Assembly (NCBI RefSeq): GCF_000311785.1
Contig: NZ_HE978538.1
Span: forward strand, 233,981 to 297,980
Origin: Brevibacillus massiliensis
GTDB taxonomy: Bacteria; Bacillota; Bacilli; Brevibacillales; Brevibacillaceae
Direction: 5' to 3'
Length of the DNA: 64,000 nt
Shown here: piece after piece, positions 1 through 64,000 of the stretch
How positions within the stretch are numbered: the stretch's first letter is position 1
Layout: each line of letters begins with the position of its first letter
Made by a program: the position numbers and the translations under genes
Notes under the pieces: model-generated
What the model was told of the DNA's origin: nothing
Seen by the model: the letters and a program-made list of their open reading frames with translations, nothing else
The model's database searches: none

Positions 1-438
1 GGGGAACGCATCCTCGCCCATCTGCAGCTTGAGTCCAGGCACAAGCATCCGGTGAGCGGCAAATACCCGCGAATCGAGTCGGCGGCTGCCTGGATCTCCG
101 AAACGGGCAGGCAGTCGACCACACTGCAGTCGAAGCTATCCCTGGTAGCAAAGTCATCCACCTTGTGGACAGGTCCCGGGCAAATGATCGAGAAATTGGG
201 ACTACGGGAGGCAGGAGTAGATACTCCGCTCATGGGAGACAAACAGAAGGGATTTCAAAAAGATAGACAGTACGCCGTTTACTTCTCTGTACAGTTCGGT
301 TTTCAGGTGAACAAAGGATTTGCTTATCCTGATAAGACACGTGGAACGGGACACGACCCGGAAGATTATCGCGCGGTCTTTCGTATTATCGCCAATGCGT
401 GGGAACGCCAAGGCATCCGCAATCACACCACCCACTAA
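1..438 (+). CDS. C-terminal part of an unknown protein (5' end outside window)
   Basis: The frame is open from base 1 to the TAA ending at 438, so the gene begins upstream of the window; 145 residues are visible. I do not recognise the family. The visible part is soluble, with no membrane segment, and ends with a charged, aromatic-rich stretch (GHDPEDYRAVFRIIANAW) that looks like a folded domain rather than a tail. A possible internal GTG start at 52 lacks a good SD, so I treat the whole as a truncated gene. It is followed by a hairpin-containing spacer before the lipase gene. Coding status is likely but not certain. Confidence 0.5.
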   Translation, partial: GERILAHLQLESRHKHPVSGKYPRIESAAAWISETGRQSTTLQSKLSLVAKSSTLWTGPGQMIEKLGLREAGVDTPLMGDKQKGFQKDRQYAVYFSVQFGFQVNKGFAYPDKTRGTGHDPEDYRAVFRIIANAWERQGIRNHTTH

Positions 439-442
439 AATT

Positions 443-506
443 CTTTGCGCCCCCTGTCTGTCTTTTCCTACCTTAGTGGTGAGGAAAGCAAAGGGGGGGT
501 TTTATT
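443..506 (+). promoter_or_regulatory. G/C-rich hairpin in leader, covering SD of the lipase gene
   Basis: CTTTGC (443-448) and CCCCC (450-454) can pair with GCAAAG (488-493) or the G run (493-499), with a smaller CTTTTCC/GGAAAG helix inside. The G run is also the SD of the TTG start at 506, and the helix is followed by TTTTATTT. It could be a terminator for the upstream gene, a translation-blocking hairpin, or both. Confidence 0.4.
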
Positions 507-2914
507 TGAACAACCGGATTAGACAGGTGCTGCTGCTACTACTGGTCCTTGCGTTTACGTTGATGCCGGTGCTGCAGGCATCCGCGTTGATTGCGGCTGA
601 GAATCCCGGAAAACGCAGCGTGCAGCCAGAAGCGCGCGTCCCGCTGGATCAAAAAGAGAAGGAGTTTTACCAAGATGTGTACGGCACGGAGGACGAAGAC
701 GCCATCACCGAGCTCATCGGCCAGGAAGGGAAGCGTTCCGGCAGTGCGACTGGCAGGTATGAGCGGTTTGAGATTGAGCCAAACGATACGCCGGGACAAG
801 CAGATTGGACTTTCTCCGGAAGCGATGCCTACGGGCGCATACAGAGTGCAGATGATGTCGACTACTGGAAGATCAGGGCACCCGGCAACGGAACGCTGCA
901 GGTGAAGCTGGATCAGATTCCCGCTGGACAAGACTACAACCTCTATTTGTACGATTCCGAACAGAAAGAACTGGGAAAATCGGAGAGGAGGGGGGCGGCA
1001 GACGAGCGAATCGAAGGGATCAGGGTCAAGCAGGAACAGTGGTACTACTTCGCAGTACGGGGAGCAGGCGGCAGTTTCAGCAAAAAAGACTACTACCATT
1101 TAATGGCTGAGTTTGTCCCGGAGGGGAGCCGGATTATACCTGACAAGTACGAGCCGAACAACAGGTCGGCAGACGCTGTGGAAATCCAGCCAAACAGCAC
1201 TTTGCGGGCCAACATACACGACAAGGACGACATCGACTACTTTAAACTGCAGGTGCCCCTGGCCTCGACAATCGAGCTTTTGTTGACTGGCATGCCGGCA
1301 GGCGTGGACCTCGACTTGTACTTGCTGGACAAGGACGGCAGACAGATTGCACAGTCGGAGTACGCGAAGAATTTGAACGAATCGATCACGTTCAACGGCG
1401 ATCCCGGGACGTATTATGTCAAAATAAAGATGGACAAGCGCTCGGAATTGGTGGATCACGAGTACCAACTGTCCGTAAAGGTACATACCATTCCGGTCAT
1501 CTTGGTTCCCGGCATCGGCGGTTCGCGCTTGCTGGCGAATGAACGGGGGAAAATCTCGGAAGCCTGGCTCAACTTTGCAGCCATGCTCGATCCCAAGGAC
1601 AACGAACACCGCAGATTGCTCGCGTTGACCCCTCAGTCTCCGGGAAGTGTCAAGATGGTTCCCCAAAACAGCGGGATTCAAATCCTCCCGGAAGCAGAGG
1701 ACGATGGGCTGCGGGGTATTTCCTATCTGTCGTACAATTCCCTTGCGAAAAAAGAGGCAGAGCAGTACCACAGCATGGCTGAACACCTGCAGAAGATGGG
1801 CTATAAAAAAGGAGAATCACTCTTCGGGTTCCCTTATGACTGGCGGATGAGCAGCGCCGACAATGCCGGCAGCCTGCTGCGAAAGATTGATGAAGCGATC
1901 GCCAAGTCAAATGCCAAGCAGGTACAGCTGGTGGTCCACAGTATGGGCGGTCTCTTAACCAAGGAGGCCCTGCTGCAAAATACGCAATACCAACACAAAA
2001 CGAAAAGGATTATCTACATGGGCACGCCGTTTTTGGGTTCACCCAGAGCTTATCAGGCGATCAAGATGGGCTATACCTTCGGGATCGGCATCAAGATTAC
2101 GGAGAATAACTCGATCAGCCTGTTTAGCGCAAATGCGGGCAAAACCATCGCCGAATACGCACCGGCCGTCTACGAATTGCTGCCGTCGCGCGAGTACGTC
2201 AAAAAGCAGGGCTACCTCAACCTGATCGGCGTGAATGTACAGCGGCCGTACACCTATGATGAGACTCTGACCGACCCGAGGATCAGGCTGACCTATCGTC
2301 CGCTCGCGGAGCAAAGTGACCGGCTGCATCAGAAGTGGGATCACGCCCAGCTTAACGTACAGCAGTACGCAATTATTGGCGATGGACAGAAGACCTTGCT
2401 GGGCTACGACTTTGAACAGGCCAGCCAGCGTTTTATCCCGTTTTACGGAGTGGCCGGCGGTGACGGGACGGTTCCCCTTGTCAGTGCGGCCTACAGCAAG
2501 AGTGATGTGGCAAAGAAATACTATGTACAGGAGGAACATGCCAAATTGCCCGTGAACCGTTCTGTGATTCAGCAGGTAGCTCAGCTTCTTTCAGGGAAAG
2601 AGGAGGTTCAACCGGGCATCAGGTTAGCGTCCGAAAAGACGAAATCCTTTGACTATCTCGTCATCTACCGCAAGGACGGAGAATTTCCGGAGGTGACGCT
2701 GTCACAGGCCGGTGAAGAGCTCGTAATTACAAAAAAAGGAATCGAGCAAAAGCAGGCGAATTCTTTCCAGGTGGAAGTTCACGGCGATACGCTGGTCGTC
2801 TTTGAGGATAAAGAGCGGGGAAGCGTGCAGGTAAAGCAAAAACAGCAGGTCAGGACGTTAAGCAGCGTCGATTCCGGGCTGATTGTAAAGCGCTATCAAG
2901 CCCGCTCTGAATAA
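506..2914 (+). CDS. Secreted LCAT-like lipase/acyltransferase with two PPC domains
   Basis: The 802-residue product has a signal peptide (residues about 1-28, a leucine-rich core ending near LQASA). Two bacterial pre-peptidase C-terminal (PPC) beta-sandwiches follow, at about 85-200 and 215-325, each with the EPNDT/EPNN entry and DVDYWK/DIDYFK motif. Then comes an alpha/beta-hydrolase of the lecithin:cholesterol acyltransferase type. The nucleophile elbow is VHSMGG (Ser479); the likely acid and base are Asp653 in GGDGTVP and His678 in EEHAKLP. The hydrolase opens with VPGIGGSRL, which resembles the LCAT lid region. The TTG at 506 was chosen because a strong G-rich SD lies 6 nt upstream and the signal peptide begins there. 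Longer upstream starts would read through the terminator-like hairpin. The substrate is probably an extracellular lipid or ester. Family assignment is firm; substrate unknown. Confidence 0.85.
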   Translation: MNNRIRQVLLLLLVLAFTLMPVLQASALIAAENPGKRSVQPEARVPLDQKEKEFYQDVYGTEDEDAITELIGQEGKRSGSATGRYERFEIEPNDTPGQADWTFSGSDAYGRIQSADDVDYWKIRAPGNGTLQVKLDQIPAGQDYNLYLYDSEQKELGKSERRGAADERIEGIRVKQEQWYYFAVRGAGGSFSKKDYYHLMAEFVPEGSRIIPDKYEPNNRSADAVEIQPNSTLRANIHDKDDIDYFKLQVPLASTIELLLTGMPAGVDLDLYLLDKDGRQIAQSEYAKNLNESITFNGDPGTYYVKIKMDKRSELVDHEYQLSVKVHTIPVILVPGIGGSRLLANERGKISEAWLNFAAMLDPKDNEHRRLLALTPQSPGSVKMVPQNSGIQILPEAEDDGLRGISYLSYNSLAKKEAEQYHSMAEHLQKMGYKKGESLFGFPYDWRMSSADNAGSLLRKIDEAIAKSNAKQVQLVVHSMGGLLTKEALLQNTQYQHKTKRIIYMGTPFLGSPRAYQAIKMGYTFGIGIKITENNSISLFSANAGKTIAEYAPAVYELLPSREYVKKQGYLNLIGVNVQRPYTYDETLTDPRIRLTYRPLAEQSDRLHQKWDHAQLNVQQYAIIGDGQKTLLGYDFEQASQRFIPFYGVAGGDGTVPLVSAAYSKSDVAKKYYVQEEHAKLPVNRSVIQQVAQLLSGKEEVQPGIRLASEKTKSFDYLVIYRKDGEFPEVTLSQAGEELVITKKGIEQKQANSFQVEVHGDTLVVFEDKERGSVQVKQKQQVRTLSSVDSGLIVKRYQARSE

Positions 2915-2945
2915 GATATCAAAATCATGTCGAGGGTGAGCATTT

Positions 2946-3227
2946 GTGGACTTTTTTACGGGTCTGTACGTAGGAGCATTTAGCGGCGTGCTGTTGAACT
3001 GGGGCGTTTTTCTGCTGGCCGCGATTTTCTCCCTTTTGGCAAAGCGGCTCTGGGTAGGACTGTTGACCAGTCTGCTGATTTTTCTGCTGATCGTTGTCTT
3101 TTCTGCCGCAGGAGGCGGGGATTACGGGTTTTTTATCGGACTCTCCATTCCCACGACGATATACACCGCGCTGTTTTACATCATATGCAGAAAAATTGGG
3201 GAGAAAATGATCCCGTCTAAAGGGTGA
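2946..3227 (+). CDS. Small membrane protein, unknown function
   Basis: A 93-residue, very hydrophobic protein with about three transmembrane helices (roughly residues 5-32, 37-56 and 62-80) and a basic C-terminus. The GTG start has a GGGTGAG SD 5-6 nt upstream. It begins 31 nt after the lipase stop and is followed 20 nt later by a second small membrane protein of similar size, so the two probably form one unit with the lipase. No family recognised. Confidence 0.7.
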   Translation: MDFFTGLYVGAFSGVLLNWGVFLLAAIFSLLAKRLWVGLLTSLLIFLLIVVFSAAGGGDYGFFIGLSIPTTIYTALFYIICRKIGEKMIPSKG

Positions 3228-3247
3228 GATAGCGGGAGGTAAAGACA

Positions 3248-3532
3248 ATGTGGGAGCAATTCACAGAGGGGCTTTCAACTGGACTGCTGTTGCTGTTGTT
3301 TCCGGTATTTATCGTGCTGCTTGCTGCATCCGTATATGCCGGCCTGCACTACAAAAGGGTATGGCTGCCGCCGGTTGTCATGGCGGCCGCAACCGTGGGA
3401 GTCATGCTTCTTTCAGGAGCATACGACCTAGGTAACGTTCCGCTCGTCTTCGGAATACTGCTCGTACAGATGTTGTTGGCTGCTCTATTGAGTATGTTTG
3501 CAAACATCGCCAAACGGCATTTGAAAAGTTGA
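3248..3532 (+). CDS. Small membrane protein, unknown function
   Basis: A 94-residue protein with three predicted membrane helices (about residues 9-31, 38-56 and 63-87) and a basic tail (KRHLKS). GGGAGG lies 7-8 nt before the ATG. It closely follows the previous membrane gene and has a similar size and helix count, so the pair may be diverged paralogues or two subunits of one complex. That is inference from layout only. No family recognised. Confidence 0.7.
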   Translation: MWEQFTEGLSTGLLLLLFPVFIVLLAASVYAGLHYKRVWLPPVVMAAATVGVMLLSGAYDLGNVPLVFGILLVQMLLAALLSMFANIAKRHLKS

Positions 3533-3590
3533 AGGGGGACATCTCAACGGTGTCATTTCCTGATGCAAAGCATGTTTGCCGGTTAGTAAA

Positions 3591-3620
3591 TTGCACACCA
3601 TTCATGTTTCGGGGTAGAAT
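3591..3620 (+). promoter_or_regulatory. Sigma-A-like promoter of ywhD
   Basis: TTGCAC (3591-3596), 18-nt spacer, TAGAAT (3615-3620), ending 29 nt before the ywhD start. Confidence 0.45.
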
Positions 3621-3649
3621 GAAGGGAAGAGGCTAATGGAGGTATCCGT

Positions 3650-4153
3650 ATGGATTTGCTGAACAATAACAAGAAAAATTCCGGATTTACCATTTTAAGC
3701 AGCAAGACGGAAGTGCACGGCGGCTACGGCAAAGGAGTCATCGACCTGAATTCGGTAGCTTCCGTCATTATTGACGGCGATGAGGCTTATATCGACATGG
3801 GAGCCATGCACGCCAAAAGCGCTGTGGAAAAAGGGATCAAATGGACAACCAACAAGGACGAGGTCCCGAATGGCAAACCGTACTGGCTGGTCTGGGTCAC
3901 CGTAGACCGGAATGAGTCCGGACCGTATTACGCCGGGGTTACGGCCTGCTACATGGAGATCGACCGGGAAGCGCGACGCGGCTATAAAATCCTGGCAGAC
4001 CATGTGAACCGAATGGACTACTCGATGAAAAGGCGAATTATGGTGTCGGAGTTGGATGAGACGTGCAAGAAGGCCCTGAAAAAGCTGTTGATGGAACATA
4101 ACCTGGAGATGTGGAACAACTCTTCGGATGAATTGAAGGAAGGGCTGTCCTAG
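3650..4153 (+). CDS. ywhD: YwhD family protein
   Basis: 167 residues, closely similar along its full length to B. subtilis YwhD as I recall it: FTILSS near the N-terminus, IDMGAMHAKS, VPNGKPYWLVWVTVDR, GPYYAGVTACYM and HVNRMD. Soluble, no signal peptide. The function of the family is not known to me. GGAGGT lies about 8 nt before the ATG. In B. subtilis it sits beside pbpG (ywhE), speE and speB, and the same neighbours follow here, which supports orthology. Confidence 0.9.
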   Translation: MDLLNNNKKNSGFTILSSKTEVHGGYGKGVIDLNSVASVIIDGDEAYIDMGAMHAKSAVEKGIKWTTNKDEVPNGKPYWLVWVTVDRNESGPYYAGVTACYMEIDREARRGYKILADHVNRMDYSMKRRIMVSELDETCKKALKKLLMEHNLEMWNNSSDELKEGLS

Positions 4154-4280
4154 GGTTTATCGCGGCAAAACGGATGGGTAAAATGGTCGAATCTGTGAAC
4201 AAATTGTGAAATCAATTGTACCTGGAAATTAACTCAGGTAAACTAACGATGCAACTGCATACATCTTATACTAGGTCAGC

Positions 4281-4320
4281 AAACAGGGAAGGATACCGTC
4301 GTCTTTCCCTGTTTGTCTTT
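4281..4320 (+). terminator. Rho-independent terminator after ywhD
   Basis: AAACAGGGAA (4281-4290) pairs with TTCCCTGTTT (4305-4314), followed by a T-rich tract. Confidence 0.65.
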
Positions 4321-4435
4321 ACAGGATAAGAAAGTATAACTTCTTGAAATGGCTTCCTTATCCTGCATGAAAAGCTTCCTCTAAAGAGGGACTCGACTAC
4401 TTCTTCGAGAAGGCTTCAATCGAAGCTTTTCTTAT
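4321..4435. repeat. Dispersed hairpin repeat, long copy
   Basis: AGGATAAG (4323-4330) is inverted at CTTATCCT (4357-4364). GAAAAGCTTC (4369-4378) is inverted at GAAGCTTTTC (4422-4431), with an internal CCTCT/AGAGG hairpin. The 20-mer at 4357-4376 recurs exactly at 7076-7095 in a shorter copy, and the 35 bp before it also align. It behaves like a small interspersed repeat (BOX/REP-like or MITE relic) in intergenic DNA. Confidence 0.6.
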
Positions 4436-4522
4436 CGAATCAAAAATTCAGGTTATCAAATTGTACGAAAGTGACATCCTATAACAGAGTCTTGTCCATT
4501 TACTCGACAAAAGGGGTGTCAT

Positions 4523-4780
4523 ATGGTGCAACCAAACGGTGATCATTCGGAGCTTGGCGAAGTCCAAGAGGATAACGACCACTTTGCCCGCCACGGCGGC
4601 GTGCACTTTAAAAGCAACGTGTCACCTGAAGAAATCAATCTTTTTATCCGCAGACTTCCGGCAGGCAAGCGGGAGAGCTTGTTTGAGGTGCTTGATGAGC
4701 TGGACCGGGCCGGTTTGATTCAGATTGTGAATGACCACGTTTTTACCGATGGCAACGGGGTAATCGGCGGCGGGGAGTAA
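4523..4780 (+). CDS. Small unknown soluble protein
   Basis: 85 residues, acidic and soluble, no signal peptide. The middle (SPEEINLFIRRLPAGKRESLFEVLDELDRAGLIQIV) reads as two amphipathic helices, and the ends are Gly/His-rich and probably flexible. AAAGGGG sits 7-8 nt before the ATG, and the gene ends just before a strong bidirectional terminator, so it looks expressed. It is convergent with pbpG. I do not recognise the family. Confidence 0.65.
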   Translation: MVQPNGDHSELGEVQEDNDHFARHGGVHFKSNVSPEEINLFIRRLPAGKRESLFEVLDELDRAGLIQIVNDHVFTDGNGVIGGGE

Positions 4781-4796
4781 GGCAAAAGCCAAAATC

Positions 4797-4840
4797 AAAA
4801 TGCAGCCAGGCTCTTTTGGGAGCGGTGGCTGCATTTTTTT
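4797..4840. terminator. Bidirectional terminator between convergent genes
   Basis: AAAATGCAGCCA (4797-4808) pairs with TGGCTGCATTTT (4826-4837). The A-rich left flank and T-rich right flank suit termination of both the 4523 gene (+) and pbpG (-). Confidence 0.85.
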
Positions 4841-4859
4841 GAGCCCCCGTGCCTGCCGC

Positions 4860-6908
4860 TTACGGGGTCAACAGTTTGCCCATGCGATGCCAAAACGACG
4901 GTTTTTCCGGCGGTTTGGGCGGCTTTGGCGGCGTTTCCGGGGTGGGCAGGTGTTCCGTGCAGTACTCCGTGGGCTCGGTACCCTTTGCCAGGTAGACGAG
5001 ACGCGGGTTGGGGCAATGTTCTGTCGCCAATTTGCCGTTGGCCGGGTCGATGTAGACGGAAACGGTGCCGACCGGACTGTCGAACAGGGCGGGCGGCTGA
5101 TCCTGCAAGGCGCTTTCGGTAAAATCGGCCCAGATCGGGGCGGCCAGCATCGCATCTTTGACGGGGTCGATTTTTTTCCCTTCGTCATAACCGACCCAGA
5201 CGATTGTGGTCAGCTGGGGCGTAAATCCGGCCAGCCAGGCGTCGTAGTCGGTGGAGCCGGTCTTTCCCGCCACGGGGCGATTCAGCCGATCGGCGACACG
5301 GTGGGCCGTTCCCTGCGGTTCGAAAACGGTCTGCATCATCTGTGTCAGCAAGAAGCTGGCGACAGGATCGGCGACCTGGGTTTTCTGCTCTTTTTCCTCT
5401 ATCAGCACGCTGCCGTCGCTGTCAACGATTTTCTCGATCGCGATCGGTTCGACCCGCTGTCCCTTGTTGGCAATCGTACTGTAGGCTACCGCCATTTCAT
5501 AAGGGGAGACAGGGGAGGCCCCGAGCGCCAGCGAGGGTACCTCCTGCAGCGGACTGGTAATGCCGACGGCGCGGGCCTCGTCTGCCAAAGCCTTGGGCGT
5601 CAGCTGTTCAATCGTCTTGACGGCGTAGATGTTGTCAGAAGTAGCGATGGCTTGCTGCATGGTAATGTAGTCGTAGGCGTAATGACCGCCAAAGTTGCTG
5701 GGAATGTACTGCTTGCCGTTGTCATACGTAAAAACGGTAGGTTCGCTTTTCATCTCCGTCAGCGGCGTATATCCTTGCTGCAGGGCTGCCAAGTAGAGAA
5801 AGGCTTTGAAAGAGGAGCCCGGCTGCCGCAGGCTGAAGACGCGGTTGTACTGGCTTTTGGCGTAGTCGCGGCCGCCGACGAGCGCCCTGATTTTCCCTGT
5901 GGACGGCTCCATGGCGATCAGTGCGGTCTGCAGGTCGGGATTGCTGTTCGAGAAGTTTTTGGCGATGGCTTCTTCCGCCTTCTTTTGCATACCAAGGTCC
6001 AGGGTCGTGTAAATCTTGAGTCCCCCGTGACGGAAGGTTTCCCCGTCAATGCCGTACTTTTCCTGAACCAGCGAGGCGATGTAGTCCCGGAAGTACGGAG
6101 CATAGGAAGGATCTTTTCGCTCTTCCTTGGTGGTGAAGACTAGCTTCTCTGCATATGCGCGGTCGGCCTGCTCGGCGGTGATATAGCCGTCTCGCTGCAT
6201 CGCTTCGAGCACCAGCTTTTGCCTCTGTTTGGCATTTTCGTAATTCGTCAACGGCGAGTAGTACGTTGGCCCTTTTGGGATTGCTGCCAACATGGCGCTT
6301 TCCGCCAGTGTCAGCTCTTTGGCATCCTTGCCAAAATAGGTTTGGGCCGCCGCTTGCGCCCCGTATGCCGAGTGTCCGTAGTAGATCTGGTTTAAATACT
6401 TCTCCAATATTTCTTCTTTGCTGTAATTTAGCTCCAGCTGAACGCTAAGCAGGGCCTCTTTTATTTTTCGGTCCCATGTCTTGTCATTGGTCAGGTAGAG
6501 ATTTTTTGCCAATTGCTGGGTGATCGTACTGGCTCCCTGTGCCTTGCTCATGTTTTTCAAGTCGATATAGGCAGCCATTGCCAGACGTTTTAAGTCGAAG
6601 CCATAATGCTGCCAAAAATAGCGGTCTTCGATAGCTACGGTCGCCTGGGCAAGCCAGGGGGAAATGTCTTTCAGCGGCACGACGGTCCTGTTTTCCCCTT
6701 GGTGCAGGGAGTCGAGCACTTCTCCGTTGCTGTCATAGATGATTGTCGTTTGATGAATGGCCGCGGCTGGCAACGGCTGTGACCGCAAGAACAGGAGCAA
6801 AAGTAAAATGGCAAAAGAACCGAGCAGGGTCATGTACACAGCCAGCTTGATCAGCCGCTTTGCTCGCCGAAGCCAGCGTATCCATTCGCTCTCGCGGACC
6901 ACTTCCAA
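4860..6908 (-). CDS. pbpG: Class A penicillin-binding protein (PBP1A/PBP2d type)
   Basis: 682 residues. It makes and cross-links peptidoglycan at the outer face of the membrane. There is a cytoplasmic N-terminus and one membrane anchor (about 21-41). The GT51 glycosyltransferase domain (about 60-240) carries the catalytic EDRYFWQHYGFD (Glu94), GASTITQQLAKN and KEEILEKYLNQIYYG motifs. The transpeptidase domain (about 330-600) has S365-SF-K368, S424-D-N426 and K549-T-G. A Pro/Lys-rich tail follows. TTG start; the neighbourhood ywhD-pbpG-speE-speB matches B. subtilis, where pbpG (ywhE) encodes the sporulation protein PBP2d under sigma-F. I could not identify a clear sigma-F promoter here, so the sporulation role rests on synteny. 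Confidence 0.92.
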   Translation of the reverse strand: MEVVRESEWIRWLRRAKRLIKLAVYMTLLGSFAILLLLLFLRSQPLPAAAIHQTTIIYDSNGEVLDSLHQGENRTVVPLKDISPWLAQATVAIEDRYFWQHYGFDLKRLAMAAYIDLKNMSKAQGASTITQQLAKNLYLTNDKTWDRKIKEALLSVQLELNYSKEEILEKYLNQIYYGHSAYGAQAAAQTYFGKDAKELTLAESAMLAAIPKGPTYYSPLTNYENAKQRQKLVLEAMQRDGYITAEQADRAYAEKLVFTTKEERKDPSYAPYFRDYIASLVQEKYGIDGETFRHGGLKIYTTLDLGMQKKAEEAIAKNFSNSNPDLQTALIAMEPSTGKIRALVGGRDYAKSQYNRVFSLRQPGSSFKAFLYLAALQQGYTPLTEMKSEPTVFTYDNGKQYIPSNFGGHYAYDYITMQQAIATSDNIYAVKTIEQLTPKALADEARAVGITSPLQEVPSLALGASPVSPYEMAVAYSTIANKGQRVEPIAIEKIVDSDGSVLIEEKEQKTQVADPVASFLLTQMMQTVFEPQGTAHRVADRLNRPVAGKTGSTDYDAWLAGFTPQLTTIVWVGYDEGKKIDPVKDAMLAAPIWADFTESALQDQPPALFDSPVGTVSVYIDPANGKLATEHCPNPRLVYLAKGTEPTEYCTEHLPTPETPPKPPKPPEKPSFWHRMGKLLTP

Positions 6909-7038
6909 TTGTCATCACGTCCTTTCGGCAAAGCTGAAGTGCATTTGCAGGATTTCCGGTTAAAATGGCGATACTGTAGAAGAATCCCTTACCAGTATGG
7001 GAAAATCTATTTTTGTCTATACTTCCCTACCATTTTCG

Positions 7039-7110
7039 ACAGGATGAAAAAAGGATCACCTGTCTGGGAGGCTTGCTTATCCTGCATGAAAAGCTCGAAG
7101 CTTTTCTTAA
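7039..7110. repeat. Dispersed hairpin repeat, short copy
   Basis: Aligns with the copy at 4321: ACAGGAT entry, the 20-mer at 7076-7095 identical to 4357-4376, then AGCTTTTCTTA. Here the hairpin is collapsed to GAAAAGCT (7088-7095), CGA loop, AGCTTTTC (7099-7106); the long copy carries about 45 extra bases in the loop. Confidence 0.6.
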
Positions 7111-7118
7111 AAATAGGT

Positions 7119-7146
7119 TTGCATTTTTGGAGGTAACCACTATAAT
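7119..7146 (+). promoter_or_regulatory. Sigma-A-like promoter of speE-speB
   Basis: TTGCAT (7119-7124), 16-nt spacer, perfect TATAAT (7141-7146). It lies just downstream of the short repeat copy and 45 nt before the speE ATG. Confidence 0.6.
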
Positions 7147-7190
7147 TTTCTTGATAAGCTGAAGGCTAGTAATGAGGAGGCAGTGCCAAA

Positions 7191-8030
7191 ATGGAAATGG
7201 AATTGTGGTATACAGAAAAGCAAACGGAAAACTTCGGTATTACGATGAAGATAACGGAGACCTTACATAGCGAAAAAACGGAAATCCAGCAACTCGATAT
7301 TGTTCATACCAAACAGTTGGGACGCATGCTGCTCCTTGACGGAATGGTGATGACGACGGACCAGGATGAATTTGTCTACCACGAGATGATTACTCATGTG
7401 GCACTGAACACCCATCCCAATCCGAAAAAGGTACTAGTCGTTGGCGGTGGGGACGGCGGAGCCATCCGCGAGATCGTTAAACACCCCTCTGTGGAGAAAG
7501 CTGTTCTCGCGGAGATCGACGGCGGCGTCATTGAGGCGTGCAAAAAGTTCTTTCCGCAAATCGCCAGCGAGCTGTCTGGAAATCCGCGCGTGGATGTGAA
7601 GGTAATAGACGGAATCAAACACATCCACGAGAGCAAAGGTGAATATGATGTCATCATGGTAGACTCGACGGAGCCGATCGGCCCGGCGGTAGGCCTGTTT
7701 GAAAAGGGCTTCTACCAGGGAATCTATGACGCGCTGTCCCCTGATGGCATTATGGTGGCACAGACGGAATCGCCGTGGTTTAACCGGGATTTGATCAAAC
7801 GCGTCTTCAAGGATCTGAAATCGATCTTCCCGGTGACCCGACTGTACACGGCCAGCATTCCTACTTATCCTTCTGGACTGTGGAGCTTCACGATTGCCTC
7901 CAAACAATACGATCCGTTGGAAGTTGATGCGAGCAGGATCAAGGATTTGGACACCAAGTACTACACTCCAGAGCTGCATCATTCGGTCTTTAACCTGCCG
8001 AAGTTTGTGGCTGAGTTGACTCGCGACTAA
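7191..8030 (+). CDS. speE: Spermidine synthase (polyamine aminopropyltransferase)
   Basis: 279 residues. Transfers aminopropyl from decarboxylated SAM to putrescine in the cytosol. Family motifs: [20 protein letters not shown], the nucleotide-site [17 protein letters not shown], and [10 protein letters not shown], which contains the catalytic Asp region, followed by QTESPW. Length is normal. GAGGAGG lies 10-12 nt before the ATG. The stop is 15 nt before speB, so putrescine made by agmatinase feeds this enzyme. SpeD and arginine decarboxylase are not in the window. Confidence 0.95.
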
Positions 8031-8045
8031 GAGGAGGAAATCATT

Positions 8046-8918
8046 GTGCGTTTTGATGAGGCCTATTCCGGGAAGGTATTTATCCGCAGTCACAACAACT
8101 ACGAAGAAAGCCAGGCGGTCATCTACGGCATGCCGATGGATTGGACCGTCAGCTTTCGTCCCGGCTCCCGCTTCGGTCCAGGACGTATCCGCGAGGTCTC
8201 GATTGGGCTGGAGGAGTACAGTCCGTATCTGGATCGCCTATTGGAGGACGTAAAGTACTTTGACGCCGGAGACATCCCGCTTCCCTTTGGAAATGTGGAA
8301 GGGAGTCTGGATGCCATCCAATCTTTCGTCAGCAAGATCTTGGACGACGATAAGATGCCGATTGGGCTGGGCGGGGAGCACCTGGTGACCTGGCCGGTGA
8401 TTCAGGCGGTATATCAGAAGTACAAGCAGGATCTCGTCATTTTCCACTTTGACGCCCACACCGACCTGCGCGACCATTACGAAGGATACCCGTACTCCCA
8501 TTCCACGCCGATCAAGAAGGCGTGTGATTTGATCGGCGGCAAAAACGTCTACTCCTTCGGGATCCGCAGCGGAATGAAGGAAGAGTTTTTGTGGGCGAAG
8601 GAGAATATGAACCTGTACAAGTACGACGTGCTGGAACCGGTCAAGAGCGTACTGCCGGAGATCGGCAGCCGGCCGATATACCTGACGATCGACATTGACG
8701 TGCTCGATCCTTCGGCGGCTCCGGGGACCGGCACGACCGAGGCGGGAGGCATTACCTCACGGGAGCTTCTCGATACGATCCACTTCATGGCGAACAATGG
8801 AGCAAACGTGATCGGATGTGATCTCGTGGAAGTGGCTCCGGTCTACGACCACAGTGAAATGACCCAGATCGTCGCTTCGAAAATCGTGCGTGAATTGATT
8901 CTCGGCTTTGTAAAATAA
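8046..8918 (+). CDS. speB: Agmatinase
   Basis: 290 residues, ureohydrolase family. Hydrolyses agmatine to putrescine and urea using a binuclear Mn(II) centre. Metal-binding motifs are all present: GGEH, FHFDAHTDLRDHYEG, and IDIDVLDPSAAPGTGTTEAGG. The GTG start has GAGGAGGAAA 6-8 nt upstream. It is the second gene of the speE-speB unit and is followed by a terminator. The order is the same as in B. subtilis (ywhF-ywhG). Confidence 0.95.
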   Translation: MRFDEAYSGKVFIRSHNNYEESQAVIYGMPMDWTVSFRPGSRFGPGRIREVSIGLEEYSPYLDRLLEDVKYFDAGDIPLPFGNVEGSLDAIQSFVSKILDDDKMPIGLGGEHLVTWPVIQAVYQKYKQDLVIFHFDAHTDLRDHYEGYPYSHSTPIKKACDLIGGKNVYSFGIRSGMKEEFLWAKENMNLYKYDVLEPVKSVLPEIGSRPIYLTIDIDVLDPSAAPGTGTTEAGGITSRELLDTIHFMANNGANVIGCDLVEVAPVYDHSEMTQIVASKIVRELILGFVK

Positions 8919-8927
8919 CACGTTGGG

Positions 8928-8965
8928 AAAGCGCTTCTTGTAAGGGAGCGCTTTTTTGGTACAAT
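8928..8965 (+). terminator. Terminator after speB, overlapping a possible promoter
   Basis: AAAGCGCT (8928-8935) pairs with AGCGCTTT (8947-8954), followed by a T run. The same stretch contains TTGTAA (8938-8943), 16 nt, TACAAT (8960-8965), a plausible sigma-A promoter for ywiB-argS built into the terminator. Confidence 0.6.
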
Positions 8966-9006
8966 GAAACAATGAGGAAAAACGGGCAGGGAAACGAGGA
9001 CAGGTC

Positions 9007-9426
9007 ATGCAAGAGGTTACCATCCATCTGACAATCAGGCAGAGCAGCGGCGGACAGACTGTGGTCACGGATAACCGTTACGATGGCAGGGCGGTACAAA
9101 AAGCGTCCGGCTGGTACTTCTCCTATCAGGAGGACCTGGAAGGGATCGGCGAGGTCGGCGCTGTCATCAAGGTCGCCGAAAGCGATGTGACCCTGCTTCG
9201 CCAAGGCTCCCTGCAAATGAAGCAGGTGTTTTGCAAGAACCGCAGCACAGAATCGGCCTACGTCACTCCGCATGGCCGCTTTCAGTTGAAGACCCATACG
9301 AGAAAGCTGCGGATTGAGCGCACAGGCGACCGGCCGACTGGCATCTCGCTTGCTTACCAGCTGTGGCTGCATGATGAATACCTCGGAGAGTTTGCTTTGA
9401 CATTAGGAATTGAATGGAAGGAGTAG
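9007..9426 (+). CDS. ywiB: DUF1934 family calycin-like protein (YwiB)
   Basis: 139 residues, soluble, beta-rich. The pattern YFSYQEDLEG, VTLLRQGSLQMKQVF, TPHGRF and ISLAYQLWLHDEYLGEFALTLGIEW is that of the DUF1934/YwiB beta-barrel family. The biochemical role is unknown. It stops 3 nt before the argS ATG, the same pairing as ywiB-argS in B. subtilis, so the two are co-transcribed. The SD before the ATG is modest (GGACAGG). Confidence 0.85.
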   Translation: MQEVTIHLTIRQSSGGQTVVTDNRYDGRAVQKASGWYFSYQEDLEGIGEVGAVIKVAESDVTLLRQGSLQMKQVFCKNRSTESAYVTPHGRFQLKTHTRKLRIERTGDRPTGISLAYQLWLHDEYLGEFALTLGIEWKE

Positions 9427-9429
9427 TGG

Positions 9430-11106
9430 ATGAGCATGAGCGTGGTCGAACAAATGAAGCAAAGATTGAAGGCAGAGATTGGTCGCGCAACGGTGCTGGC
9501 CGGCCTGGTCGCTGAAAGCGAGCTGCCGGAAGTCGTGTTGGAAATTCCCAAGGAGAAAGCTCACGGCGACTATGCCACCAACATAGCGATGCAGTTGACG
9601 CGAATTGCCAAAAAACCGCCGCGGCAAATTGCCGAAGCAATCGTGGCCCAATTGGATAAATCGAAAGCCTCCATCGAAAAAGTAGAGATCGCAGGACCGG
9701 GCTTTATCAACTTTTATCTGAATAACAGCTATTTGACCGAGGTGATTGGACAAGTCCTTGCGGCAGGAGCCGACTATGGCCGGACAGACGCCGGACGAGG
9801 CCAGAAGATCAACGTCGAGTTCGTCAGCGCCAACCCTACAGGAAGCCTGCACCTGGGGCACGCCCGCGGAGCAGCTGTCGGCGACAGTTTGTGCAACGTG
9901 CTCGATATGGCCGGCTACCAGGTTACCCGCGAGTATTACATAAACGACGCCGGAAACCAGATCAACAATTTGGCCAAATCGATTGAGGCCCGCTACCGCC
10001 AAGCGCTGGGAGAAGATTTTCCGATGCCGGAGGACGGGTACTACGGACAGGATATCGTAGAGTTTGGCCAGGAATTGGCGAAAGAAGCGGGAGACAAGTA
10101 CGTCAGCCTTCCGGAAGACGAGCGTTTCGCCTTTTTCCGCAATTACGGATTGAGCCGGGAATTAGCCAAGCTGAAGCAGGACCTGGCTGATTTTGGCGTC
10201 CAATTCGACATCTGGTTTTCCGAGACCTCTCTGTACGAGAACGGGGCCGTCGAGAAGATCGTGGAAGTATTGCGGGACAAAGGGGTCGTCTACGAACAGG
10301 ACGGAGCTGTCTGGTTCCGCTCTACAGACTATGGCGACGACAAAGACCGGGTCCTGGTGAAAAACGACGGTTCCTATACGTACCTGACTCCCGACATCGC
10401 CTACCACCAAGACAAGCTGTCGCGCGGCTACGACAAGCTGATCAATATTTGGGGCGCCGACCATCACGGCTACATTCCGCGGATGAAAGCGGCGATCCAG
10501 GCTCTGGGCGGCAAGCCGGATACGCTCGAGGTGATCATCAATCAGATGGTGAACCTGTATCAGGGCGGGGAAAAGGTCAAGATGTCCAAGCGCACCGGAA
10601 AAGCGGTGACGATGCGGGATCTGATGGAAGAAGTCGGGAAAGACGCGACCCGTTACTTCTTTGCCATGCGCAGCCCTGACTCCCACCTCGACTTTGATAT
10701 GGACCTTGCCGTTTCCAAGTCAAACGAAAATCCCGTGTTTTACGTGCAGTACGCACACGCCCGCATCTGCAGCATCCTGCGGCAAGCGGAAGAGAACGGC
10801 ATTACGTTTGATTTGCAGCAGGCCGACTTCAATCAGATCCAAACCGAGAAGGAGATCGACTTGCTCAAGCAGGTAGGGGCTTTCCCGCAGGAGGTGGCAG
10901 AAGCCGCGCGTTCACTTGCCCCCCACTGGGTGGTTCGCTACCTGCACCAATTGGCGACGCTGTTCCACAGCTTTTACAATGCCGAACGCGTCTTGACCGA
11001 CGACCTGGGCAAAACACAGGCAAGGCTTGCCCTTGCCCGGGCGGTGCAAACGGTCGTGCAAAACGGGCTTCGCCTGATCGGGGTTTCAGCTCCGGAAAAA
11101 ATGTAG
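9430..11106 (+). CDS. argS: Arginyl-tRNA synthetase
   Basis: 558 residues, class I aminoacyl-tRNA synthetase. The N-terminal additional domain is at about 1-120. The HIGH signature is [18 protein letters not shown] and the KMSKS-type loop is [17 protein letters not shown]. The C-terminal anticodon-binding DALR domain ends in [13 protein letters not shown]. Length is normal. Two in-frame ATGs (9430 and 9436) are possible. No T-box leader is visible upstream, consistent with co-transcription with ywiB. Confidence 0.96.
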
Positions 11107-11179
11107 GAAAAGCCCTGAACTGGCGTGATGCCAGGGCAAACGGGCAAGTTTTCGCCCAAAATGTAGATGTAATCCATGT

Positions 11180-11217
11180 AAAAACGCGGGGCGCTTTTTG
11201 CTTTCCCCGCGTTTTTG
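11180..11217. terminator. Strong bidirectional terminator after argS
   Basis: AAAAACGCGGGG (11180-11191) pairs with CCCCGCGTTTTT (11205-11216), a 12-bp stem with A and T flanks. It lies between argS (+) and the short convergent gene at 11238-11384 (-). Confidence 0.85.
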
Positions 11218-11237
11218 CTATAAAATCGTTCAGCGCT

Positions 11238-11384
11238 TTACTCGGATTCCGCCTTTTTTGCCTTTGTACCTTTTCCGGCGTACTTGTCAATCTTCCCCTC
11301 TTTTTCATGCAGCGTATAGCCGTGCATGCCGCTTCCGTTATACCCCATATCGTTTTTCGTGTTGCCGTATTTGTCGCTTGTCAT
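11238..11384 (-). CDS. 48-residue hydrophilic protein
   Basis: ATG at 11384 reading leftward to TAA at 11238. The product begins MTSDKYGNTKNDMGYNG and ends GKGTKAKKAESE; it is rich in Gly, Lys, Tyr and Asn, with no hydrophobic segment and no Cys. A perfect GGAGGT SD (11391-11396) lies 6 nt upstream, and a strong terminator follows 20 nt after the stop, which together argue for a real gene. Size and composition recall small spore-core or coat-associated proteins, but I recognise no family and claim no function. Confidence 0.6.
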   Translation of the reverse strand: MTSDKYGNTKNDMGYNGSGMHGYTLHEKEGKIDKYAGKGTKAKKAESE

Positions 11385-11553
11385 GGCGAAACCTCCTTCT
11401 TGTTTCTTGTTAGTTTCACGTCACGGCAATATTTCATGCATGACCCGAGCCTGTCAACAATGCTAATATGGAAAAAAGGAAGTTTGAACTGCCGGAAAGT
11501 TGGCAGTTGTGCGACGAATCTTCGGCACATTGCTAACGGGAAGGAGGAGAACG

Positions 11554-13035
11554 GTGACCAACTGGCCGATTTCAGACACAAAAGAGATGCTGCAGGCCAT
11601 TCTAGGGACGATTGACGAAGGGATTCACGTGGTGGATGCGAACGGCATCACCATTTTCTACAATCACGTGGCTGCCAAACTGGACGGATTAACCCCCGAG
11701 GAGGTTCTGGGCAAGCCCGTGCTGGAGGTCTTCCCCTCACTGGACAGGGAATCGAGCACACTGCTGCGGGTCATCAAGGACGGCGAACCGATATACAACC
11801 AGCCGCAAACGTATACCAATTGGCGAGGAATGCGGGTCGAAACGGTCAATACAACGCTCCCTGTGCGAGTCGGGCAGCGGCTGGTTGGAGCGGTTGAGGT
11901 GGCCAAAGACATCCGGAAGCTGCGTGAGCTGTCGGAGAAGCTGATCGACCTGCAGGCCCAGGTGAGAAAGCCGAAACGGGCCCGGCGTTTTTCTTCCGAT
12001 GGCACTGTGTATCGGTTTGATGATATTTTGACGCAATCTTCCGAGTTGATCCGCATCAAAGAACGGGCCCGGCGGGCGGCCCGGACGAATTCGCCGATCT
12101 TGATCTCCGGGGAGACCGGCACGGGGAAAGAACTGCTGGTACAATCCATCCACCAGGCGTCTTCCCGCAGCGGCAGCCCGTTCATCGCCCAGAACTGTGC
12201 CGCAATGCCGTCCTCCCTCCTGGAGGGCATCCTGTTCGGGACGACGAAGGGAAGCTTTACCGGAGCCGATGACCGACCGGGATTGTTTGAACTGGCAAAT
12301 GGAGGAACGCTGTTTCTTGACGAATTGAACAGCATGCCGCTCGATCTGCAGGCAAAACTGCTGCGAGTGCTGCAGGATGGAATCATCCGCCGCATCGGCC
12401 ATACCCAGTCGATGGAAGTGGACGTGCGGATCATCGCCGCGACCAACGAAAATCCCCAGGAAGCAGTCAAGCAAGGGCTGCTGCGGGCCGATTTGTACTA
12501 CCGGATCAACGTCGTTTCCTTTGAGCTTCCTCCGCTGCGCCGTCGAAAGGAAGACATTGAGCTTTTAACCAGCCATTTTATCGACAAGTACAATCGTTCA
12601 TTTCAGTTGAACGTCACCGGGATCGACAGCGAGGTCCGGGAACTGTTTTACCACTACGATTGGCCTGGCAACGTCCGTGAACTGGAGCACGTCATCGAAG
12701 CGGCGATGAATCTGGTAGAAGGGGAGATCATCAAGCCGGAAAACCTGCCGCAGTACGTCGTTGACAGGGCCGCCCACCGGGAAGATTCAGGCATGACAGT
12801 GTCGTCCCTCCCGCCGCTCCAAGGAAAGACCGGAAAACTTCGGGATGTCTTGCAGGCCACGGAGGAAGCCATGATCAACCAGGCTTTGCAGGCCACCCAA
12901 GGGAACATTTTGCAGGCGGCAAAACGGCTTGGGATCCCGAGACAGACCCTTCAATACAAGTTGAACCAAAGACAGACAGGTGCCAAAAATTCGGCATCTG
13001 CGGCAGATGAAGAGGGCAAAAAAGCGAATTTTTAG
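11554..13035 (+). CDS. PAS-domain sigma-54-dependent activator, probable kamA regulator
   Basis: 493 residues. The PAS sensor (about 10-125) resembles RocR/BkdR-type Bacillus activators. The AAA+ domain (about 150-395) has Walker A GETGTGKE (about 186-193), the sigma-54 contact loop as GSFTGA (about 233-238, a common variant of GAFTGA), and Walker B LFLDELNSMP. A Fis-type helix-turn-helix sits at the C-terminus (NILQAAKRLGIPRQTLQYKL). The GTG at 11554 has AAGGAGG 7-8 nt upstream; a longer start at 11500 has no SD. It is directly upstream of kamA, whose promoter has an excellent -24/-12 element, so control of lysine degradation is the likely role (inference). The ligand of the PAS domain is unknown. 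Confidence 0.9.
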   Translation: MTNWPISDTKEMLQAILGTIDEGIHVVDANGITIFYNHVAAKLDGLTPEEVLGKPVLEVFPSLDRESSTLLRVIKDGEPIYNQPQTYTNWRGMRVETVNTTLPVRVGQRLVGAVEVAKDIRKLRELSEKLIDLQAQVRKPKRARRFSSDGTVYRFDDILTQSSELIRIKERARRAARTNSPILISGETGTGKELLVQSIHQASSRSGSPFIAQNCAAMPSSLLEGILFGTTKGSFTGADDRPGLFELANGGTLFLDELNSMPLDLQAKLLRVLQDGIIRRIGHTQSMEVDVRIIAATNENPQEAVKQGLLRADLYYRINVVSFELPPLRRRKEDIELLTSHFIDKYNRSFQLNVTGIDSEVRELFYHYDWPGNVRELEHVIEAAMNLVEGEIIKPENLPQYVVDRAAHREDSGMTVSSLPPLQGKTGKLRDVLQATEEAMINQALQATQGNILQAAKRLGIPRQTLQYKLNQRQTGAKNSASAADEEGKKANF

Positions 13036-13057
13036 CCGTTTTTCCCGCAGCTTTTCA

Positions 13058-13075
13058 TTGGCATGGAGTTTGCAA
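13058..13075 (+). promoter_or_regulatory. Sigma-54 (-24/-12) promoter of kamA
   Basis: TTGGCATGGAGTTTGCAA: GG at 13060-13061 and GC at 13072-13073 separated by exactly 10 nt, matching TTGGCAN6TTGCA. Predicted start near 13085, about 50 nt before kamA. The gene immediately upstream encodes a sigma-54 activator. Confidence 0.85.
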
Positions 13076-13135
13076 CACCTTTTTTCGAAATCGTTTTCAC
13101 ATTTGTACGAGAACGGAAAAAGGAGTGGATTGCTG

Positions 13136-14479
13136 ATGGCAGCTGTCATGCGTGATTGGCGTTCGGTTGAATTGTGGAAAGATGTTACGGAGGAACAGTG
13201 GAACGATTGGATGTGGCAATTGACCCACACGGTCAAAACCGTGGATGACCTGAAGAAAGTAATTAACCTGACTCCTGACGAAGAAACAGGCGTGGGTATC
13301 TCCAACCAGACGATACCCCTTAATATCACCCCGTATTACGCTCTGCTGATGGATCCGGATGATCCCAAGGATCCGGTGAGGATGCAGTCGGTCCCGCTGT
13401 CCCAGGAGATGATCCGGACCAGGTACGACATGGAAGACCCACTCCACGAGGATGATGACTCGCCGGTTCCCGGCTTGACTCACCGCTATCCTGATCGCGT
13501 GCTGTTTTTGGTGACCAATCAGTGCTCGATGTACTGCCGGTACTGCACGCGCCGCCGGTTTTCCGGTCAGATCGGGATGGGCGTGCCCAAGAAGCAGCTG
13601 GATGCCTGCATCGAGTACATTCGCAATACACCGGAAGTGCGGGATGTGCTGCTCTCAGGGGGAGACGGACTGCTGATTAACGACCGCATCCTGGAGTACA
13701 TTCTCAGCAACCTGCGGGCGATTCCACACGTGGAGATTATCCGCATCGGCACGAGGGCTCCTGTCGTGTTCCCGCAGCGGATTACGGAAAACCTCTGCAG
13801 CATCTTGAAAAAATACCACCCGGTTTGGCTGAACACTCACTTCAACCACCCGCGCGAGATAACGGAAGAAGCGGCCAAAGCCTGTGAGATGCTGGCCAAT
13901 GCCGGGGTGCCGCTGGGCAACCAATCGGTCATTCTGGCCGGGATCAACGACTGCCCGCACACCATGAAAAAACTGATGCACGAACTGGTGAAGATCCGGG
14001 TTCGCCCGTACTACATTTACCAGTGCGATCTGTCGGAAGGAATCGGGCACTTCCGGGCGCCTGTCAGCAAAGGGATCGAGATTATGGAACACCTTCGCGG
14101 GCACACTTCCGGCTACGCCGTGCCGACGTTCGTCGTGGACGCACCGCACGGCGGCGGAAAAATCCCGGTTGCGCCAAACTACATGATTTCCCAGTCATCA
14201 GACAAGGTTGTTCTGCGCAACTTTGAAGGTGTGATCACCTCCTATCCGGAACCGAAAAACTACCATGCCCACGACGAAGAAAATTGTGAGTACTGTCAGG
14301 CTGCAAAAGGAAAAGCAGTCGGCATCGCCGCCCTGATGAAAGATGAGGCGAACAACCTGGAGCCGGTCGGATTGGCTCGCAATGAACGGATCAAAGCGAC
14401 AAAAGTGAAGTCACTGGCAGATGTTCGCCGGGAACAGGCGGAAAAGAAACAGCAGCCAAAAGAAACGGCGGTCAAGTAG
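13136..14479 (+). CDS. kamA: Lysine 2,3-aminomutase
   Basis: 447 residues; radical SAM, PLP-dependent. Interconverts L-alpha-lysine and L-beta-lysine, either the first step of lysine catabolism or a route to beta-lysine osmolytes. The cluster-binding motif is CSMYCRYC (Cys130, 134, 137). Further family motifs: LLSGGDGLLINDRILEYIL, RIGTRAPVVFPQRI, WLNTHFNHPREI, and VVDAPHGGGKIPVAPNY near the PLP site. A Cys-containing tail follows (HDEENCEYCQ). ATG 13136 was chosen as the family N-terminus; a TTG at 13130 is closer to the SD and also possible. The next kam-pathway genes (beta-lysine mutase, ablB acetyltransferase) are absent here, so the pathway end-point cannot be told. Confidence 0.93.
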   Translation: MAAVMRDWRSVELWKDVTEEQWNDWMWQLTHTVKTVDDLKKVINLTPDEETGVGISNQTIPLNITPYYALLMDPDDPKDPVRMQSVPLSQEMIRTRYDMEDPLHEDDDSPVPGLTHRYPDRVLFLVTNQCSMYCRYCTRRRFSGQIGMGVPKKQLDACIEYIRNTPEVRDVLLSGGDGLLINDRILEYILSNLRAIPHVEIIRIGTRAPVVFPQRITENLCSILKKYHPVWLNTHFNHPREITEEAAKACEMLANAGVPLGNQSVILAGINDCPHTMKKLMHELVKIRVRPYYIYQCDLSEGIGHFRAPVSKGIEIMEHLRGHTSGYAVPTFVVDAPHGGGKIPVAPNYMISQSSDKVVLRNFEGVITSYPEPKNYHAHDEENCEYCQAAKGKAVGIAALMKDEANNLEPVGLARNERIKATKVKSLADVRREQAEKKQQPKETAVK

Positions 14480-14502
14480 TCGCCCGCTGAACCTGTGCAA
14501 AG

Positions 14503-14541
14503 ACAGCATGTCTTGGAAATCAAGGCGTGCTGTTTTTTTTA
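14503..14541 (+). terminator. Terminator after kamA
   Basis: A 13-bp stem (14503-14515 with 14521-14533, including G-U pairs), GAAAT loop, then a run of eight T. Confidence 0.8.
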
Positions 14542-14638
14542 TTTACTGAAACGGACCACCTCCTTCTCTCGTCAAAAAAGTAACTCCGGAGTGATAGAGA
14601 AAAAATGGACTTTAATTGAAGAAAGGTCAGGTGCAAGT

Positions 14639-15559
14639 ATGAAAAAACAAATCCTTTCCGCCATCACGGCGGCAGCGTTGATATCCAGTTTATCCGTCAG
14701 TTCAGCGTTCGCTTTTACCGATCTGACTCCCGAACAGCAAGGGCCGATCTCGTCTTTGGCGGAGCGGGGCATCGTCAGCGGTGTGGACGCCGGGCACTTT
14801 GTGCCGCAGGGGAAGATCACCTACGCAGAGAGCATCCAATTGATCGTCAAGGCGTTCGACTTGAATCTCGCAGCCGCCAGCTTTGTAAAAGCTCCCGCAG
14901 CATCCGATTTCTTTACGAAGGTACCCAATAACGCGTGGTATGCAAAGGCGTTTATCAGCGCCAAGGCAAACGGGCTCGAGATTCCCGAGGACATCGATCC
15001 GAACAGCACCATCACCCGCGAGCAATTCGCCGATCTGCTGATTCACGCTTTGGAAATGAAGGGTGACCTCCCGGTTGTGAAGATGATGGTCGTATTTGCC
15101 GACGCTGATGAGATCGATCCAAGCTGCAGCGGCAGTGTACAGCGGTTGGTCCTGCACAAGATCACGACTCCGGGTGAGGACGGCAAATTTTACCCGAAGC
15201 ACGAGCTGACCCGAGGGGAGGCCAGCATTTGGGTGTATCATGCGCTCCAACGGTTGGAGTCCATGTCGGAAAAACCGGCCCCCCAAGAAGAAGTAAGCTT
15301 TACCGTCGAGAAGGTGAATGAAGAGGTAAACAAGGTCGTGTTGTCTCGCGGCCAGAAGCAGACGACCGGCTACAGCATCAAGGTTGACGCGATTCGCTTT
15401 ACCGAGGACGGACAGGCGGTCATCAGCTACTCTCTCGGCGACCCGGCCCCCGGCAGCATGAATGGGGAGATGATCACCGAACCCAAAGCGGAAGCCTACA
15501 TCCCCGCCAAGTATCAGCCGGTGCTGGAGCCCTCGGACAGCGGCCCAGCGACGCCCTAG
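14639..15559 (+). CDS. Secreted SLH protein with C-terminal PrcB-like domain
   Basis: 306 residues. Signal peptide at residues 1-24 (cleavage near SSAFA). Three degenerate S-layer-homology repeats follow (about 25-205; markers GIVSGVDAGHFVPQGKITYAE, ANGLEIPEDIDPNSTITREQFADLL, FYPKHELTRGEASIWVYHAL), which anchor to the cell wall. The C-terminal domain (about 220-285) has GYSIKVDAIRFTEDGQAVISY, the pattern of the PrcB protease-complex domain. The tail is Pro-rich. GAAAGGTCAGG lies ahead of the ATG; a longer upstream frame lacks the signal peptide start. Exact role unknown. It is transcribed alone, between two terminators. Confidence 0.8.
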   Translation: MKKQILSAITAAALISSLSVSSAFAFTDLTPEQQGPISSLAERGIVSGVDAGHFVPQGKITYAESIQLIVKAFDLNLAAASFVKAPAASDFFTKVPNNAWYAKAFISAKANGLEIPEDIDPNSTITREQFADLLIHALEMKGDLPVVKMMVVFADADEIDPSCSGSVQRLVLHKITTPGEDGKFYPKHELTRGEASIWVYHALQRLESMSEKPAPQEEVSFTVEKVNEEVNKVVLSRGQKQTTGYSIKVDAIRFTEDGQAVISYSLGDPAPGSMNGEMITEPKAEAYIPAKYQPVLEPSDSGPATP

Positions 15560-15608
15560 GGTCGTAAGACGGCTCCATCAATAAAAATGGCAATTTCCGC
15601 CGCTCCCC

Positions 15609-15630
15609 GGGCCTTTTAGGCCCTTTTTTT
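15609..15630 (+). terminator. Terminator after SLH-PrcB gene
   Basis: GGGCC (15609-15613), TTTTA loop, GGCCC (15619-15623), then seven T. Confidence 0.75.
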
Positions 15631-15680
15631 ATTAATGTCCTTCCGTGCTGATCTTGTGATATATTCAAATCAATATGGAA

Positions 15681-15698
15681 ACTGAGTGAACGCTCAGT
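15681..15698. promoter_or_regulatory. Putative TetR operator 1 upstream of fadF
   Basis: ACTGAGTGAACGCTCAGT, an 18-bp palindrome with one G-T mismatch pair and AA centre. It shares the CGCTCA half-site with 18040-18053 and 23536-23549. Inferred binding site of the TetR protein encoded at 23573. Confidence 0.65.
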
Positions 15699-15720
15699 AG
15701 GTAAAATGCAGATGATCTGC

Positions 15721-15738
15721 AATGAATACTCGTTCATT
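15721..15738. promoter_or_regulatory. Putative TetR operator 2 upstream of fadF
   Basis: AATGAATACTCGTTCATT: six perfect outer pairs. It resembles the TGAATGA...TCATTCA FadR boxes of B. subtilis more than operator 1 does. A possible -10 GATAAT (15754-15759) follows. Confidence 0.5.
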
Positions 15739-15801
15739 TTTTAAAATAGTTCTGATAATATAAAAAATACGGAGGATAAAGAGAAAAGGGAGTTGAGAGA
15801 A

Positions 15802-17883
15802 TTGGATCTGTCCTTATTGAACCTCATTGCGTTTTTTCTGGTATTGGCGTACGGGCTTTACCTGTTTGCCCATGTTGTCTACAGCCGCTACTTGTTCATC
15901 AAGCTAGGGAAGAAGGCTGACATTAAGGACGATTTTGGAACCCGCCTCAATCTGATTTTGCAAAACGTCTTTTTGCAAAAGAAACTGTTAAAAGACAAGA
16001 AAAGCGGAATGATGCATGTCGTCATGTTTTACGGTTTCATCATTTTGCAGTTCGGGGCGGTGGAACTGATCATCAAGGGTTTGGTTCGCGGCTTCGAACT
16101 CCCTTTTGGCAGCGCTCACAAATACTTCAGCCTGATGCAGGAGATCACCACCTTTCTGATCTTGGTTGCGGTGGCTTATGCCTACTACCGCCGCTACATC
16201 GAGAAGCTGAAGCGTTTGAAGCGGGGGTTTAAAGCGGGTCTGGTCCTGATTTTTATTTCCACGCTGATGGCATCCGTACTGCTTTCGCTCGGCTTCGAAC
16301 AGATCTGGCTGGGCCATGAGCCGTCCGGTTACGCTCCCATTTCGTCGCTGATCGCGATTGTCTGCTCGGGGATCGGCACGACGGCGGCCGCGGCTTTGTT
16401 CTACGTGTTTTGGTGGGCCCATCTGTTGATCCTGCTTTCTTTTGCCGTCTACGTGCCGCAGTCCAAGCACGCCCACCTGCTGTTCGCTCCAGTCAACACC
16501 TGGTTTAAAAAGCTAGATCCGCCCGGCAAGCTGTCATCGATCGACTTCGAAGACGAGACCCAGGAAGTCTTTGGCGTGGGCAAGATCGAGGACTTTACCC
16601 AGGTGCAGCTGATCGATTTGTACGCCTGTGTCGAGTGCGGCCGCTGCACCAGCATGTGTCCCGCTTCCGGAACGGGCAAGCTGCTGTCGCCGATGGATCT
16701 GATCGTCAAAATGCGCGACCACCTGACGGAAAAGGGGGCGGTAGTGACATCGCGTACGCCGTGGATGCCCAGCTTTGCATTCCCGAACGCTGCCGCCAAT
16801 CAACTGGCCGTGCAGGCGAACGAAGCTGCCGCAGCCGCAGAAGGAGCGGCGGCCAAACCGCTGGAGTACACGACCAATCTGATCGGCGATGTGATTACCG
16901 AGCAGGAGCTGTGGGCCTGCACGACCTGCCGCAACTGTGAAGACCAGTGCCCGGTCATGAACGAGCACGTCGACAAGATCATTGACATGCGCCGCTATCT
17001 GGTGATGACGGAAGGCAGCGTCCCGGCCGAGGCCCAGCGCGCCCTGAACAACATCGAGCGGCAGGGTAATCCGTGGGGCATCAACCGAAAAGACCGGACC
17101 AAGTGGATCGAAGGGTTGGACGAAGCGTATGCCGTGCCGACAGTAAAGGACACGGATGAATTTGAATACCTGTTCTGGGTCGGGTCGATGGGTTCGTACG
17201 ACAACCGTAGCATCAAGATCACCCACGCGTTCGTCAAGCTGATGCACGAAGCGGGCATCTCCTTTGCGATCCTCGGCAATGAAGAAAAGAACTCCGGGGA
17301 CACGGCCCGCCGCATCGGAAACGAGTTTTTGTTCCAGCAGCTGGCCCAGGAGAACATCGCGCTGTTCGAAGCGTACGGCGTGAAGAAGATCGTCACATGC
17401 GACCCGCATGCTTTCAATACGTTTAAAAACGAATATCCCGAATTCGGCTTGAAGGCGGAAGTCTACCATCACTCTGAACTGCTGGAACAATGGCTGAAAG
17501 AGGGAAGGCTGTCCCCGTCCAAAGAGGTAAAAGAACGGATCACCTACCACGACTCCTGCTATTTGGGACGCTACAACGAGATTTATGACAAACCGCGGCA
17601 AATCCTTGCGGCCATCCCCGGCGTGGAGATTGTGGAGATGAAGCGAAGCGGCTGCGACAGCATGTGCTGCGGCGCCGGCGGCGGCATGATGTGGATGGAG
17701 GAAACAGAGGGCACCCGCGTCAACGTCGCCCGCACCGAGCAGGCCCTTGAGGTGGGGCCGACACAGATTGCCAGTGCCTGCCCGTACTGTCTGACGATGA
17801 TGAACGACGGCATCAAGATGAAGGAAAAAGAGAACGAAGTGAAAGCGAGAGATATTGCCGAGATACTGGCCGACGCTATCTGA
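15802..17883 (+). CDS. fadF: FadF-type membrane iron-sulfur oxidoreductase (ETF to quinone)
   Basis: 693 residues. The N-terminal half (about 1-225) has five to six membrane helices like the NarI/HdrE-type module. Two [4Fe-4S] motifs follow: C276VECGRCTSMC286P and C373TTCRNCEDQC383P. Two CCG domains are typical of heterodisulfide-reductase-like proteins (HDSCYLGRYNEIYD; SMCCGAGGGMMW). It matches B. subtilis FadF (YwjF), thought to pass acyl-CoA dehydrogenase/ETF electrons to menaquinone. The TTG at 15802 has AAAGGGAG 9-10 nt upstream; a TTG at 15793 abuts the SD and is less likely. It is followed by the acyl-CoA oxidation genes, and two palindromes upstream suggest TetR control. No etfAB genes are in the window. 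Confidence 0.88.
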   Translation: MDLSLLNLIAFFLVLAYGLYLFAHVVYSRYLFIKLGKKADIKDDFGTRLNLILQNVFLQKKLLKDKKSGMMHVVMFYGFIILQFGAVELIIKGLVRGFELPFGSAHKYFSLMQEITTFLILVAVAYAYYRRYIEKLKRLKRGFKAGLVLIFISTLMASVLLSLGFEQIWLGHEPSGYAPISSLIAIVCSGIGTTAAAALFYVFWWAHLLILLSFAVYVPQSKHAHLLFAPVNTWFKKLDPPGKLSSIDFEDETQEVFGVGKIEDFTQVQLIDLYACVECGRCTSMCPASGTGKLLSPMDLIVKMRDHLTEKGAVVTSRTPWMPSFAFPNAAANQLAVQANEAAAAAEGAAAKPLEYTTNLIGDVITEQELWACTTCRNCEDQCPVMNEHVDKIIDMRRYLVMTEGSVPAEAQRALNNIERQGNPWGINRKDRTKWIEGLDEAYAVPTVKDTDEFEYLFWVGSMGSYDNRSIKITHAFVKLMHEAGISFAILGNEEKNSGDTARRIGNEFLFQQLAQENIALFEAYGVKKIVTCDPHAFNTFKNEYPEFGLKAEVYHHSELLEQWLKEGRLSPSKEVKERITYHDSCYLGRYNEIYDKPRQILAAIPGVEIVEMKRSGCDSMCCGAGGGMMWMEETEGTRVNVARTEQALEVGPTQIASACPYCLTMMNDGIKMKEKENEVKARDIAEILADAI

Positions 17884-17913
17884 CGGCAAAAGCTGCCGGA
17901 AAAATGAACGGAA

Positions 17914-17958
17914 CCAGCGGGAAGGGAGCGGTCAGCAGGTTGACTGCTCCTTCGCTGG
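17914..17958. terminator. Long inverted repeat between fadF and the thiolase operon
   Basis: CCAGCG (17914-17919) with CGCTGG (17953-17958), and GGAGCGGTCA (17925-17934) with TGACTGCTCC (17941-17950, one G-U). It is a strong RNA hairpin, but the downstream T tract is poor (TTTTTA only after about 13 nt). It could be a weak terminator or an mRNA-processing element. Confidence 0.5.
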
Positions 17959-17999
17959 AACAATGGGCAAATTTTTAGGCGGTAATCGATTTCGATTTG

Positions 18000-18053
18000 T
18001 TGACTAATTCAGATAATGCCGTCAAAATAAAAGCATAGGTGAGCGACCGCTCA
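18000..18053 (+). promoter_or_regulatory. Promoter and TetR operator of the thiolase operon
   Basis: TTGACT (18000-18005), 17 nt, CAAAAT (18023-18028). TGAGCGACCGCTCA (18040-18053) is a perfect 6+6 palindrome with a 2-nt centre. The site covers the expected transcription start region, so binding there would repress. Confidence 0.6.
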
Positions 18054-18096
18054 ATCAGATTGGCGTATTTGCCAGTCCTGTAAGGAGGGAAATGGC

Positions 18097-19278
18097 GTGA
18101 GATCAGTCATCGTAAGTGCTGTCCGAACTCCGTTTGGCAAATTTGGCGGTGCGTTGAAGGACTTGAGTGCTGTCGAACTCGGCTCTGTCGTGATCCGAGA
18201 GGCGGTAAAGCGGGCAGGAGTCACCGGCGAACAGGTAGATGAAGTGATCATGGGAATGGTCGTTCAGGCAGGGGCGGGCCAGGTGCCATCCCGGCAGGCG
18301 GCCCGCAAAGCCGGACTGCCGTGGAACGTCTCCAGCCAAACGATCAACAAGGTGTGCGCCTCCGGCATGCGCGCCGTGACGCTGGCGGATCAGATCATCC
18401 GTGCCAAAGATGGCGAGGTGATCGTTGCGGGAGGTATGGAGAGCATGAGCAACGCCCCCTATGCATTGCCAGGGGCGCGGTACGGCATGCGCATGGGCGA
18501 CAGTCAAGCCGTCGACCTGATGATGTTCGACGGGCTAACCTGCCCGTTTGACGGCGTGCCGATGGCTGTGCACGGCAGCAACGTGGCCCGGGAGTACGGC
18601 ATCACCCGGCAGCAGCAGGACGCCTGGGCGTACCGCAGCCAGATGCGGGCGTCCAAGGCCGCAGCCAACGGACTTTTCGCCGAGGAGATCGTCCCGGTGG
18701 AGGTTCCCCGGAAAAAAGGCGAGCCGCTGCTCGTCTCCCAAGACGAGGCTCCCCGTCCGGACACATCACTGGAAGGGCTAGCTAAGCTTCCGCCTGTCTA
18801 TCTGCAGGACGGAACGATCACGGCGGGCAACGCGCCGGGCATCAACGACGGAGCGGCAGCGATGGTGATCACCAGTGATGAAAATGCCGCCCGCCTCGGT
18901 AAAAAACCGCTGGCGACGATTCTCGGCCATGCGGCAGTGGGGGCTGAAGCGCCCTACATCGCCGTTACGCCCGGGCTGGCGATTCAAAAGCTGCTGCAAA
19001 AATCCGGGCTGAGTGTCCGGCAGATTGACTTATTCGAAGTGAACGAAGCGTTTGCCGCCGTCACGCTGACCAGCGGCAAGATCGTCGGCTGGGACGAGGA
19101 AAAAGTGAACGTGAACGGCGGTGCGATCGCACTTGGACATCCAATTGGCGCGAGCGGTGCCCGGATTATTATGACTTTGGCCTACGAGCTTCGCAGGCGC
19201 GGCGGAGGTCTCGGGATCGCAGCGATTTGCAGCGGTGCGGCCCAGGGTGACGCGGTGCTGCTGCGTGTAGATGAATGA
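18097..19278 (+). CDS. Acetyl-CoA acetyltransferase (thiolase), MmgA-like
   Basis: 393 residues. Cleaves or forms beta-ketoacyl-CoA. Active-site features: nucleophile Cys in [10 protein letters not shown], general-base His in [10 protein letters not shown], and second Cys in the C-terminal block, read here as [10 protein letters not shown] instead of the common CIGGGQG. NEAFAA is also present. GTG start with GGAGGG SD. First gene of a run thiolase-hbd-acd-acd-meaB with short gaps, so it acts in the last step of beta-oxidation or in acetoacetyl-CoA metabolism. Specificity for chain length cannot be read from the sequence. Confidence 0.92.
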
Positions 19279-19291
19279 GGAGGGGTCTTGG

Positions 19292-20143
19292 GTGAATGTG
19301 AGCAAGCTGATGGTAGTGGGGGCAGGCCAGATGGGCAGCGGGATTGCCCAGGTGGCGGCCCAGGCAGGTCTGAAGGTGCTGCTGCACGATACGCAGCGTG
19401 AGTTCGCGGAACGGGGATTGGGTACGATCAGCAAAAACCTGGCGCGCAGCGTTGAAAAGCAAAAAATTTCGGCAGACGACAAGGAACTGATCCTGTCGCG
19501 GATTTCCCTTTCGACGGATTTGGCGGACGCCAAAGAGGTCGATTTCGTCATAGAAGCTGTCACGGAAAACATGGCAATCAAAACAGAAATCTTTCGTCAA
19601 CTGGACGAGATTTGCCCGCCGCATGCGGTGCTGGCGAGCAACACCTCCTCACTGCCGATCACAGAGATCGCTGCAGTGACCCGGCGCCCGGAAAAAGTAA
19701 TCGGCATGCACTTCATGAACCCGGTTCCGGTCATGAAGCTGGTCGAAGTGATTCGCGGACTGCAGACGGCGGATGAAGTGTACCTGCTGGTGGAGGCCCT
19801 GGCCAAACAGATGGGAAAAGTTCCGGTCAGCGTCAATGACTTCCCCGGCTTCGTCTCCAATCGCGTGCTGATGCCGATGATCAACGAAGCGATCTACTGT
19901 GTCTACGAGGGGGTCGCCAGTCCGGAGGCGATCGACGAGGTGATGAAGCTGGGCATGAATCACCCGATGGGACCGCTGACGCTTGCTGATTTTATCGGCC
20001 TGGACACCTGCTTGTACATCATGGAGGTGCTGTACGAAGGGTTTGGCGACTCCAAGTACCGTCCTTGCCCGCTGCTGCGAAAATACGTAAAGGCAGGTTG
20101 GCTCGGCAAGAAGAGCGGACGGGGCTTTTATGTGTATGAATGA
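19292..20143 (+). CDS. 3-hydroxybutyryl-CoA dehydrogenase
   Basis: 283 residues. NAD-dependent oxidation of 3-hydroxyacyl-CoA to 3-ketoacyl-CoA. The Rossmann motif [13 protein letters not shown] is at the N-terminus, followed by [13 protein letters not shown], the catalytic-His segment [15 protein letters not shown], and [20 protein letters not shown]. The C-terminal domain ends [15 protein letters not shown] 19292 was chosen because GGAGGGG lies 6 nt upstream and the length then equals the family norm; the ATG at 19271 overlaps the thiolase stop and has no SD. Resembles MmgB/Hbd. Confidence 0.93.
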
Positions 20144-20183
20144 CAGGTAAAATTGAGGTCATTTTGGGAAAGGGAGGAGTATT

Positions 20184-21323
20184 ATGGACCTCCGCCTGAC
20201 AGCGGAACAAGAGATGATGCGCAAGATGGTGCGCAGCTTTGCCCAGAAGGAAATTGCCCCCCTTGTTCCTTTCATGGAAGATAGTGATGAATTTCCCCGT
20301 CAAATCGTCGAAAAGATGGGGAAAGCCGGCATCATGGGCATTCCCGTACCGGAAAAATGGGGCGGAGCGGGCGCGGATTACATTTCATACATCTCGGCGA
20401 TCCATGAGATCTCCAAGGTCAGCGCCACAGTAGGCGTCATTTTATCCGTCCACACCTCTGTCGGCACCAATCCGATCTTGAATTTTGGCACTGAGGAGCA
20501 GAAGCAGCGATTTGTTCCCAAACTGGCTCAAGGAAAGTCCCTCGGTGCCTTCGCTCTGACGGAACCGCATTCAGGTTCGGACGCCAAAAGCATCCGTACA
20601 TCCGCTGTCCGCAAAGGCGATGAATACGTGCTCAACGGAAGCAAGGTGTTCATTACCAACGGCGGCGAGGCCGATACGTACATCACCTTTGCCGTTACGG
20701 ATCCGCAAAAGGGGCCGAACGGAATCTCGGCGTTTATTGTCGAAAGAGACACAAAAGGTTTGCATGTCGGGAAAAAGGAAAAGAAGATGGGGCTGCGCGG
20801 TTCCAACACTGCGGAACTGATTTTTGACAACGCTTCCGTGCCGGCGAAAAACTTGCTGGGGCGAGAAGGAGACGGATTTGCCATCGCCATGGCCAACCTG
20901 GACGTCGGGCGCATCGGCATCGCCGCCCAGGCGTTGGGGATAGCGGAAGCGGCTGTGGAGCATGCCCGCCGCTACGCCAAAGAGCGGAAGCAATTTGGCC
21001 GGCCCATCGCAGAGCAGCAGGCCGTCGCCTTCAAGCTGGCTGACATGGCGACGATGACGGAGGCAGCACGCCAGCTGGTCTATCGTGCCGCCTTCCTTTG
21101 CAATGAGAAGCTGCCCTGCGGCAAAGAGGCTTCCATGGCCAAGCTGTTCGCCTCTGATGCAGCGATGAAAGTAACCACGGAAGCGATCCAGGTCTTTGGC
21201 GGATACGGTTACACTCGCGAGTATCCGGTAGAGCGCCTGTTCCGGGATGCGAAAGTCACGCAGATCTACGAGGGAACGAATGAAATTCAACACCTGGTGA
21301 TAGCCAAGCACTTGCTTTCGTAA
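20184..21323 (+). CDS. Short-chain acyl-CoA dehydrogenase (first copy)
   Basis: 379 residues. FAD enzyme that makes trans-2-enoyl-CoA and passes electrons to ETF. Motifs: ALTEPHSGSDA, YVLNGSKVFITNGGEAD, LGREGDGFAIAM, and the catalytic Glu region [18 protein letters not shown] at the C-terminus. MmgC/Bcd-like. It is about half-identical by eye to the next gene, from which it is separated by 21 nt, so the two are tandem paralogues, probably with different chain-length or branched-chain preference (inference). GGGAGGAG SD. Confidence 0.93.
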   Translation: MDLRLTAEQEMMRKMVRSFAQKEIAPLVPFMEDSDEFPRQIVEKMGKAGIMGIPVPEKWGGAGADYISYISAIHEISKVSATVGVILSVHTSVGTNPILNFGTEEQKQRFVPKLAQGKSLGAFALTEPHSGSDAKSIRTSAVRKGDEYVLNGSKVFITNGGEADTYITFAVTDPQKGPNGISAFIVERDTKGLHVGKKEKKMGLRGSNTAELIFDNASVPAKNLLGREGDGFAIAMANLDVGRIGIAAQALGIAEAAVEHARRYAKERKQFGRPIAEQQAVAFKLADMATMTEAARQLVYRAAFLCNEKLPCGKEASMAKLFASDAAMKVTTEAIQVFGGYGYTREYPVERLFRDAKVTQIYEGTNEIQHLVIAKHLLS

Positions 21324-21344
21324 ATAGAACAGGGGTGAGAAGAG

Positions 21345-22487
21345 ATGGACTTTCGTTTAACCGAAGAGCAAGAGATGATTCGAAAAATGGTGCGGGACTT
21401 TGCCGAGACGAAGGTTGCGCCAACTGCCGCCCAGCGGGATGAAGAGGAGCGCTTCGAGCGGGCGATTTTTGAAGAGATGGCGGAATTGGGGCTCACGGGC
21501 ATACCGTGGCCGGAAGAGTACGGTGGTGCAGGCGCCGATTATATGAGCTACGTTTTGGCCGTAGAGGAATTGTCCCGGGTGGATGCGTCAATCGGCGTTA
21601 CGCTGTCTGCCCACGTCTCGCTGGCCAGCTGGCCGATTTTCAAGTTCGGGACTGAGGAACAAAAACAGAAGTTCCTGCGGCCGCTGGCAGAGGGCAAAAA
21701 GCTGGGAGCTTACTGCCTGACCGAACCCGGCTCCGGGTCCGACTCGGCGGGGATGCGGACGACGGCGGTAAAAGACGGAGACCATTACGTTTTGAATGGC
21801 AATAAAATTTTCATCACCAACGGCGGCGATGCGGAAATCTACATCGTCTTTGCCGTAACCGACCCGACACTGAAACACAAAGGGATTACGGCTTTCATCG
21901 TGGAAAAGGGCACGCCTGGCTTCAGCATGGGGAAAAAGGAGAAGAAGCTGGGAATCCGCTCCTCGCCAACACTGGAGGTCATTTTTGAAAACGCGCGGAT
22001 TCCGGCGGAAAACCGCTTGGGGGCCGAAGGAGAAGGCTTTAAAATCGCGATGATGACGCTCGATGGCGGGCGCAACGGGATTGCCGCCCAAGCGCTGGGG
22101 ATCGCGCAGGGCGCATACGAGCACGCGCTTGCCTACGCCAAGGAGCGGCACCAGTTCGGCAAGCCGATCGCTTCGCTGCAGGCCATCCAGTTCAAGCTGG
22201 CAGAGATGGCGACGAAGATCGAAGCGGCCCGGCTGCTCACGTATCAGGCGGCGTGGCTGGAGGATCAAGGTCTGCCGTACGGCAAGGCTTCCGCGATGTC
22301 GAAGCTGTTCGCCGGCGACACGGCGATGGAGGTCACGATTGAAGCCGTGCAAGTCTTTGGCGGATACGGCTACACCAGGGAATACCCCGTGGAGCGCTTT
22401 ATGCGGGACGCCAAAATTACCCAGATCTACGAAGGAACCAACGAAATTCAACGCGTCGTGATCAGCAACTACCTTCTTAAAGAATAG
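21345..22487 (+). CDS. Acyl-CoA dehydrogenase (second copy, AcdA-like)
   Basis: 380 residues with the same architecture as its upstream paralogue: [63 protein letters not shown], and the terminal [18 protein letters not shown]. In B. subtilis fadF is followed by acdA and then rpoE; here the acdA position is expanded into a larger cluster, and this copy is the more AcdA-like of the two to my eye. Gap to meaB is 14 nt. Confidence 0.93.
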
Positions 22488-22501
22488 CGTGGGATTGTGC
22501 A

Positions 22502-23467
22502 ATGCTGGAGATTACAAAGCGGGTACTGGCCGGCGACGTGCGGGGAGCGGCCCGTGCCATTACCTGCATCGAACAGGATTATCCGGAACGGATGCAAATG
22601 CTGCGGGAGATCTTCCCGCATACCGGCCGGGCCAAATTGATCGGGATTACGGGTACCCCGGGGGCGGGAAAAAGCTCGCTGGTGGACGCGCTGGTCTATT
22701 TCCTGCGGGCCAAGGGACTCTCGCTCGGGATCGTCGCGGTGGATCCGACCAGCCCCTTTACGGGCGGAGCTCTGCTCGGCGACCGGGTGCGGATGCAAAA
22801 TCACGCCCTCGACCCGGGGGTATTTATCCGCAGCATGGGGACGCGCGGCAGTCTGGGCGGACTATCGCGGAATACGAAGGACGCCGTGCGAGTGCTTGAC
22901 GCATACGGATGCGACGTCATCCTGATCGAGACGGTTGGTGTCGGCCAATCGGAGCTGGATGTGATGAACATCGCCGATTCGACCGTCGTCGTCCTCAATC
23001 CCGGCGGCGGCGACAGCGTGCAGGCGTTCAAAGCCGGCATCATGGAGATAGCCGACCTGTTTGTGATCAACAAGGCCGACCTGCCCGGCACCGACAAGCT
23101 TCAGGTAGAGGTGGAGCAGATGCTCGATTTGGCAAAGCATGATGCTCCGTGGCGTCCGCCTGTCGTCAGGACGATTTCTACCAGGCAGCAGGGAATGGCT
23201 GAACTGTGGGCGGCAGTCGAACGACACCAGCAGTTTCTGCACGAAAGCGGCGACTGGGAGATGAGACGCGCTGCTCACCTCCGCGAAGAGGTGTTGGAGA
23301 TCGTGAGCCACAACGTCTATCAGCGGATGCTGCAAGCGGTACAGGAAGGCTGTTTTGCCGATCAGCTGGCCGATGTGGAGGAACGCCGCCGGGATCCGTA
23401 CAGCACTGCCGAGTTGATCGCCGAAACCTTGTTTCGAGGGGATCAGGGTGCACCGAGGGACAAATAG
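22502..23467 (+). CDS. meaB: MeaB-type GTPase chaperone of B12-dependent mutase
   Basis: 321 residues, G3E family (ArgK/LAO). Walker A is GITGTPGAGKSSLVDAL. Next come [45 protein letters not shown], and the base-specificity NKAD. A C-terminal dimerisation arm ends the protein. MeaB protects methylmalonyl-CoA mutase and gates cofactor loading. Notably, the mutase encoded close by (icmF) carries its own G domain, so this stand-alone protein may serve a separate methylmalonyl-CoA mutase not in the window. Confidence 0.9.
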   Translation: MLEITKRVLAGDVRGAARAITCIEQDYPERMQMLREIFPHTGRAKLIGITGTPGAGKSSLVDALVYFLRAKGLSLGIVAVDPTSPFTGGALLGDRVRMQNHALDPGVFIRSMGTRGSLGGLSRNTKDAVRVLDAYGCDVILIETVGVGQSELDVMNIADSTVVVLNPGGGDSVQAFKAGIMEIADLFVINKADLPGTDKLQVEVEQMLDLAKHDAPWRPPVVRTISTRQQGMAELWAAVERHQQFLHESGDWEMRRAAHLREEVLEIVSHNVYQRMLQAVQEGCFADQLADVEERRRDPYSTAELIAETLFRGDQGAPRDK

Positions 23468-23470
23468 AGA

Positions 23471-23549
23471 TTGAGGGCAGCTCTCTTTCCGGCGTATAAT
23501 AGAGGAGAAAGAGACGCTTTCCTTATGAAAATGTCTGACTAAACGCTCA
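23471..23549 (+). promoter_or_regulatory. Promoter and putative autoregulatory operator of the tetR-icmF unit
   Basis: TTGAGG (23471-23476), 18 nt, perfect TATAAT (23495-23500). TGACTAAACGCTCA (23536-23549), flanked by CTGAC/GTCAG, carries the same CGCTCA half-site as the fadF and thiolase operators and lies just before the tetR start. Confidence 0.6.
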
Positions 23550-23572
23550 GTCAGTTCGCGAGGTGTATCCAG

Positions 23573-24208
23573 ATGTCTAATCGAAGAAAGACAATACCGT
23601 CCCTGGTGAAGGATCCGAAGTTGATTGAAAAACGGCGCGACCAAATTGTCGAGGCGGCTGTCGATCTGTTCATTCGCAAGGGATTTCATAAAACGACCAC
23701 CCGGGAGATCGCCCGGGCATCCGGCTTCAGCATTGGCACGCTTTACGAATACATTGAATCAAAGGAAGATGTGCTCTACCTCGTCTGTGATGCGATTCAC
23801 GCCGAAGTGGAAAACCGCTTGCGGGAAGCGATCACGTTTCAGGGCACAGGACTCAAGGTGTTAAAACTGGCGCTGCGCAGCTTCTTTCGCGTAATGGAGC
23901 AGATGAGCGACAGGGTGCTGCTGATTTATCAGGAGACCAAGTCGCTGCCGGAAGAGACGATGCGCTACGTACTCGGCAGAGAAGAAGAGATAACGGGAAT
24001 CTTTGAAGAGATTCTGCGGAAAGGAATTGCCGACGGCTCGATTGGAATTGACGAAAAACAGGTAAAATTGATGGCCCACAACATCATGGTGCTGGGCGAG
24101 ATGTGGGTGTTCCGCCGCTGGACGCTGAAGCGGGATTACTCGCTGGAAGAGTATACGGAAAAGCAGACGGCGCTGCTTTTGCGGGAGATCAGCGGCAAGC
24201 AAACGTAA
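23573..24208 (+). CDS. TetR/AcrR regulator of the acyl-CoA cluster (FadR-like)
   Basis: 211 residues. The N-terminal TetR helix-turn-helix (about 20-66) has [45 protein letters not shown]. The C-terminal all-helical ligand domain resembles acyl-CoA-sensing FadR/YsiA-type proteins. It lies inside the acyl-CoA oxidation cluster, and a CGCTCA palindrome precedes its own start, fadF and the thiolase operon, so it most likely represses all three until an acyl-CoA binds (inference). It is 25 nt upstream of icmF. SD is weak (CGAGGTG). Confidence 0.85.
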
Positions 24209-24233
24209 AGCGCAAAGAAGGAGGCAAAAAGGG

Positions 24234-27200
24234 ATGGAGACGGAAGTGTATCGCCCGAAAAACAAGATTCGCTTTGTGACGGCTGCCAGTTTATACGATG
24301 GTCACGACGCCTCTATTAATATTATGCGGCGCATTTTGCAGTCGTCCGGTGCGGAGGTGGTTCACCTTGGCCACAACCGCTCGGTAGAAGAAGTCGTGAC
24401 AGCGGCGATACAGGAAGATGTGCAGGGAATTGCAATCAGCTCGTACCAAGGCGGACACGTCGAATATTTCAAATACATGATCGACTTGTTGAAGGAGCGG
24501 GGGGCGAGTCATATTCGCGTCTTCGGCGGCGGAGGCGGAGTGATTGTCCCGCGGGAGATCCGTGAATTGGAAGCATACGGCGTCAGTAAAATATTCTCCC
24601 CCGATGACGGCCGCCATATGGGACTGCAGGGGATGATCAACGAGATGCTCAGGCAAACGGATTTTCCGACCGTACGCCAGGTCGGGGAAGAGCTGGCGCA
24701 GCTTCAGGAACAGCGCCATCAGGCCATTGCCCGGTTGATTTCGGTCGCAGAGTACGCGGTAGACGATCCGGCGGCGTTCGTGCCGATCGCCGAAAAACTG
24801 CCGCAGCCCAAGCGAACTGTCCCGGTCGTCGGCATCACCGGAACTGGCGGTGCCGGCAAGAGTTCCTTGACGGATGAATTGGTACGGCGATTTATCCATA
24901 CGTATCCTGAAAAAACCGTGGCGATTCTCTCGATCGACCCGTCCAAACAAAAGACAGGCGGAGCTTTGCTCGGCGACCGGATTCGCATGAATGCGATCAA
25001 TACGCCCCGGGTCTACATGCGCAGCCTCGCCACCCGCAAATCCGGTTCGGAGCTGTCTGCGGCACTGGCCGATGCACTTCGGGTGGTCAAGGCGGCAGGC
25101 TTTGACCTGATCATCGTGGAAACCAGCGGCATCGGTCAAGGGGATGCCCAGATTACAGAAGTATCCGACGTAGGGATGTACGTCATGACCAGCGAATTCG
25201 GGGCCCCGTCTCAACTGGAGAAGATCGACATGCTGGACTTCGCGGATATCGTCGCGATCAACAAATTTGACCGAAAAGGCTCCGAAGACGCGCTCAGAGA
25301 GGTGAAAAAGGCGTACCGGCGCAACCACAACGCCTTCGAACTGCCGGACGATCAAATCCCGGTCTACGGGACGATCGCCAACCAATTTAACGATCCAGGC
25401 ACCAATGTTCTTTTTGCGGCCCTGATGCGAGCGGTCGTTCAGAAGACGGGCGTCGATTGGCCGACGGAGCATCTTGACCCGACCCCGGTCCGCATACACA
25501 AGTCATCGCTTATTCCGGCCAACCGCGTCAACTATCTGCAGGAAATCGCCGACACGGTTCGCAGCTATCGCCAATTTGCGGAAGAGCAGTCGAATATTGC
25601 GCGCAAGCTGTTCCAGCTGAACGGGGCCAAAGAGACCCTGCTGGCCTCCGGGGAAACCGGAGAAGGAGCGCCTGACCTGATCGCTCTTCTCGATGAGCAG
25701 ATCGCTTTGTTTGAAGGAAAGCTTCACCCGGAATGCAAGGAAATTTTAGAAAAGTGGCCCAAGTTGAAGGAGTCGTACAATCGTGACGAGTTCGTCACCA
25801 AAATCCGCGATAAGGAGATCGTGACGAAGCTGTTTACCGAATCTCTGTCCGGACTTCGCATTCCAAAGGTAGCTTTGCCGAGCTTCGCCGATTGGGGAGA
25901 GATCGTCAAATGGTCGCTTAAGGAAAATGCTCCGGGGTTGTTTCCCTACACGGCCGGGGTATTTCCGTTCAAGCGGGAAGGAGAGGACCCGCGCCGCCAG
26001 TTTGCCGGCGAAGGCACACCGGAGAGGACCAACAGACGCTTTCACTTTCTTTCGAAAAACGACGACGCGAAGCGGCTTAGTACCGCCTTTGACAGCGTGA
26101 CCTTGTATGGTGAAGACCCCTCCTATAAACCGGACAACTACGGGAAGGTGGGGACGAGCGGTGTCAGCATCTGTACCCTTGACGATATGAAGAAACTCTA
26201 CGCGGGCTTTGACCTGTGTTCGCCGTCGACATCCGTCTCGATGACGATCAACGGTCCCGCTCCGATGATCCTGGCGATGTTTATGAACACGGCGATCGAT
26301 CAGCAGGTGGAAAAATTTGTCGAACGGGAAGGCCGCCAGCCGAATCAGGAAGAGCTGGAGCGCATCAAGGCGTACACAATGTCCACTGTTCGCGGTACCG
26401 TGCAGGCGGACATTTTGAAAGAAGACCAGGGGCAGAACACCTGTATTTTTTCGACAGAGTTCGCCCTGCGGATGATGGGAGACATCCAGCAGTACTTCAT
26501 TGACCACAAGGTGAGAAATTACTACTCTGTCTCCATTTCCGGCTATCACATCGCGGAAGCGGGCGCCAATCCGATCACCCAGCTTGCTTTTACGCTGGCA
26601 AACGGCTTTACCTATGTGGAATACTATCTCAGCCGCGGCATGAACATCGACGATTTCGCTCCCAATCTCTCTTTCTTCTTTTCGAATGGACTGGACCCTG
26701 AATACACGGTGATCGGGCGGGTCGCCAGGAGGATATGGGCGGTCGCCATGAAGCACAGGTACGGAGCCAATGAGCGGAGCCAAAAGCTGAAGTACCACAT
26801 TCAGACGTCGGGCCGTTCGCTGCACGCCCAGGAGATGGACTTTAACGACATTCGCACCACCCTGCAAGCGTTGATCGCGATCTATGACAATTGTAATTCT
26901 CTCCATACCAACGCCTATGACGAAGCGATCACGACGCCGACGGAAAACTCCGTCCGCCGGGCAATGGCGATTCAGATGATCATCAATAAAGAACTGGGCC
27001 TGGCGAAAAACGAAAACCCGCTGCAGGGCTCCTTTATCATCGAGGAACTGACTGACCTGGTAGAAGAAGCTGTCCTTCAGGAGTTTGAGCGGCTCAGCGC
27101 CCGCGGCGGGGTTCTCGGAGCGATGGAAACGCAGTATCAGCGCGGCAAGATCCAGGATGAGTCGATGTACTACGAGATGAAGAAGCACACCGGGGAACTG

Positions 27201-27491
27201 CCGATCGTCGGCGTGAACACCTTCCTCAACCCCAATGCTTCGGAAGAGGACTACGAGATTGAACTGGCACGGGCCAGCGAGGAGGAAAAAGAACATCAGA
27301 TCCGCAATCTCCGCGATTTTCAGCAGCGCCATAGCGAGGAAGCCCCTCGTGCCCTGGCCAGGTTGAAAGAAGTCGCGGTATCCGGCGGCAATATCTTCGC
27401 CGAACTCATGGAGACGGTAAAAGTGGCATCTTTGGGACAGATCAGCGCTGCCTTGTATGAGGTAGGCGGCCAATATCGCCGCAACATGTAA
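24234..27491 (+). CDS. icmF: Fused isobutyryl-CoA mutase IcmF
   Basis: 1,085 residues, the normal IcmF length. Adenosylcobalamin-dependent interconversion of isobutyryl-CoA and n-butyryl-CoA. Domain order: B12-binding domain (about 8-140; DGHD with lower-ligand His24), MeaI G-domain (about 195-415; Walker [12 protein letters not shown] at 200-210, NKFD), then a linker and the mutase barrel (about 555-1085). Substrate-pocket residues match the isobutyryl type: Phe590 in RQFAG (Tyr in methylmalonyl-CoA mutase) and Gln734 in GQNTCIF (Arg in methylmalonyl-CoA mutase). Their spacing, 144, equals that of F598/Q742 in the Cupriavidus enzyme as I recall it. AAGGAGG SD. Probably co-transcribed with tetR. 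Confidence 0.95.
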
Positions 27492-27613
27492 TATAAGCTG
27501 GTCCCTTGACTGATTTCCCGGGCTCGCCTGCTGTTTGAAAGCCTTGCATTTTCGTCTAAAATAAGGAATACTGTATGATAGTCAATTTTTTGTTGCGAAA
27601 GGACGTGCCCGGG

Positions 27614-28132
27614 TTGAGTCAAACACTTCAACATATTGATCCAGAGAAGCTGAGCGAAATGGCGATGGTCGACATCGCATACGAAATACTGAAAGGGACT
27701 AATGAACCTTGCAATTTTCGCGAGCTCATGAATGAGATTGCGGCGCTTCGCGGTATGACGGATGAGCAGATGATGGCAATGATCGCACAAGTTTATACGG
27801 AGATCAACATCGACGGACGCTTTATCTGTGTTGGCGACAATACCTGGGGATTGAAGCGTTGGTACCCGACTGAGGCAGTAGAAGAAAGCCAGGAAGGCGG
27901 CAAGCGGAAGAAAATCCTGCTTGACGACGATCTTGACGACTACGACGACGATCTGGATGAAGAATTGGAAGAAGACTTCGAAGACGATGACATTCTCGAA
28001 CTCGAAGACGATGACGAGTATGATGAAGCAGACGAAGATGCTGATGATGACCTTGTTGACGACGAGGAGATCTTTGACGACGAGGAACTTGAGGGTGAAG
28101 TAATAGAAGATGAAGAAACGGAAGACCTCTAA
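27614..28132 (+). CDS. rpoE: RNA polymerase delta subunit
   Basis: 172 residues. The folded N-terminal HARE-type domain (about 1-85; EMAMVDIAYEIL, FRELMNEIAAL, IDGRFICVGDNTWGLKRWYP) is followed by a basic patch (GGKRKKIL) and an almost purely Asp/Glu tail of about 75 residues, the hallmark of delta. It helps RNA polymerase recycle and lowers non-specific initiation. The TTG at 27614 gives a length equal to the B. subtilis protein; an upstream ATG at 27575 would overlap the candidate -10 TATGAT (27574-27579). It sits between the acyl-CoA cluster and pyrG as in B. subtilis. Confidence 0.93.
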   Translation: MSQTLQHIDPEKLSEMAMVDIAYEILKGTNEPCNFRELMNEIAALRGMTDEQMMAMIAQVYTEINIDGRFICVGDNTWGLKRWYPTEAVEESQEGGKRKKILLDDDLDDYDDDLDEELEEDFEDDDILELEDDDEYDEADEDADDDLVDDEEIFDDEELEGEVIEDEETEDL

Positions 28133-28136
28133 ATCC

Positions 28137-28166
28137 TTGACTTTCATCTATAGGGCGTTATAAAAT
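28137..28166 (+). promoter_or_regulatory. Sigma-A promoter of pyrG
   Basis: TTGACT (28137-28142), 18 nt, TAAAAT (28161-28166). The first G of GGGC lies 8 nt downstream, at 28174. Confidence 0.75.
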
Positions 28167-28173
28167 ACTGCTT

Positions 28174-28275
28174 GGGCTTCACATGAAGTTATACCGAATA
28201 TGGATAAGCTATAAAACAAAAGTGCCCCCTGCCTGATGATTCGGGTTGGGTCATCCTTTTGTTTTTTCTTTTTTT
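28174..28275 (+). promoter_or_regulatory. pyrG leader: probable CTP-sensing reiterative-transcription attenuator
   Basis: The predicted transcript starts GGGC (28174-28177). A terminator follows: ACAAAAG (28216-28222) pairs with CTTTTGT (28256-28262), with C-rich GCCCCCTGCC (28224-28233) facing G-rich CGGGTTGGG inside, then a long T tract. In B. subtilis, low CTP causes slippage that adds extra G residues to the 5' end; these pair with the C-rich strand and prevent termination. Every element needed is present here in the right order. Confidence 0.75.
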
Positions 28276-28336
28276 GGGGGAGCCATCCTCATCAGAACAA
28301 GCGTCGACGCTGGAATAGGGGAAAGAGGGGACTTGA

Positions 28337-29941
<1,605 letters not shown>

Positions 29942-29947
29942 GATAGA

Positions 29948-29976
29948 GGGTGCCGTGAATCTACGGCCCCTTTTTT
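29948..29976 (+). terminator. Terminator after pyrG
   Basis: GGG-TGCCGT (29948-29956), GAATCT loop, ACGGC-CCC (29963-29970), then TTTTTTGTTT. Confidence 0.8.
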
Positions 29977-30008
29977 GTTTGCATATAGCAAATAAGGTCA
30001 AAGGACAT

Positions 30009-30042
30009 GGAGGAGATTTCCTCAGGTTAGCGAATTGTTGAA
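30009..30042 (+). promoter_or_regulatory. Candidate sigma-H promoter and Spo0A box of spo0F
   Basis: GGAGGAGAT (30009-30017), 11 nt, AGCGAATTG (30029-30037) fits the sigma-H pattern RnAGGAwww-N11-RnnGAATww. TGTTGAA (30036-30042) is one base from the 0A box TGTCGAA. B. subtilis spo0F is under sigma-H and Spo0A. Confidence 0.55.
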
Positions 30043-30091
30043 AATAACAGAATAAATCGGGACTAACCTTGGTGTATAGGGGGAGATGGAA

Positions 30092-30457
30092 ATGCAGAGA
30101 AAGAAAATTTTGGTTGTCGACGATCAGTACGGCATTCGCATTCTTTTGTACGAGGTACTTGGAAAAGAGGGCTATTCCACCTTCCAGGCGGCGAACGGAA
30201 AACAAGCATTGGAGATTGTAGAAAAAGAATCGCCGCATCTCGTTATTCTCGATATGAAAATACCAGGCATGGACGGCATCGAAATCTTGAAACATATTAA
30301 AAAAATGGACAAAAGTATCAAAGTCATCATGATGACAGCTTACGGAGAGTTGGATATGATCAAGGAAGCGACGCAATTGGGAGCTTTGATGCACTTTACT
30401 AAGCCCTTTGACATTGATGAGCTTCGTCAAGTAGTCAATCAGCAGCTCGCCTGTTAG
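30092..30457 (+). CDS. spo0F: Sporulation phosphorelay response regulator Spo0F
   Basis: 121 residues, a single receiver domain without output domain. Carries phosphate from sporulation kinases to Spo0B. It is very close to B. subtilis Spo0[13 protein letters not shown], phospho-acceptor Asp in [16 protein letters not shown], Thr switch in [11 protein letters not shown], and Lys in [11 protein letters not shown] 30092 is preferred (GGGGGAG 6 nt upstream); the ATG at 30086 abuts the SD. Synteny pyrG-spo0F-fba is as in B. subtilis, without ywjG. Confidence 0.96.
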
Positions 30458-30541
30458 CAGTGAAAGCCTGTTAAGCAAAAAAGGGTTGTGGTATAATAAC
30501 ACAAGTTACCACAGACCAGTATGGGGAGGAATCGTACGTTT

Positions 30542-31396
30542 ATGCCACTTGTACCAATGACCGCGTTTGCAGAGGATGCGAAGAAACATAAATACGCAGT
30601 AGGGCAGTTTAATCTGAACAACCTGGAGTTTACGCAGGCGATCACAGAAGCGGCTGCAGAGGAAAAATCACCAGTGATTTTCGGGGTGTCGGAAGGGGCC
30701 ATGCGGTATATGGGCTTGGAATACACCGTAGCGATGGCCAAGGCCGCTGCGGAGACTTCCGGCGTGCCGATTGCCCTGCACCTCGACCACGGAAGCAGCT
30801 TCGAGGTAGTCATGAAGTGCATTCGTGCAGGGTTCTCCTCTGTCATGTTTGACGGTTCCCACTATCCATTGGAAGAGAATATCCGTCTGACAAAACAAGT
30901 GGTAGAGGCTGCTCATGCAGTCGGCGTTTCCGTCGAAGGAGAGCTGGGAACGATTGGCGGCGTGGAAGACGACCTGTCTGTCGACGAGAAAGACGCTGCT
31001 TTGGCAAATCCCGCAGACGCCATTCGTTTCTGGGAAGAGACCAAGGTAGACTACATGGCGATTGCCGTAGGTACCGCTCACGGCATGTACAAGGGCGAGC
31101 CGAAGATCAGCTTTGAAATCATTGACGAGGTAGCGAGAAATATCGCTGCTCCGATCGTACTGCACGGCGGTTCCGGCGTGCCTGACGAAGCGATTAAAAA
31201 ATCGATCCAATTCGGGGTCGGCAAAATAAACGTAAATACGGAAAACCAAGTGGCCTGCACGGCGAAGATTCGCGAGATTCTCGCAGCCAAGCCAAATGAA
31301 ATCGATCCGCGCAAATACCTGGGACCCGCCCGGGAAGCCATTAAAGAGGTAGTAAAAGGGAAAATTCGCCTGTTCGGAAGTAATAATCGCATTTAA
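30542..31396 (+). CDS. fba: Class II fructose-bisphosphate aldolase
   Basis: 284 residues. Zn-dependent cleavage and formation of fructose-1,6-bisphosphate. Motifs: AVGQFNLNNLEF, LHLDHGSSFE (metal His), MFDGSHYPLEEN, EGELGTIGG, VGTAHGMYKG and LHGGSGVPDE. ATG 30542 (MPLVPM) has GGGGAGGA about 11 nt upstream and matches family N-termini. A TATAAT at 30492-30497 gives a promoter with a weak -35. It is 12 nt from the next gene (tal). Confidence 0.95.
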   Translation: MPLVPMTAFAEDAKKHKYAVGQFNLNNLEFTQAITEAAAEEKSPVIFGVSEGAMRYMGLEYTVAMAKAAAETSGVPIALHLDHGSSFEVVMKCIRAGFSSVMFDGSHYPLEENIRLTKQVVEAAHAVGVSVEGELGTIGGVEDDLSVDEKDAALANPADAIRFWEETKVDYMAIAVGTAHGMYKGEPKISFEIIDEVARNIAAPIVLHGGSGVPDEAIKKSIQFGVGKINVNTENQVACTAKIREILAAKPNEIDPRKYLGPAREAIKEVVKGKIRLFGSNNRI

Positions 31397-31408
31397 CAGG
31401 AGGCCATC

Positions 31409-32053
31409 ATGAGATTTTTTATCGATACAGCCAACGTAGAAGAGATTCGTGAGATTCACGAGTGGGGAGTTATCTCTGGCGTTACGACAAATCCCTCGCT
31501 TGTGGCAAAAGAAGGCCGGGATTTCATCGAGGCCTTAAAGGAAATTATCGACCTGGTGGACGGGCCGATCAGTGCCGAGGTCATCAGCACGGATGCCAAG
31601 GGAATGATCGAAGAAGGCGAGAAACTCGCTTCGCTGTCCAAAAACATCGTGGTCAAAATTCCGATGACGGAAGAAGGACTAAAAGCAGTCAAAGCACTGT
31701 CAAAGCGGAAAATTAAAACGAATGTAACGCTTATTTTCAATGCCAACCAGGCTTTGCTGGCTGCACGTGCAGGGGCTACATACGTGTCCCCGTTCGTCGG
31801 CCGTTTGGACGACATTGGCTACGACGGATTGAAGCTGATCAAAGAGATCGTCGAAATCTTTGCTGTGCACGATATTGAAACGGAAATCATCGCGGCCAGT
31901 GTTCGCCATGCCCTGCATGTGACGGAAGCGGCACGCCTTGGCGCAGAAATTGCGACCGTCCCCTATAAGGTCCTCAAACAGATTTTACATCACCCTCTGA
32001 CAGACAGCGGACTGCAGAAATTCTTGGCAGACTGGAACAGCATGAAAAAGTAG
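31409..32053 (+). CDS. tal: Transaldolase / fructose-6-phosphate aldolase-like protein
   Basis: 214 residues, the short transaldolase subfamily (YwjH, MipB/TalC type). Begins [24 protein letters not shown] binds substrate; the Schiff-base Lys lies in [10 protein letters not shown]. Further motifs are [28 protein letters not shown] and ASVRHALHV. It acts in the pentose-phosphate pathway alongside glpX, fba and rpiB in this window. Whether it is a true transaldolase or an F6P aldolase cannot be decided from the motifs alone. GGAGG SD. Confidence 0.93.
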
Positions 32054-32075
32054 GGTTCTCGATTTCCGATTGCTA

Positions 32076-32110
32076 AGAAGCACCTTTTCCGTGGAGAAGG
32101 TGCTTCTTTC
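32076..32110 (+). terminator. Terminator after fba-tal
   Basis: AGAAGCACCTT (32076-32086) pairs with AAGGTGCTTCT (32097-32107), then TTCC. Confidence 0.75.
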
Positions 32111-32160
32111 CAGAGAATCTTGTAAAGAAATGAGAAAGAGATGCCTGAGGAGAGCGAATC

Positions 32161-33432
32161 ATGGAGAAACTGATCATTAACGGAGGGAAGCCTTTGCGGG
32201 GCAGCGTATCCATAAGTGGAGCGAAAAACAGCGCTGTAGCTCTCATCCCGGCTGCTTTACTGGCTGATGGTCCGGTTGTTATCGAGAACCTCCCACACAT
32301 CCAAGACGTTGAGATCTACGTAGAGCTTCTGCAGCGGATGGGAGCATCCGTGTTGTTCGAAGATGACTGGATGGAAATAGACAGCTCTGCGATGAAGCCT
32401 GTTGTAATGCCCAATGGACACGTAAAAAAACTGCGTGCTTCCTATTATCTCTGGGGGGCGCTTTTGGCGAAGTTTGGCGAGGCGAATGTGGGGTTGCCAG
32501 GAGGCTGCGATCTCGGTCCGCGTCCTGTTGACTTACATATCAAAGGATTTCAAGCGCTTGGCGCCCGTGTGGAAAACATGAATGGCGTCATGACCTTGAG
32601 GGCAAACCGGCTGCGCGGCGCCCGTATCTACCTCGACCTCATCAGCGTCGGAGCGACGATCAACATCATGTTGGCTGCGGCGCGCGCCGAAGGGGTGACG
32701 GTGATCGAGAATGCCGCCCGCGAACCGGAGATCGTCGATGTGGCTACCCTGCTTAACAATATGGGTGCCAACATCAAAGGAGCAGGAACTGATGTCATTC
32801 GCATCCAGGGAGTGGAACGCCTGCGGGGCTGCCGTCATACGATTATTCCTGACCGGATCGAGGCGGGAACCTACATGATTGCTGCAGCTGCAACGCGCGG
32901 CGACGTCATCCTGGAAAATGTCATCCCCAAGCACCTTGAACCGATCTCGGCTAAATTGCGCGAGATTGGCGTCGTGATCGAGGACGGGGACGATAATATT
33001 CGCGTGATCGGTCAGGAGAAATACCAAGCTGTCGATGTTAAGACAAATCCGTATCCCGGTTTTCCAACCGATCTGCAGCAGCCCATGACAACTCTGCTCA
33101 CCCAGGTCAAGGGTTCGAGCATTATCACGGACAACATATACGGGTCCCGCTTCCGCCATGTCGACGAACTGCGGCGCATGGGAGCCTCGATCAAGGTAGA
33201 GGGGCGCTCTGCGGTGATCGAAGGCGGCAGGACTTTGAATGGCGCCAAGGTCGTCTCGAGCGACTTGCGGGCGGGAGCAGCCCTGGTCATTGCCGGACTG
33301 GTTTCACAAGGCGTGACAGAAGTAGAGGGGCTGGAACACATTGACCGCGGCTATGAAAATCTGGTTGGCAAGCTGCGGAATTTGGGTGCAGACGTTTACC
33401 GGGAAGTTCTTAAGCCGACAAAGCGACCGTAA
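32161..33432 (+). CDS. murAB: UDP-N-acetylglucosamine 1-carboxyvinyltransferase (second paralogue)
   Basis: 423 residues, EPSP-synthase fold. Transfers enolpyruvate from PEP to UDP-GlcNAc, the first committed step of peptidoglycan synthesis and the fosfomycin target. [14 protein letters not shown] is at the N-terminus; the catalytic Cys lies in [29 protein letters not shown] and [11 protein letters not shown] are also present. Position between tal and glpX corresponds to murAB (murZ) of B. subtilis; the main murAA lies downstream of the atp operon in that genome and is not reached here. GAGGAGAG SD. Confidence 0.94.
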
Positions 33433-33446
33433 GGGGGAAGGCACAG

Positions 33447-34409
33447 ATGGAACGCAGTTTATCACTCGAGTTGGTTCGCGTCACGGAAGCCGCGGCACTT
33501 GCTTCGGCACGTTGGATGGGGCTGGGCAAAAAAAACGAGGCCGACGGAGCGGCTACGACAGCAATGCGCCGGGAGTTTGAAAACATCCCGATGGATGGCG
33601 TAGTGGTGATCGGCGAAGGCGAAATGGATGAGGCCCCGATGCTCTACATTGGAGAAAAGCTGGGACAAGGGGTGCCGCCCTACGTCGATGTGGCAGTGGA
33701 CCCCTTGGAAGGGACCAATATCGTCGCCAAAGGAACGTGGAATGCCATATCGGTAATCGCCATCGCCGATCGCGGCAACTTGCTTCACGCGCCTGATATG
33801 TACATGGAAAAAATCGCGGTCGGTCCGAATGCGGTAGGGAAAATTGATATTAACGCCCCGGTTGCCGACAATCTCAAAGCGGTTGCCCAGGCAGCCGGAA
33901 AGGACATGAGCGATCTGGTCGCCATCGTCCTGGACCGCGACCGGCATTCACGGATCATCTCCGAAATCCGCGAAGCGGGTGCACGGATCAAGCTGATTCC
34001 CGACGGAGACGTCGCTGCGGCGATTAATACCGCCTTTCCGAACACGGGGGTAGATATTCTGTTCGGTTCCGGAGGTGCGCCGGAAGGAGTGTTGGCAGCA
34101 GTGGCGCTAAAATGTCTGGGCGGGGAGATCCAGGGCAGGCTGCTGCCGCAGAACGAGGAAGAATTGGAACGCTGCAAGCGAATGGGGCTGACTGACCCGC
34201 ATCAGGTCCTGTACATGGACGATCTGGTTAAGGGGGATGACGCTATTTTTGCGGCAACAGGTGTAACTGACGGCGAACTTCTTCGCGGTGTTCGGTTCCA
34301 GGGGACGCGTGCAACCACCCACTCGGTGGTCATGCGGGCGAAAACGGGAACGATTCGTTTCATCGAAGGAAACCATCGCCTTGAACGGAAGCCCATTCTT
34401 GCGTTGTGA
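33447..34409 (+). CDS. glpX: Class II fructose-1,6-bisphosphatase
   Basis: 320 residues. Hydrolyses fructose-1,6-bisphosphate for gluconeogenesis. Metal and phosphate motifs: [18 protein letters not shown] and [11 protein letters not shown], then [30 protein letters not shown] and [18 protein letters not shown]. Length is normal. It follows murAB by 14 nt and precedes rho by 45 nt with no terminator, so the three are probably co-transcribed. Confidence 0.95.
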
Positions 34410-34454
34410 GCGGTGAAATAAGATAGAGAAAAGATACTAAAGTGTGGTGTATAT

Positions 34455-35768
34455 ATGCTCATTTCCGAACTGGAAGAGAAGAAATTAACTGATTTGTACA
34501 AGCTAGCAAAGGAGTACCAGATTGCCCAGTACTCACAAATGAAGAAAAAAGAACTGATTTTTGCGATACTGCGAGCACGCGCCGAACGGGACGGCTTGAT
34601 GTTCATGGAAGGGGTACTGGAAATTCTGCCGGAAGGATACGGGTTCTTGCGGCCGATCAACTACCTTCCCAGCTCGGAAGACATTTATATTTCACAGTCG
34701 CAAATACGCCGCTTCGATCTGAGGATGGGTGATCTCGTCTCTGGAAAAGTCCGTCCACCCAAGGAGAATGAACGATATTTTGGTCTACTGCAGGTTGAAG
34801 CCGTCAACGGTCAAGATCCGGAATTGGCAGCAGAACGCCTCCACTTTCCCGCCCTGACACCGCTTTATCCTCAAAAAAAGCTTGTTTTAGAAACCTCACC
34901 GACAAAGCTTTCTACCAGGATCATGGATATGTTGACACCGGTTGGATTGGGCCAGCGGGGCTTGATTGTCGCTCCCCCAAAAGCTGGGAAAACTGTTTTG
35001 CTAAAAGAGATTGCGAACAGCATTACCGAAAACCATCCGGACATTTCGCTTTTTGTCCTGCTGATCGACGAGCGTCCGGAGGAGGTAACGGATATGCAGC
35101 GGTCTGTGAAGGGAGAGGTGGTAGCCTCCACCTTTGATGAGCTGCCGGAAAACCACATCAAGGTAGCCGAACTGGTATTGGAGAGGGCGAAAAGGCTGGT
35201 GGAGCATAAAAAGGATGTCGTCATTCTGCTTGACTCGATCACCCGGCTTGCCAGAGCTTATAACCTGGTCATCCCTCCCAGCGGCAGAACGCTCTCAGGC
35301 GGGATCGATCCGGCAGCGTTTCACCGGCCAAAGCGGTTTTTCGGATCGGCGCGGAACATCGAGGAAGGCGGCAGCCTGACCATCCTCGCCACCAGCTTGA
35401 TCGAGACGGGTTCACGCATGGATGACGTGATTTACGAGGAGTTCAAAGGAACGGGGAACATGGAACTGCACCTCGACCGAAAATTGGCCGAACGGCGGAT
35501 TTTTCCCGCCATCGACATTCGCCGCTCCGGTACGCGCCGCGAAGAACTGCTCTTATCGAAAGAAGAATTGGATAAATTGTGGTCCATTCGCAAGCGCATG
35601 AACGACAGCCACGAGTTTGTCGAGACCTTCTTGAAACGATTGGCGGAAACGAAAACAAATGTAGAATTTCTGGAGGGGATCGAAAGCAAGCCGGAAGGAC
35701 AGACACCGTCCCAACCGGAAGCCAAGACGTCCCGCTCTCCAAAACAATCTACTGTGACGGCAAAGTAA
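34455..35768 (+). CDS. rho: Transcription termination factor Rho
   Basis: 437 residues, hexameric RNA helicase. N-terminal Rho_N domain (about 1-45), CSD-like RNA-binding domain (about 48-120; [13 protein letters not shown]), and RecA-type ATPase with Walker A PPKAGKT (174-180). The bicyclomycin-site and Q/R-loop region is [25 protein letters not shown], followed by [28 protein letters not shown] short Ser/Pro/Lys tail ends it. The SD is poor (GTGGTG), and an intrinsic terminator overlaps the stop codon. Confidence 0.96.
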
Positions 35769-35785
35769 ACGCCGTCATTTTTTTT
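35755..35785 (+). terminator. Terminator overlapping the end of rho
   Basis: TGACGGC (35755-35761), 9-nt loop containing the TAA stop, GCCGTCA (35771-35777), then eight T. Confidence 0.85.
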
Positions 35786-35827
35786 GTATTTTGGCATATT
35801 ACTAGGAAAGTAGAGGGGAGGTTAAGC

Positions 35828-36739
35828 ATGATGGATGCTTACGCAGCTGATACGCAGGTACCATGGCAAAGCTCGGATGAAGCAAGGCAAGCCGTTGTGG
35901 AACAATCCCTGCTTCAGGCGTTTAATCCCTATACGATCTTTGAGGAAGAGGAGGAACTTCCGCAAAAGCGAAGCCCGGTCATTTCATACACCGTGCAGCA
36001 GGGGGATACACTTTCCGAGATTGCTTACCGCAACGGAATCAGCCTGAAAGAATTGGTAGAGCAAAATAAAATTAAAAATCCCAACTTCGTAGGAATCGGC
36101 TTGAAGCTTACAATGAAGCGAAATGAAATAATTCATACGGTCGGCAGCGGAGAGACGCTGGACCAGATTGCCGCCCGTTACCAGGTCAGCGAATCGGCAA
36201 TCGCCGCCCGCAACCCACTGGTCAGACTGATTCCGGATAACTTGTATATCGGACAGGTCTTGTATGTTCCCATACCCCTGCAGCGGCGTATGCCGGCTGG
36301 CCATGAGGATATCGCAGAGCGATCGTCCGTCCAGGTTGCAAGCCGCGGCACGCTGCGCTCCCGAACCATGGAATGGCCGATTGAAAACGCTACGATTACG
36401 AGCGATTTTGGCAGCCGCTGGGGGAGAATGCACAAAGGGATAGACCTGTGGAACGAGAATAAGGGCAACACGCCGATATTGGCAGCAAAAAGCGGCACAG
36501 TCATTGAGGCAGGAACGACCCGCGCAGGGTATGGACAGTTGGTCGTGCTGGATCACGGCGACGGGTTGAATACCTTTTATGCCCACATGCGCAAGATCCT
36601 GGTGACCGTTGGCCAGGAAGTAAACCAGGGAGATGTTTTGGGGTACATGGGGAACACAGGAGATTCCACCAACTACCATCTGCACTTTGAGGTGCGTCAG
36701 GATGATACGCCAGTCAATCCCTTGCGTTTTCTGCGGTAA
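35828..36739 (+). CDS. LysM-M23 peptidase-like protein without signal peptide
   Basis: 303 residues. An N-terminal acidic segment (about 1-50, including FEEEEELP), two LysM repeats (about 54-98 and 101-148; YTVQQGDTLSEIAYRNGISLKEL and HTVGSGETLDQIAARYQVSES), and an M23/LytM endopeptidase domain (about 180-303). The domain keeps the metal ligands: HKGID (His/Asp), and HLHFEV near the end, plus GYGQLVVLDHG and YAHM. No signal peptide or membrane helix precedes it, although most M23 enzymes are exported. AGGGGAGG SD. A mother-cell spore role, as for other leaderless LysM proteins, is possible but unproven. It could also be exported by an unrecognised route. Confidence 0.85.
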   Translation: MMDAYAADTQVPWQSSDEARQAVVEQSLLQAFNPYTIFEEEEELPQKRSPVISYTVQQGDTLSEIAYRNGISLKELVEQNKIKNPNFVGIGLKLTMKRNEIIHTVGSGETLDQIAARYQVSESAIAARNPLVRLIPDNLYIGQVLYVPIPLQRRMPAGHEDIAERSSVQVASRGTLRSRTMEWPIENATITSDFGSRWGRMHKGIDLWNENKGNTPILAAKSGTVIEAGTTRAGYGQLVVLDHGDGLNTFYAHMRKILVTVGQEVNQGDVLGYMGNTGDSTNYHLHFEVRQDDTPVNPLRFLR

Positions 36740-36755
36740 TTGGCAGTTCTTCACG

Positions 36756-36785
36756 TTTACAACGCCTGCCGGGTTGCGTTACAAT
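36756..36785 (+). promoter_or_regulatory. Sigma-A-like promoter of radical SAM gene
   Basis: TTTACA (36756-36761), 18 nt, TACAAT (36780-36785). Confidence 0.55.
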
Positions 36786-36810
36786 GACTTGAAGCAAAAA
36801 AGAGGGGCGA

Positions 36811-38082
36811 ATGGAAACGATGTATCTGGTATACGCAGACGAGCAAGGAAGGGTTTACGATCATCCGGAGGCTTATGCCGTTGGCAGAAATGGCGAGATG
36901 CTGACGGAAATCCTGGAAGAAGAATTAATTCCGCTGCCTGAGGGAGCTACATTGGTCAGCCTGCCAGACACCGTGCCGGTCGGCATGGATCCCGATACAG
37001 GAGAAATGATGAGATTGGACGGGTTTACAGCCGTGGGTGCGCTTTTGCCGCAAGGCTTTACCCGCTTGCTTTTGCCCGGTTACGTAAAGACGGATAAGCA
37101 AAAAAAGTTTCCGTTGTTCGGATATACGGCAGTCGTTTGGAAAGACGGCGCATTCTGGACAGCCGCCCGGCAAAGCGATGATCCTTATCAATGGAACCCG
37201 CTGAACTTCCCGATGGAGGAATTGAAAAGCCGTGTCGAACAGACGTTATCCATGTTTCCGGAAAATCGGATATTGCGCCATTTGTCCCACTGTGCGCTGG
37301 AGTATGAATGCTTGACTGCATCCAATAACTTTTTCCATCGCTGGGAAGGGAGCTTGCCGGTATCTTACACCTGTAACGCCGGCTGTTATGGCTGTATTTC
37401 CGAGCAGCCGGAAGACAGCGGATTTCCTTCGCCGCAGACGCGAATGAATTTTAAGCCGACAGAGGACGAGCTTGTGGAAGTGATGCTCCACCATCTGAAA
37501 ACGCCAGAGAGCATTATCAGTTTTGGACAAGGCTGTGAAGGAGAGCCTTCCACAATGGCGGGGATCATCGTCCCGGCGATCCGCCGCGTCCGGCAGAAGA
37601 CCGACATGGGCTTGATCAACATCAACACCAATGCCGGGCTGACTGACCACATCAAGGGCATCGTCGACGCAGGGCTCGACCTGATGCGGGTCAGCATCAT
37701 CAGCGCCATCGACGAGCACTACAACGCGTATTACCGCCCGCGCGGCTACACCTTGGAAAATGTGGCCCGCTCCGCGGAGTACGCTGCTTCCAAGGGAGTG
37801 TACACCTCGATCAACTACCTGTGTTTCCCAGGGGTATTCGACCGCGAAGAAGAGATAGAAGCGATGATCAACTTTATACGGCGCACCGGAATTCGCTTGA
37901 TCCAGCTTCGCAACCTGAACATCGACCCGGAAAGCTACCTGGAGATGATTCCAAAGGCGCAGGGTGAGGTGTTTGGGATGAAGCAGGCGATAGAAATTTA
38001 CCAGCAGGAGCTCCCCGATGTGGTAATCGGTTCGTTCACCCACGTACCGCCCAAGGAACTGCTTCGCAGGAAAAATATGTAA
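36811..38082 (+). CDS. Radical SAM protein of unknown function
   Basis: 423 residues. An N-terminal region of about 180 residues without recognised domain (starts [19 protein letters not shown]). The radical SAM core follows, with C188NAGCYGC195 binding the [4Fe-4S] cluster and [11 protein letters not shown] as the SAM-binding GGE-like motif. Then come [26 protein letters not shown] and [19 protein letters not shown]. No SPASM-type C-terminal Cys cluster is visible; the C-terminus is [14 protein letters not shown]. It has its own promoter, and rpmE follows. Start may be 36811 or 36820. The substrate is not known; there is no peptide precursor or partner enzyme beside it. Confidence 0.85.
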
Positions 38083-38192
38083 ACCACCTTCCTGCTATTG
38101 CAAATCGGCACCAGTCGTGCTACTATCTTTTTATGTCTGTTTTATATAACTCTGTTTCGGTATACGATTCAGGGCGGAAAGAGGTGGATAAC

Positions 38193-38393
38193 ATGAAAGC
38201 AGGAATTCATCCAAATTACCACACGGTTAAAGTAACTTGTGCTTGCGGCAACGAATTCGAATCCGGTTCGACGAAGCAATCGCTGCGCGTGGAGATTTGC
38301 TCCAACTGCCACCCGTTCTTCACGGGCAAACAAAAATTTGTTGATTCCGGCGGCCGTGTAGACCGTTTCAAACGGAAATACAACCTTTCTTAA
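38193..38393 (+). CDS. rpmE: 50S ribosomal protein L31 (zinc-binding type)
   Basis: 66 residues, the normal L31 length. [22 protein letters not shown] and [30 protein letters not shown] are diagnostic. The CxC...CxxC cysteines are retained, so this is the zinc-containing (C+) form that can act as a zinc reserve. The ATG at 38193 has AGAGGTGG 6 nt upstream; a longer frame from 38133 is not real. Confidence 0.97.
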
Positions 38394-38418
38394 TTGCATC
38401 AGAAAGTTTATCGACAGT

Positions 38419-38448
38419 AACCAGGTAGAGTGCCCTACCTGGTTTTGT
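38419..38448 (+). terminator. Terminator after rpmE
   Basis: AACCAGGTAG (38419-38428), AGTGCC loop, CTACCTGGTT (38435-38444), TTGTT. Confidence 0.85.
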
Positions 38449-38535
38449 TGTCTTGGCGGTCGTTGCGAGAGATGGTATGATGAAAAGGCTACCGCCATTT
38501 CCGGTAATGACCATTTTACATTTGGAGTTGTAAGT

Positions 38536-39153
38536 ATGTATTTTATCAAGCAAAACGGATGGATTGAGCTCATTAGCGGCTGTATGTTCTCTGGGAAAAG
38601 CGAAGAATTGATTCGCCGGATTAAACGGGCGAAGATCGCCAAGCTGCGGGTTCAGGTGTTTAAACCGGTAATTGATGATCGCTATCACGCCATGGCCGTC
38701 GTCTCGCACAACGGAGGGATGGAAGAAGCGTTGGCGGTACATGACGCCAGGGAGCTGTGGGAGGCGATCTTGCCTGACACGGAAGTGGTGGCGATAGACG
38801 AAGTGCAGTTTTTTGACCAAGAGATCGTGGGGGTCTGTCAAAAGCTGGCCGACCGGGGCGTACGCGTGATTTGCGCGGGACTGGACCAGGACTTTCGCGG
38901 CGAACCTTTTGGCGTGACGCCAGAGCTGCTTGCACTGGCCGAGTATACGACGAAACTGCATGCGATTTGCGTATCATGCGGCAGTCCGGCAACCCGGACG
39001 CAGCGCCTGATCGACGGAAGGCCGGCTGACTACAACGATCCGGTCATTATGGTCGGGACTGCGGAAAAATACGAAGCGCGCTGCCGACACTGCCACGAAG
39101 TGCCGGGAAAGCCTGAAAAGCTGGCCCATCTCGATCAGATACATCGCGTATAA
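38536..39153 (+). CDS. tdk: Thymidine kinase
   Basis: 205 residues, type II (tetrameric, zinc-containing). Phosphorylates thymidine for salvage. P-loop [24 protein letters not shown] as the Walker B/DEXX block, and [13 protein letters not shown] zinc ribbon with CVSCG and CRHC follows. Length is normal. It follows rpmE as in B. subtilis. The SD before ATG 38536 is modest (TTGGAG). Confidence 0.95.
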
Positions 39154-39236
39154 TGTGAGATCATGCCCCCACCTTCTGGTTTGCATGGGCATCCCCCGGG
39201 ATGTACAAACTAGGCAAAACAGGAGGTGGCTTTTAT

Positions 39237-39737
39237 ATGCGGACAGACCGCATTGCAAGGAAATTATCGTATTTGGTTGCTGTTCCGCTGTTCGCCTTGG
39301 CGATCTCGCTCTCCGGCTGCAACCAGACTTCCACGCCACAGGGTAAAACCTCCAGCATCCGCAGTTTGGACAGACAGCAGAATCCTTCGGTTGCTCCTGA
39401 TCAGACAGGTGACGTCATCAGCAGGGGAACAAGGTGGGCAGACCGCGACAGGATTATGGGACGAAACCAAAATCCCAATCTGATTATCGGCCATCAAAAC
39501 GTCATAAACAAAGATGTTGATATGCGCAGCATGGTAGCGGCGGCAAAAAATGTGCCGGGTGTGGAAAATGCGCGGATTACGCTGCACGGCGGCAACGCGT
39601 ACGTGACGCTGGATCTCGTCCATAACGTCACTGCCGGACAGGCGCGCTATATCGAAGACCAGGTGATCAGCGCGCTGAAACTGAAAGCGCCCCGTTACGA
39701 TTACCACATTACCTCACACGACGGCTACCATCGATGA
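39237..39737 (+). CDS. YhcN/YlaJ-like sporulation lipoprotein
   Basis: 166 residues. A lipoprotein signal with lipobox LSGC (Cys28 lipidated). After a Ser/Thr/Gln-rich linker comes a compact domain with VNKDVDMRSM-like spacing (NVINKDVDMRSMVAAAKNVPGVENARITLHGGNAYVTLDL), the sporulation-lipoprotein YhcN/YlaJ pattern found in spore inner-membrane proteins. AGGAGGT SD fixes ATG 39237. A terminator follows. A role in spore outgrowth is inferred from family membership. Confidence 0.82.
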   Translation: MRTDRIARKLSYLVAVPLFALAISLSGCNQTSTPQGKTSSIRSLDRQQNPSVAPDQTGDVISRGTRWADRDRIMGRNQNPNLIIGHQNVINKDVDMRSMVAAAKNVPGVENARITLHGGNAYVTLDLVHNVTAGQARYIEDQVISALKLKAPRYDYHITSHDGYHR

Positions 39738-39743
39738 GAAAAC

Positions 39744-39768
39744 AGCTCGGAATCCCGGGCTTTTTTCT
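39744..39768 (+). terminator. Terminator after YhcN-like gene
   Basis: AGCTCGG (39744-39750), AATC loop, CCGGGCT (39755-39761), T run. The prfA -35 begins at its end. Confidence 0.7.
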
Positions 39769-39797
39769 TTGACTAATTTGGTGATCTCCTATATAAT
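39769..39797 (+). promoter_or_regulatory. Strong sigma-A promoter of prfA-prmC
   Basis: TTGACT (39769-39774), 17-nt spacer, perfect TATAAT (39792-39797). Confidence 0.8.
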
Positions 39798-39847
39798 TGT
39801 AATGTTATACGAAAAAACATTTAAGTTTTTACTTTGGGGTGATAGCT

Positions 39848-40921
39848 GTGTTTGAGCGTTTATCTGCCGTTGAGGAACGTTATGAAGAAGTAACGAACCT
39901 TTTGTGTGACCCCGATGTCATTAACGATACCAAAAAGCTGCGGGATCTGTCCAAGGAACAAGCTGGTTTGGAAGAGACCGTAACGGTGTATCGTGAATAT
40001 AAATCAGTTGTGCAGCAATTGGAAGACGCCAAGGCGATGTTTGAAGAGAAGCTCGACGATGAGATGCGCGAGATGGTGAAAATGGAGATATCTGATTTAA
40101 CCGAGCGCAAGGAAAAGCTTGAACAGCGCTTAAAAATTCTCCTGCTGCCAAAAGACCCGAACGACGACAAGAACGTCATCGTCGAAATACGCGGGGCCGC
40201 GGGTGGCGACGAGGCGGCGCTCTTTGCCGCTGACTTGTTCCGGATGTACACGCGCTTTGCCGAGCGCCACGGTTTTAAGGTGGAAGTTCTGGAGGCGAAT
40301 CCGACAGACATCGGCGGGTACAAGGAAATCATTTTCTCTGTGAGCGGTCGCGGTGCGTACAGCAAGCTGAAGTTTGAAAGCGGCGCACACCGGGTTCAGC
40401 GGATTCCGACGACAGAGTCCGGCGGCCGGATCCACACCTCTACTTCCACCGTTATCGTGCTGCCTGAAGTAGAGGAATTAGAGGTGGAATTGCACGAAAA
40501 GGATATACGTGTCGATACGTTCTGTTCCAGCGGAGCAGGCGGCCAAAGCGTCAACACGACCAAGTCGGCAGTCCGTGTAACCCACGTGCCTACCGGCATC
40601 GTCGTTTCCTGCCAGGACGAGAAGTCTCAGAACTCCAATAAGGAGAAGGCGCTCCGCGTACTGCGCGCCCGCCTGTTTGACTATTACCAGCAGCAGGCGA
40701 TGGCCGAGCAGGACGCTGCCCGGAAAAGCCTGGTCGGGACGGGGGATCGCAGTGAACGGATTCGCACGTACAACTTCCCGCAAAGCAGGGTAACCGATCA
40801 CCGAATTGGCCTTACGCTGCACCGGTTGGATTCGGTCTTGGCGGGAGAGCTGGACGAAGTGATCGACCATCTCATCATGCATGAACAGACGGAGTTGTTA
40901 AAAAGCCATGCAACAGCTTGA
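39848..40921 (+). CDS. prfA: Peptide chain release factor 1
   Basis: 357 residues. Reads UAA/UAG and triggers peptide release. The universal GGQ motif is in [34 protein letters not shown] and [15 protein letters not shown]-type blocks (read here as [15 protein letters not shown]) are present. GTG 39848 ([14 protein letters not shown]) has GGGGTGA 5 nt upstream and gives the family length; GTG 39839 lies within the SD. The 3' end overlaps prmC by 14 nt, so the factor and its methylase are translationally coupled. Confidence 0.96.
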
Positions 40922-41819
40922 TACAGACAACATCAAGACGATTCGAGAAGCCCTGCTCTGGGCTTCTCGTTTTTTGCAAAACGCCGGCAGCCAGGATTCG
41001 CCGTTTGAGGCAGAACTGCTGCTGAGACATGTACTCGGGTGGAGCAGAAGCACCTTTTTGGCCAATCTGCCGGATCCCATTTCCAAAGAAGCGGTGCAGC
41101 GGCTGAAGCTGTTGTGCGAACGCCGGGCCACCCGGGAACCGCTGCAGTACATCCTGGGCAAACAGGAGTTTTTTGGACGCGACTTTGTCGTCAAACCGGG
41201 CGTGCTGATTCCCCGTCCGGAGACGGAAATCCTGATTGAACAGGTACTGCAGTCTGCCGACCAGCTTTGGCCTGCCCGCCAAAGTCTGGATGTGGCCGAT
41301 ATCGGGACAGGCAGCGGCGCCATCTGTCTGACCCTGGCCTGTGAACGGCCGGACTGGCAAGTGACCACGGTAGAATTGTCTGCCGAAGCAATTGAGATTG
41401 CGCGGCAAAATGCCCGCGAGTTGGGGGTCGGGGAGCGAGTTGTCTTTTTGCAGGGCGATCTGGCTGGGCCGCTTGTCGCGGCAGGCCGGCGACTCGATAT
41501 CCTGGTATCCAACCCGCCGTACATCCCCTCCGCCGATGTGCAGGGACTGGACAGGGAAGTACGGGACTACGAACCCCTGCTTGCACTCGATGGAGGGGAT
41601 GACGGTCTCGACTGTTACCGGCGCATTTGTGCAGCCTTGCCGGCGCTGCTAAAGCCTGTGGCACTGGTCGCGTTTGAAGTGGGGATCGATCAAGCCCGGA
41701 GCGTCGCAAAGCTCATGCGATCCGGAGGCGAGATCGACGAAGTGAAGATCGTCCCCGATCTGGCCGGGATCAGCCGGGTCGTGTTGGGATGTCGCCGGCG
41801 AATCGCAAATCTTTTGTGA
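40908..41819 (+). CDS. prmC: Release-factor glutamine N5-methyltransferase
   Basis: 303 residues. Methylates the Gln of the GGQ motif in release factors. The N-terminal helical domain (about 1-85) is followed by a SAM-methyltransferase domain with [14 protein letters not shown] and the catalytic NPPY ([14 protein letters not shown]). RPETE is also present. The ATG lies inside the prfA 3' end. Same prfA-prmC (ywkE) order as in most Firmicutes. Confidence 0.95.
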
Positions 41820-41910
41820 AGAGACAGTATATTGGCCGGGATTCCCGTCGATACTGACAGCTAAAGAGACTTAAAAACAAAGCGTCAGTATCTGAGGGGA
41901 GAAGATTTAC

Positions 41911-42573
41911 ATGAAGCGGTTTTACCTTGTTTTGTATGTGCTGTGCGTCATGCTGATGAACTGGGAAGGACAGCTGAACGCGGCATCCGTCGTCGATAAC
42001 GGACCGATCCCGCAGGAGTCGATTCGTCTGCGCATCATCGCCAACAGCGATTCGTTTCAGGATCAATGGCTGAAGCGCGAAGTTCGGGACGCGGTCGTCG
42101 CACAAATGAACGAATGGGTAAAAGATATCCGCTCATTTGAAGAAGCTCGTTCCCAAGTGGCATCAAGGCTGCCCGAACTGCAGCGCTTGGTGGATCAAAC
42201 GATACAGGACAGAGGTTTTGCGTATCAGGCGGAGGTTGACTTTGGCCAGGTGCCATTTCCTACCAAGCTGTATGGCTCTTACGTTTATCCGGCAGGGAAT
42301 TACGAAGCGCTGCGCATACGCATTGGTAAAGCCGAGGGACAAAACTGGTGGTGCGTACTCTTTCCGCCGCTCTGTTTTATCGATATGTCCAGCGGAGATG
42401 CCGTGCAGCCCAAACAACAAGCTGACCGGCAGAAGCGGGATGAGCCGCAGAAGCAAGATCATACGCAACAACTCCATGACCAAGCCGGCCAAAGCGGCAA
42501 AATGCTTGCTGATGCCGCCCCGGAAGTAGAGGTGCGCTTCTTTCTCTGGGATTGGCTGACAGGTTTATTTTGA
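41911..42573 (+). CDS. spoIIR: Stage II sporulation protein R
   Basis: 220 residues. The secreted forespore signal that triggers SpoIIGA to process pro-sigma-E in the mother cell. Signal peptide at residues about 1-25. The conserved core is ESIRLRIIANSDSFQDQWLKREVRDAVV, TKLYGSYVYPAGNYEALRIRIG and NWWCVLFPPLCFID, typical of SpoIIR. The linker before the last residues is Lys/Gln/Asp-rich, and the C-terminus is short and aromatic. GAGGGGAG SD. A sigma-F promoter is expected upstream, but I could not pick one with confidence. Terminator downstream. Confidence 0.94.
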   Translation: MKRFYLVLYVLCVMLMNWEGQLNAASVVDNGPIPQESIRLRIIANSDSFQDQWLKREVRDAVVAQMNEWVKDIRSFEEARSQVASRLPELQRLVDQTIQDRGFAYQAEVDFGQVPFPTKLYGSYVYPAGNYEALRIRIGKAEGQNWWCVLFPPLCFIDMSSGDAVQPKQQADRQKRDEPQKQDHTQQLHDQAGQSGKMLADAAPEVEVRFFLWDWLTGLF

Positions 42574-42591
42574 TAAACACGCTCCCCCTTT

Positions 42592-42615
42592 CCCACCTTT
42601 CGAGGTGGGTTTTTT
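42592..42615 (+). terminator. Terminator after spoIIR
   Basis: CCCACCT (42592-42598), TTCG tetraloop, AGGTGGG (42603-42609), six T. Confidence 0.85.
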
Positions 42616-42617
42616 AG

Positions 42618-42637
42618 TTATCCACAAGTTACCCACA
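42618..42637 (+). promoter_or_regulatory. Tandem DnaA boxes upstream of ywlC
   Basis: TTATCCACA (42618-42626) is a perfect DnaA box. TTACCCACA (42629-42637) differs at one position, in the same orientation and 11 bp (one helical turn) away. They end 5 bp before the -35 of the ywlC promoter. Confidence 0.8.
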
Positions 42638-42642
42638 GGTTG

Positions 42643-42671
42643 TTGAAAACTTGGCGGATAGATTTTATACT
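42643..42671 (+). promoter_or_regulatory. Sigma-A promoter of ywlC
   Basis: TTGAAA (42643-42648), 17-nt spacer, TATACT (42666-42671), directly downstream of the DnaA boxes. Confidence 0.75.
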
Positions 42672-42718
42672 AGGGAAGCAAATCCGTGTAAATGAAGGTT
42701 CGGAAAGGAAACAAAGAT

Positions 42719-43798
42719 ATGCAGAAAAAAATCGAGACGAAAGTCTGGCATGTGGATAAAAATGTGGAAGAAAAAATAAATTATTCACAGATTGTGGATG
42801 CAGCCCGTGTAATCCGGGATGGGGAACTGCTCGCTTTTCCTACGGAAACAGTCTACGGATTGGGCGCCAATGCATTGTCGGATGAGGCTGTGGAAAAAAT
42901 ATATACGGCCAAAGGCCGGCCGAGCGACAATCCGCTGATCGTCCATATTGGGTCGCTGTCGCAGCTGTCCGCTGTCGCGTCCTTTGTTCCGCCTAAAGCA
43001 CTCAAACTGATTGAAGCATTTTGGCCGGGTCCGCTGACTCTGTTTTTACCCAAGACAGAAGCAGTGGCCGGACGGGTGACGGCAGGACTTGATACCGTAG
43101 GTGTGCGCATGCCGGATCATCCCCTGGCGCTGGCGCTGATCCAGGAGGCAGGGGTGCCGATTGCCGCGCCCAGTGCCAATCGCTCGGGCAGGCCCAGTCC
43201 CACCAGCGCGGCTCACGTGCTTGCCGATTTGGACGGCCGAATTGCCGGTGTTTTGGACGGCGGCCCTACCGGGGTGGGAGTAGAATCGACCACGATTGAC
43301 ATGACAGCCGAACCTCCTGTCATTCACCGTCCCGGCGGCATTACGTATGAACAGATCAAGGCGGTGATCGGCGAGGTGCTGGTGGATGCCGCTGTAACCG
43401 ACAGCAAGCAAGCACAGCCGCTGTCCCCGGGAATGAAGTACACCCATTACGCTCCTGAGGGGCAGATGTGGATCGTCTCCGGCGAGGCTGCCGCCGCCAG
43501 GCAGCAAATGCTGCATATGCTGGCAGAGGCCAAGCGGGAGGGCAAGAAGACAGGAGTACTGGCTGTGGAGGAAAAAGCAGAGTGGTGGAGGCGGCAGGAA
43601 TCTGCCGATGTGGTGATCTCCTGCGGCTCGTCCAGCGAGCTGGAAAGCGTCGCCAGGGAGCTTTACTCCTGTCTCCGCCAATTTGACGATCATCAGGTAG
43701 AATTTATCGTTTCCGAAGCGTTCCCGACCAGCGGTATCGGACTTGCGGTTATGAACCGCCTGGAAAAAGCTGCAGGTGGCCGAATTATCCGCGTGTAA
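42719..43798 (+). CDS. ywlC: Threonylcarbamoyl-AMP synthase (TsaC/Sua5)
   Basis: 359 residues. Makes threonylcarbamoyl-AMP from Thr, bicarbonate and ATP for the t6A modification of ANN-reading tRNAs. The YrdC domain (about 30-215) has FPTETVYGLGANA, KGRPSDNPLIVHI, FWPGPLTL, VGVRMPDH, APSANRSGRPSPT and STTIDM. A C-terminal Sua5 domain (about 240-355) follows a linker with SPGMKYTHYAP. ATG 42719 has GGAAAGGA 7-9 nt upstream; an ATG at 42692 has no SD. The promoter carries DnaA boxes. Confidence 0.93.
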   Translation: MQKKIETKVWHVDKNVEEKINYSQIVDAARVIRDGELLAFPTETVYGLGANALSDEAVEKIYTAKGRPSDNPLIVHIGSLSQLSAVASFVPPKALKLIEAFWPGPLTLFLPKTEAVAGRVTAGLDTVGVRMPDHPLALALIQEAGVPIAAPSANRSGRPSPTSAAHVLADLDGRIAGVLDGGPTGVGVESTTIDMTAEPPVIHRPGGITYEQIKAVIGEVLVDAAVTDSKQAQPLSPGMKYTHYAPEGQMWIVSGEAAAARQQMLHMLAEAKREGKKTGVLAVEEKAEWWRRQESADVVISCGSSSELESVARELYSCLRQFDDHQVEFIVSEAFPTSGIGLAVMNRLEKAAGGRIIRV

Positions 43799-43851
43799 GC
43801 ATGTTTCCCTTCTTGTCCGCATATTGTGGAAGGACGGAAGGAGGAACAAGC

Positions 43852-44415
43852 ATGGAAGACCATTTATTCCATTTAGGGCAGTTTCTCACTTTGCTAATGA
43901 TCGCGGTTGCACTTGGAATGGATGCCTTCTCCCTGGGGATAGGAGTAGGCATTGGCGGAATGCGCCTGCGGGATGTTCTAAAGGTCAGCATCGCCATCGG
44001 ACTCTTTCACATCTGCATGCCATTGATCGGCATTTTCGTCGGCCTGTTTCTTTCCGGTTTAATCGGGCACATCGCGGATTACCTGTCCGGTGCCATCCTG
44101 ATCCTTTTGGGAATACATATGTTGTGGAATGCCGTATTGCGATCTCCGGCAGAAAAGAGTACGATACGAACAAGCGGGTTGGGCCTGCTTTTATTTTCTT
44201 TTACCGTCAGTTTGGATGCCTTGTCGGTAGGGCTGTCTTTTGGTTTGATAGAAGTGAATACGATTTTGGCGGTCGGCTTGTTTGGCTTGATCGGCGGATT
44301 TATGGCGGGTTGCGGGCTCATGCTTGGGCGGAGCATCGGCAACTGGTTAGGCGCCCACAGTGAAATGCTGGGCGGGTTGATCCTGTTGGCGGTTGGCTGC
44401 AAGTTTATCATCTGA
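43852..44415 (+). CDS. mntP: Manganese efflux pump MntP
   Basis: 187 residues, six membrane helices in two three-helix repeats. The repeat signature with a membrane-embedded Asp occurs twice: GMDAFSLGIGVG and SLDALSVGLSFG, characteristic of MntP. Exports Mn(II). AAGGAGGAA SD sets ATG 43852. It lies between ywlC and ywlE, the place of ywlD in B. subtilis. No yybP-ykoY riboswitch precedes it in the 53-nt gap. Confidence 0.9.
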   Translation: MEDHLFHLGQFLTLLMIAVALGMDAFSLGIGVGIGGMRLRDVLKVSIAIGLFHICMPLIGIFVGLFLSGLIGHIADYLSGAILILLGIHMLWNAVLRSPAEKSTIRTSGLGLLLFSFTVSLDALSVGLSFGLIEVNTILAVGLFGLIGGFMAGCGLMLGRSIGNWLGAHSEMLGGLILLAVGCKFII

Positions 44416-44450
44416 GACATCTGACGAAGGGCATGAAGAGGAGGATTGTG

Positions 44451-44909
44451 ATGCATATCTTGTTTGTATGCACCGGAAATACGTGCCGGAGCCCAATGGC
44501 AGAGGCATTGTTCAGACAAAAACTGGAGGGGACTGCAGCCCAAATCCGCTCCGCGGGGCTCGCCGCCTTCGACGGACAACAAGCCTCTGAGCATACCAGG
44601 CAAGTGTTGACAGAACGCGGAATCTGGCAGGATCATCGGGCACAGCGCTTGTCCCTCGAACTGCTCTCCTGGGCGGACCTGGTACTGACGATGACGCGAG
44701 GGCACAAGGAGCACATTCTGCAGATGTTTCCCGGTCACGGCGACAAGATTTTCACGCTCACCGAATACGTAGGTGTTGACGGGGACATTGCCGATCCGTA
44801 CGGCGGCAATTTGGAGATCTACATGACGTGCGCTGAGGAGCTGGACAAACTGCTGGACATGCTTCATGAGAAATTGGCTCCTCTGCTTCCTCCGAATAAA
44901 ACATCCTAA
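44451..44909 (+). CDS. ywlE: Protein-arginine-phosphatase YwlE
   Basis: 152 residues, low-molecular-weight tyrosine-phosphatase fold. The P-loop is C7TGNTCR13S, with the general acid in DPYGGN. Thr11 in the loop is the residue that makes B. subtilis YwlE specific for phosphoarginine rather than phosphotyrosine, so it should reverse McsB marks. GAGGAGG lies 6 nt before ATG 44451, giving MHILFVCTGNTCRS and the same numbering as B. subtilis; the ATG at 44433 precedes the SD and is unlikely. mcsAB/ctsR are not in the window. Confidence 0.93.
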   Translation: MHILFVCTGNTCRSPMAEALFRQKLEGTAAQIRSAGLAAFDGQQASEHTRQVLTERGIWQDHRAQRLSLELLSWADLVLTMTRGHKEHILQMFPGHGDKIFTLTEYVGVDGDIADPYGGNLEIYMTCAEELDKLLDMLHEKLAPLLPPNKTS

Positions 44910-44976
44910 TTTTCTATGTCCCGGATCGCAAATTGAGGTATAATACTATTGATCAAAGGTAACGGGAGGCTAGCAT

Positions 44977-45432
44977 ATGAGAGTGGCATTGGGCGCGGAT
45001 CACGGCGGATTCAGATTAAAGGAAGAGATCAAGTCCTTGCTGGAAGAGATGAACATCGCCTACGAGGACTTCGGCTGCGACTGTGAGGCGTCTGTCGACT
45101 ATCCTGATTACGCGCTGCCGGTTGCGGAAAAGGTAGCTGCGGGAGAGTTTGACCGTGGTATTCTCGTCTGCGGGACCGGTATCGGCATGTCGATTGCGGC
45201 CAACAAGGTGCCTGGTATTCGCTGCGCACTTGTGCATGATATGTTTTCAGCCAAAGCGACACGGGAACACAACGATACCAATGTCCTGACCATGGGTGAA
45301 CGCGTTATCGGACCGGGACTCGCCCGGGAGATCGTAAAAATTTGGTTGGAAACCGAGTTTCAAGGCGGGCGCCACCAAAGACGGATTGATAAAGTAACCG
45401 GTATTGAAGCGAAGCATCTGGGAGTGAAGTAG
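44977..45432 (+). CDS. rpiB: Ribose-5-phosphate isomerase B
   Basis: 151 residues. Interconverts ribose-5-P and ribulose-5-P. Motifs: VALGADHGGFRLKEEI, YPDYALPVAEKV, catalytic Cys in LVCGTGIGMSIAANK, and HNDTNVLTMGERV. GGGAGG SD. It corresponds to B. subtilis ywlF. Only one base separates its stop from the ywlG start, so the two are coupled. Confidence 0.95.
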   Translation: MRVALGADHGGFRLKEEIKSLLEEMNIAYEDFGCDCEASVDYPDYALPVAEKVAAGEFDRGILVCGTGIGMSIAANKVPGIRCALVHDMFSAKATREHNDTNVLTMGERVIGPGLAREIVKIWLETEFQGGRHQRRIDKVTGIEAKHLGVK

Positions 45433-45433
45433 G

Positions 45434-46003
45434 GTGGATGTAACGCAAATTGAAGACCAGATGAAGTCGGTCCTCTCGGAACTGCAGAAGGCGGCAGGGC
45501 TGCAGGCAGGGAAGCTGCTGGTCATCGGCTGCAGCACAAGCGAAGTGCTGGGAAAGCACATTGGGAAAGCCGGCAGCGAAGAGGTTGCCGCCGCGATCTA
45601 TCGGGCTGTTGACGAGGTGCGGCAGATTCATCAGTTTGACGTTGCGTTTCAATGCTGCGAGCACTTGAACCGGGCCCTCGTCGTTGAACAAAAAATGCTG
45701 GAGTCCGGCAGACTGGAGCAGGTCACGGTCGTTCCGGTGCCGTCGGCAGGAGGATCGATGGCCGCTTACGCCTATGCGAAGCTGCCTTCACCTGCTGTGG
45801 TGGAATTTATCCGCGCTGATGCCGGCATCGATATTGGAGACACGCTGATCGGCATGCATTTAAAACACGTAGCGGTCCCGTTTCGCCCCGGCTTGCGTCA
45901 GATTGGCGAGGCCCACGTAACAGCCGCCTACACCCGCCCCAAACTGATTGGCGGCGCCAGGGCTGTTTACGAACGGAACACAGGCAACACGAGCTGTTTG
46001 TAA
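45434..46003 (+). CDS. ywlG: UPF0340 family protein YwlG
   Basis: 189 residues, soluble. Conserved UPF0340/TIGR01440 segments: VIGCSTSEVLGKHIGKAGS, FDVAFQCCEHLNRALVVE, and IGDTLIGMHLKHVAVPFRP. Its function is unknown; the rpiB-ywlG-glyA order is conserved in Bacilli. GTG start immediately after the rpiB stop; its SD lies inside rpiB. Confidence 0.92.
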   Translation: MDVTQIEDQMKSVLSELQKAAGLQAGKLLVIGCSTSEVLGKHIGKAGSEEVAAAIYRAVDEVRQIHQFDVAFQCCEHLNRALVVEQKMLESGRLEQVTVVPVPSAGGSMAAYAYAKLPSPAVVEFIRADAGIDIGDTLIGMHLKHVAVPFRPGLRQIGEAHVTAAYTRPKLIGGARAVYERNTGNTSCL

Positions 46004-46048
46004 GCGATAACCAGATATACATAAAAAACAGTGGTAGGAGAGATGAAG

Positions 46049-47299
46049 ATGTTGGAATTTTTAAAGAGCCAAGATCCCCAGGTTGCTGAGGCCGTTCGTC
46101 TTGAATTGGGCAGACAGCGTGACAAAATCGAACTGATCGCTTCCGAAAATTTTGTCAGCCGAGCTGTAATGGAAGCGGCGGGTACCGTGCTTACCAACAA
46201 ATACGCGGAAGGATATCCCAGCCGCCGGTATTACGGCGGCTGCGAATACGTCGACATTGCCGAAAACATTGCCCGCGACCGGGTGAAGGAACTGTTTGGC
46301 GCAGAACACGCCAACGTGCAGCCGCATTCCGGCGCCCAGGCAAATATGGGTGTATACTTTACCATCCTCAAGCCGGGCGACACTGTCCTGGGGATGAATC
46401 TCTCCCATGGCGGACACTTGACTCACGGCAGTCCGGTTAACTTCTCCGGGCTTTTGTACAATTTCGTCGAATACGGCGTCGATGAGCAGACTCACCGGAT
46501 CGATTACGATGTCGTCCGCTCGCTTGCCCGGGAACACAAACCCAAGTTGATCGTCGCCGGAGCGAGCGCGTATCCCCGGGTAATCGACTTTGCCAAGTTC
46601 CGCGAGATCGCCGATGAAGTGGGCGCGTACTTCATGGTCGACATGGCGCATATCGCCGGCTTGGTAGCGGCTGGTTTGCATCCAAATCCGGTTCCGTACG
46701 CTCACTTTGTGACCAGTACGACCCACAAGACACTGCGCGGTCCGCGCGGAGGATTGATCCTCTGCAAAGAGGAGTTTGCCAAAGCGATCGACAAGTCGAT
46801 CTTCCCGGGTGTTCAAGGCGGTCCGCTGATGCACATTATCGCGGCCAAGGCGGTTGCGTTCGGAGAAGCGCTGCAGCCGTCGTTTAAAGAGTATGCGAAA
46901 CGTATTGTCGAGAATGCTAGCGCATTTGCCGAAGCCTTAAAGGCGGAAGGGCTGCAGCTTGTATCAGGCGGAACGGACAACCACTTGGTATTGGTGGACG
47001 TTCGCAACCTGGGCTTGACCGGGAAAGAGGCCGAACATCTGCTTGACGAAGTCTCTATTACCACCAATAAAAACACCATTCCGTACGATCCGCAAAGTCC
47101 GTTCGTCACCAGCGGCGTCCGCATGGGTACGCCAGCGGTCACTACCCGCGGATTTGACACAGAAGCGATGAAGGAGGTTGCTTCGATTATCGCATTGTCG
47201 TTGAAGAATCCGCAGGATGCAGCCAAGCAGGAGGAAGCCCGCCAGCGCGTCGCTGCCCTCTGCGCCCGGTTCCCGCTGTACGAAGGACTCTCGATTTAA
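46049..47299 (+). CDS. glyA: Serine hydroxymethyltransferase
   Basis: 416 residues, PLP enzyme. Converts serine and tetrahydrofolate to glycine and methylene-THF. The pattern [28 protein letters not shown] and [15 protein letters not shown] leads to the PLP-Lys in [14 protein letters not shown]. Then come [15 protein letters not shown] and [12 protein letters not shown] 46049 has GGAG 8 nt upstream and matches family N-termini ([12 protein letters not shown]). Upstream starts 46031/46043 overlap the SD. Confidence 0.96.
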
Positions 47300-47319
47300 C
47301 CCGCATAAGTGATAAAGGT

Positions 47320-47348
47320 GTCCCCGATCCGTATCGGGGACTTTCTTT
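47320..47348 (+). terminator. Terminator after glyA
   Basis: GTCCCCGAT (47320-47328), CCGT loop, ATCGGGGAC (47333-47341), TTTCTTT. Confidence 0.85.
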
Positions 47349-47413
47349 GTGAAGAGGCTCATGCTACCGAAGGGACTCCCCTTTCATGCGCTATCGTATT
47401 CATTTTCAAAAAA

Positions 47414-47442
47414 TTGACGTGCTTCATCTGTTTCGCTATGAT
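47414..47442 (+). promoter_or_regulatory. Sigma-A promoter of upp-mnaA
   Basis: TTGACG (47414-47419), 17-nt spacer, TATGAT (47437-47442), leaving a leader of about 70 nt with a G6T5 tract (about 47460-47470) before upp. Confidence 0.75.
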
Positions 47443-47517
47443 TATAAAAGCTTTCAAAAGGGGGGTTTTTAAAGCCTTTACATCACCGACAAAACGGAAA
47501 CTACGGGGGGAAATGGA

Positions 47518-48147
47518 ATGAGTCGAGTTTACGTTTTTGACCATCCGCTTATTCAGCATAAAATTACGTTTATCCGGGATAAAAACACCGGGACAAAAGA
47601 CTTCCGGGAACTGGTAGACGAAGTGGCTACGTTGATGGCCTATGAAATTACGCGAGATATGCCGCTGGAAGAGACCGTAATCGAAACACCGGTGGCGCCC
47701 TGTCGCTCCCGCGTGCTTGCAGGGAAAAAGGTAGGCCTGATACCGATTCTGCGGGCTGGCCTCGGCATGGTGGAAGGAATCCTCAAGCTGATTCCTGCCG
47801 CCAAGGTGGGACATATCGGTTTGTATCGCGATCCCAATACGCTGAAGCCGGTAGAGTACTTCGCCAAGCTGCCGACTGATATCCAGGAACGCGACTTGAT
47901 TGTCATTGATCCAATGCTGGCAACCGGCGGTTCGGCGGCGGCAGCGATTACGGCGTTGAAACAGCGCGGGGCGAAAAGCCTGAAGCTGATGTGCCTGGTA
48001 GCGGCCCCGGAAGGGATTGAACTCATGCAGAAGGAACATCCGGATGTAGACATCTTTGTGGCGGCGGTAGATGACCGTTTGAACGATCACGGCTACATCG
48101 TTCCCGGACTGGGTGATGCCGGAGACCGCTTGTTCGGTACGAAGTAG
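47518..48147 (+). CDS. upp: Uracil phosphoribosyltransferase
   Basis: 209 residues. Salvages uracil to UMP with [17 protein letters not shown] is at the N-terminus; [15 protein letters not shown] and the PRPP-binding [16 protein letters not shown] follow, with [24 protein letters not shown] at the C-terminus. GGGGGGAAA SD. mnaA begins 9 nt after its stop. Same glyA-upp-mnaA-atp order as B. subtilis. Confidence 0.97.
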
Positions 48148-48156
48148 GTGAAACTG

Positions 48157-49323
48157 ATGAAAAAGATCAAAGTGTTGACGGTGTTTGGCACTCGGCCCGA
48201 GGCGATTAAAATGGCTCCGCTGGTCCACGAGTTAAAACGCCGTCCGGAGCAGATCGAATCGATCGTGTGCGTCACGGCCCAGCATCGGCAAATGCTTGAT
48301 CAGGTTCTGGATATGTTTGAAATCGTCCCTGATCTCGATTTGAACATGATGAAGGAACGCCAGACGCTGGTTGATGTAACGGTGCGCGGCCTGGAGAGTC
48401 TCGATCGGGTGATGAAAGAGACCAAGCCGGATATCGTACTGGTTCACGGGGACACCACGACCACGTTTATCGCCAGTCTGGCTGCCTTTTACAACCAGGT
48501 GGCGATCGGACATGTCGAAGCGGGACTTCGGACGTGGGACAAGTACTCCCCGTTCCCGGAAGAGATGAACCGGCAGTTGACCGGAGTCATGGCTGACCTG
48601 CATTTTTCTCCGACTGAGGGGGCGGCGGATAATCTGCGCCGGGAAAACAAGCAGGAATCATCTATTTTTGTCACCGGAAATACCGTCATTGACGCTTTGC
48701 AGACGACTGTTCGGGAGGATTACCGCCACCCGGTGCTCGAACAGACGGCAGGCCGCCGGATGGTGCTAATGACCGCCCACCGCCGGGAGAATCTGGGTGA
48801 GCCGATGCGGCGGATCTTCCGGGCCGTTCGCCGCCTGGTGGAGGATCACCCGGACATCGCCGTCGTCTATCCGGTCCATCTAAACCCGGCTGTACAGGAG
48901 GTGGCCCGGGAGGTACTGGGTGACCATCAGCGCATTCACCTGATTGAGCCTTTGGATACCTTCGACTTCCACAATTTTGCCCGCAGGGCGCACTTGATTT
49001 TGACCGACTCGGGCGGTGTGCAAGAAGAAGCGCCTTCACTGGGAGTTCCCGTACTGGTCTTGCGGGACACCACAGAGCGGCCGGAGGGGATTGAAGCCGG
49101 AACGCTGAAATTGGCCGGGACGGACGAGGAACAGGTATACCGGCTGGCGAATGAATTGTTGTGCGATTCCGATGCTTATGAAGCGATGGCAAAAGCAGTA
49201 AATCCTTACGGGGACGGCAAAGCTTCCGAGCGGATTGTCGAAGCGATCCTTTATCACTTCGGCCTTCGCAGCGAACGGCCGCAGCCGTTTCGCCCGGGCC
49301 AAAAGGAACAGACAATCGTGTAA
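48157..49323 (+). CDS. mnaA: UDP-N-acetylglucosamine 2-epimerase (non-hydrolysing)
   Basis: 388 residues. Makes UDP-ManNAc for teichoic-acid linkage units or other wall polymers. Motifs: VFGTRPEAIKMAPL, TAQHRQMLDQVL, VHGDTTTTFIASLAAFY, GHVEAGLRT, FVTGNTVIDAL, TAHRRENLGEP and TDSGGVQEEAPSLGVPVLVLRDTTERPEG. ATG 48157 has AGGTGA 5 nt upstream and fits B. subtilis MnaA; the GTG at 48148 is part of the SD. Terminator downstream. Confidence 0.95.
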   Translation: MKKIKVLTVFGTRPEAIKMAPLVHELKRRPEQIESIVCVTAQHRQMLDQVLDMFEIVPDLDLNMMKERQTLVDVTVRGLESLDRVMKETKPDIVLVHGDTTTTFIASLAAFYNQVAIGHVEAGLRTWDKYSPFPEEMNRQLTGVMADLHFSPTEGAADNLRRENKQESSIFVTGNTVIDALQTTVREDYRHPVLEQTAGRRMVLMTAHRRENLGEPMRRIFRAVRRLVEDHPDIAVVYPVHLNPAVQEVAREVLGDHQRIHLIEPLDTFDFHNFARRAHLILTDSGGVQEEAPSLGVPVLVLRDTTERPEGIEAGTLKLAGTDEEQVYRLANELLCDSDAYEAMAKAVNPYGDGKASERIVEAILYHFGLRSERPQPFRPGQKEQTIV

Positions 49324-49332
49324 GACAAGGTG

Positions 49333-49366
49333 AGCGACAGCTTCCGCCATGGAGGCTGTCGCTTTC
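49333..49366. terminator. Terminator between mnaA and the convergent LysE-type gene
   Basis: AGCGACAGC (49333-49341) pairs with GCTGTCGCT (49355-49363), followed by TTTCC. Confidence 0.75.
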
Positions 49367-49369
49367 CTG

Positions 49370-49984
49370 TTAAAACAACCACTTCCCACCCATGTACAGG
49401 GCGACGCCCCAGATAATCACCGCCGATATGCGGTTGATCAAGGCCAGCCACTTGCCGGAGCGGTCGATGGAACCGATCCGCCTGCCGACAATCGACAAGC
49501 CGAGAAACCAACAGTACGAGACGAGAATGCAGGCGGCTGTAAATCCCCATTTGGCCATTCCGCTGTATCCGAGCGAACTGGTGCCGATCACGCCGATCGT
49601 ATCAAGAATGGCATGGGGATTCAGCAGGGAGACTGATGCGGTAAAGGCGATCTGTTTTTTGGCCGGAAGCCTGACGATCTCCCCGGTGGCGGGGTTTGCC
49701 GCAGCGCTCTTCCACGTCACCCAGCCCATGTAGAGCAGGAAGAGGAAGCCGGCGCCATAGAGAATATAGGCCAGCCAGGAGACTTGCAGCACGACGACCG
49801 ATACGCCCAACACGGCAAGCAATATCAGGATGGTGTCGCACAGGGATGCCGTTATCACCGCCGGCAGGGCTCGCAGCAGCGTCGGCTGGGTAGCGCCCTG
49901 GTTAAAGACGAACACATTTTGGACGCCCAGCGGGATGATCAGTCCAAAAGCGAGGATAAGGCCATGAATAAAAGCTTGCGCCAT
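49370..49984 (-). CDS. LysE/ArgO-type amino-acid exporter
   Basis: 204 residues, six membrane helices. The N-terminus (FIHGLILAFGLIIPLGVQNVFVFNQGA) and the central SVSLLNPHAILDTIGVIG are hallmarks of the LysE/ArgO exporter family, which pumps basic or other amino acids out. It is divergent from a MocR-type regulator 150 nt away, a layout usual for regulator-target pairs, so expression probably responds to that protein (inference). Substrate not decidable from the sequence. Confidence 0.88.
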   Translation of the reverse strand: MAQAFIHGLILAFGLIIPLGVQNVFVFNQGATQPTLLRALPAVITASLCDTILILLAVLGVSVVVLQVSWLAYILYGAGFLFLLYMGWVTWKSAAANPATGEIVRLPAKKQIAFTASVSLLNPHAILDTIGVIGTSSLGYSGMAKWGFTAACILVSYCWFLGLSIVGRRIGSIDRSGKWLALINRISAVIIWGVALYMGGKWLF

Positions 49985-50059
49985 CCATATTTCTCCTTCC
50001 CATAGTGCAGCTTTGCTGTTGCATATGAGCTATCGTAAACGGAAACAGGCTGCAAGTCT

Positions 50060-50093
50060 CCAACCAAATGGATGGTATAATACCCAACCAATT
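50060..50093. promoter_or_regulatory. Promoter with direct repeats between LysE-type and MocR-type genes
   Basis: CCAACCAAAT (50060-50069) and CCAACCAATT (50084-50093) form a direct repeat spaced by 24 bp, on either side of a perfect TATAAT (50076-50081, + strand). MocR/PdxR regulators commonly bind direct repeats, so this is a plausible operator. Confidence 0.5.
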
Positions 50094-50134
50094 GCTAAGA
50101 TAGAGGAAAGCTTGCCGGAGGTGAAGACAGGGCA

Positions 50135-51586
50135 ATGGCTCAATTGGACTGGAAACCGGACAAGGCCTCGCCTGTACCGCTGTATCGGCAGATTGCTGCA
50201 TACGTAAAAGAGAAGATCGCGAGCGGGGAGTGGCCGGTAAACAGCAAGATCCCGCCTCAACGCACACTGGCCAGAGCGTTCGAGGTCAATCGCAGCACTG
50301 TCGTCACTGCATTGGAGGAATTGACAGCGGAGGGTTTCCTTGAGGGGCGCAGCGGAAGCGGCACGGTCGTTGCCAACAGCAGCTGGACGACGCTGACTGC
50401 GGTCCCGCCCCCAGACTGGAACGCTTATGTCAATGCAGGCATTCACAAGCCCAATTTGCCGACCATTCAGGAAATTAACAAGGCGGAATTTCATCCCGGC
50501 GTCATCCGGCTGGGCACCGGTGAACTGGGACCGGAGCTGCAGCCGAAAGAGTGGATGAGAGAGATGCTTGGCCGGGTATCGGGCAAAATCGAATCGCTCG
50601 GGTATGAACAGCCCAAGGGATTGCCGGCACTGCGGGAACAGATCAGCCGTTATGCCAAATCGTTGGGGATAGAGGCCTCCCCCTCGGCCGTATTGGTGGT
50701 CTCCGGCGCCCTTCAAGCGCTTCAACTGATTTCGCTTGGCATCCTTCACCGAGGCTCATCGATTTTGCTGGAAAAACCATCTTATCTGTCTTCCCTGCAT
50801 TTGTTTCAATCTGCCGGGATGAGGCTTCACGGCATGCCGATGGACGGACAGGGGCTGATCACCTCGCATCTGCAGGCGTACCTAAGGCAGCACCAGGCGG
50901 CGATGTTGTACACGATTCCTTCGTTTCACAATCCAACCGGAATTCTGATGACAGCACAGCGTCGCCAGGAATTGTTGAAGGTGTGCGAGGCAGAGCGGCT
51001 GCCGATTGTCGAAGACGACGTCTACCGGGAGTTGTGGCTTGACACTCCTGCGCCGCCTCCCCTCAAAGCAGCGGACAAAAGCGGCCTGGTCTTGTATCTC
51101 GGGAGCATGTCCAAGTCGCTGAGTCCCGGTCTTAGGATCGGCTGGCTGATCGGGCCCGAGCCGGTGATCGAGCGGTTGGCTGACATCAAAATGCAGACGG
51201 ATTACGGATCCAGCTCCCTGTCCCAATGGGCAGCGGCCGAGTGGCTGGCAAGCGGCAGGTATCAGGAACACATCGCCTGGGTCCGGGAGCAGCTGAAAAA
51301 GCGGCGTGAAGCGGCAATACAGGCGCTGGATGCCCACTATTCCGATATGGCCGAATGGAGCATGCCTGCGGGAGGCTTCTACATCTGGCTCCGCTTTACA
51401 GTGGGGATGCCCATTCGCAAGCTGTTTGAGCGGGCGCTGGAAGCCGGTATTCTGATTAATCCGGGAAGCGTGTACGATCAGGGGGCTGCGCAGTATTTGC
51501 GCCTCTCCTACTCATATGCATCGCCCGACGAATTGCAAAGCGGACTTGCCAGGCTGGCAGAGATTGCGAGGACGTTAGCGGAATAA
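50135..51586 (+). CDS. MocR/PdxR-type GntR regulator with aminotransferase domain
   Basis: 483 residues. The N-terminal GntR winged helix (about 10-78) has PLYRQIAAYVKEKIASGEWPVNSKIPPQRTLARAFEVNRSTVVTALEELTAEGFL. A class I aminotransferase-like domain (about 115-480) includes HNPTG, the PLP-Asp region IVEDDVYREL, and the Lys of YLGSMSKSLSPGLRIGW that forms the internal aldimine. Such proteins sense PLP or amino-acid-PLP adducts. It is divergent from a LysE-type exporter. The SD GGAGGTG is 11 nt from the ATG. Terminator downstream. Not obviously PdxR itself, as no pdxST is near. Confidence 0.9.
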   Translation: MAQLDWKPDKASPVPLYRQIAAYVKEKIASGEWPVNSKIPPQRTLARAFEVNRSTVVTALEELTAEGFLEGRSGSGTVVANSSWTTLTAVPPPDWNAYVNAGIHKPNLPTIQEINKAEFHPGVIRLGTGELGPELQPKEWMREMLGRVSGKIESLGYEQPKGLPALREQISRYAKSLGIEASPSAVLVVSGALQALQLISLGILHRGSSILLEKPSYLSSLHLFQSAGMRLHGMPMDGQGLITSHLQAYLRQHQAAMLYTIPSFHNPTGILMTAQRRQELLKVCEAERLPIVEDDVYRELWLDTPAPPPLKAADKSGLVLYLGSMSKSLSPGLRIGWLIGPEPVIERLADIKMQTDYGSSSLSQWAAAEWLASGRYQEHIAWVREQLKKRREAAIQALDAHYSDMAEWSMPAGGFYIWLRFTVGMPIRKLFERALEAGILINPGSVYDQGAAQYLRLSYSYASPDELQSGLARLAEIARTLAE

Positions 51587-51593
51587 CGGGTTT

Positions 51594-51619
51594 GAGGCAC
51601 ATTGACTGTGCCTCTTTTT
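51594..51619 (+). terminator. Terminator after MocR-type gene
   Basis: GAGGCACA (51594-51601), TTGAC loop, TGTGCCTC (51607-51614), five T. Confidence 0.85.
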
Positions 51620-51752
51620 ATATACATCTTTTCAAAAAACTTTACTACCCAAATAAAATTCTATAAAGCTACGAAACTAAAAACCTATCAAAGCGTCTAA
51701 AGATAGTGAACGACATCAGAGAAAATCACAAGAGGAGAGGAGTTATACTACC

Positions 51753-54700
51753 ATGAGGAAGAGGCAGCGCAGGCTGCTGTCGCTCCTTGTTGCTTCGTCG
51801 TTGTTGTGGGGAACATATGTTCCGTTCGCGTCCAGGGCAGCAGAAGCAGCAGTGCCAAGTTCCATGTCGGTTATCTGGCAGACGCCCATTGGCGAAGGAG
51901 TGACACTGTACAAATATTCGAAAGCTTACGGAAATCAGCAGTCGATCATTTACGTGACACAAGTGGATTTGAACAACGATTACGTTGAAGTCAAACCGGT
52001 GTACGGCACGAACGGCCTGTTGACGGAGAAGCAAACCGTCACGAAAATGGCCAACGAGAGCGGGGCGATTGCGGCGATTAACGCAGACTTCTTTAATATG
52101 CAGAAACGCGGAGCTCCCTTCGGCGTCGTGGTGAAGGATTCCGATGTCGTGTCCTCGATGGGGCACATATCCTACTGGTACAGCCTGGGCATTACCGACG
52201 ATAAATTGGCCTACATAGAACATCTCGGTTTTACGGGCAAGGTGACCGCCGAGAACGGAACGTCTTTTTCGCTTCGCGGGGTCAACAAGGAAGAGTACAA
52301 TCCCAGTGAAGGAAAAAGCCACCTGGGCCAGCTCAATCTCTATACACCCAAGTTCGGCAAGACAAGCCTGGGACCGATCAGCGGCTATAAAAATGTCGTG
52401 GAAGTCGTGTTCGTGAACGGCGTTGCCACCGAAGTTCGCACAGACCAGCCGGCTGCCGCGATCCCGGCAAACGGTTTTGTCTTGTGGGGGCAAGGGGCTG
52501 CAGCCGACTTTTTAAAACAGAATGTGCCCGTCGGCTCTAGCGTCAGCATCGACTACCAGACCACGCCGAACAACAAGAACTGGGTGAATGCGGTAGGCGG
52601 CGGCGTCCTGTTGGTCGACCAGGGGAAACCGCTCACGTCGTTTCGGGCAGAAGCCGCGATTACGGGGAAAAACGCCCACACCGCAGTTGGTGTCTCGCAG
52701 GATGGCAAGATGCTCTACATAGTGGCAAATGACGATACAGCCAACAGCCGTGGACTAACCTTGCAGGAACTGTCGCAAGTCATGGTGGATTTGGGCGCGT
52801 ATCGGGCGGTCAACTTCGATGGCGGCGGTTCCACCACGATCGCTGCCCGGATGCTTGGCGATACCCAGGCCAAACTGATCAACCAGCCGAAGGGCGGAGC
52901 GGAGCGCCGGGTACCGACCGGACTTGCCGTTTACAATACGGCACCCCAAGGAACCCTTTCCAATTTCCAAATCGACGGCCCGACCGACGTGCTAATGGGA
53001 CAAACGGCCGACTTTACGACAAAGGCGTACGACAACCATTACCTGCCGTATAAGATCGATCCTTCCGAGATTACTTGGTCGGTCAGACAGAGCGAGGCTG
53101 GAACATTTGAAGGCCATCGGCTGACGGCTCTGAAGCCGGGTACGATCACGATCGAAGCGACGGCGGCAGGCATTACAAAAACCCGTGACGTCCGTGTGCT
53201 CGGCGGCCAGGACATAGCCCAGGTCATCGTCTCGCCGGCGATGATCAACATAGCCCCCGGACAGACGGTGACACTCGATGTCAAAGTCAAAACAAAGCAA
53301 GGGGTGACAGTGCAGGCGACTCCGCTGAGCGTCAAGGTGACCGCCAATTCGTCGCTGCTCAATGTGAATGACAAGCTGCAGCTTAGAGCGAATGACGGAG
53401 TTGGCCAAGGCAGCGTGACAGTCTCCTATGACGGCGTCTCGACTACCGTCCCGGTCAACATCGGTGAACAGGAGCAGCCGTGGCTGAACTTTGACAATCT
53501 GACCGGTCTGTATCACGTGGGATATCCGGAAGGGTTGAATAACGCCGGATCGTTTAGCCTGGTCAGCGATCCTGTCTACCGTTCGAAAAAAGCGGCCAAG
53601 CTGACCTACAACTTCGCCGGGGCGTCGGAAGACGATGTCCGGATCGCATACGGCCGCATGGGTTCCAATGCTGTCCTGATGCCGGGGCAACCGATCGGCA
53701 TGGGACTTTGGGTCTATGGCGACAACAGCAACCACTGGCTGCGGGCAGAGATTATTGACGCCAAGGGCAAGCAGCATCTGGTCGATTTGGCAGAGAAGAT
53801 CGATTGGACAGGCTGGAAACAGGTAAAAGGCTACTTCCCGGCCAATGTTAGCTATCCGGTGCAGCTCCGCAGCATCTACGTCGTCGACAAACCGGAAGAG
53901 TCAGAGTCCCGCCCGCTGCAGGGAACGCTCTACTTCGATGAGGCTTCTGTTCTGCTGCCGTTCCAGGCAGGCAAGCAACTGCCGGGGGCGGACGTCGATC
54001 CAGCCAAACCGGGCAAGCTTTCATTAGGGGATGAGCTGGATCTCAGCTACTCGTTTGCGCGTTCAGCCGATTATCTAAGCAAGGCCCGAATTGACGTAAA
54101 ATCGACGGCGGGGACAAAGCTCCCGGGGTACGTGGCGGCAGCAAACGGGTTCACCATCTCCCCGATCGATCTGAAACCAGGGAAGACGGACCAATTCAGC
54201 ACTTCTCCGGCGACGATTACCTTAAAGCCGAAGAAATGGACCAAGCGCAAAGGCGTCGGCTTGCTGTACGTAAATGAAGCCAACCAAACCTTTGATCCGC
54301 TCGTCGGGCAGATGGACCCGAACGGCAACTGGGTCTACCAGGTAAACTCCTACGGTACGTACATCCCGTACTACCTGGAAATTCCAAGCAGCGTGCCGTT
54401 CATGGACATCATGAATCACCCGGCACAGGAAGAAATTACGAAGATGGCAGCAAAAGGCTACATCAAAGGTCTTGCTCCGGACGTATTTGGTCCGGAAGTG
54501 TCGCTGACCCGGGCGGAATTCGTAACCTTGCTGTCCAGGGTGTACAACTGGAAGCTGCCAGCCAAGCCGAAGCTGTCGTTTAAGGATGCGGTGCCGGATT
54601 GGGCCCAGGGGGCTGTCCAGGTCGCTGTAGCGAACGGCATCGTCAAAGGGTATGACGACAAGACGTTCCGTGCGAACCAGCCCGTGACTCGCGCGGAGGC

Positions 54701-54914
54701 GGCCGTCATCCTGGATCGTCTGATGAAAAAACAGAAAAAGCCGGAAACGACGCTGGCCGACCAAAAATCGTGGCCGAGTTGGGCCGCTTCATCCATCAAC
54801 AATGTCGTTGGACTCGGTTTAATGGATCCGATCGGCAACAACTTTGCGCCAAATCAGCCGACTACCCGAGCGGAATACGTCGTGGCATTGTACCGGATGT
54901 TAGGCATGAAATAA
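51753..54914 (+). CDS. Secreted phosphodiester-glycosidase (NAGPA) protein with SLH anchor
   Basis: 1,053 residues. Signal peptide about 1-32. The NAGPA/phosphodiester glycosidase domain (about 75-390) has IAAINADFFNMQKRGAPFG, VNAVGGGVLLVDQG, HTAVGVSQDGKMLYIV and AVNFDGGGSTT. Ig-like/beta-sandwich regions (about 395-575) follow, then a carbohydrate-binding-like jelly roll (about 578-745; WLNFDNLTGLYHVGYPEG, LYFDEASVLLP) and a further beta domain. Three SLH repeats occupy about 880-1053 (FMDIMNHPAQEEITKMAAKG, GYDDKTFRANQPVTRAEAAVIL, FAPNQPTTRAEYVVALYRM). It is probably attached to secondary wall polymer. In related proteins the catalytic domain acts on exopolysaccharide or phosphodiester-linked sugars; the substrate here is unknown. 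AGAGGAGAGG SD. Confidence 0.88.
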   Translation: MRKRQRRLLSLLVASSLLWGTYVPFASRAAEAAVPSSMSVIWQTPIGEGVTLYKYSKAYGNQQSIIYVTQVDLNNDYVEVKPVYGTNGLLTEKQTVTKMANESGAIAAINADFFNMQKRGAPFGVVVKDSDVVSSMGHISYWYSLGITDDKLAYIEHLGFTGKVTAENGTSFSLRGVNKEEYNPSEGKSHLGQLNLYTPKFGKTSLGPISGYKNVVEVVFVNGVATEVRTDQPAAAIPANGFVLWGQGAAADFLKQNVPVGSSVSIDYQTTPNNKNWVNAVGGGVLLVDQGKPLTSFRAEAAITGKNAHTAVGVSQDGKMLYIVANDDTANSRGLTLQELSQVMVDLGAYRAVNFDGGGSTTIAARMLGDTQAKLINQPKGGAERRVPTGLAVYNTAPQGTLSNFQIDGPTDVLMGQTADFTTKAYDNHYLPYKIDPSEITWSVRQSEAGTFEGHRLTALKPGTITIEATAAGITKTRDVRVLGGQDIAQVIVSPAMINIAPGQTVTLDVKVKTKQGVTVQATPLSVKVTANSSLLNVNDKLQLRANDGVGQGSVTVSYDGVSTTVPVNIGEQEQPWLNFDNLTGLYHVGYPEGLNNAGSFSLVSDPVYRSKKAAKLTYNFAGASEDDVRIAYGRMGSNAVLMPGQPIGMGLWVYGDNSNHWLRAEIIDAKGKQHLVDLAEKIDWTGWKQVKGYFPANVSYPVQLRSIYVVDKPEESESRPLQGTLYFDEASVLLPFQAGKQLPGADVDPAKPGKLSLGDELDLSYSFARSADYLSKARIDVKSTAGTKLPGYVAAANGFTISPIDLKPGKTDQFSTSPATITLKPKKWTKRKGVGLLYVNEANQTFDPLVGQMDPNGNWVYQVNSYGTYIPYYLEIPSSVPFMDIMNHPAQEEITKMAAKGYIKGLAPDVFGPEVSLTRAEFVTLLSRVYNWKLPAKPKLSFKDAVPDWAQGAVQVAVANGIVKGYDDKTFRANQPVTRAEAAVILDRLMKKQKKPETTLADQKSWPSWAASSINNVVGLGLMDPIGNNFAPNQPTTRAEYVVALYRMLGMK

Positions 54915-54926
54915 ATAAACGCTGGG

Positions 54927-54962
54927 AAGACCGCTCCCCGGGCAAGGGGGGCGGTCTTTTGT
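54927..54962 (+). terminator. Terminator after the NAGPA-SLH gene
   Basis: AAGACCGCTCCCC (54927-54939) pairs with GGGGGGCGGTCTT (54946-54958), then TTGTCTC. Confidence 0.85.
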
Positions 54963-55045
54963 CTCTTGTTCGGAAGGATAAAAGGGTGTAAGGAAGAATT
55001 GATGGTAAAGAAGATTCCATTATATTTTTGCGAGGAGTGGTAACA

Positions 55046-56236
55046 ATGGGTAAAAAGGAAGTTGTTATCGCAAGTGCCGTCCGAACCGCCATCGGCAGTT
55101 TCCAGGGGTCGCTGTCGACAGTTAGTGCAACCAGGCTGGGAGCAGTCGTCCTGGAAGGAGCCTTGGCCAAGGCCGGCGTCGCCAAAGACCAGGTGGACGA
55201 GGTGATTATGGGCAATGTCCTGCAAGCGGGATTGGGGCAAAATCCGGCCCGCCAGGCGGCTATTTTTGCCGAACTGCCGCAAACCGTACCGTCCATGACC
55301 ATCAATAAGGTATGCGGTTCGGGCCTGAAGGCGGTTCATTTGGCAGCGCAATCGATCATTGCCGAGGAAGCGGACATCGTTCTTGCCGGCGGGATGGAAA
55401 ACATGAGCCAGGCGCCGTATTTGCTTGAGGGAGCACGCAGCGGCTACAGGATGGGCGATCAGAAGGCGGTCGATTCGATGATCCGCGACGGGCTCTGGTG
55501 TGCCTTCAATGACTACCACATGGGCATCACCGCCGAGAACCTGTGCGAACAGTACAGCTTGAGCCGCAAGGAGCTTGACGAATTTGCCGCCTGGAGTCAG
55601 GAAAAGGCGATGCGGGCGATCGCCGAGGGAAGGTTTAAAGACGAGATCGTCCCAGTGACGATTCCGCAGCGGAAAGGCGACCCGATCCGCTTTGAGCAGG
55701 ACGAATTCCCGCGCGCCGGGGTGACTGTCGAATCTTTGGCAAAGCTGCGCCCGTCTTTTAAAAAGGATGGCTTGGTGACAGCGGGCAACGCGTCCGGCAT
55801 CAACGACGGGGCTGCCGCGCTCTTGATCATGTCCCGGGAGAAGGCGGAGGAACTGGGGATCAAGCCGCTGGCCCGCATCCTGGCCAATGCGAGCGCAGGT
55901 GTCGATCCGAGCATCATGGGGATCGGGCCCGTGCCGGCGACGAGACGAGCTCTGGAAAAAGCGGGACTCGCATTGGAGGAGATCGATCTGGTTGAGGCGA
56001 ATGAAGCGTTCGCTGCCCAGTCCCTCGCTGTAGGCAAGGATCTGGGGTTTGATCGCGACAAGTTGAATGTGAACGGAGGAGCGATCGCCCTGGGTCATCC
56101 GATCGGCGCGAGCGGAGCCCGAATCCTCGTGTCTCTGGTCCATGAGCTGCACAAGCGGGACCAGGCAAAATACGGTCTGGCCACGCTCTGCATCGGCGGC
56201 GGACAAGGTGTCGCAACTGTAATTGAAAAACTCTGA
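55046..56236 (+). CDS. Acetyl-CoA acetyltransferase (second thiolase)
   Basis: 396 residues. Complete thiolase signature: nucleophile in [39 protein letters not shown], and the canonical [15 protein letters not shown] (unlike the variant in the thiolase at 18097). Likely interconverts acetyl-CoA and acetoacetyl-CoA. GAGGAGTGG SD before ATG 55046. It stands alone between a terminator and the atp promoter. No CGCTCA operator precedes it, so it is probably outside the TetR regulon of the other cluster. Confidence 0.93.
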
Positions 56237-56275
56237 AAACAAATGTGAACGCTTTGTGTCTACTGGATTTCCACG

Positions 56276-56305
56276 TTGACAAATCTAATAAATGTTCGTT
56301 AATAT
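56276..56305 (+). promoter_or_regulatory. Sigma-A promoter of the atp operon
   Basis: Perfect TTGACA (56276-56281), 18-nt spacer, TAATAT (56300-56305), leaving a leader of about 57 nt before atpZ. Confidence 0.75.
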
Positions 56306-56369
56306 GGATGAGGGCAAAGGGGCTATGCTTACATGCCCTCTCCTTTTGTAGAGAAGGGAGAACGAGAGT

Positions 56370-56579
56370 TTGGCAAAAATTGACAAACCGTGGCAAGCGA
56401 TCGGTCTCGTCAGCGTTATTGGCGTGGATATGGCCGTCTGTGTTATAGCCGGTGTTTGGATTGGAAAATATATGGATGGCCTGTTTGGGACCAAGCCTTG
56501 GCTCCTGCTGGCTGGTTTGCTGGTTGGACTGGGCGTCGGCTTGTACAGCGTCTACCGGCTCATTCGCGCTTATTTTTAG
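56370..56579 (+). CDS. atpZ: AtpZ, small membrane protein of ATP synthase operon
   Basis: 69 residues, two membrane helices (about 10-31 and 43-65) joined by a short loop, ending YRLIRAYF. Size, hairpin topology and place before atpI identify the AtpZ (F0F1-ATPase gene 1) family, linked in alkaliphilic Bacillus to Mg/Ca movement together with AtpI. TTG start with AAGGGAG about 9 nt upstream. First gene of the operon. Confidence 0.82.
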   Translation: MAKIDKPWQAIGLVSVIGVDMAVCVIAGVWIGKYMDGLFGTKPWLLLAGLLVGLGVGLYSVYRLIRAYF

Positions 56580-56590
56580 GGAGATGGACC

Positions 56591-56959
56591 ATGCAAACGT
56601 TTACTTTGGCGATGCGCAGGACTTTTCGCTATGCTTTTACCTGCATGTCAGCCGTTGCGATACTCTGGGTGCTGTTGCCTGAGTACAAGTTGTTCCTGCA
56701 AAGCCTGTTTTTGGGCATGGGCGGAAGTCTTCTGAATGGTGCCGTTCTCTTCAGCAAAACCTGGCGCATTGGCCAGGCGGCGATAGACCCGGCTGTTCGG
56801 CCGAAGGGAACCGGGATGCTGCAGCGGCTTTTGGTCGTCGGATTTCTCGTCTTTCTTACAGTTCGCTTTCCCCATTTGTTCGTTTTATCAGGTGTACTTA
56901 TAGGATTATTCCTCATTCAACTGCTCAGCCTTCTTTTCGTATACCGCTCCTTAAAATAG
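56591..56959 (+). CDS. atpI: ATP synthase protein I
   Basis: 122 residues, four membrane helices in the AtpI/UncI pattern; the helix hairpin LFLQSLFLGMGGSLLNGAVLF is typical. Assists c-ring assembly in some species. ATG 56591 has GGGAGATGG 4-6 nt upstream and follows the atpZ stop by 11 nt. A longer reading from 56390 would overlap atpZ and is not real. Divergent in sequence, as usual for this subunit. Confidence 0.82.
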   Translation: MQTFTLAMRRTFRYAFTCMSAVAILWVLLPEYKLFLQSLFLGMGGSLLNGAVLFSKTWRIGQAAIDPAVRPKGTGMLQRLLVVGFLVFLTVRFPHLFVLSGVLIGLFLIQLLSLLFVYRSLK

Positions 56960-57018
56960 ATTGTCATACTGTCTGCTTTTTTCTTGCAAGCTATCTGCCG
57001 GTGAAAGGGGTGAAAAAA

Positions 57019-57813
57019 TTGGAGCATTATACTTTGCGCTTCAGATGGTTGGGTATGGTGTTTGACATTCCGACCATGATCATGACTGTAATAACTGCGG
57101 TGATTGTCTTTTTGTTTCTATTTTTCATGACACGCCGAATGCATGCAGGGGTTCCTTCCGGGCGGCAAAATGTGATTGAGTGGGTGTTTGACTTTGTCAG
57201 AGGCATCGCCGGTAATTTTATGGATGCAAAGACGGCCACGAAGTTCGTCACACTCGGATTGACCTTGTTCATCTACATCTTCATCTCCAATCAGTTGGGT
57301 GTTGCATTCAATATAACCACCCATCACACGGGTCAGGTCAGCGAAAGAGTGCTGGATATGCTGTCGGTATCCGGTACCCCGGAGGCTGAAGAAGCGAAAC
57401 GTGCCGTGATTGAGGAAAAGTTGGCTGCCGGTGAAGGTGTGGAGATCGCTTGGTGGAAGTCGCCGACTGCGACGCCGAGCGTTACCTTTGCTTTGGCTTT
57501 GTGTGTGCTGCTGTATTCCCACTACATCGGCATCAGAAAAAGCTTCAGCGGCTGGTTCAAGCACGTGTTCCTCAACCCGATCCATATTTTGGAGGAATTC
57601 ATTATCAAGCCGCTGACCTTGCCGCTGCGTCTTTTCGGTAACATTTTTGCGGGCGAGGTTTTGATTGGCTTCCTGCTCGCCGGCGGTGTATTCGCATCGA
57701 TACCGTTGTTCCTGTGGGAAGGGTATTCCGTGTTCGTCGGTTCGATCCAGGCGTTCATCTTCCTGGCGCTGTCGATGGTGTACATCTCGCAGCAAGCTAA
57801 CGACGGTCACTAA
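57019..57813 (+). CDS. atpB: ATP synthase F0 subunit a
   Basis: 264 residues, about six membrane helices. Forms the proton half-channels against the c ring. The essential Arg lies in PLTLPLRLFGNIFAGEVL, and IYIFISNQLG marks an earlier helix. A polar insert (about 105-150) includes VLDMLSVSGTPEAEEAKRAV. TTG 57019 is chosen (AAAGGGGTG SD 6 nt upstream); GTG 57001 and 57010 lie in or before the SD. Confidence 0.94.
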   Translation: MEHYTLRFRWLGMVFDIPTMIMTVITAVIVFLFLFFMTRRMHAGVPSGRQNVIEWVFDFVRGIAGNFMDAKTATKFVTLGLTLFIYIFISNQLGVAFNITTHHTGQVSERVLDMLSVSGTPEAEEAKRAVIEEKLAAGEGVEIAWWKSPTATPSVTFALALCVLLYSHYIGIRKSFSGWFKHVFLNPIHILEEFIIKPLTLPLRLFGNIFAGEVLIGFLLAGGVFASIPLFLWEGYSVFVGSIQAFIFLALSMVYISQQANDGH

Positions 57814-57846
57814 TCTTTTATAAACTTCTCTTTTCAAAGATACTAA

Positions 57847-58089
<243 letters not shown>

Positions 58090-58112
58090 GCCAACGGTTA
58101 AAAAGCAATAAA

Positions 58113-58142
58113 AGGCGGGGGCATGACCTTCGCCTCTCTTTT
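58113..58142 (+). other. Hairpin between atpE and atpF
   Basis: AGGCG (58113-58117) pairs with CGCCT (58131-58135), with A/T flanks (AAAA and CTTTT). It is a weak terminator-like or processing hairpin that may set the ratio of c to downstream subunits. Confidence 0.4.
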
Positions 58143-58186
58143 GTACAGTGTAAGATTCTCCTGCAGGTCAGGAAGGAGTGAACGAG

Positions 58187-58690
58187 ATGCTCGATTTTGG
58201 ACAGGTAACCCTTGAATTGGGTTCACTGCTGTTCCAGGTGATAGTCTTCATCATCCTTTTGATCGCTGTCAGCAAGTTTGCCACTGGACCAATCTCGGCA
58301 ATGCTGGAAAAGCGCCGTCAACATGTTGAAAATGAAATCTCCGCCGCGGAGCGCAGCCGCCAGGAGGCGGAAACGCTCCTTAGCGAACAGCGCCGCTTGT
58401 TGGATGAAGCGCGCAATGAAGCAAAAGCGATCCTGGATCGCGTAACCAAGCAAGCGGGCGATGAGGCAGCCCGTATCGTGGAAGAAGCGAGGGCGACTGC
58501 AGAACGTTTGAAAGCGGAGGCACAGGCCGATCTGGCCCGCGAAGTGGAAAAGGCCAAAGCCGAACTGCGCGAGCAAGTGACAGGGCTGTCTGTACTCTTG
58601 GCTTCGAAGATTATCGAAAAAGAACTGGATGAGGCTACGCAGAAGTCCAGTATTGACCAATTCCTCAAGCAAGTGGGAGATCGCCTATGA
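58187..58690 (+). CDS. atpF: ATP synthase F0 subunit b
   Basis: 167 residues. One N-terminal membrane helix (about 9-29, SLLFQVIVFIILLIAVSKF), then a long charged coiled coil that forms the peripheral stalk. ATG 58187 has AGGAAGGAG 8 nt upstream; the GTG at 58178 is inside the SD. The stop overlaps the atpH start (ATGA), so the two are translationally coupled. Confidence 0.95.
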   Translation: MLDFGQVTLELGSLLFQVIVFIILLIAVSKFATGPISAMLEKRRQHVENEISAAERSRQEAETLLSEQRRLLDEARNEAKAILDRVTKQAGDEAARIVEEARATAERLKAEAQADLAREVEKAKAELREQVTGLSVLLASKIIEKELDEATQKSSIDQFLKQVGDRL

Positions 58691-59205
58691 GCGCTGTAGC
58701 CAAGCGTTATGCTCGCGCCCTGTTTGAAGTGGCGAAGGAGCGGGGGCTGATCGACCAGGTTGAAACGGAACTGAAAAGCATTGTGGATGCCGTTCGTCAA
58801 AACGAAGATCTCACCAAGATTTTGATGCACCCACATATTTCCGTTGGAGCAAAAAAAGAGTTGATAAGTCAACTGTTTGAAGCGCATGTGGCGGAAGTAA
58901 CATCCAACTTCCTGGCTGTGTTGATCGACAACGGCCGTGAGTCGGATTTGGAAAACATCGCAAATGCCTATGTCAAGTTGGCCAATGAAGAGCGCGGCAT
59001 CGCCGACGCCCTGTTGACCAGCGCAAAGCCGCTCAGCAGCGAAGAACAGGCGGAAATTGCGGAGCGGTTTGGGAAACTGCTGAACAAGCGACTCCGCTTT
59101 GAGACTGTTGTCGACCCGGCCATTTTAGGCGGGATTGTCATCAAGATCGGCGACCGCCTCTACGATGGCAGTATCAGAAGCAAGCTGGAACACTTCGCAC
59201 ATTAA
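58687..59205 (+). CDS. atpH: ATP synthase F1 subunit delta
   Basis: 172 residues, soluble. Links the peripheral stalk to the F1 head. KRYARALFEVAKERG is at the N-terminus, VTSNFLAVLIDNGRE in the middle, and DPAILGGIVIKIGDRLYDGSIRSKLEHF at the C-terminus, all family hallmarks. Starts within the atpF stop codon. Confidence 0.95.
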   Translation: MSAVAKRYARALFEVAKERGLIDQVETELKSIVDAVRQNEDLTKILMHPHISVGAKKELISQLFEAHVAEVTSNFLAVLIDNGRESDLENIANAYVKLANEERGIADALLTSAKPLSSEEQAEIAERFGKLLNKRLRFETVVDPAILGGIVIKIGDRLYDGSIRSKLEHFAH

Positions 59206-59242
59206 TTTATAACGATGCTTGGATGAATGGGGTGAATCATAA

Positions 59243-60754
<1,512 letters not shown>

Positions 60755-60832
60755 TCGTTAACCCGTAACCGGATAGACATCAGATGCATGCCTGGAGCAA
60801 ACCGGCATGCATCCTCAAGGTGGTGAAAACGA

Positions 60833-61696
60833 GTGGCTAAAGGAATACGTGAGATTCGACGCAGAATCAAAAGCACCAAAAATACGCGACAAATCACAAA
60901 AGCGATGAAAATGGTGGCGGCTGCCAAGCTTCGCCGCAACCAGGAGAAGGCTGAGGCAGCACGTCCATATGCCGACAAGATCCAGGAAGTGATCGCAAGC
61001 ATTGCGAGCGGGACATCCGGTTCCAAGCATCCGATGCTCCAATCCCGCCCGGTGAAAAAGACTGGTTACATCGTCATCACTTCCGACCGCGGACTTGCCG
61101 GCGGATACAACGCCAACCTGCTTCGAAAAGTGATTACCACTATCGGCGAGAAGCACAAGTCGAAGGATGAATACGGCATTTTCGTCATCGGTCGTAAAGG
61201 CCGCGACTTTTTCAATAAGCGGAACTACCCGATTGTCAAAGAGGTTACCGGTCTGCCAACCAGCCCGGAATTTGCCGATATCAAGCAGATTGCCAGTGCT
61301 GCAGTCCAGATGTTTGCGAATGAACAGATTGACGAGCTGTATCTGTGCTACAACAAGTTCCAAAGTGCAATTTCGCAAATACCAACCGTAAAACAGCTGC
61401 TGCCGCTGGAAGCTCTCGAGAGCAATACAGCGCGGACAATGAATTACGAGTATGAGCCGTCCGCGGAAGAAGTACTGGCCGATCTGCTGCCGAAATATGC
61501 GGAGACACTGGTTTACAGCGCGCTTCTGGAAGCAAAGGCTTCCGAAGAAGGTTCTCGTATGACAGCAATGGGCAACGCGACAGACAACGCGACGGATATG
61601 ATCAACCGTTACACATTGAGCTACAACCGTGCCCGTCAGGCGGCCATTACACAAGAAATTTCCGAGATCGTTGCAGGTGCAAACGCACAGGCGTAA
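60833..61696 (+). CDS. atpG: ATP synthase F1 subunit gamma
   Basis: 287 residues. Central rotor shaft. Conserved ends: [31 protein letters not shown], and [19 protein letters not shown] at the C-terminus; [11 protein letters not shown] in the middle. GTG start with AAGGTGGTG upstream. The 78-nt gap after atpA holds an imperfect hairpin around GCATGC repeats (GATGCATGCCTGGAGCAAACCGGCATGCATC region, 60783-60813). Confidence 0.96.
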
Positions 61697-61729
61697 TGGC
61701 AGCGAATAGCTCCCAATTTAGCTTTATAG

Positions 61730-63160
<1,431 letters not shown>

Positions 63161-63187
63161 GACAACCCTGGAAAGGGGAGACGTGAA

Positions 63188-63592
63188 GTGAGCAAGATGA
63201 CAGTTGAAGTCGTAACTCCCGAACGGGTTGTCTTTAGCGGCGAAGCAACAATGGTAATTGCGCGTGGTGTGGCAGGGGAACTGGGTATCCTGCCAAATCA
63301 CATACCGCTTGTAACTCCGCTTAAGGTTGCGCCTGTTCGGGTGAAAACCACAGGCGACAAAGAGACGTTAATTGCCGTAAGCGGCGGCTTTTTAGAGGTT
63401 CGCGGCGACAAAGTGACGATCTTGGCAGAAGCTGCCGAGCTGCCCGAAGACATTGATGTCGCCAGGGCGCAAGCGGCGAAGACTCGTGCCGAACAACGCT
63501 TGAAAGAAAAGCAAGCAGATTTGAATCAACGCCGTGCGGAATTGGCCTTGCAGCGAGCGATGACACGCCTTTTTGTTGCAAATAATAAGTAG
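63188..63592 (+). CDS. atpC: ATP synthase F1 subunit epsilon
   Basis: 134 residues. N-terminal beta sandwich (about 1-85; [40 protein letters not shown]) and C-terminal helical hairpin (about 90-134) that can inhibit hydrolysis. GTG start, AAAGGGGAG SD. Last gene of the operon; terminator follows. Confidence 0.96.
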
Positions 63593-63600
63593 GTTGAGTA

Positions 63601-63631
63601 AACCCCCGCGTTTGCGACGACGGGGGTTTTT
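63601..63631 (+). terminator. Terminator of the atp operon
   Basis: AACCCCCG (63601-63608) pairs with CGGGGGTT (63621-63628), then TTT. Confidence 0.85.
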
Positions 63632-63640
63632 CACGTATGA

Positions 63641-63671
63641 TTGGCAAATGGCCGTACGTTATGTGTATAAT
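63641..63671 (+). promoter_or_regulatory. Possible promoter after the atp operon
   Basis: TTGGCA (63641-63646), 19 nt, perfect TATAAT (63666-63671). Spacing is one or two nt long. Confidence 0.45.
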
Positions 63672-63714
63672 ATAGCTAATGTGTTTTTTGGCGGAGACAA
63701 GGAGAGTGAAACAG

Positions 63715-64000
63715 ATGCAAACGATTCGAGATATCCGTAAGAACGACGATATCACACCGATCCCTAACGGCTTTACGGAAAATGGCTGGGCGAATATCTT
63801 GTCGCATGAGCTGACGCTGTTGTTTCATGCGATGTGTTATGTGGTAACCAAGTACGATTCCAAAGAGGCGATGAAGCAAGGTTTAGCCCAGATCAACGGA
63901 TTGAGGGGGACCTTTTCCGATCTCGACAAGAACCTTTTTAAATCGGAAGAGTCGTATCAGGGATATATCCAAAAATTGGAGAACCATAAGAGATTTATTG
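63715..64000 (+). CDS. N-terminal part of an unknown protein (3' end outside window)
   Basis: ATG at 63715, open to the window edge; 95 residues visible (begins MQTIRDIRKNDDITPIPNG, then WANILSHELTLLFHAMCYVV). AAGGAGAG lies 10 nt upstream, and a TATAAT-containing promoter lies between it and the atp terminator. Mostly soluble and charged; one moderately hydrophobic helix at about 28-45. No family recognised from this fragment; in related genomes small genes such as ywmB and murAA follow atpC, but this does not look like either. Confidence 0.6.
   Translation, partial: MQTIRDIRKNDDITPIPNGFTENGWANILSHELTLLFHAMCYVVTKYDSKEAMKQGLAQINGLRGTFSDLDKNLFKSEESYQGYIQKLENHKRFI

Follow-up and report, generated by a model that had tools for sequence, protein, structure and literature searches.

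A conserved cluster of DnaA boxes over the promoter and early coding sequence of ywlC in Brevibacillus massiliensis, a probable DnaA operator kept across much of the class Bacilli

The stretch of DNA analysed here, further referred to as the window, comprises 64,000 nucleotides of the Brevibacillus massiliensis chromosome and contains the gene ywlC (tsaC/sua5) with spoIIR as its upstream neighbor. The ywlC product is L-threonylcarbamoyladenylate synthase (TsaC/Sua5) by its match to TIGR00057 (214 bits at a cut-off of 123), and the start of the gene is best placed at 42719, since this ATG column is common to 27/27 genomes of the family. Two DnaA boxes lie in tandem between the spoIIR terminator and the ywlC promoter, 11 bp from start to start, the first of them 2 bp past the end of the terminator and the second ending 5 bp before the −35 element (Table 1). 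The core promoter is thus abutted by boxes, and its −35 element is itself contained in a weak third box, inverted and carrying two mismatches, which begins 12 bp downstream of where box 2 begins. The original prediction, made from the letters of the window, spoke of two DnaA boxes one helical turn apart, 5 bp ahead of a TTGAAA-N17-TATACT promoter; both are present at the predicted spacing, while the extent of the site was understated, as three further boxes are situated inside ywlC. Promoter scan of 42300-43000 returned TTGAAA-N17-TATACT as the only sigma-70-like site, and one such match is at chance level (0.7 expected in shuffles), yet it is invariant in 27/27 genomes of the family.

Table 1. 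Features of the ywlC locus in window coordinates, and places of the assembly with clustered consensus DnaA boxes in coordinates of contig C4
Feature	Position	Strand	Remarks
spoIIR terminator, stem CCCACC-TTTCG-AGGTGGG and T run	42592-42615	+	terminator scan; stem 42592-42609, hairpin folding energy −11.6 kcal/mol
DnaA box 1, TTATCCACA (consensus)	42618-42626	+	TTATNCACA in 27/27 genomes of the window's family
DnaA box 2, TTACCCACA (one mismatch)	42629-42637	+	non-consensus form kept in 26/27 family genomes
Weak third DnaA-like box, TGTTGAAAA (two mismatches)	42641-42649	-	contains −35; invariant in 27/27 family genomes
−35 element TTGAAA, ywlC promoter	42643-42648	+	
−10 element TATACT, ywlC promoter	42666-42671	+	17 bp after −35
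ywlC/tsaC/sua5 coding sequence	42719-43798	+	TIGR00057; ATG column common to 27/27 family genomes
DnaA box 3, TTATCCACA (consensus), codons 11-14	42751-42759	-	consensus box at the same position in 70/215 loci
DnaA box 4, TTATTCACA, ywlC coding sequence	42781-42789	+	consensus box at the same position in 59/215 loci
DnaA box 5, TTTTCCACA (one mismatch), ywlC coding sequence	42889-42897	-	recurrent position +50
oriC, beside dnaA	contig C4 14481-14804		at least three consensus boxes within 400 bp
mscS-like/pepF-like gap	contig C4 31432-31654 (L132:5433-5655)		four consensus DnaA boxes; 17 kb from oriC
ywlC	contig C4 276598-276769		at least three consensus boxes within 400 bp

Three consensus and two one-mismatch boxes are gathered here in 280 bp, several boxes in about 300 bp, and the segment 42601-42900, holding 3 consensus boxes and 5 boxes at one mismatch or fewer, ranks first for boxes among all 300-bp stretches of the 64 kb. 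The whole assembly of 5.06 Mb has 78 matches to TTATNCACA, vs 67 for the reversed control. Contig C4 carries the only three places of the assembly where at least three of these consensus sites gather within 400 bp (Table 1). The ywlC gene is 262 kb from dnaA on that contig, and with the organism's own oriC identified the cluster lies outside the origin. The relative G010 likewise has three clusters, one at oriC, another some 23 kb from dnaA, and the third at ywlC. The cluster in the mscS-like/pepF-like gap is one more non-oriC site of B. massiliensis, matched in G010 by a cluster at similar distance from oriC.

Conservation was followed at two depths, the nearer being the family of the window, represented by 27 genomes of 7 genera, namely its own and 26 relatives. 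The original prediction was to fall if relatives lacked the boxes; instead, the block TTATNCACA-NN-TTACCCACA-N3-TGTTGAAAACTT-N13-TATACT is kept in 27/27 genomes (box 2 in its exact form in 26/27), while the intergenic sequence around it fails to align across the same set. In 27/27 the −10 element begins 37 bp downstream of where box 2 begins, and within the gene position −88 relative to the PTETVYG codons is occupied by a box with one mismatch at most, again in 27/27. In 26/27 genomes box 2 has kept its non-consensus form and not drifted towards the consensus, as might be expected under selection for a weaker site.

For the class Bacilli, ywlC loci were picked by protein match only, blind to boxes, and positions were counted from the PTETVYG codons as anchor. 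The anchored set of 215 loci is made of 139 profile-sampled loci from 41 families, taken by best profile score, with families of weaker ywlC matches under-represented, and 76 loci found by a Bacillus query. The latter set numbers 80 loci in all (76 anchored and 4 not), mostly Bacillaceae since the query is from Bacillus; its source is a genome of family f15 matching Bacillus species at 91-96%, and therefore the window's family, f1, differs from that of Bacillus. Three rows (L028, L042, and L047) were left out as duplicates. The anchor motif was at first lacking in four profile-sampled (L020, L056, L076, and L123) and four Bacillus-query loci (L173, L180, L189, and L222). Read without it, the latter four have 7 to 12 boxes each, L123 (f10) has one consensus and three one-mismatch boxes, and L056 and L076 (f17) have no boxes; L020 was left unanchored.

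In the segment from −350 to +120 around the PTETVYG codons, the 139 profile-sampled loci contain 334 consensus boxes in 65,330 bp, compared with 67 in 276,930 bp of sequence beside it, while the reversed pattern occurs 5 and 13 times, respectively. At least three boxes are present at ywlC in 108/139 of these loci, belonging to 27/41 families, and at least five in all 76 anchored Bacillus-query loci, the cluster being carried by all 80. For the anchored set as a whole, three boxes or more are reached at 184/215 ywlC loci vs 30/1,232 control windows of the same loci, and five or more at 179/215 vs 0/1,232 windows of the same size elsewhere in those loci. The consensus boxes recur at fixed codon positions, namely −88 (minus strand, 70 of the 215 loci), −58 (plus strand, 59), and −76 (minus strand, 33). 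The cluster stays with ywlC whether the upstream gene is spoIIR or ywlB, and on the ywlC protein tree (n = 124, with 94 sequences from cluster loci) its presence needs at least 10 changes vs 27 for shuffled labels. No cluster was found in any sampled locus of 14/41 families, some of them with ywlC still 105-142 kb from oriC; since such families exist, the cluster is dispensable.

Alignment of ywlC loci across relatives, proposed as a check together with the prediction, thus gives the cluster in 108/139 and 80/80 loci of Bacilli. The accompanying argument, that finding the arrangement outside Bacillus would speak for selection, is borne out by its presence in another family and by conservation far above shuffles and controls. 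It is not, as had been imagined, an isolated parallel in one other genus, being inherited across Bacilli. Judging by the layout kept across much of the class, the connection of ywlC with DnaA established in Bacillus subtilis seems to be ancient and maintained by selection. Titles and opening parts of abstracts that were searched, a weak test, held no report of class-wide conservation of the ywlC cluster, and conservation at the level of Bacillus may already have been reported. What appears to be new here is how deep the conservation goes, the presence of boxes in the coding sequence, and the promoter geometry held in common, DnaA binding and repression being already known in B. subtilis.

The geometry of the promoter is shared in a variable form. 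In most other families with the cluster, the last upstream boxes make an inverted pair with a 12-bp pitch; 140 such pairs were counted in 139/215 loci, the window's family (27 loci) being included through its weak box, and many other families have a complete inverted box in the 12-bp slot of this weak one. A −10-like hexamer follows the start of the second, i.e., last upstream, box at exactly 35 bp in 45/65 Bacillus-query loci with a pair and in 10/47 loci with a pair from other families, about one or fewer being expected at any one offset. Box starts precede the −10 element by 48 bp (box 1) and 37 bp (box 2) here and by 47 and 35 bp in the Bacillus pair; this similarity allows the abutting arrangement to be regarded as the family's form of a shared layout.

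Several trivial origins of these boxes have to be weighed. Matches to the DnaA box with one mismatch or fewer are common, about 9 being expected in 64 kb, and could fall by chance beside an ordinary promoter; the likelihood of this is next to nil, as the box counts of 42601-42900 were reached in 0/2,000 dinucleotide shuffles (means 0.01 for consensus boxes and 0.36 at one mismatch or fewer) and the boxes are strictly conserved in 27 genomes. The coding boxes in turn might be a by-product of conserved N-terminal amino acids such as V-D-K, and the protein does contribute: with the protein kept and codons redrawn from the gene's own usage (100 shuffles per group), 3.0 to 17.7 boxes are expected per group. 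The observed numbers, never reached in 100 shuffles of any group, are 30 vs 3.0 in the window's family, 25 vs 4.2 in family f3, 66 vs 9.3 in the other profile-sampled loci, and 96 vs 17.7 in the Bacillus-query loci, a 5- to 10-fold excess that, the loci being related, is not a probability. With this excess in all four groups the protein-code origin of the boxes was rejected as very improbable, and selection is, by this codon comparison, acting on ywlC DNA beyond its protein code. The next stretch of ywlC has fewer boxes, still in excess over shuffles (e.g., 21 vs 1.7 in the Bacillus-query loci); therefore some boxes lie further into the gene.

The inverted pair of most other families might also serve mainly to terminate transcription of the upstream gene, its stem reading as DnaA boxes by chance. 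The flanks of the 140 pairs are indeed complementary by 64-66% at the first three positions vs 33-35% when re-paired, with compensating variants, and the pair is followed by a T-rich tail in Bacillaceae loci of the Bacillus-query set (5.6 T of 10). Nevertheless, tandem boxes and coding boxes are not hairpins, and the ywlC site is bound by DnaA in B. subtilis, which leaves this reading quite improbable as a general account. Possible in Bacillaceae, it does not apply to the window's family, where folding of the pair is no stronger than in shuffled sequence (−3.1 vs −3.3) and a separate terminator of spoIIR precedes box 1. The inverted pair of many Bacillaceae loci, L155, L165, and L033 among them, is situated inside a longer palindrome with compensating arms and a T-rich stretch after it, and by its sequence the ywlC operator of Bacillaceae may double as terminator of the upstream gene.

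The closest known counterpart is the ywlC cluster of B. subtilis, one of six outside oriC, which is like the present one in gene, promoter region, and possession of several boxes. The original prediction named this locus as a non-oriC site with DnaA-box cluster and DnaA-dependent expression, in agreement with published reports: ywlC is repressed by DnaA, and its upstream region is among the ten strongest in vitro DnaA sites, with 9 boxes and apparent Kd of 0.25 uM for ATP-DnaA (PMC4447404), while expression of a PywlC-lacZ fusion extending from −240 to +73 falls at about twofold more DnaA (PMC12112137). In coordinates of the sister species, the latter fragment would include the upstream boxes together with those at −69 and −58 in the coding sequence. 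The layout comparison rests on these sister species of B. subtilis 168, namely B. mojavensis (L150) and B. tequilensis (L155), in which the promoter abuts the last upstream box, as here. The differences are that the upstream boxes are tandem in the window, the second of them being non-consensus and the weak third box containing the −35 element, whereas Bacillus has an inverted pair with −35 just after it, and that the upstream gene is spoIIR here and ywlB in B. subtilis. Other B. subtilis clusters (tsaD/gcp-ydiF, trmE, yqeG-sda, yydA, and ywcI-vpr) are likewise multi-box DnaA-bound sites outside oriC. The oriC of the same genome uses the same box sequence and also contains an inverted pair with 12-bp pitch (L131:6599/6611), whereas the ywlC cluster is devoid of dnaA/dnaN context and has fewer boxes. 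As chromosomal box clusters affecting initiation, datA and DARS of Escherichia coli bear some likeness to it; datA is described as working with IHF and ATP-DnaA hydrolysis (PMC5295017), and B. subtilis as having neither IHF nor datA (PMC13220808).

Taken from sequence comparison, the probable nature of this non-origin cluster is that of a DnaA operator over the promoter and early part of ywlC, sharing its ancestor with the B. subtilis cluster. The predicted operator spans the ywlC promoter and the first approximately 180 bp of the gene. DnaA would bind the tandem upstream boxes cooperatively and then spread over the weak third box containing −35; sitting on upstream and coding boxes, it would keep RNA polymerase off the ywlC promoter, with ywlC repressed when free DnaA is plentiful, and the molecules bound at ywlC would no longer be free for oriC, which is 262 kb distant. 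DnaA binding and ywlC repression in this organism, details of the latter included, are what we infer by analogy with B. subtilis; the likeliest course is repression of ywlC by DnaA lying over the −35 region, with the cluster also keeping DnaA near oriC. A possible, if doubtful, alternative is that the site is mainly a reservoir, the amount of DnaA bound near oriC being selected and the effect on ywlC incidental. It is consistent with the location of ywlC within about 0.6 Mb of dnaA in all examined single-contig genomes with the cluster (some genome lengths being rounded), with the early initiation reported upon removal of all six non-oriC clusters of B. subtilis (PMC5295017, PMC13220808), and with genome G225, which lacks the ywlC cluster and has other clusters, one of them upstream of rlmH. 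At the same time, the geometry of boxes relative to promoter and codons is fixed over many families, beyond the needs of a reservoir, and most cluster-free genomes also have ywlC near oriC, so that position and cluster do not go together; distance to oriC, when tried as a predictor, failed to separate genomes with and without the cluster. Since 14/41 families are free of the cluster, some with ywlC near oriC, control of ywlC by DnaA is not essential, and the same holds for titration at this site.

Box clusters at other genes were counted, as two or more consensus boxes, in 30 comparison genomes chosen for carrying the ywlC cluster. Such boxes are present at ywlC in 28/30, a number not independent of the choice of genomes; 19 genomes have them downstream of tsaD, 18 upstream of trmE, and 10 upstream of yqeG (yqeG/sda), so that in this set other clusters of B. 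subtilis type are less widely kept than that of ywlC; genomes free of the ywlC cluster have them at tsaD in 10/30 and at trmE in 2/29. Altogether, tsaD (gcp), which like ywlC is a t6A gene, has a cluster immediately downstream in 29/60 genomes (L236-L265, L326-L355), and mnmE/trmE has one upstream in 20/59 (L266-L295, L356-L384), mostly genomes with the ywlC cluster; both kinds are spread over many families. Counted by genome, co-occurrence with the ywlC cluster is pronounced for trmE (18/30 vs 2/29, Fisher p 2e-5) and slighter for tsaD (19/30 vs 10/30, p 0.04). Linked loss of the ywlC and trmE clusters found no support after correction for relatedness (3 independent pairs, median p 1). Boxes are clustered between htrA and rlmH (L230:3239-3287) in one genome lacking the ywlC cluster; we take rlmH to be yydA of B. 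subtilis, another known DnaA site and RNA-modification gene.

That three widely kept clusters are found at tRNA-modification genes is striking and may be coincidence. The clusters at mnmE, at the t6A gene tsaC (ywlC), and beside the t6A gene tsaD may be read as a tie between replication and tRNA t6A modification effected by DnaA across Bacilli through ancient negative feedback on ywlC, which we regard as an unlikely, speculative extension of the operator. Excess initiator would repress ywlC, t6A would go down and (p)ppGpp up, and growth and replication would be slowed. Such feedback is conceivable because ywlC loss in B. subtilis induces the stringent response (PMC4634966). At tsaD the cluster lies downstream of the gene, which makes direct regulation there doubtful, and the finding of one study that proteins of the B. 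subtilis DnaA regulon are unchanged on arrest of replication initiation (PMC11019786) speaks against strong coupling of ywlC to replication.

With the probable operator recognized over this range of families, what was a curiosity of B. subtilis becomes a regulatory site of deep conservation, in which the geometry of the promoter is fixed and some of the boxes are concealed within codons. The importance of DnaA-controlled t6A synthesis for the cell cycle can now be tested directly, as can the question of whether ywlC regulation or DnaA storage is the thing selected.
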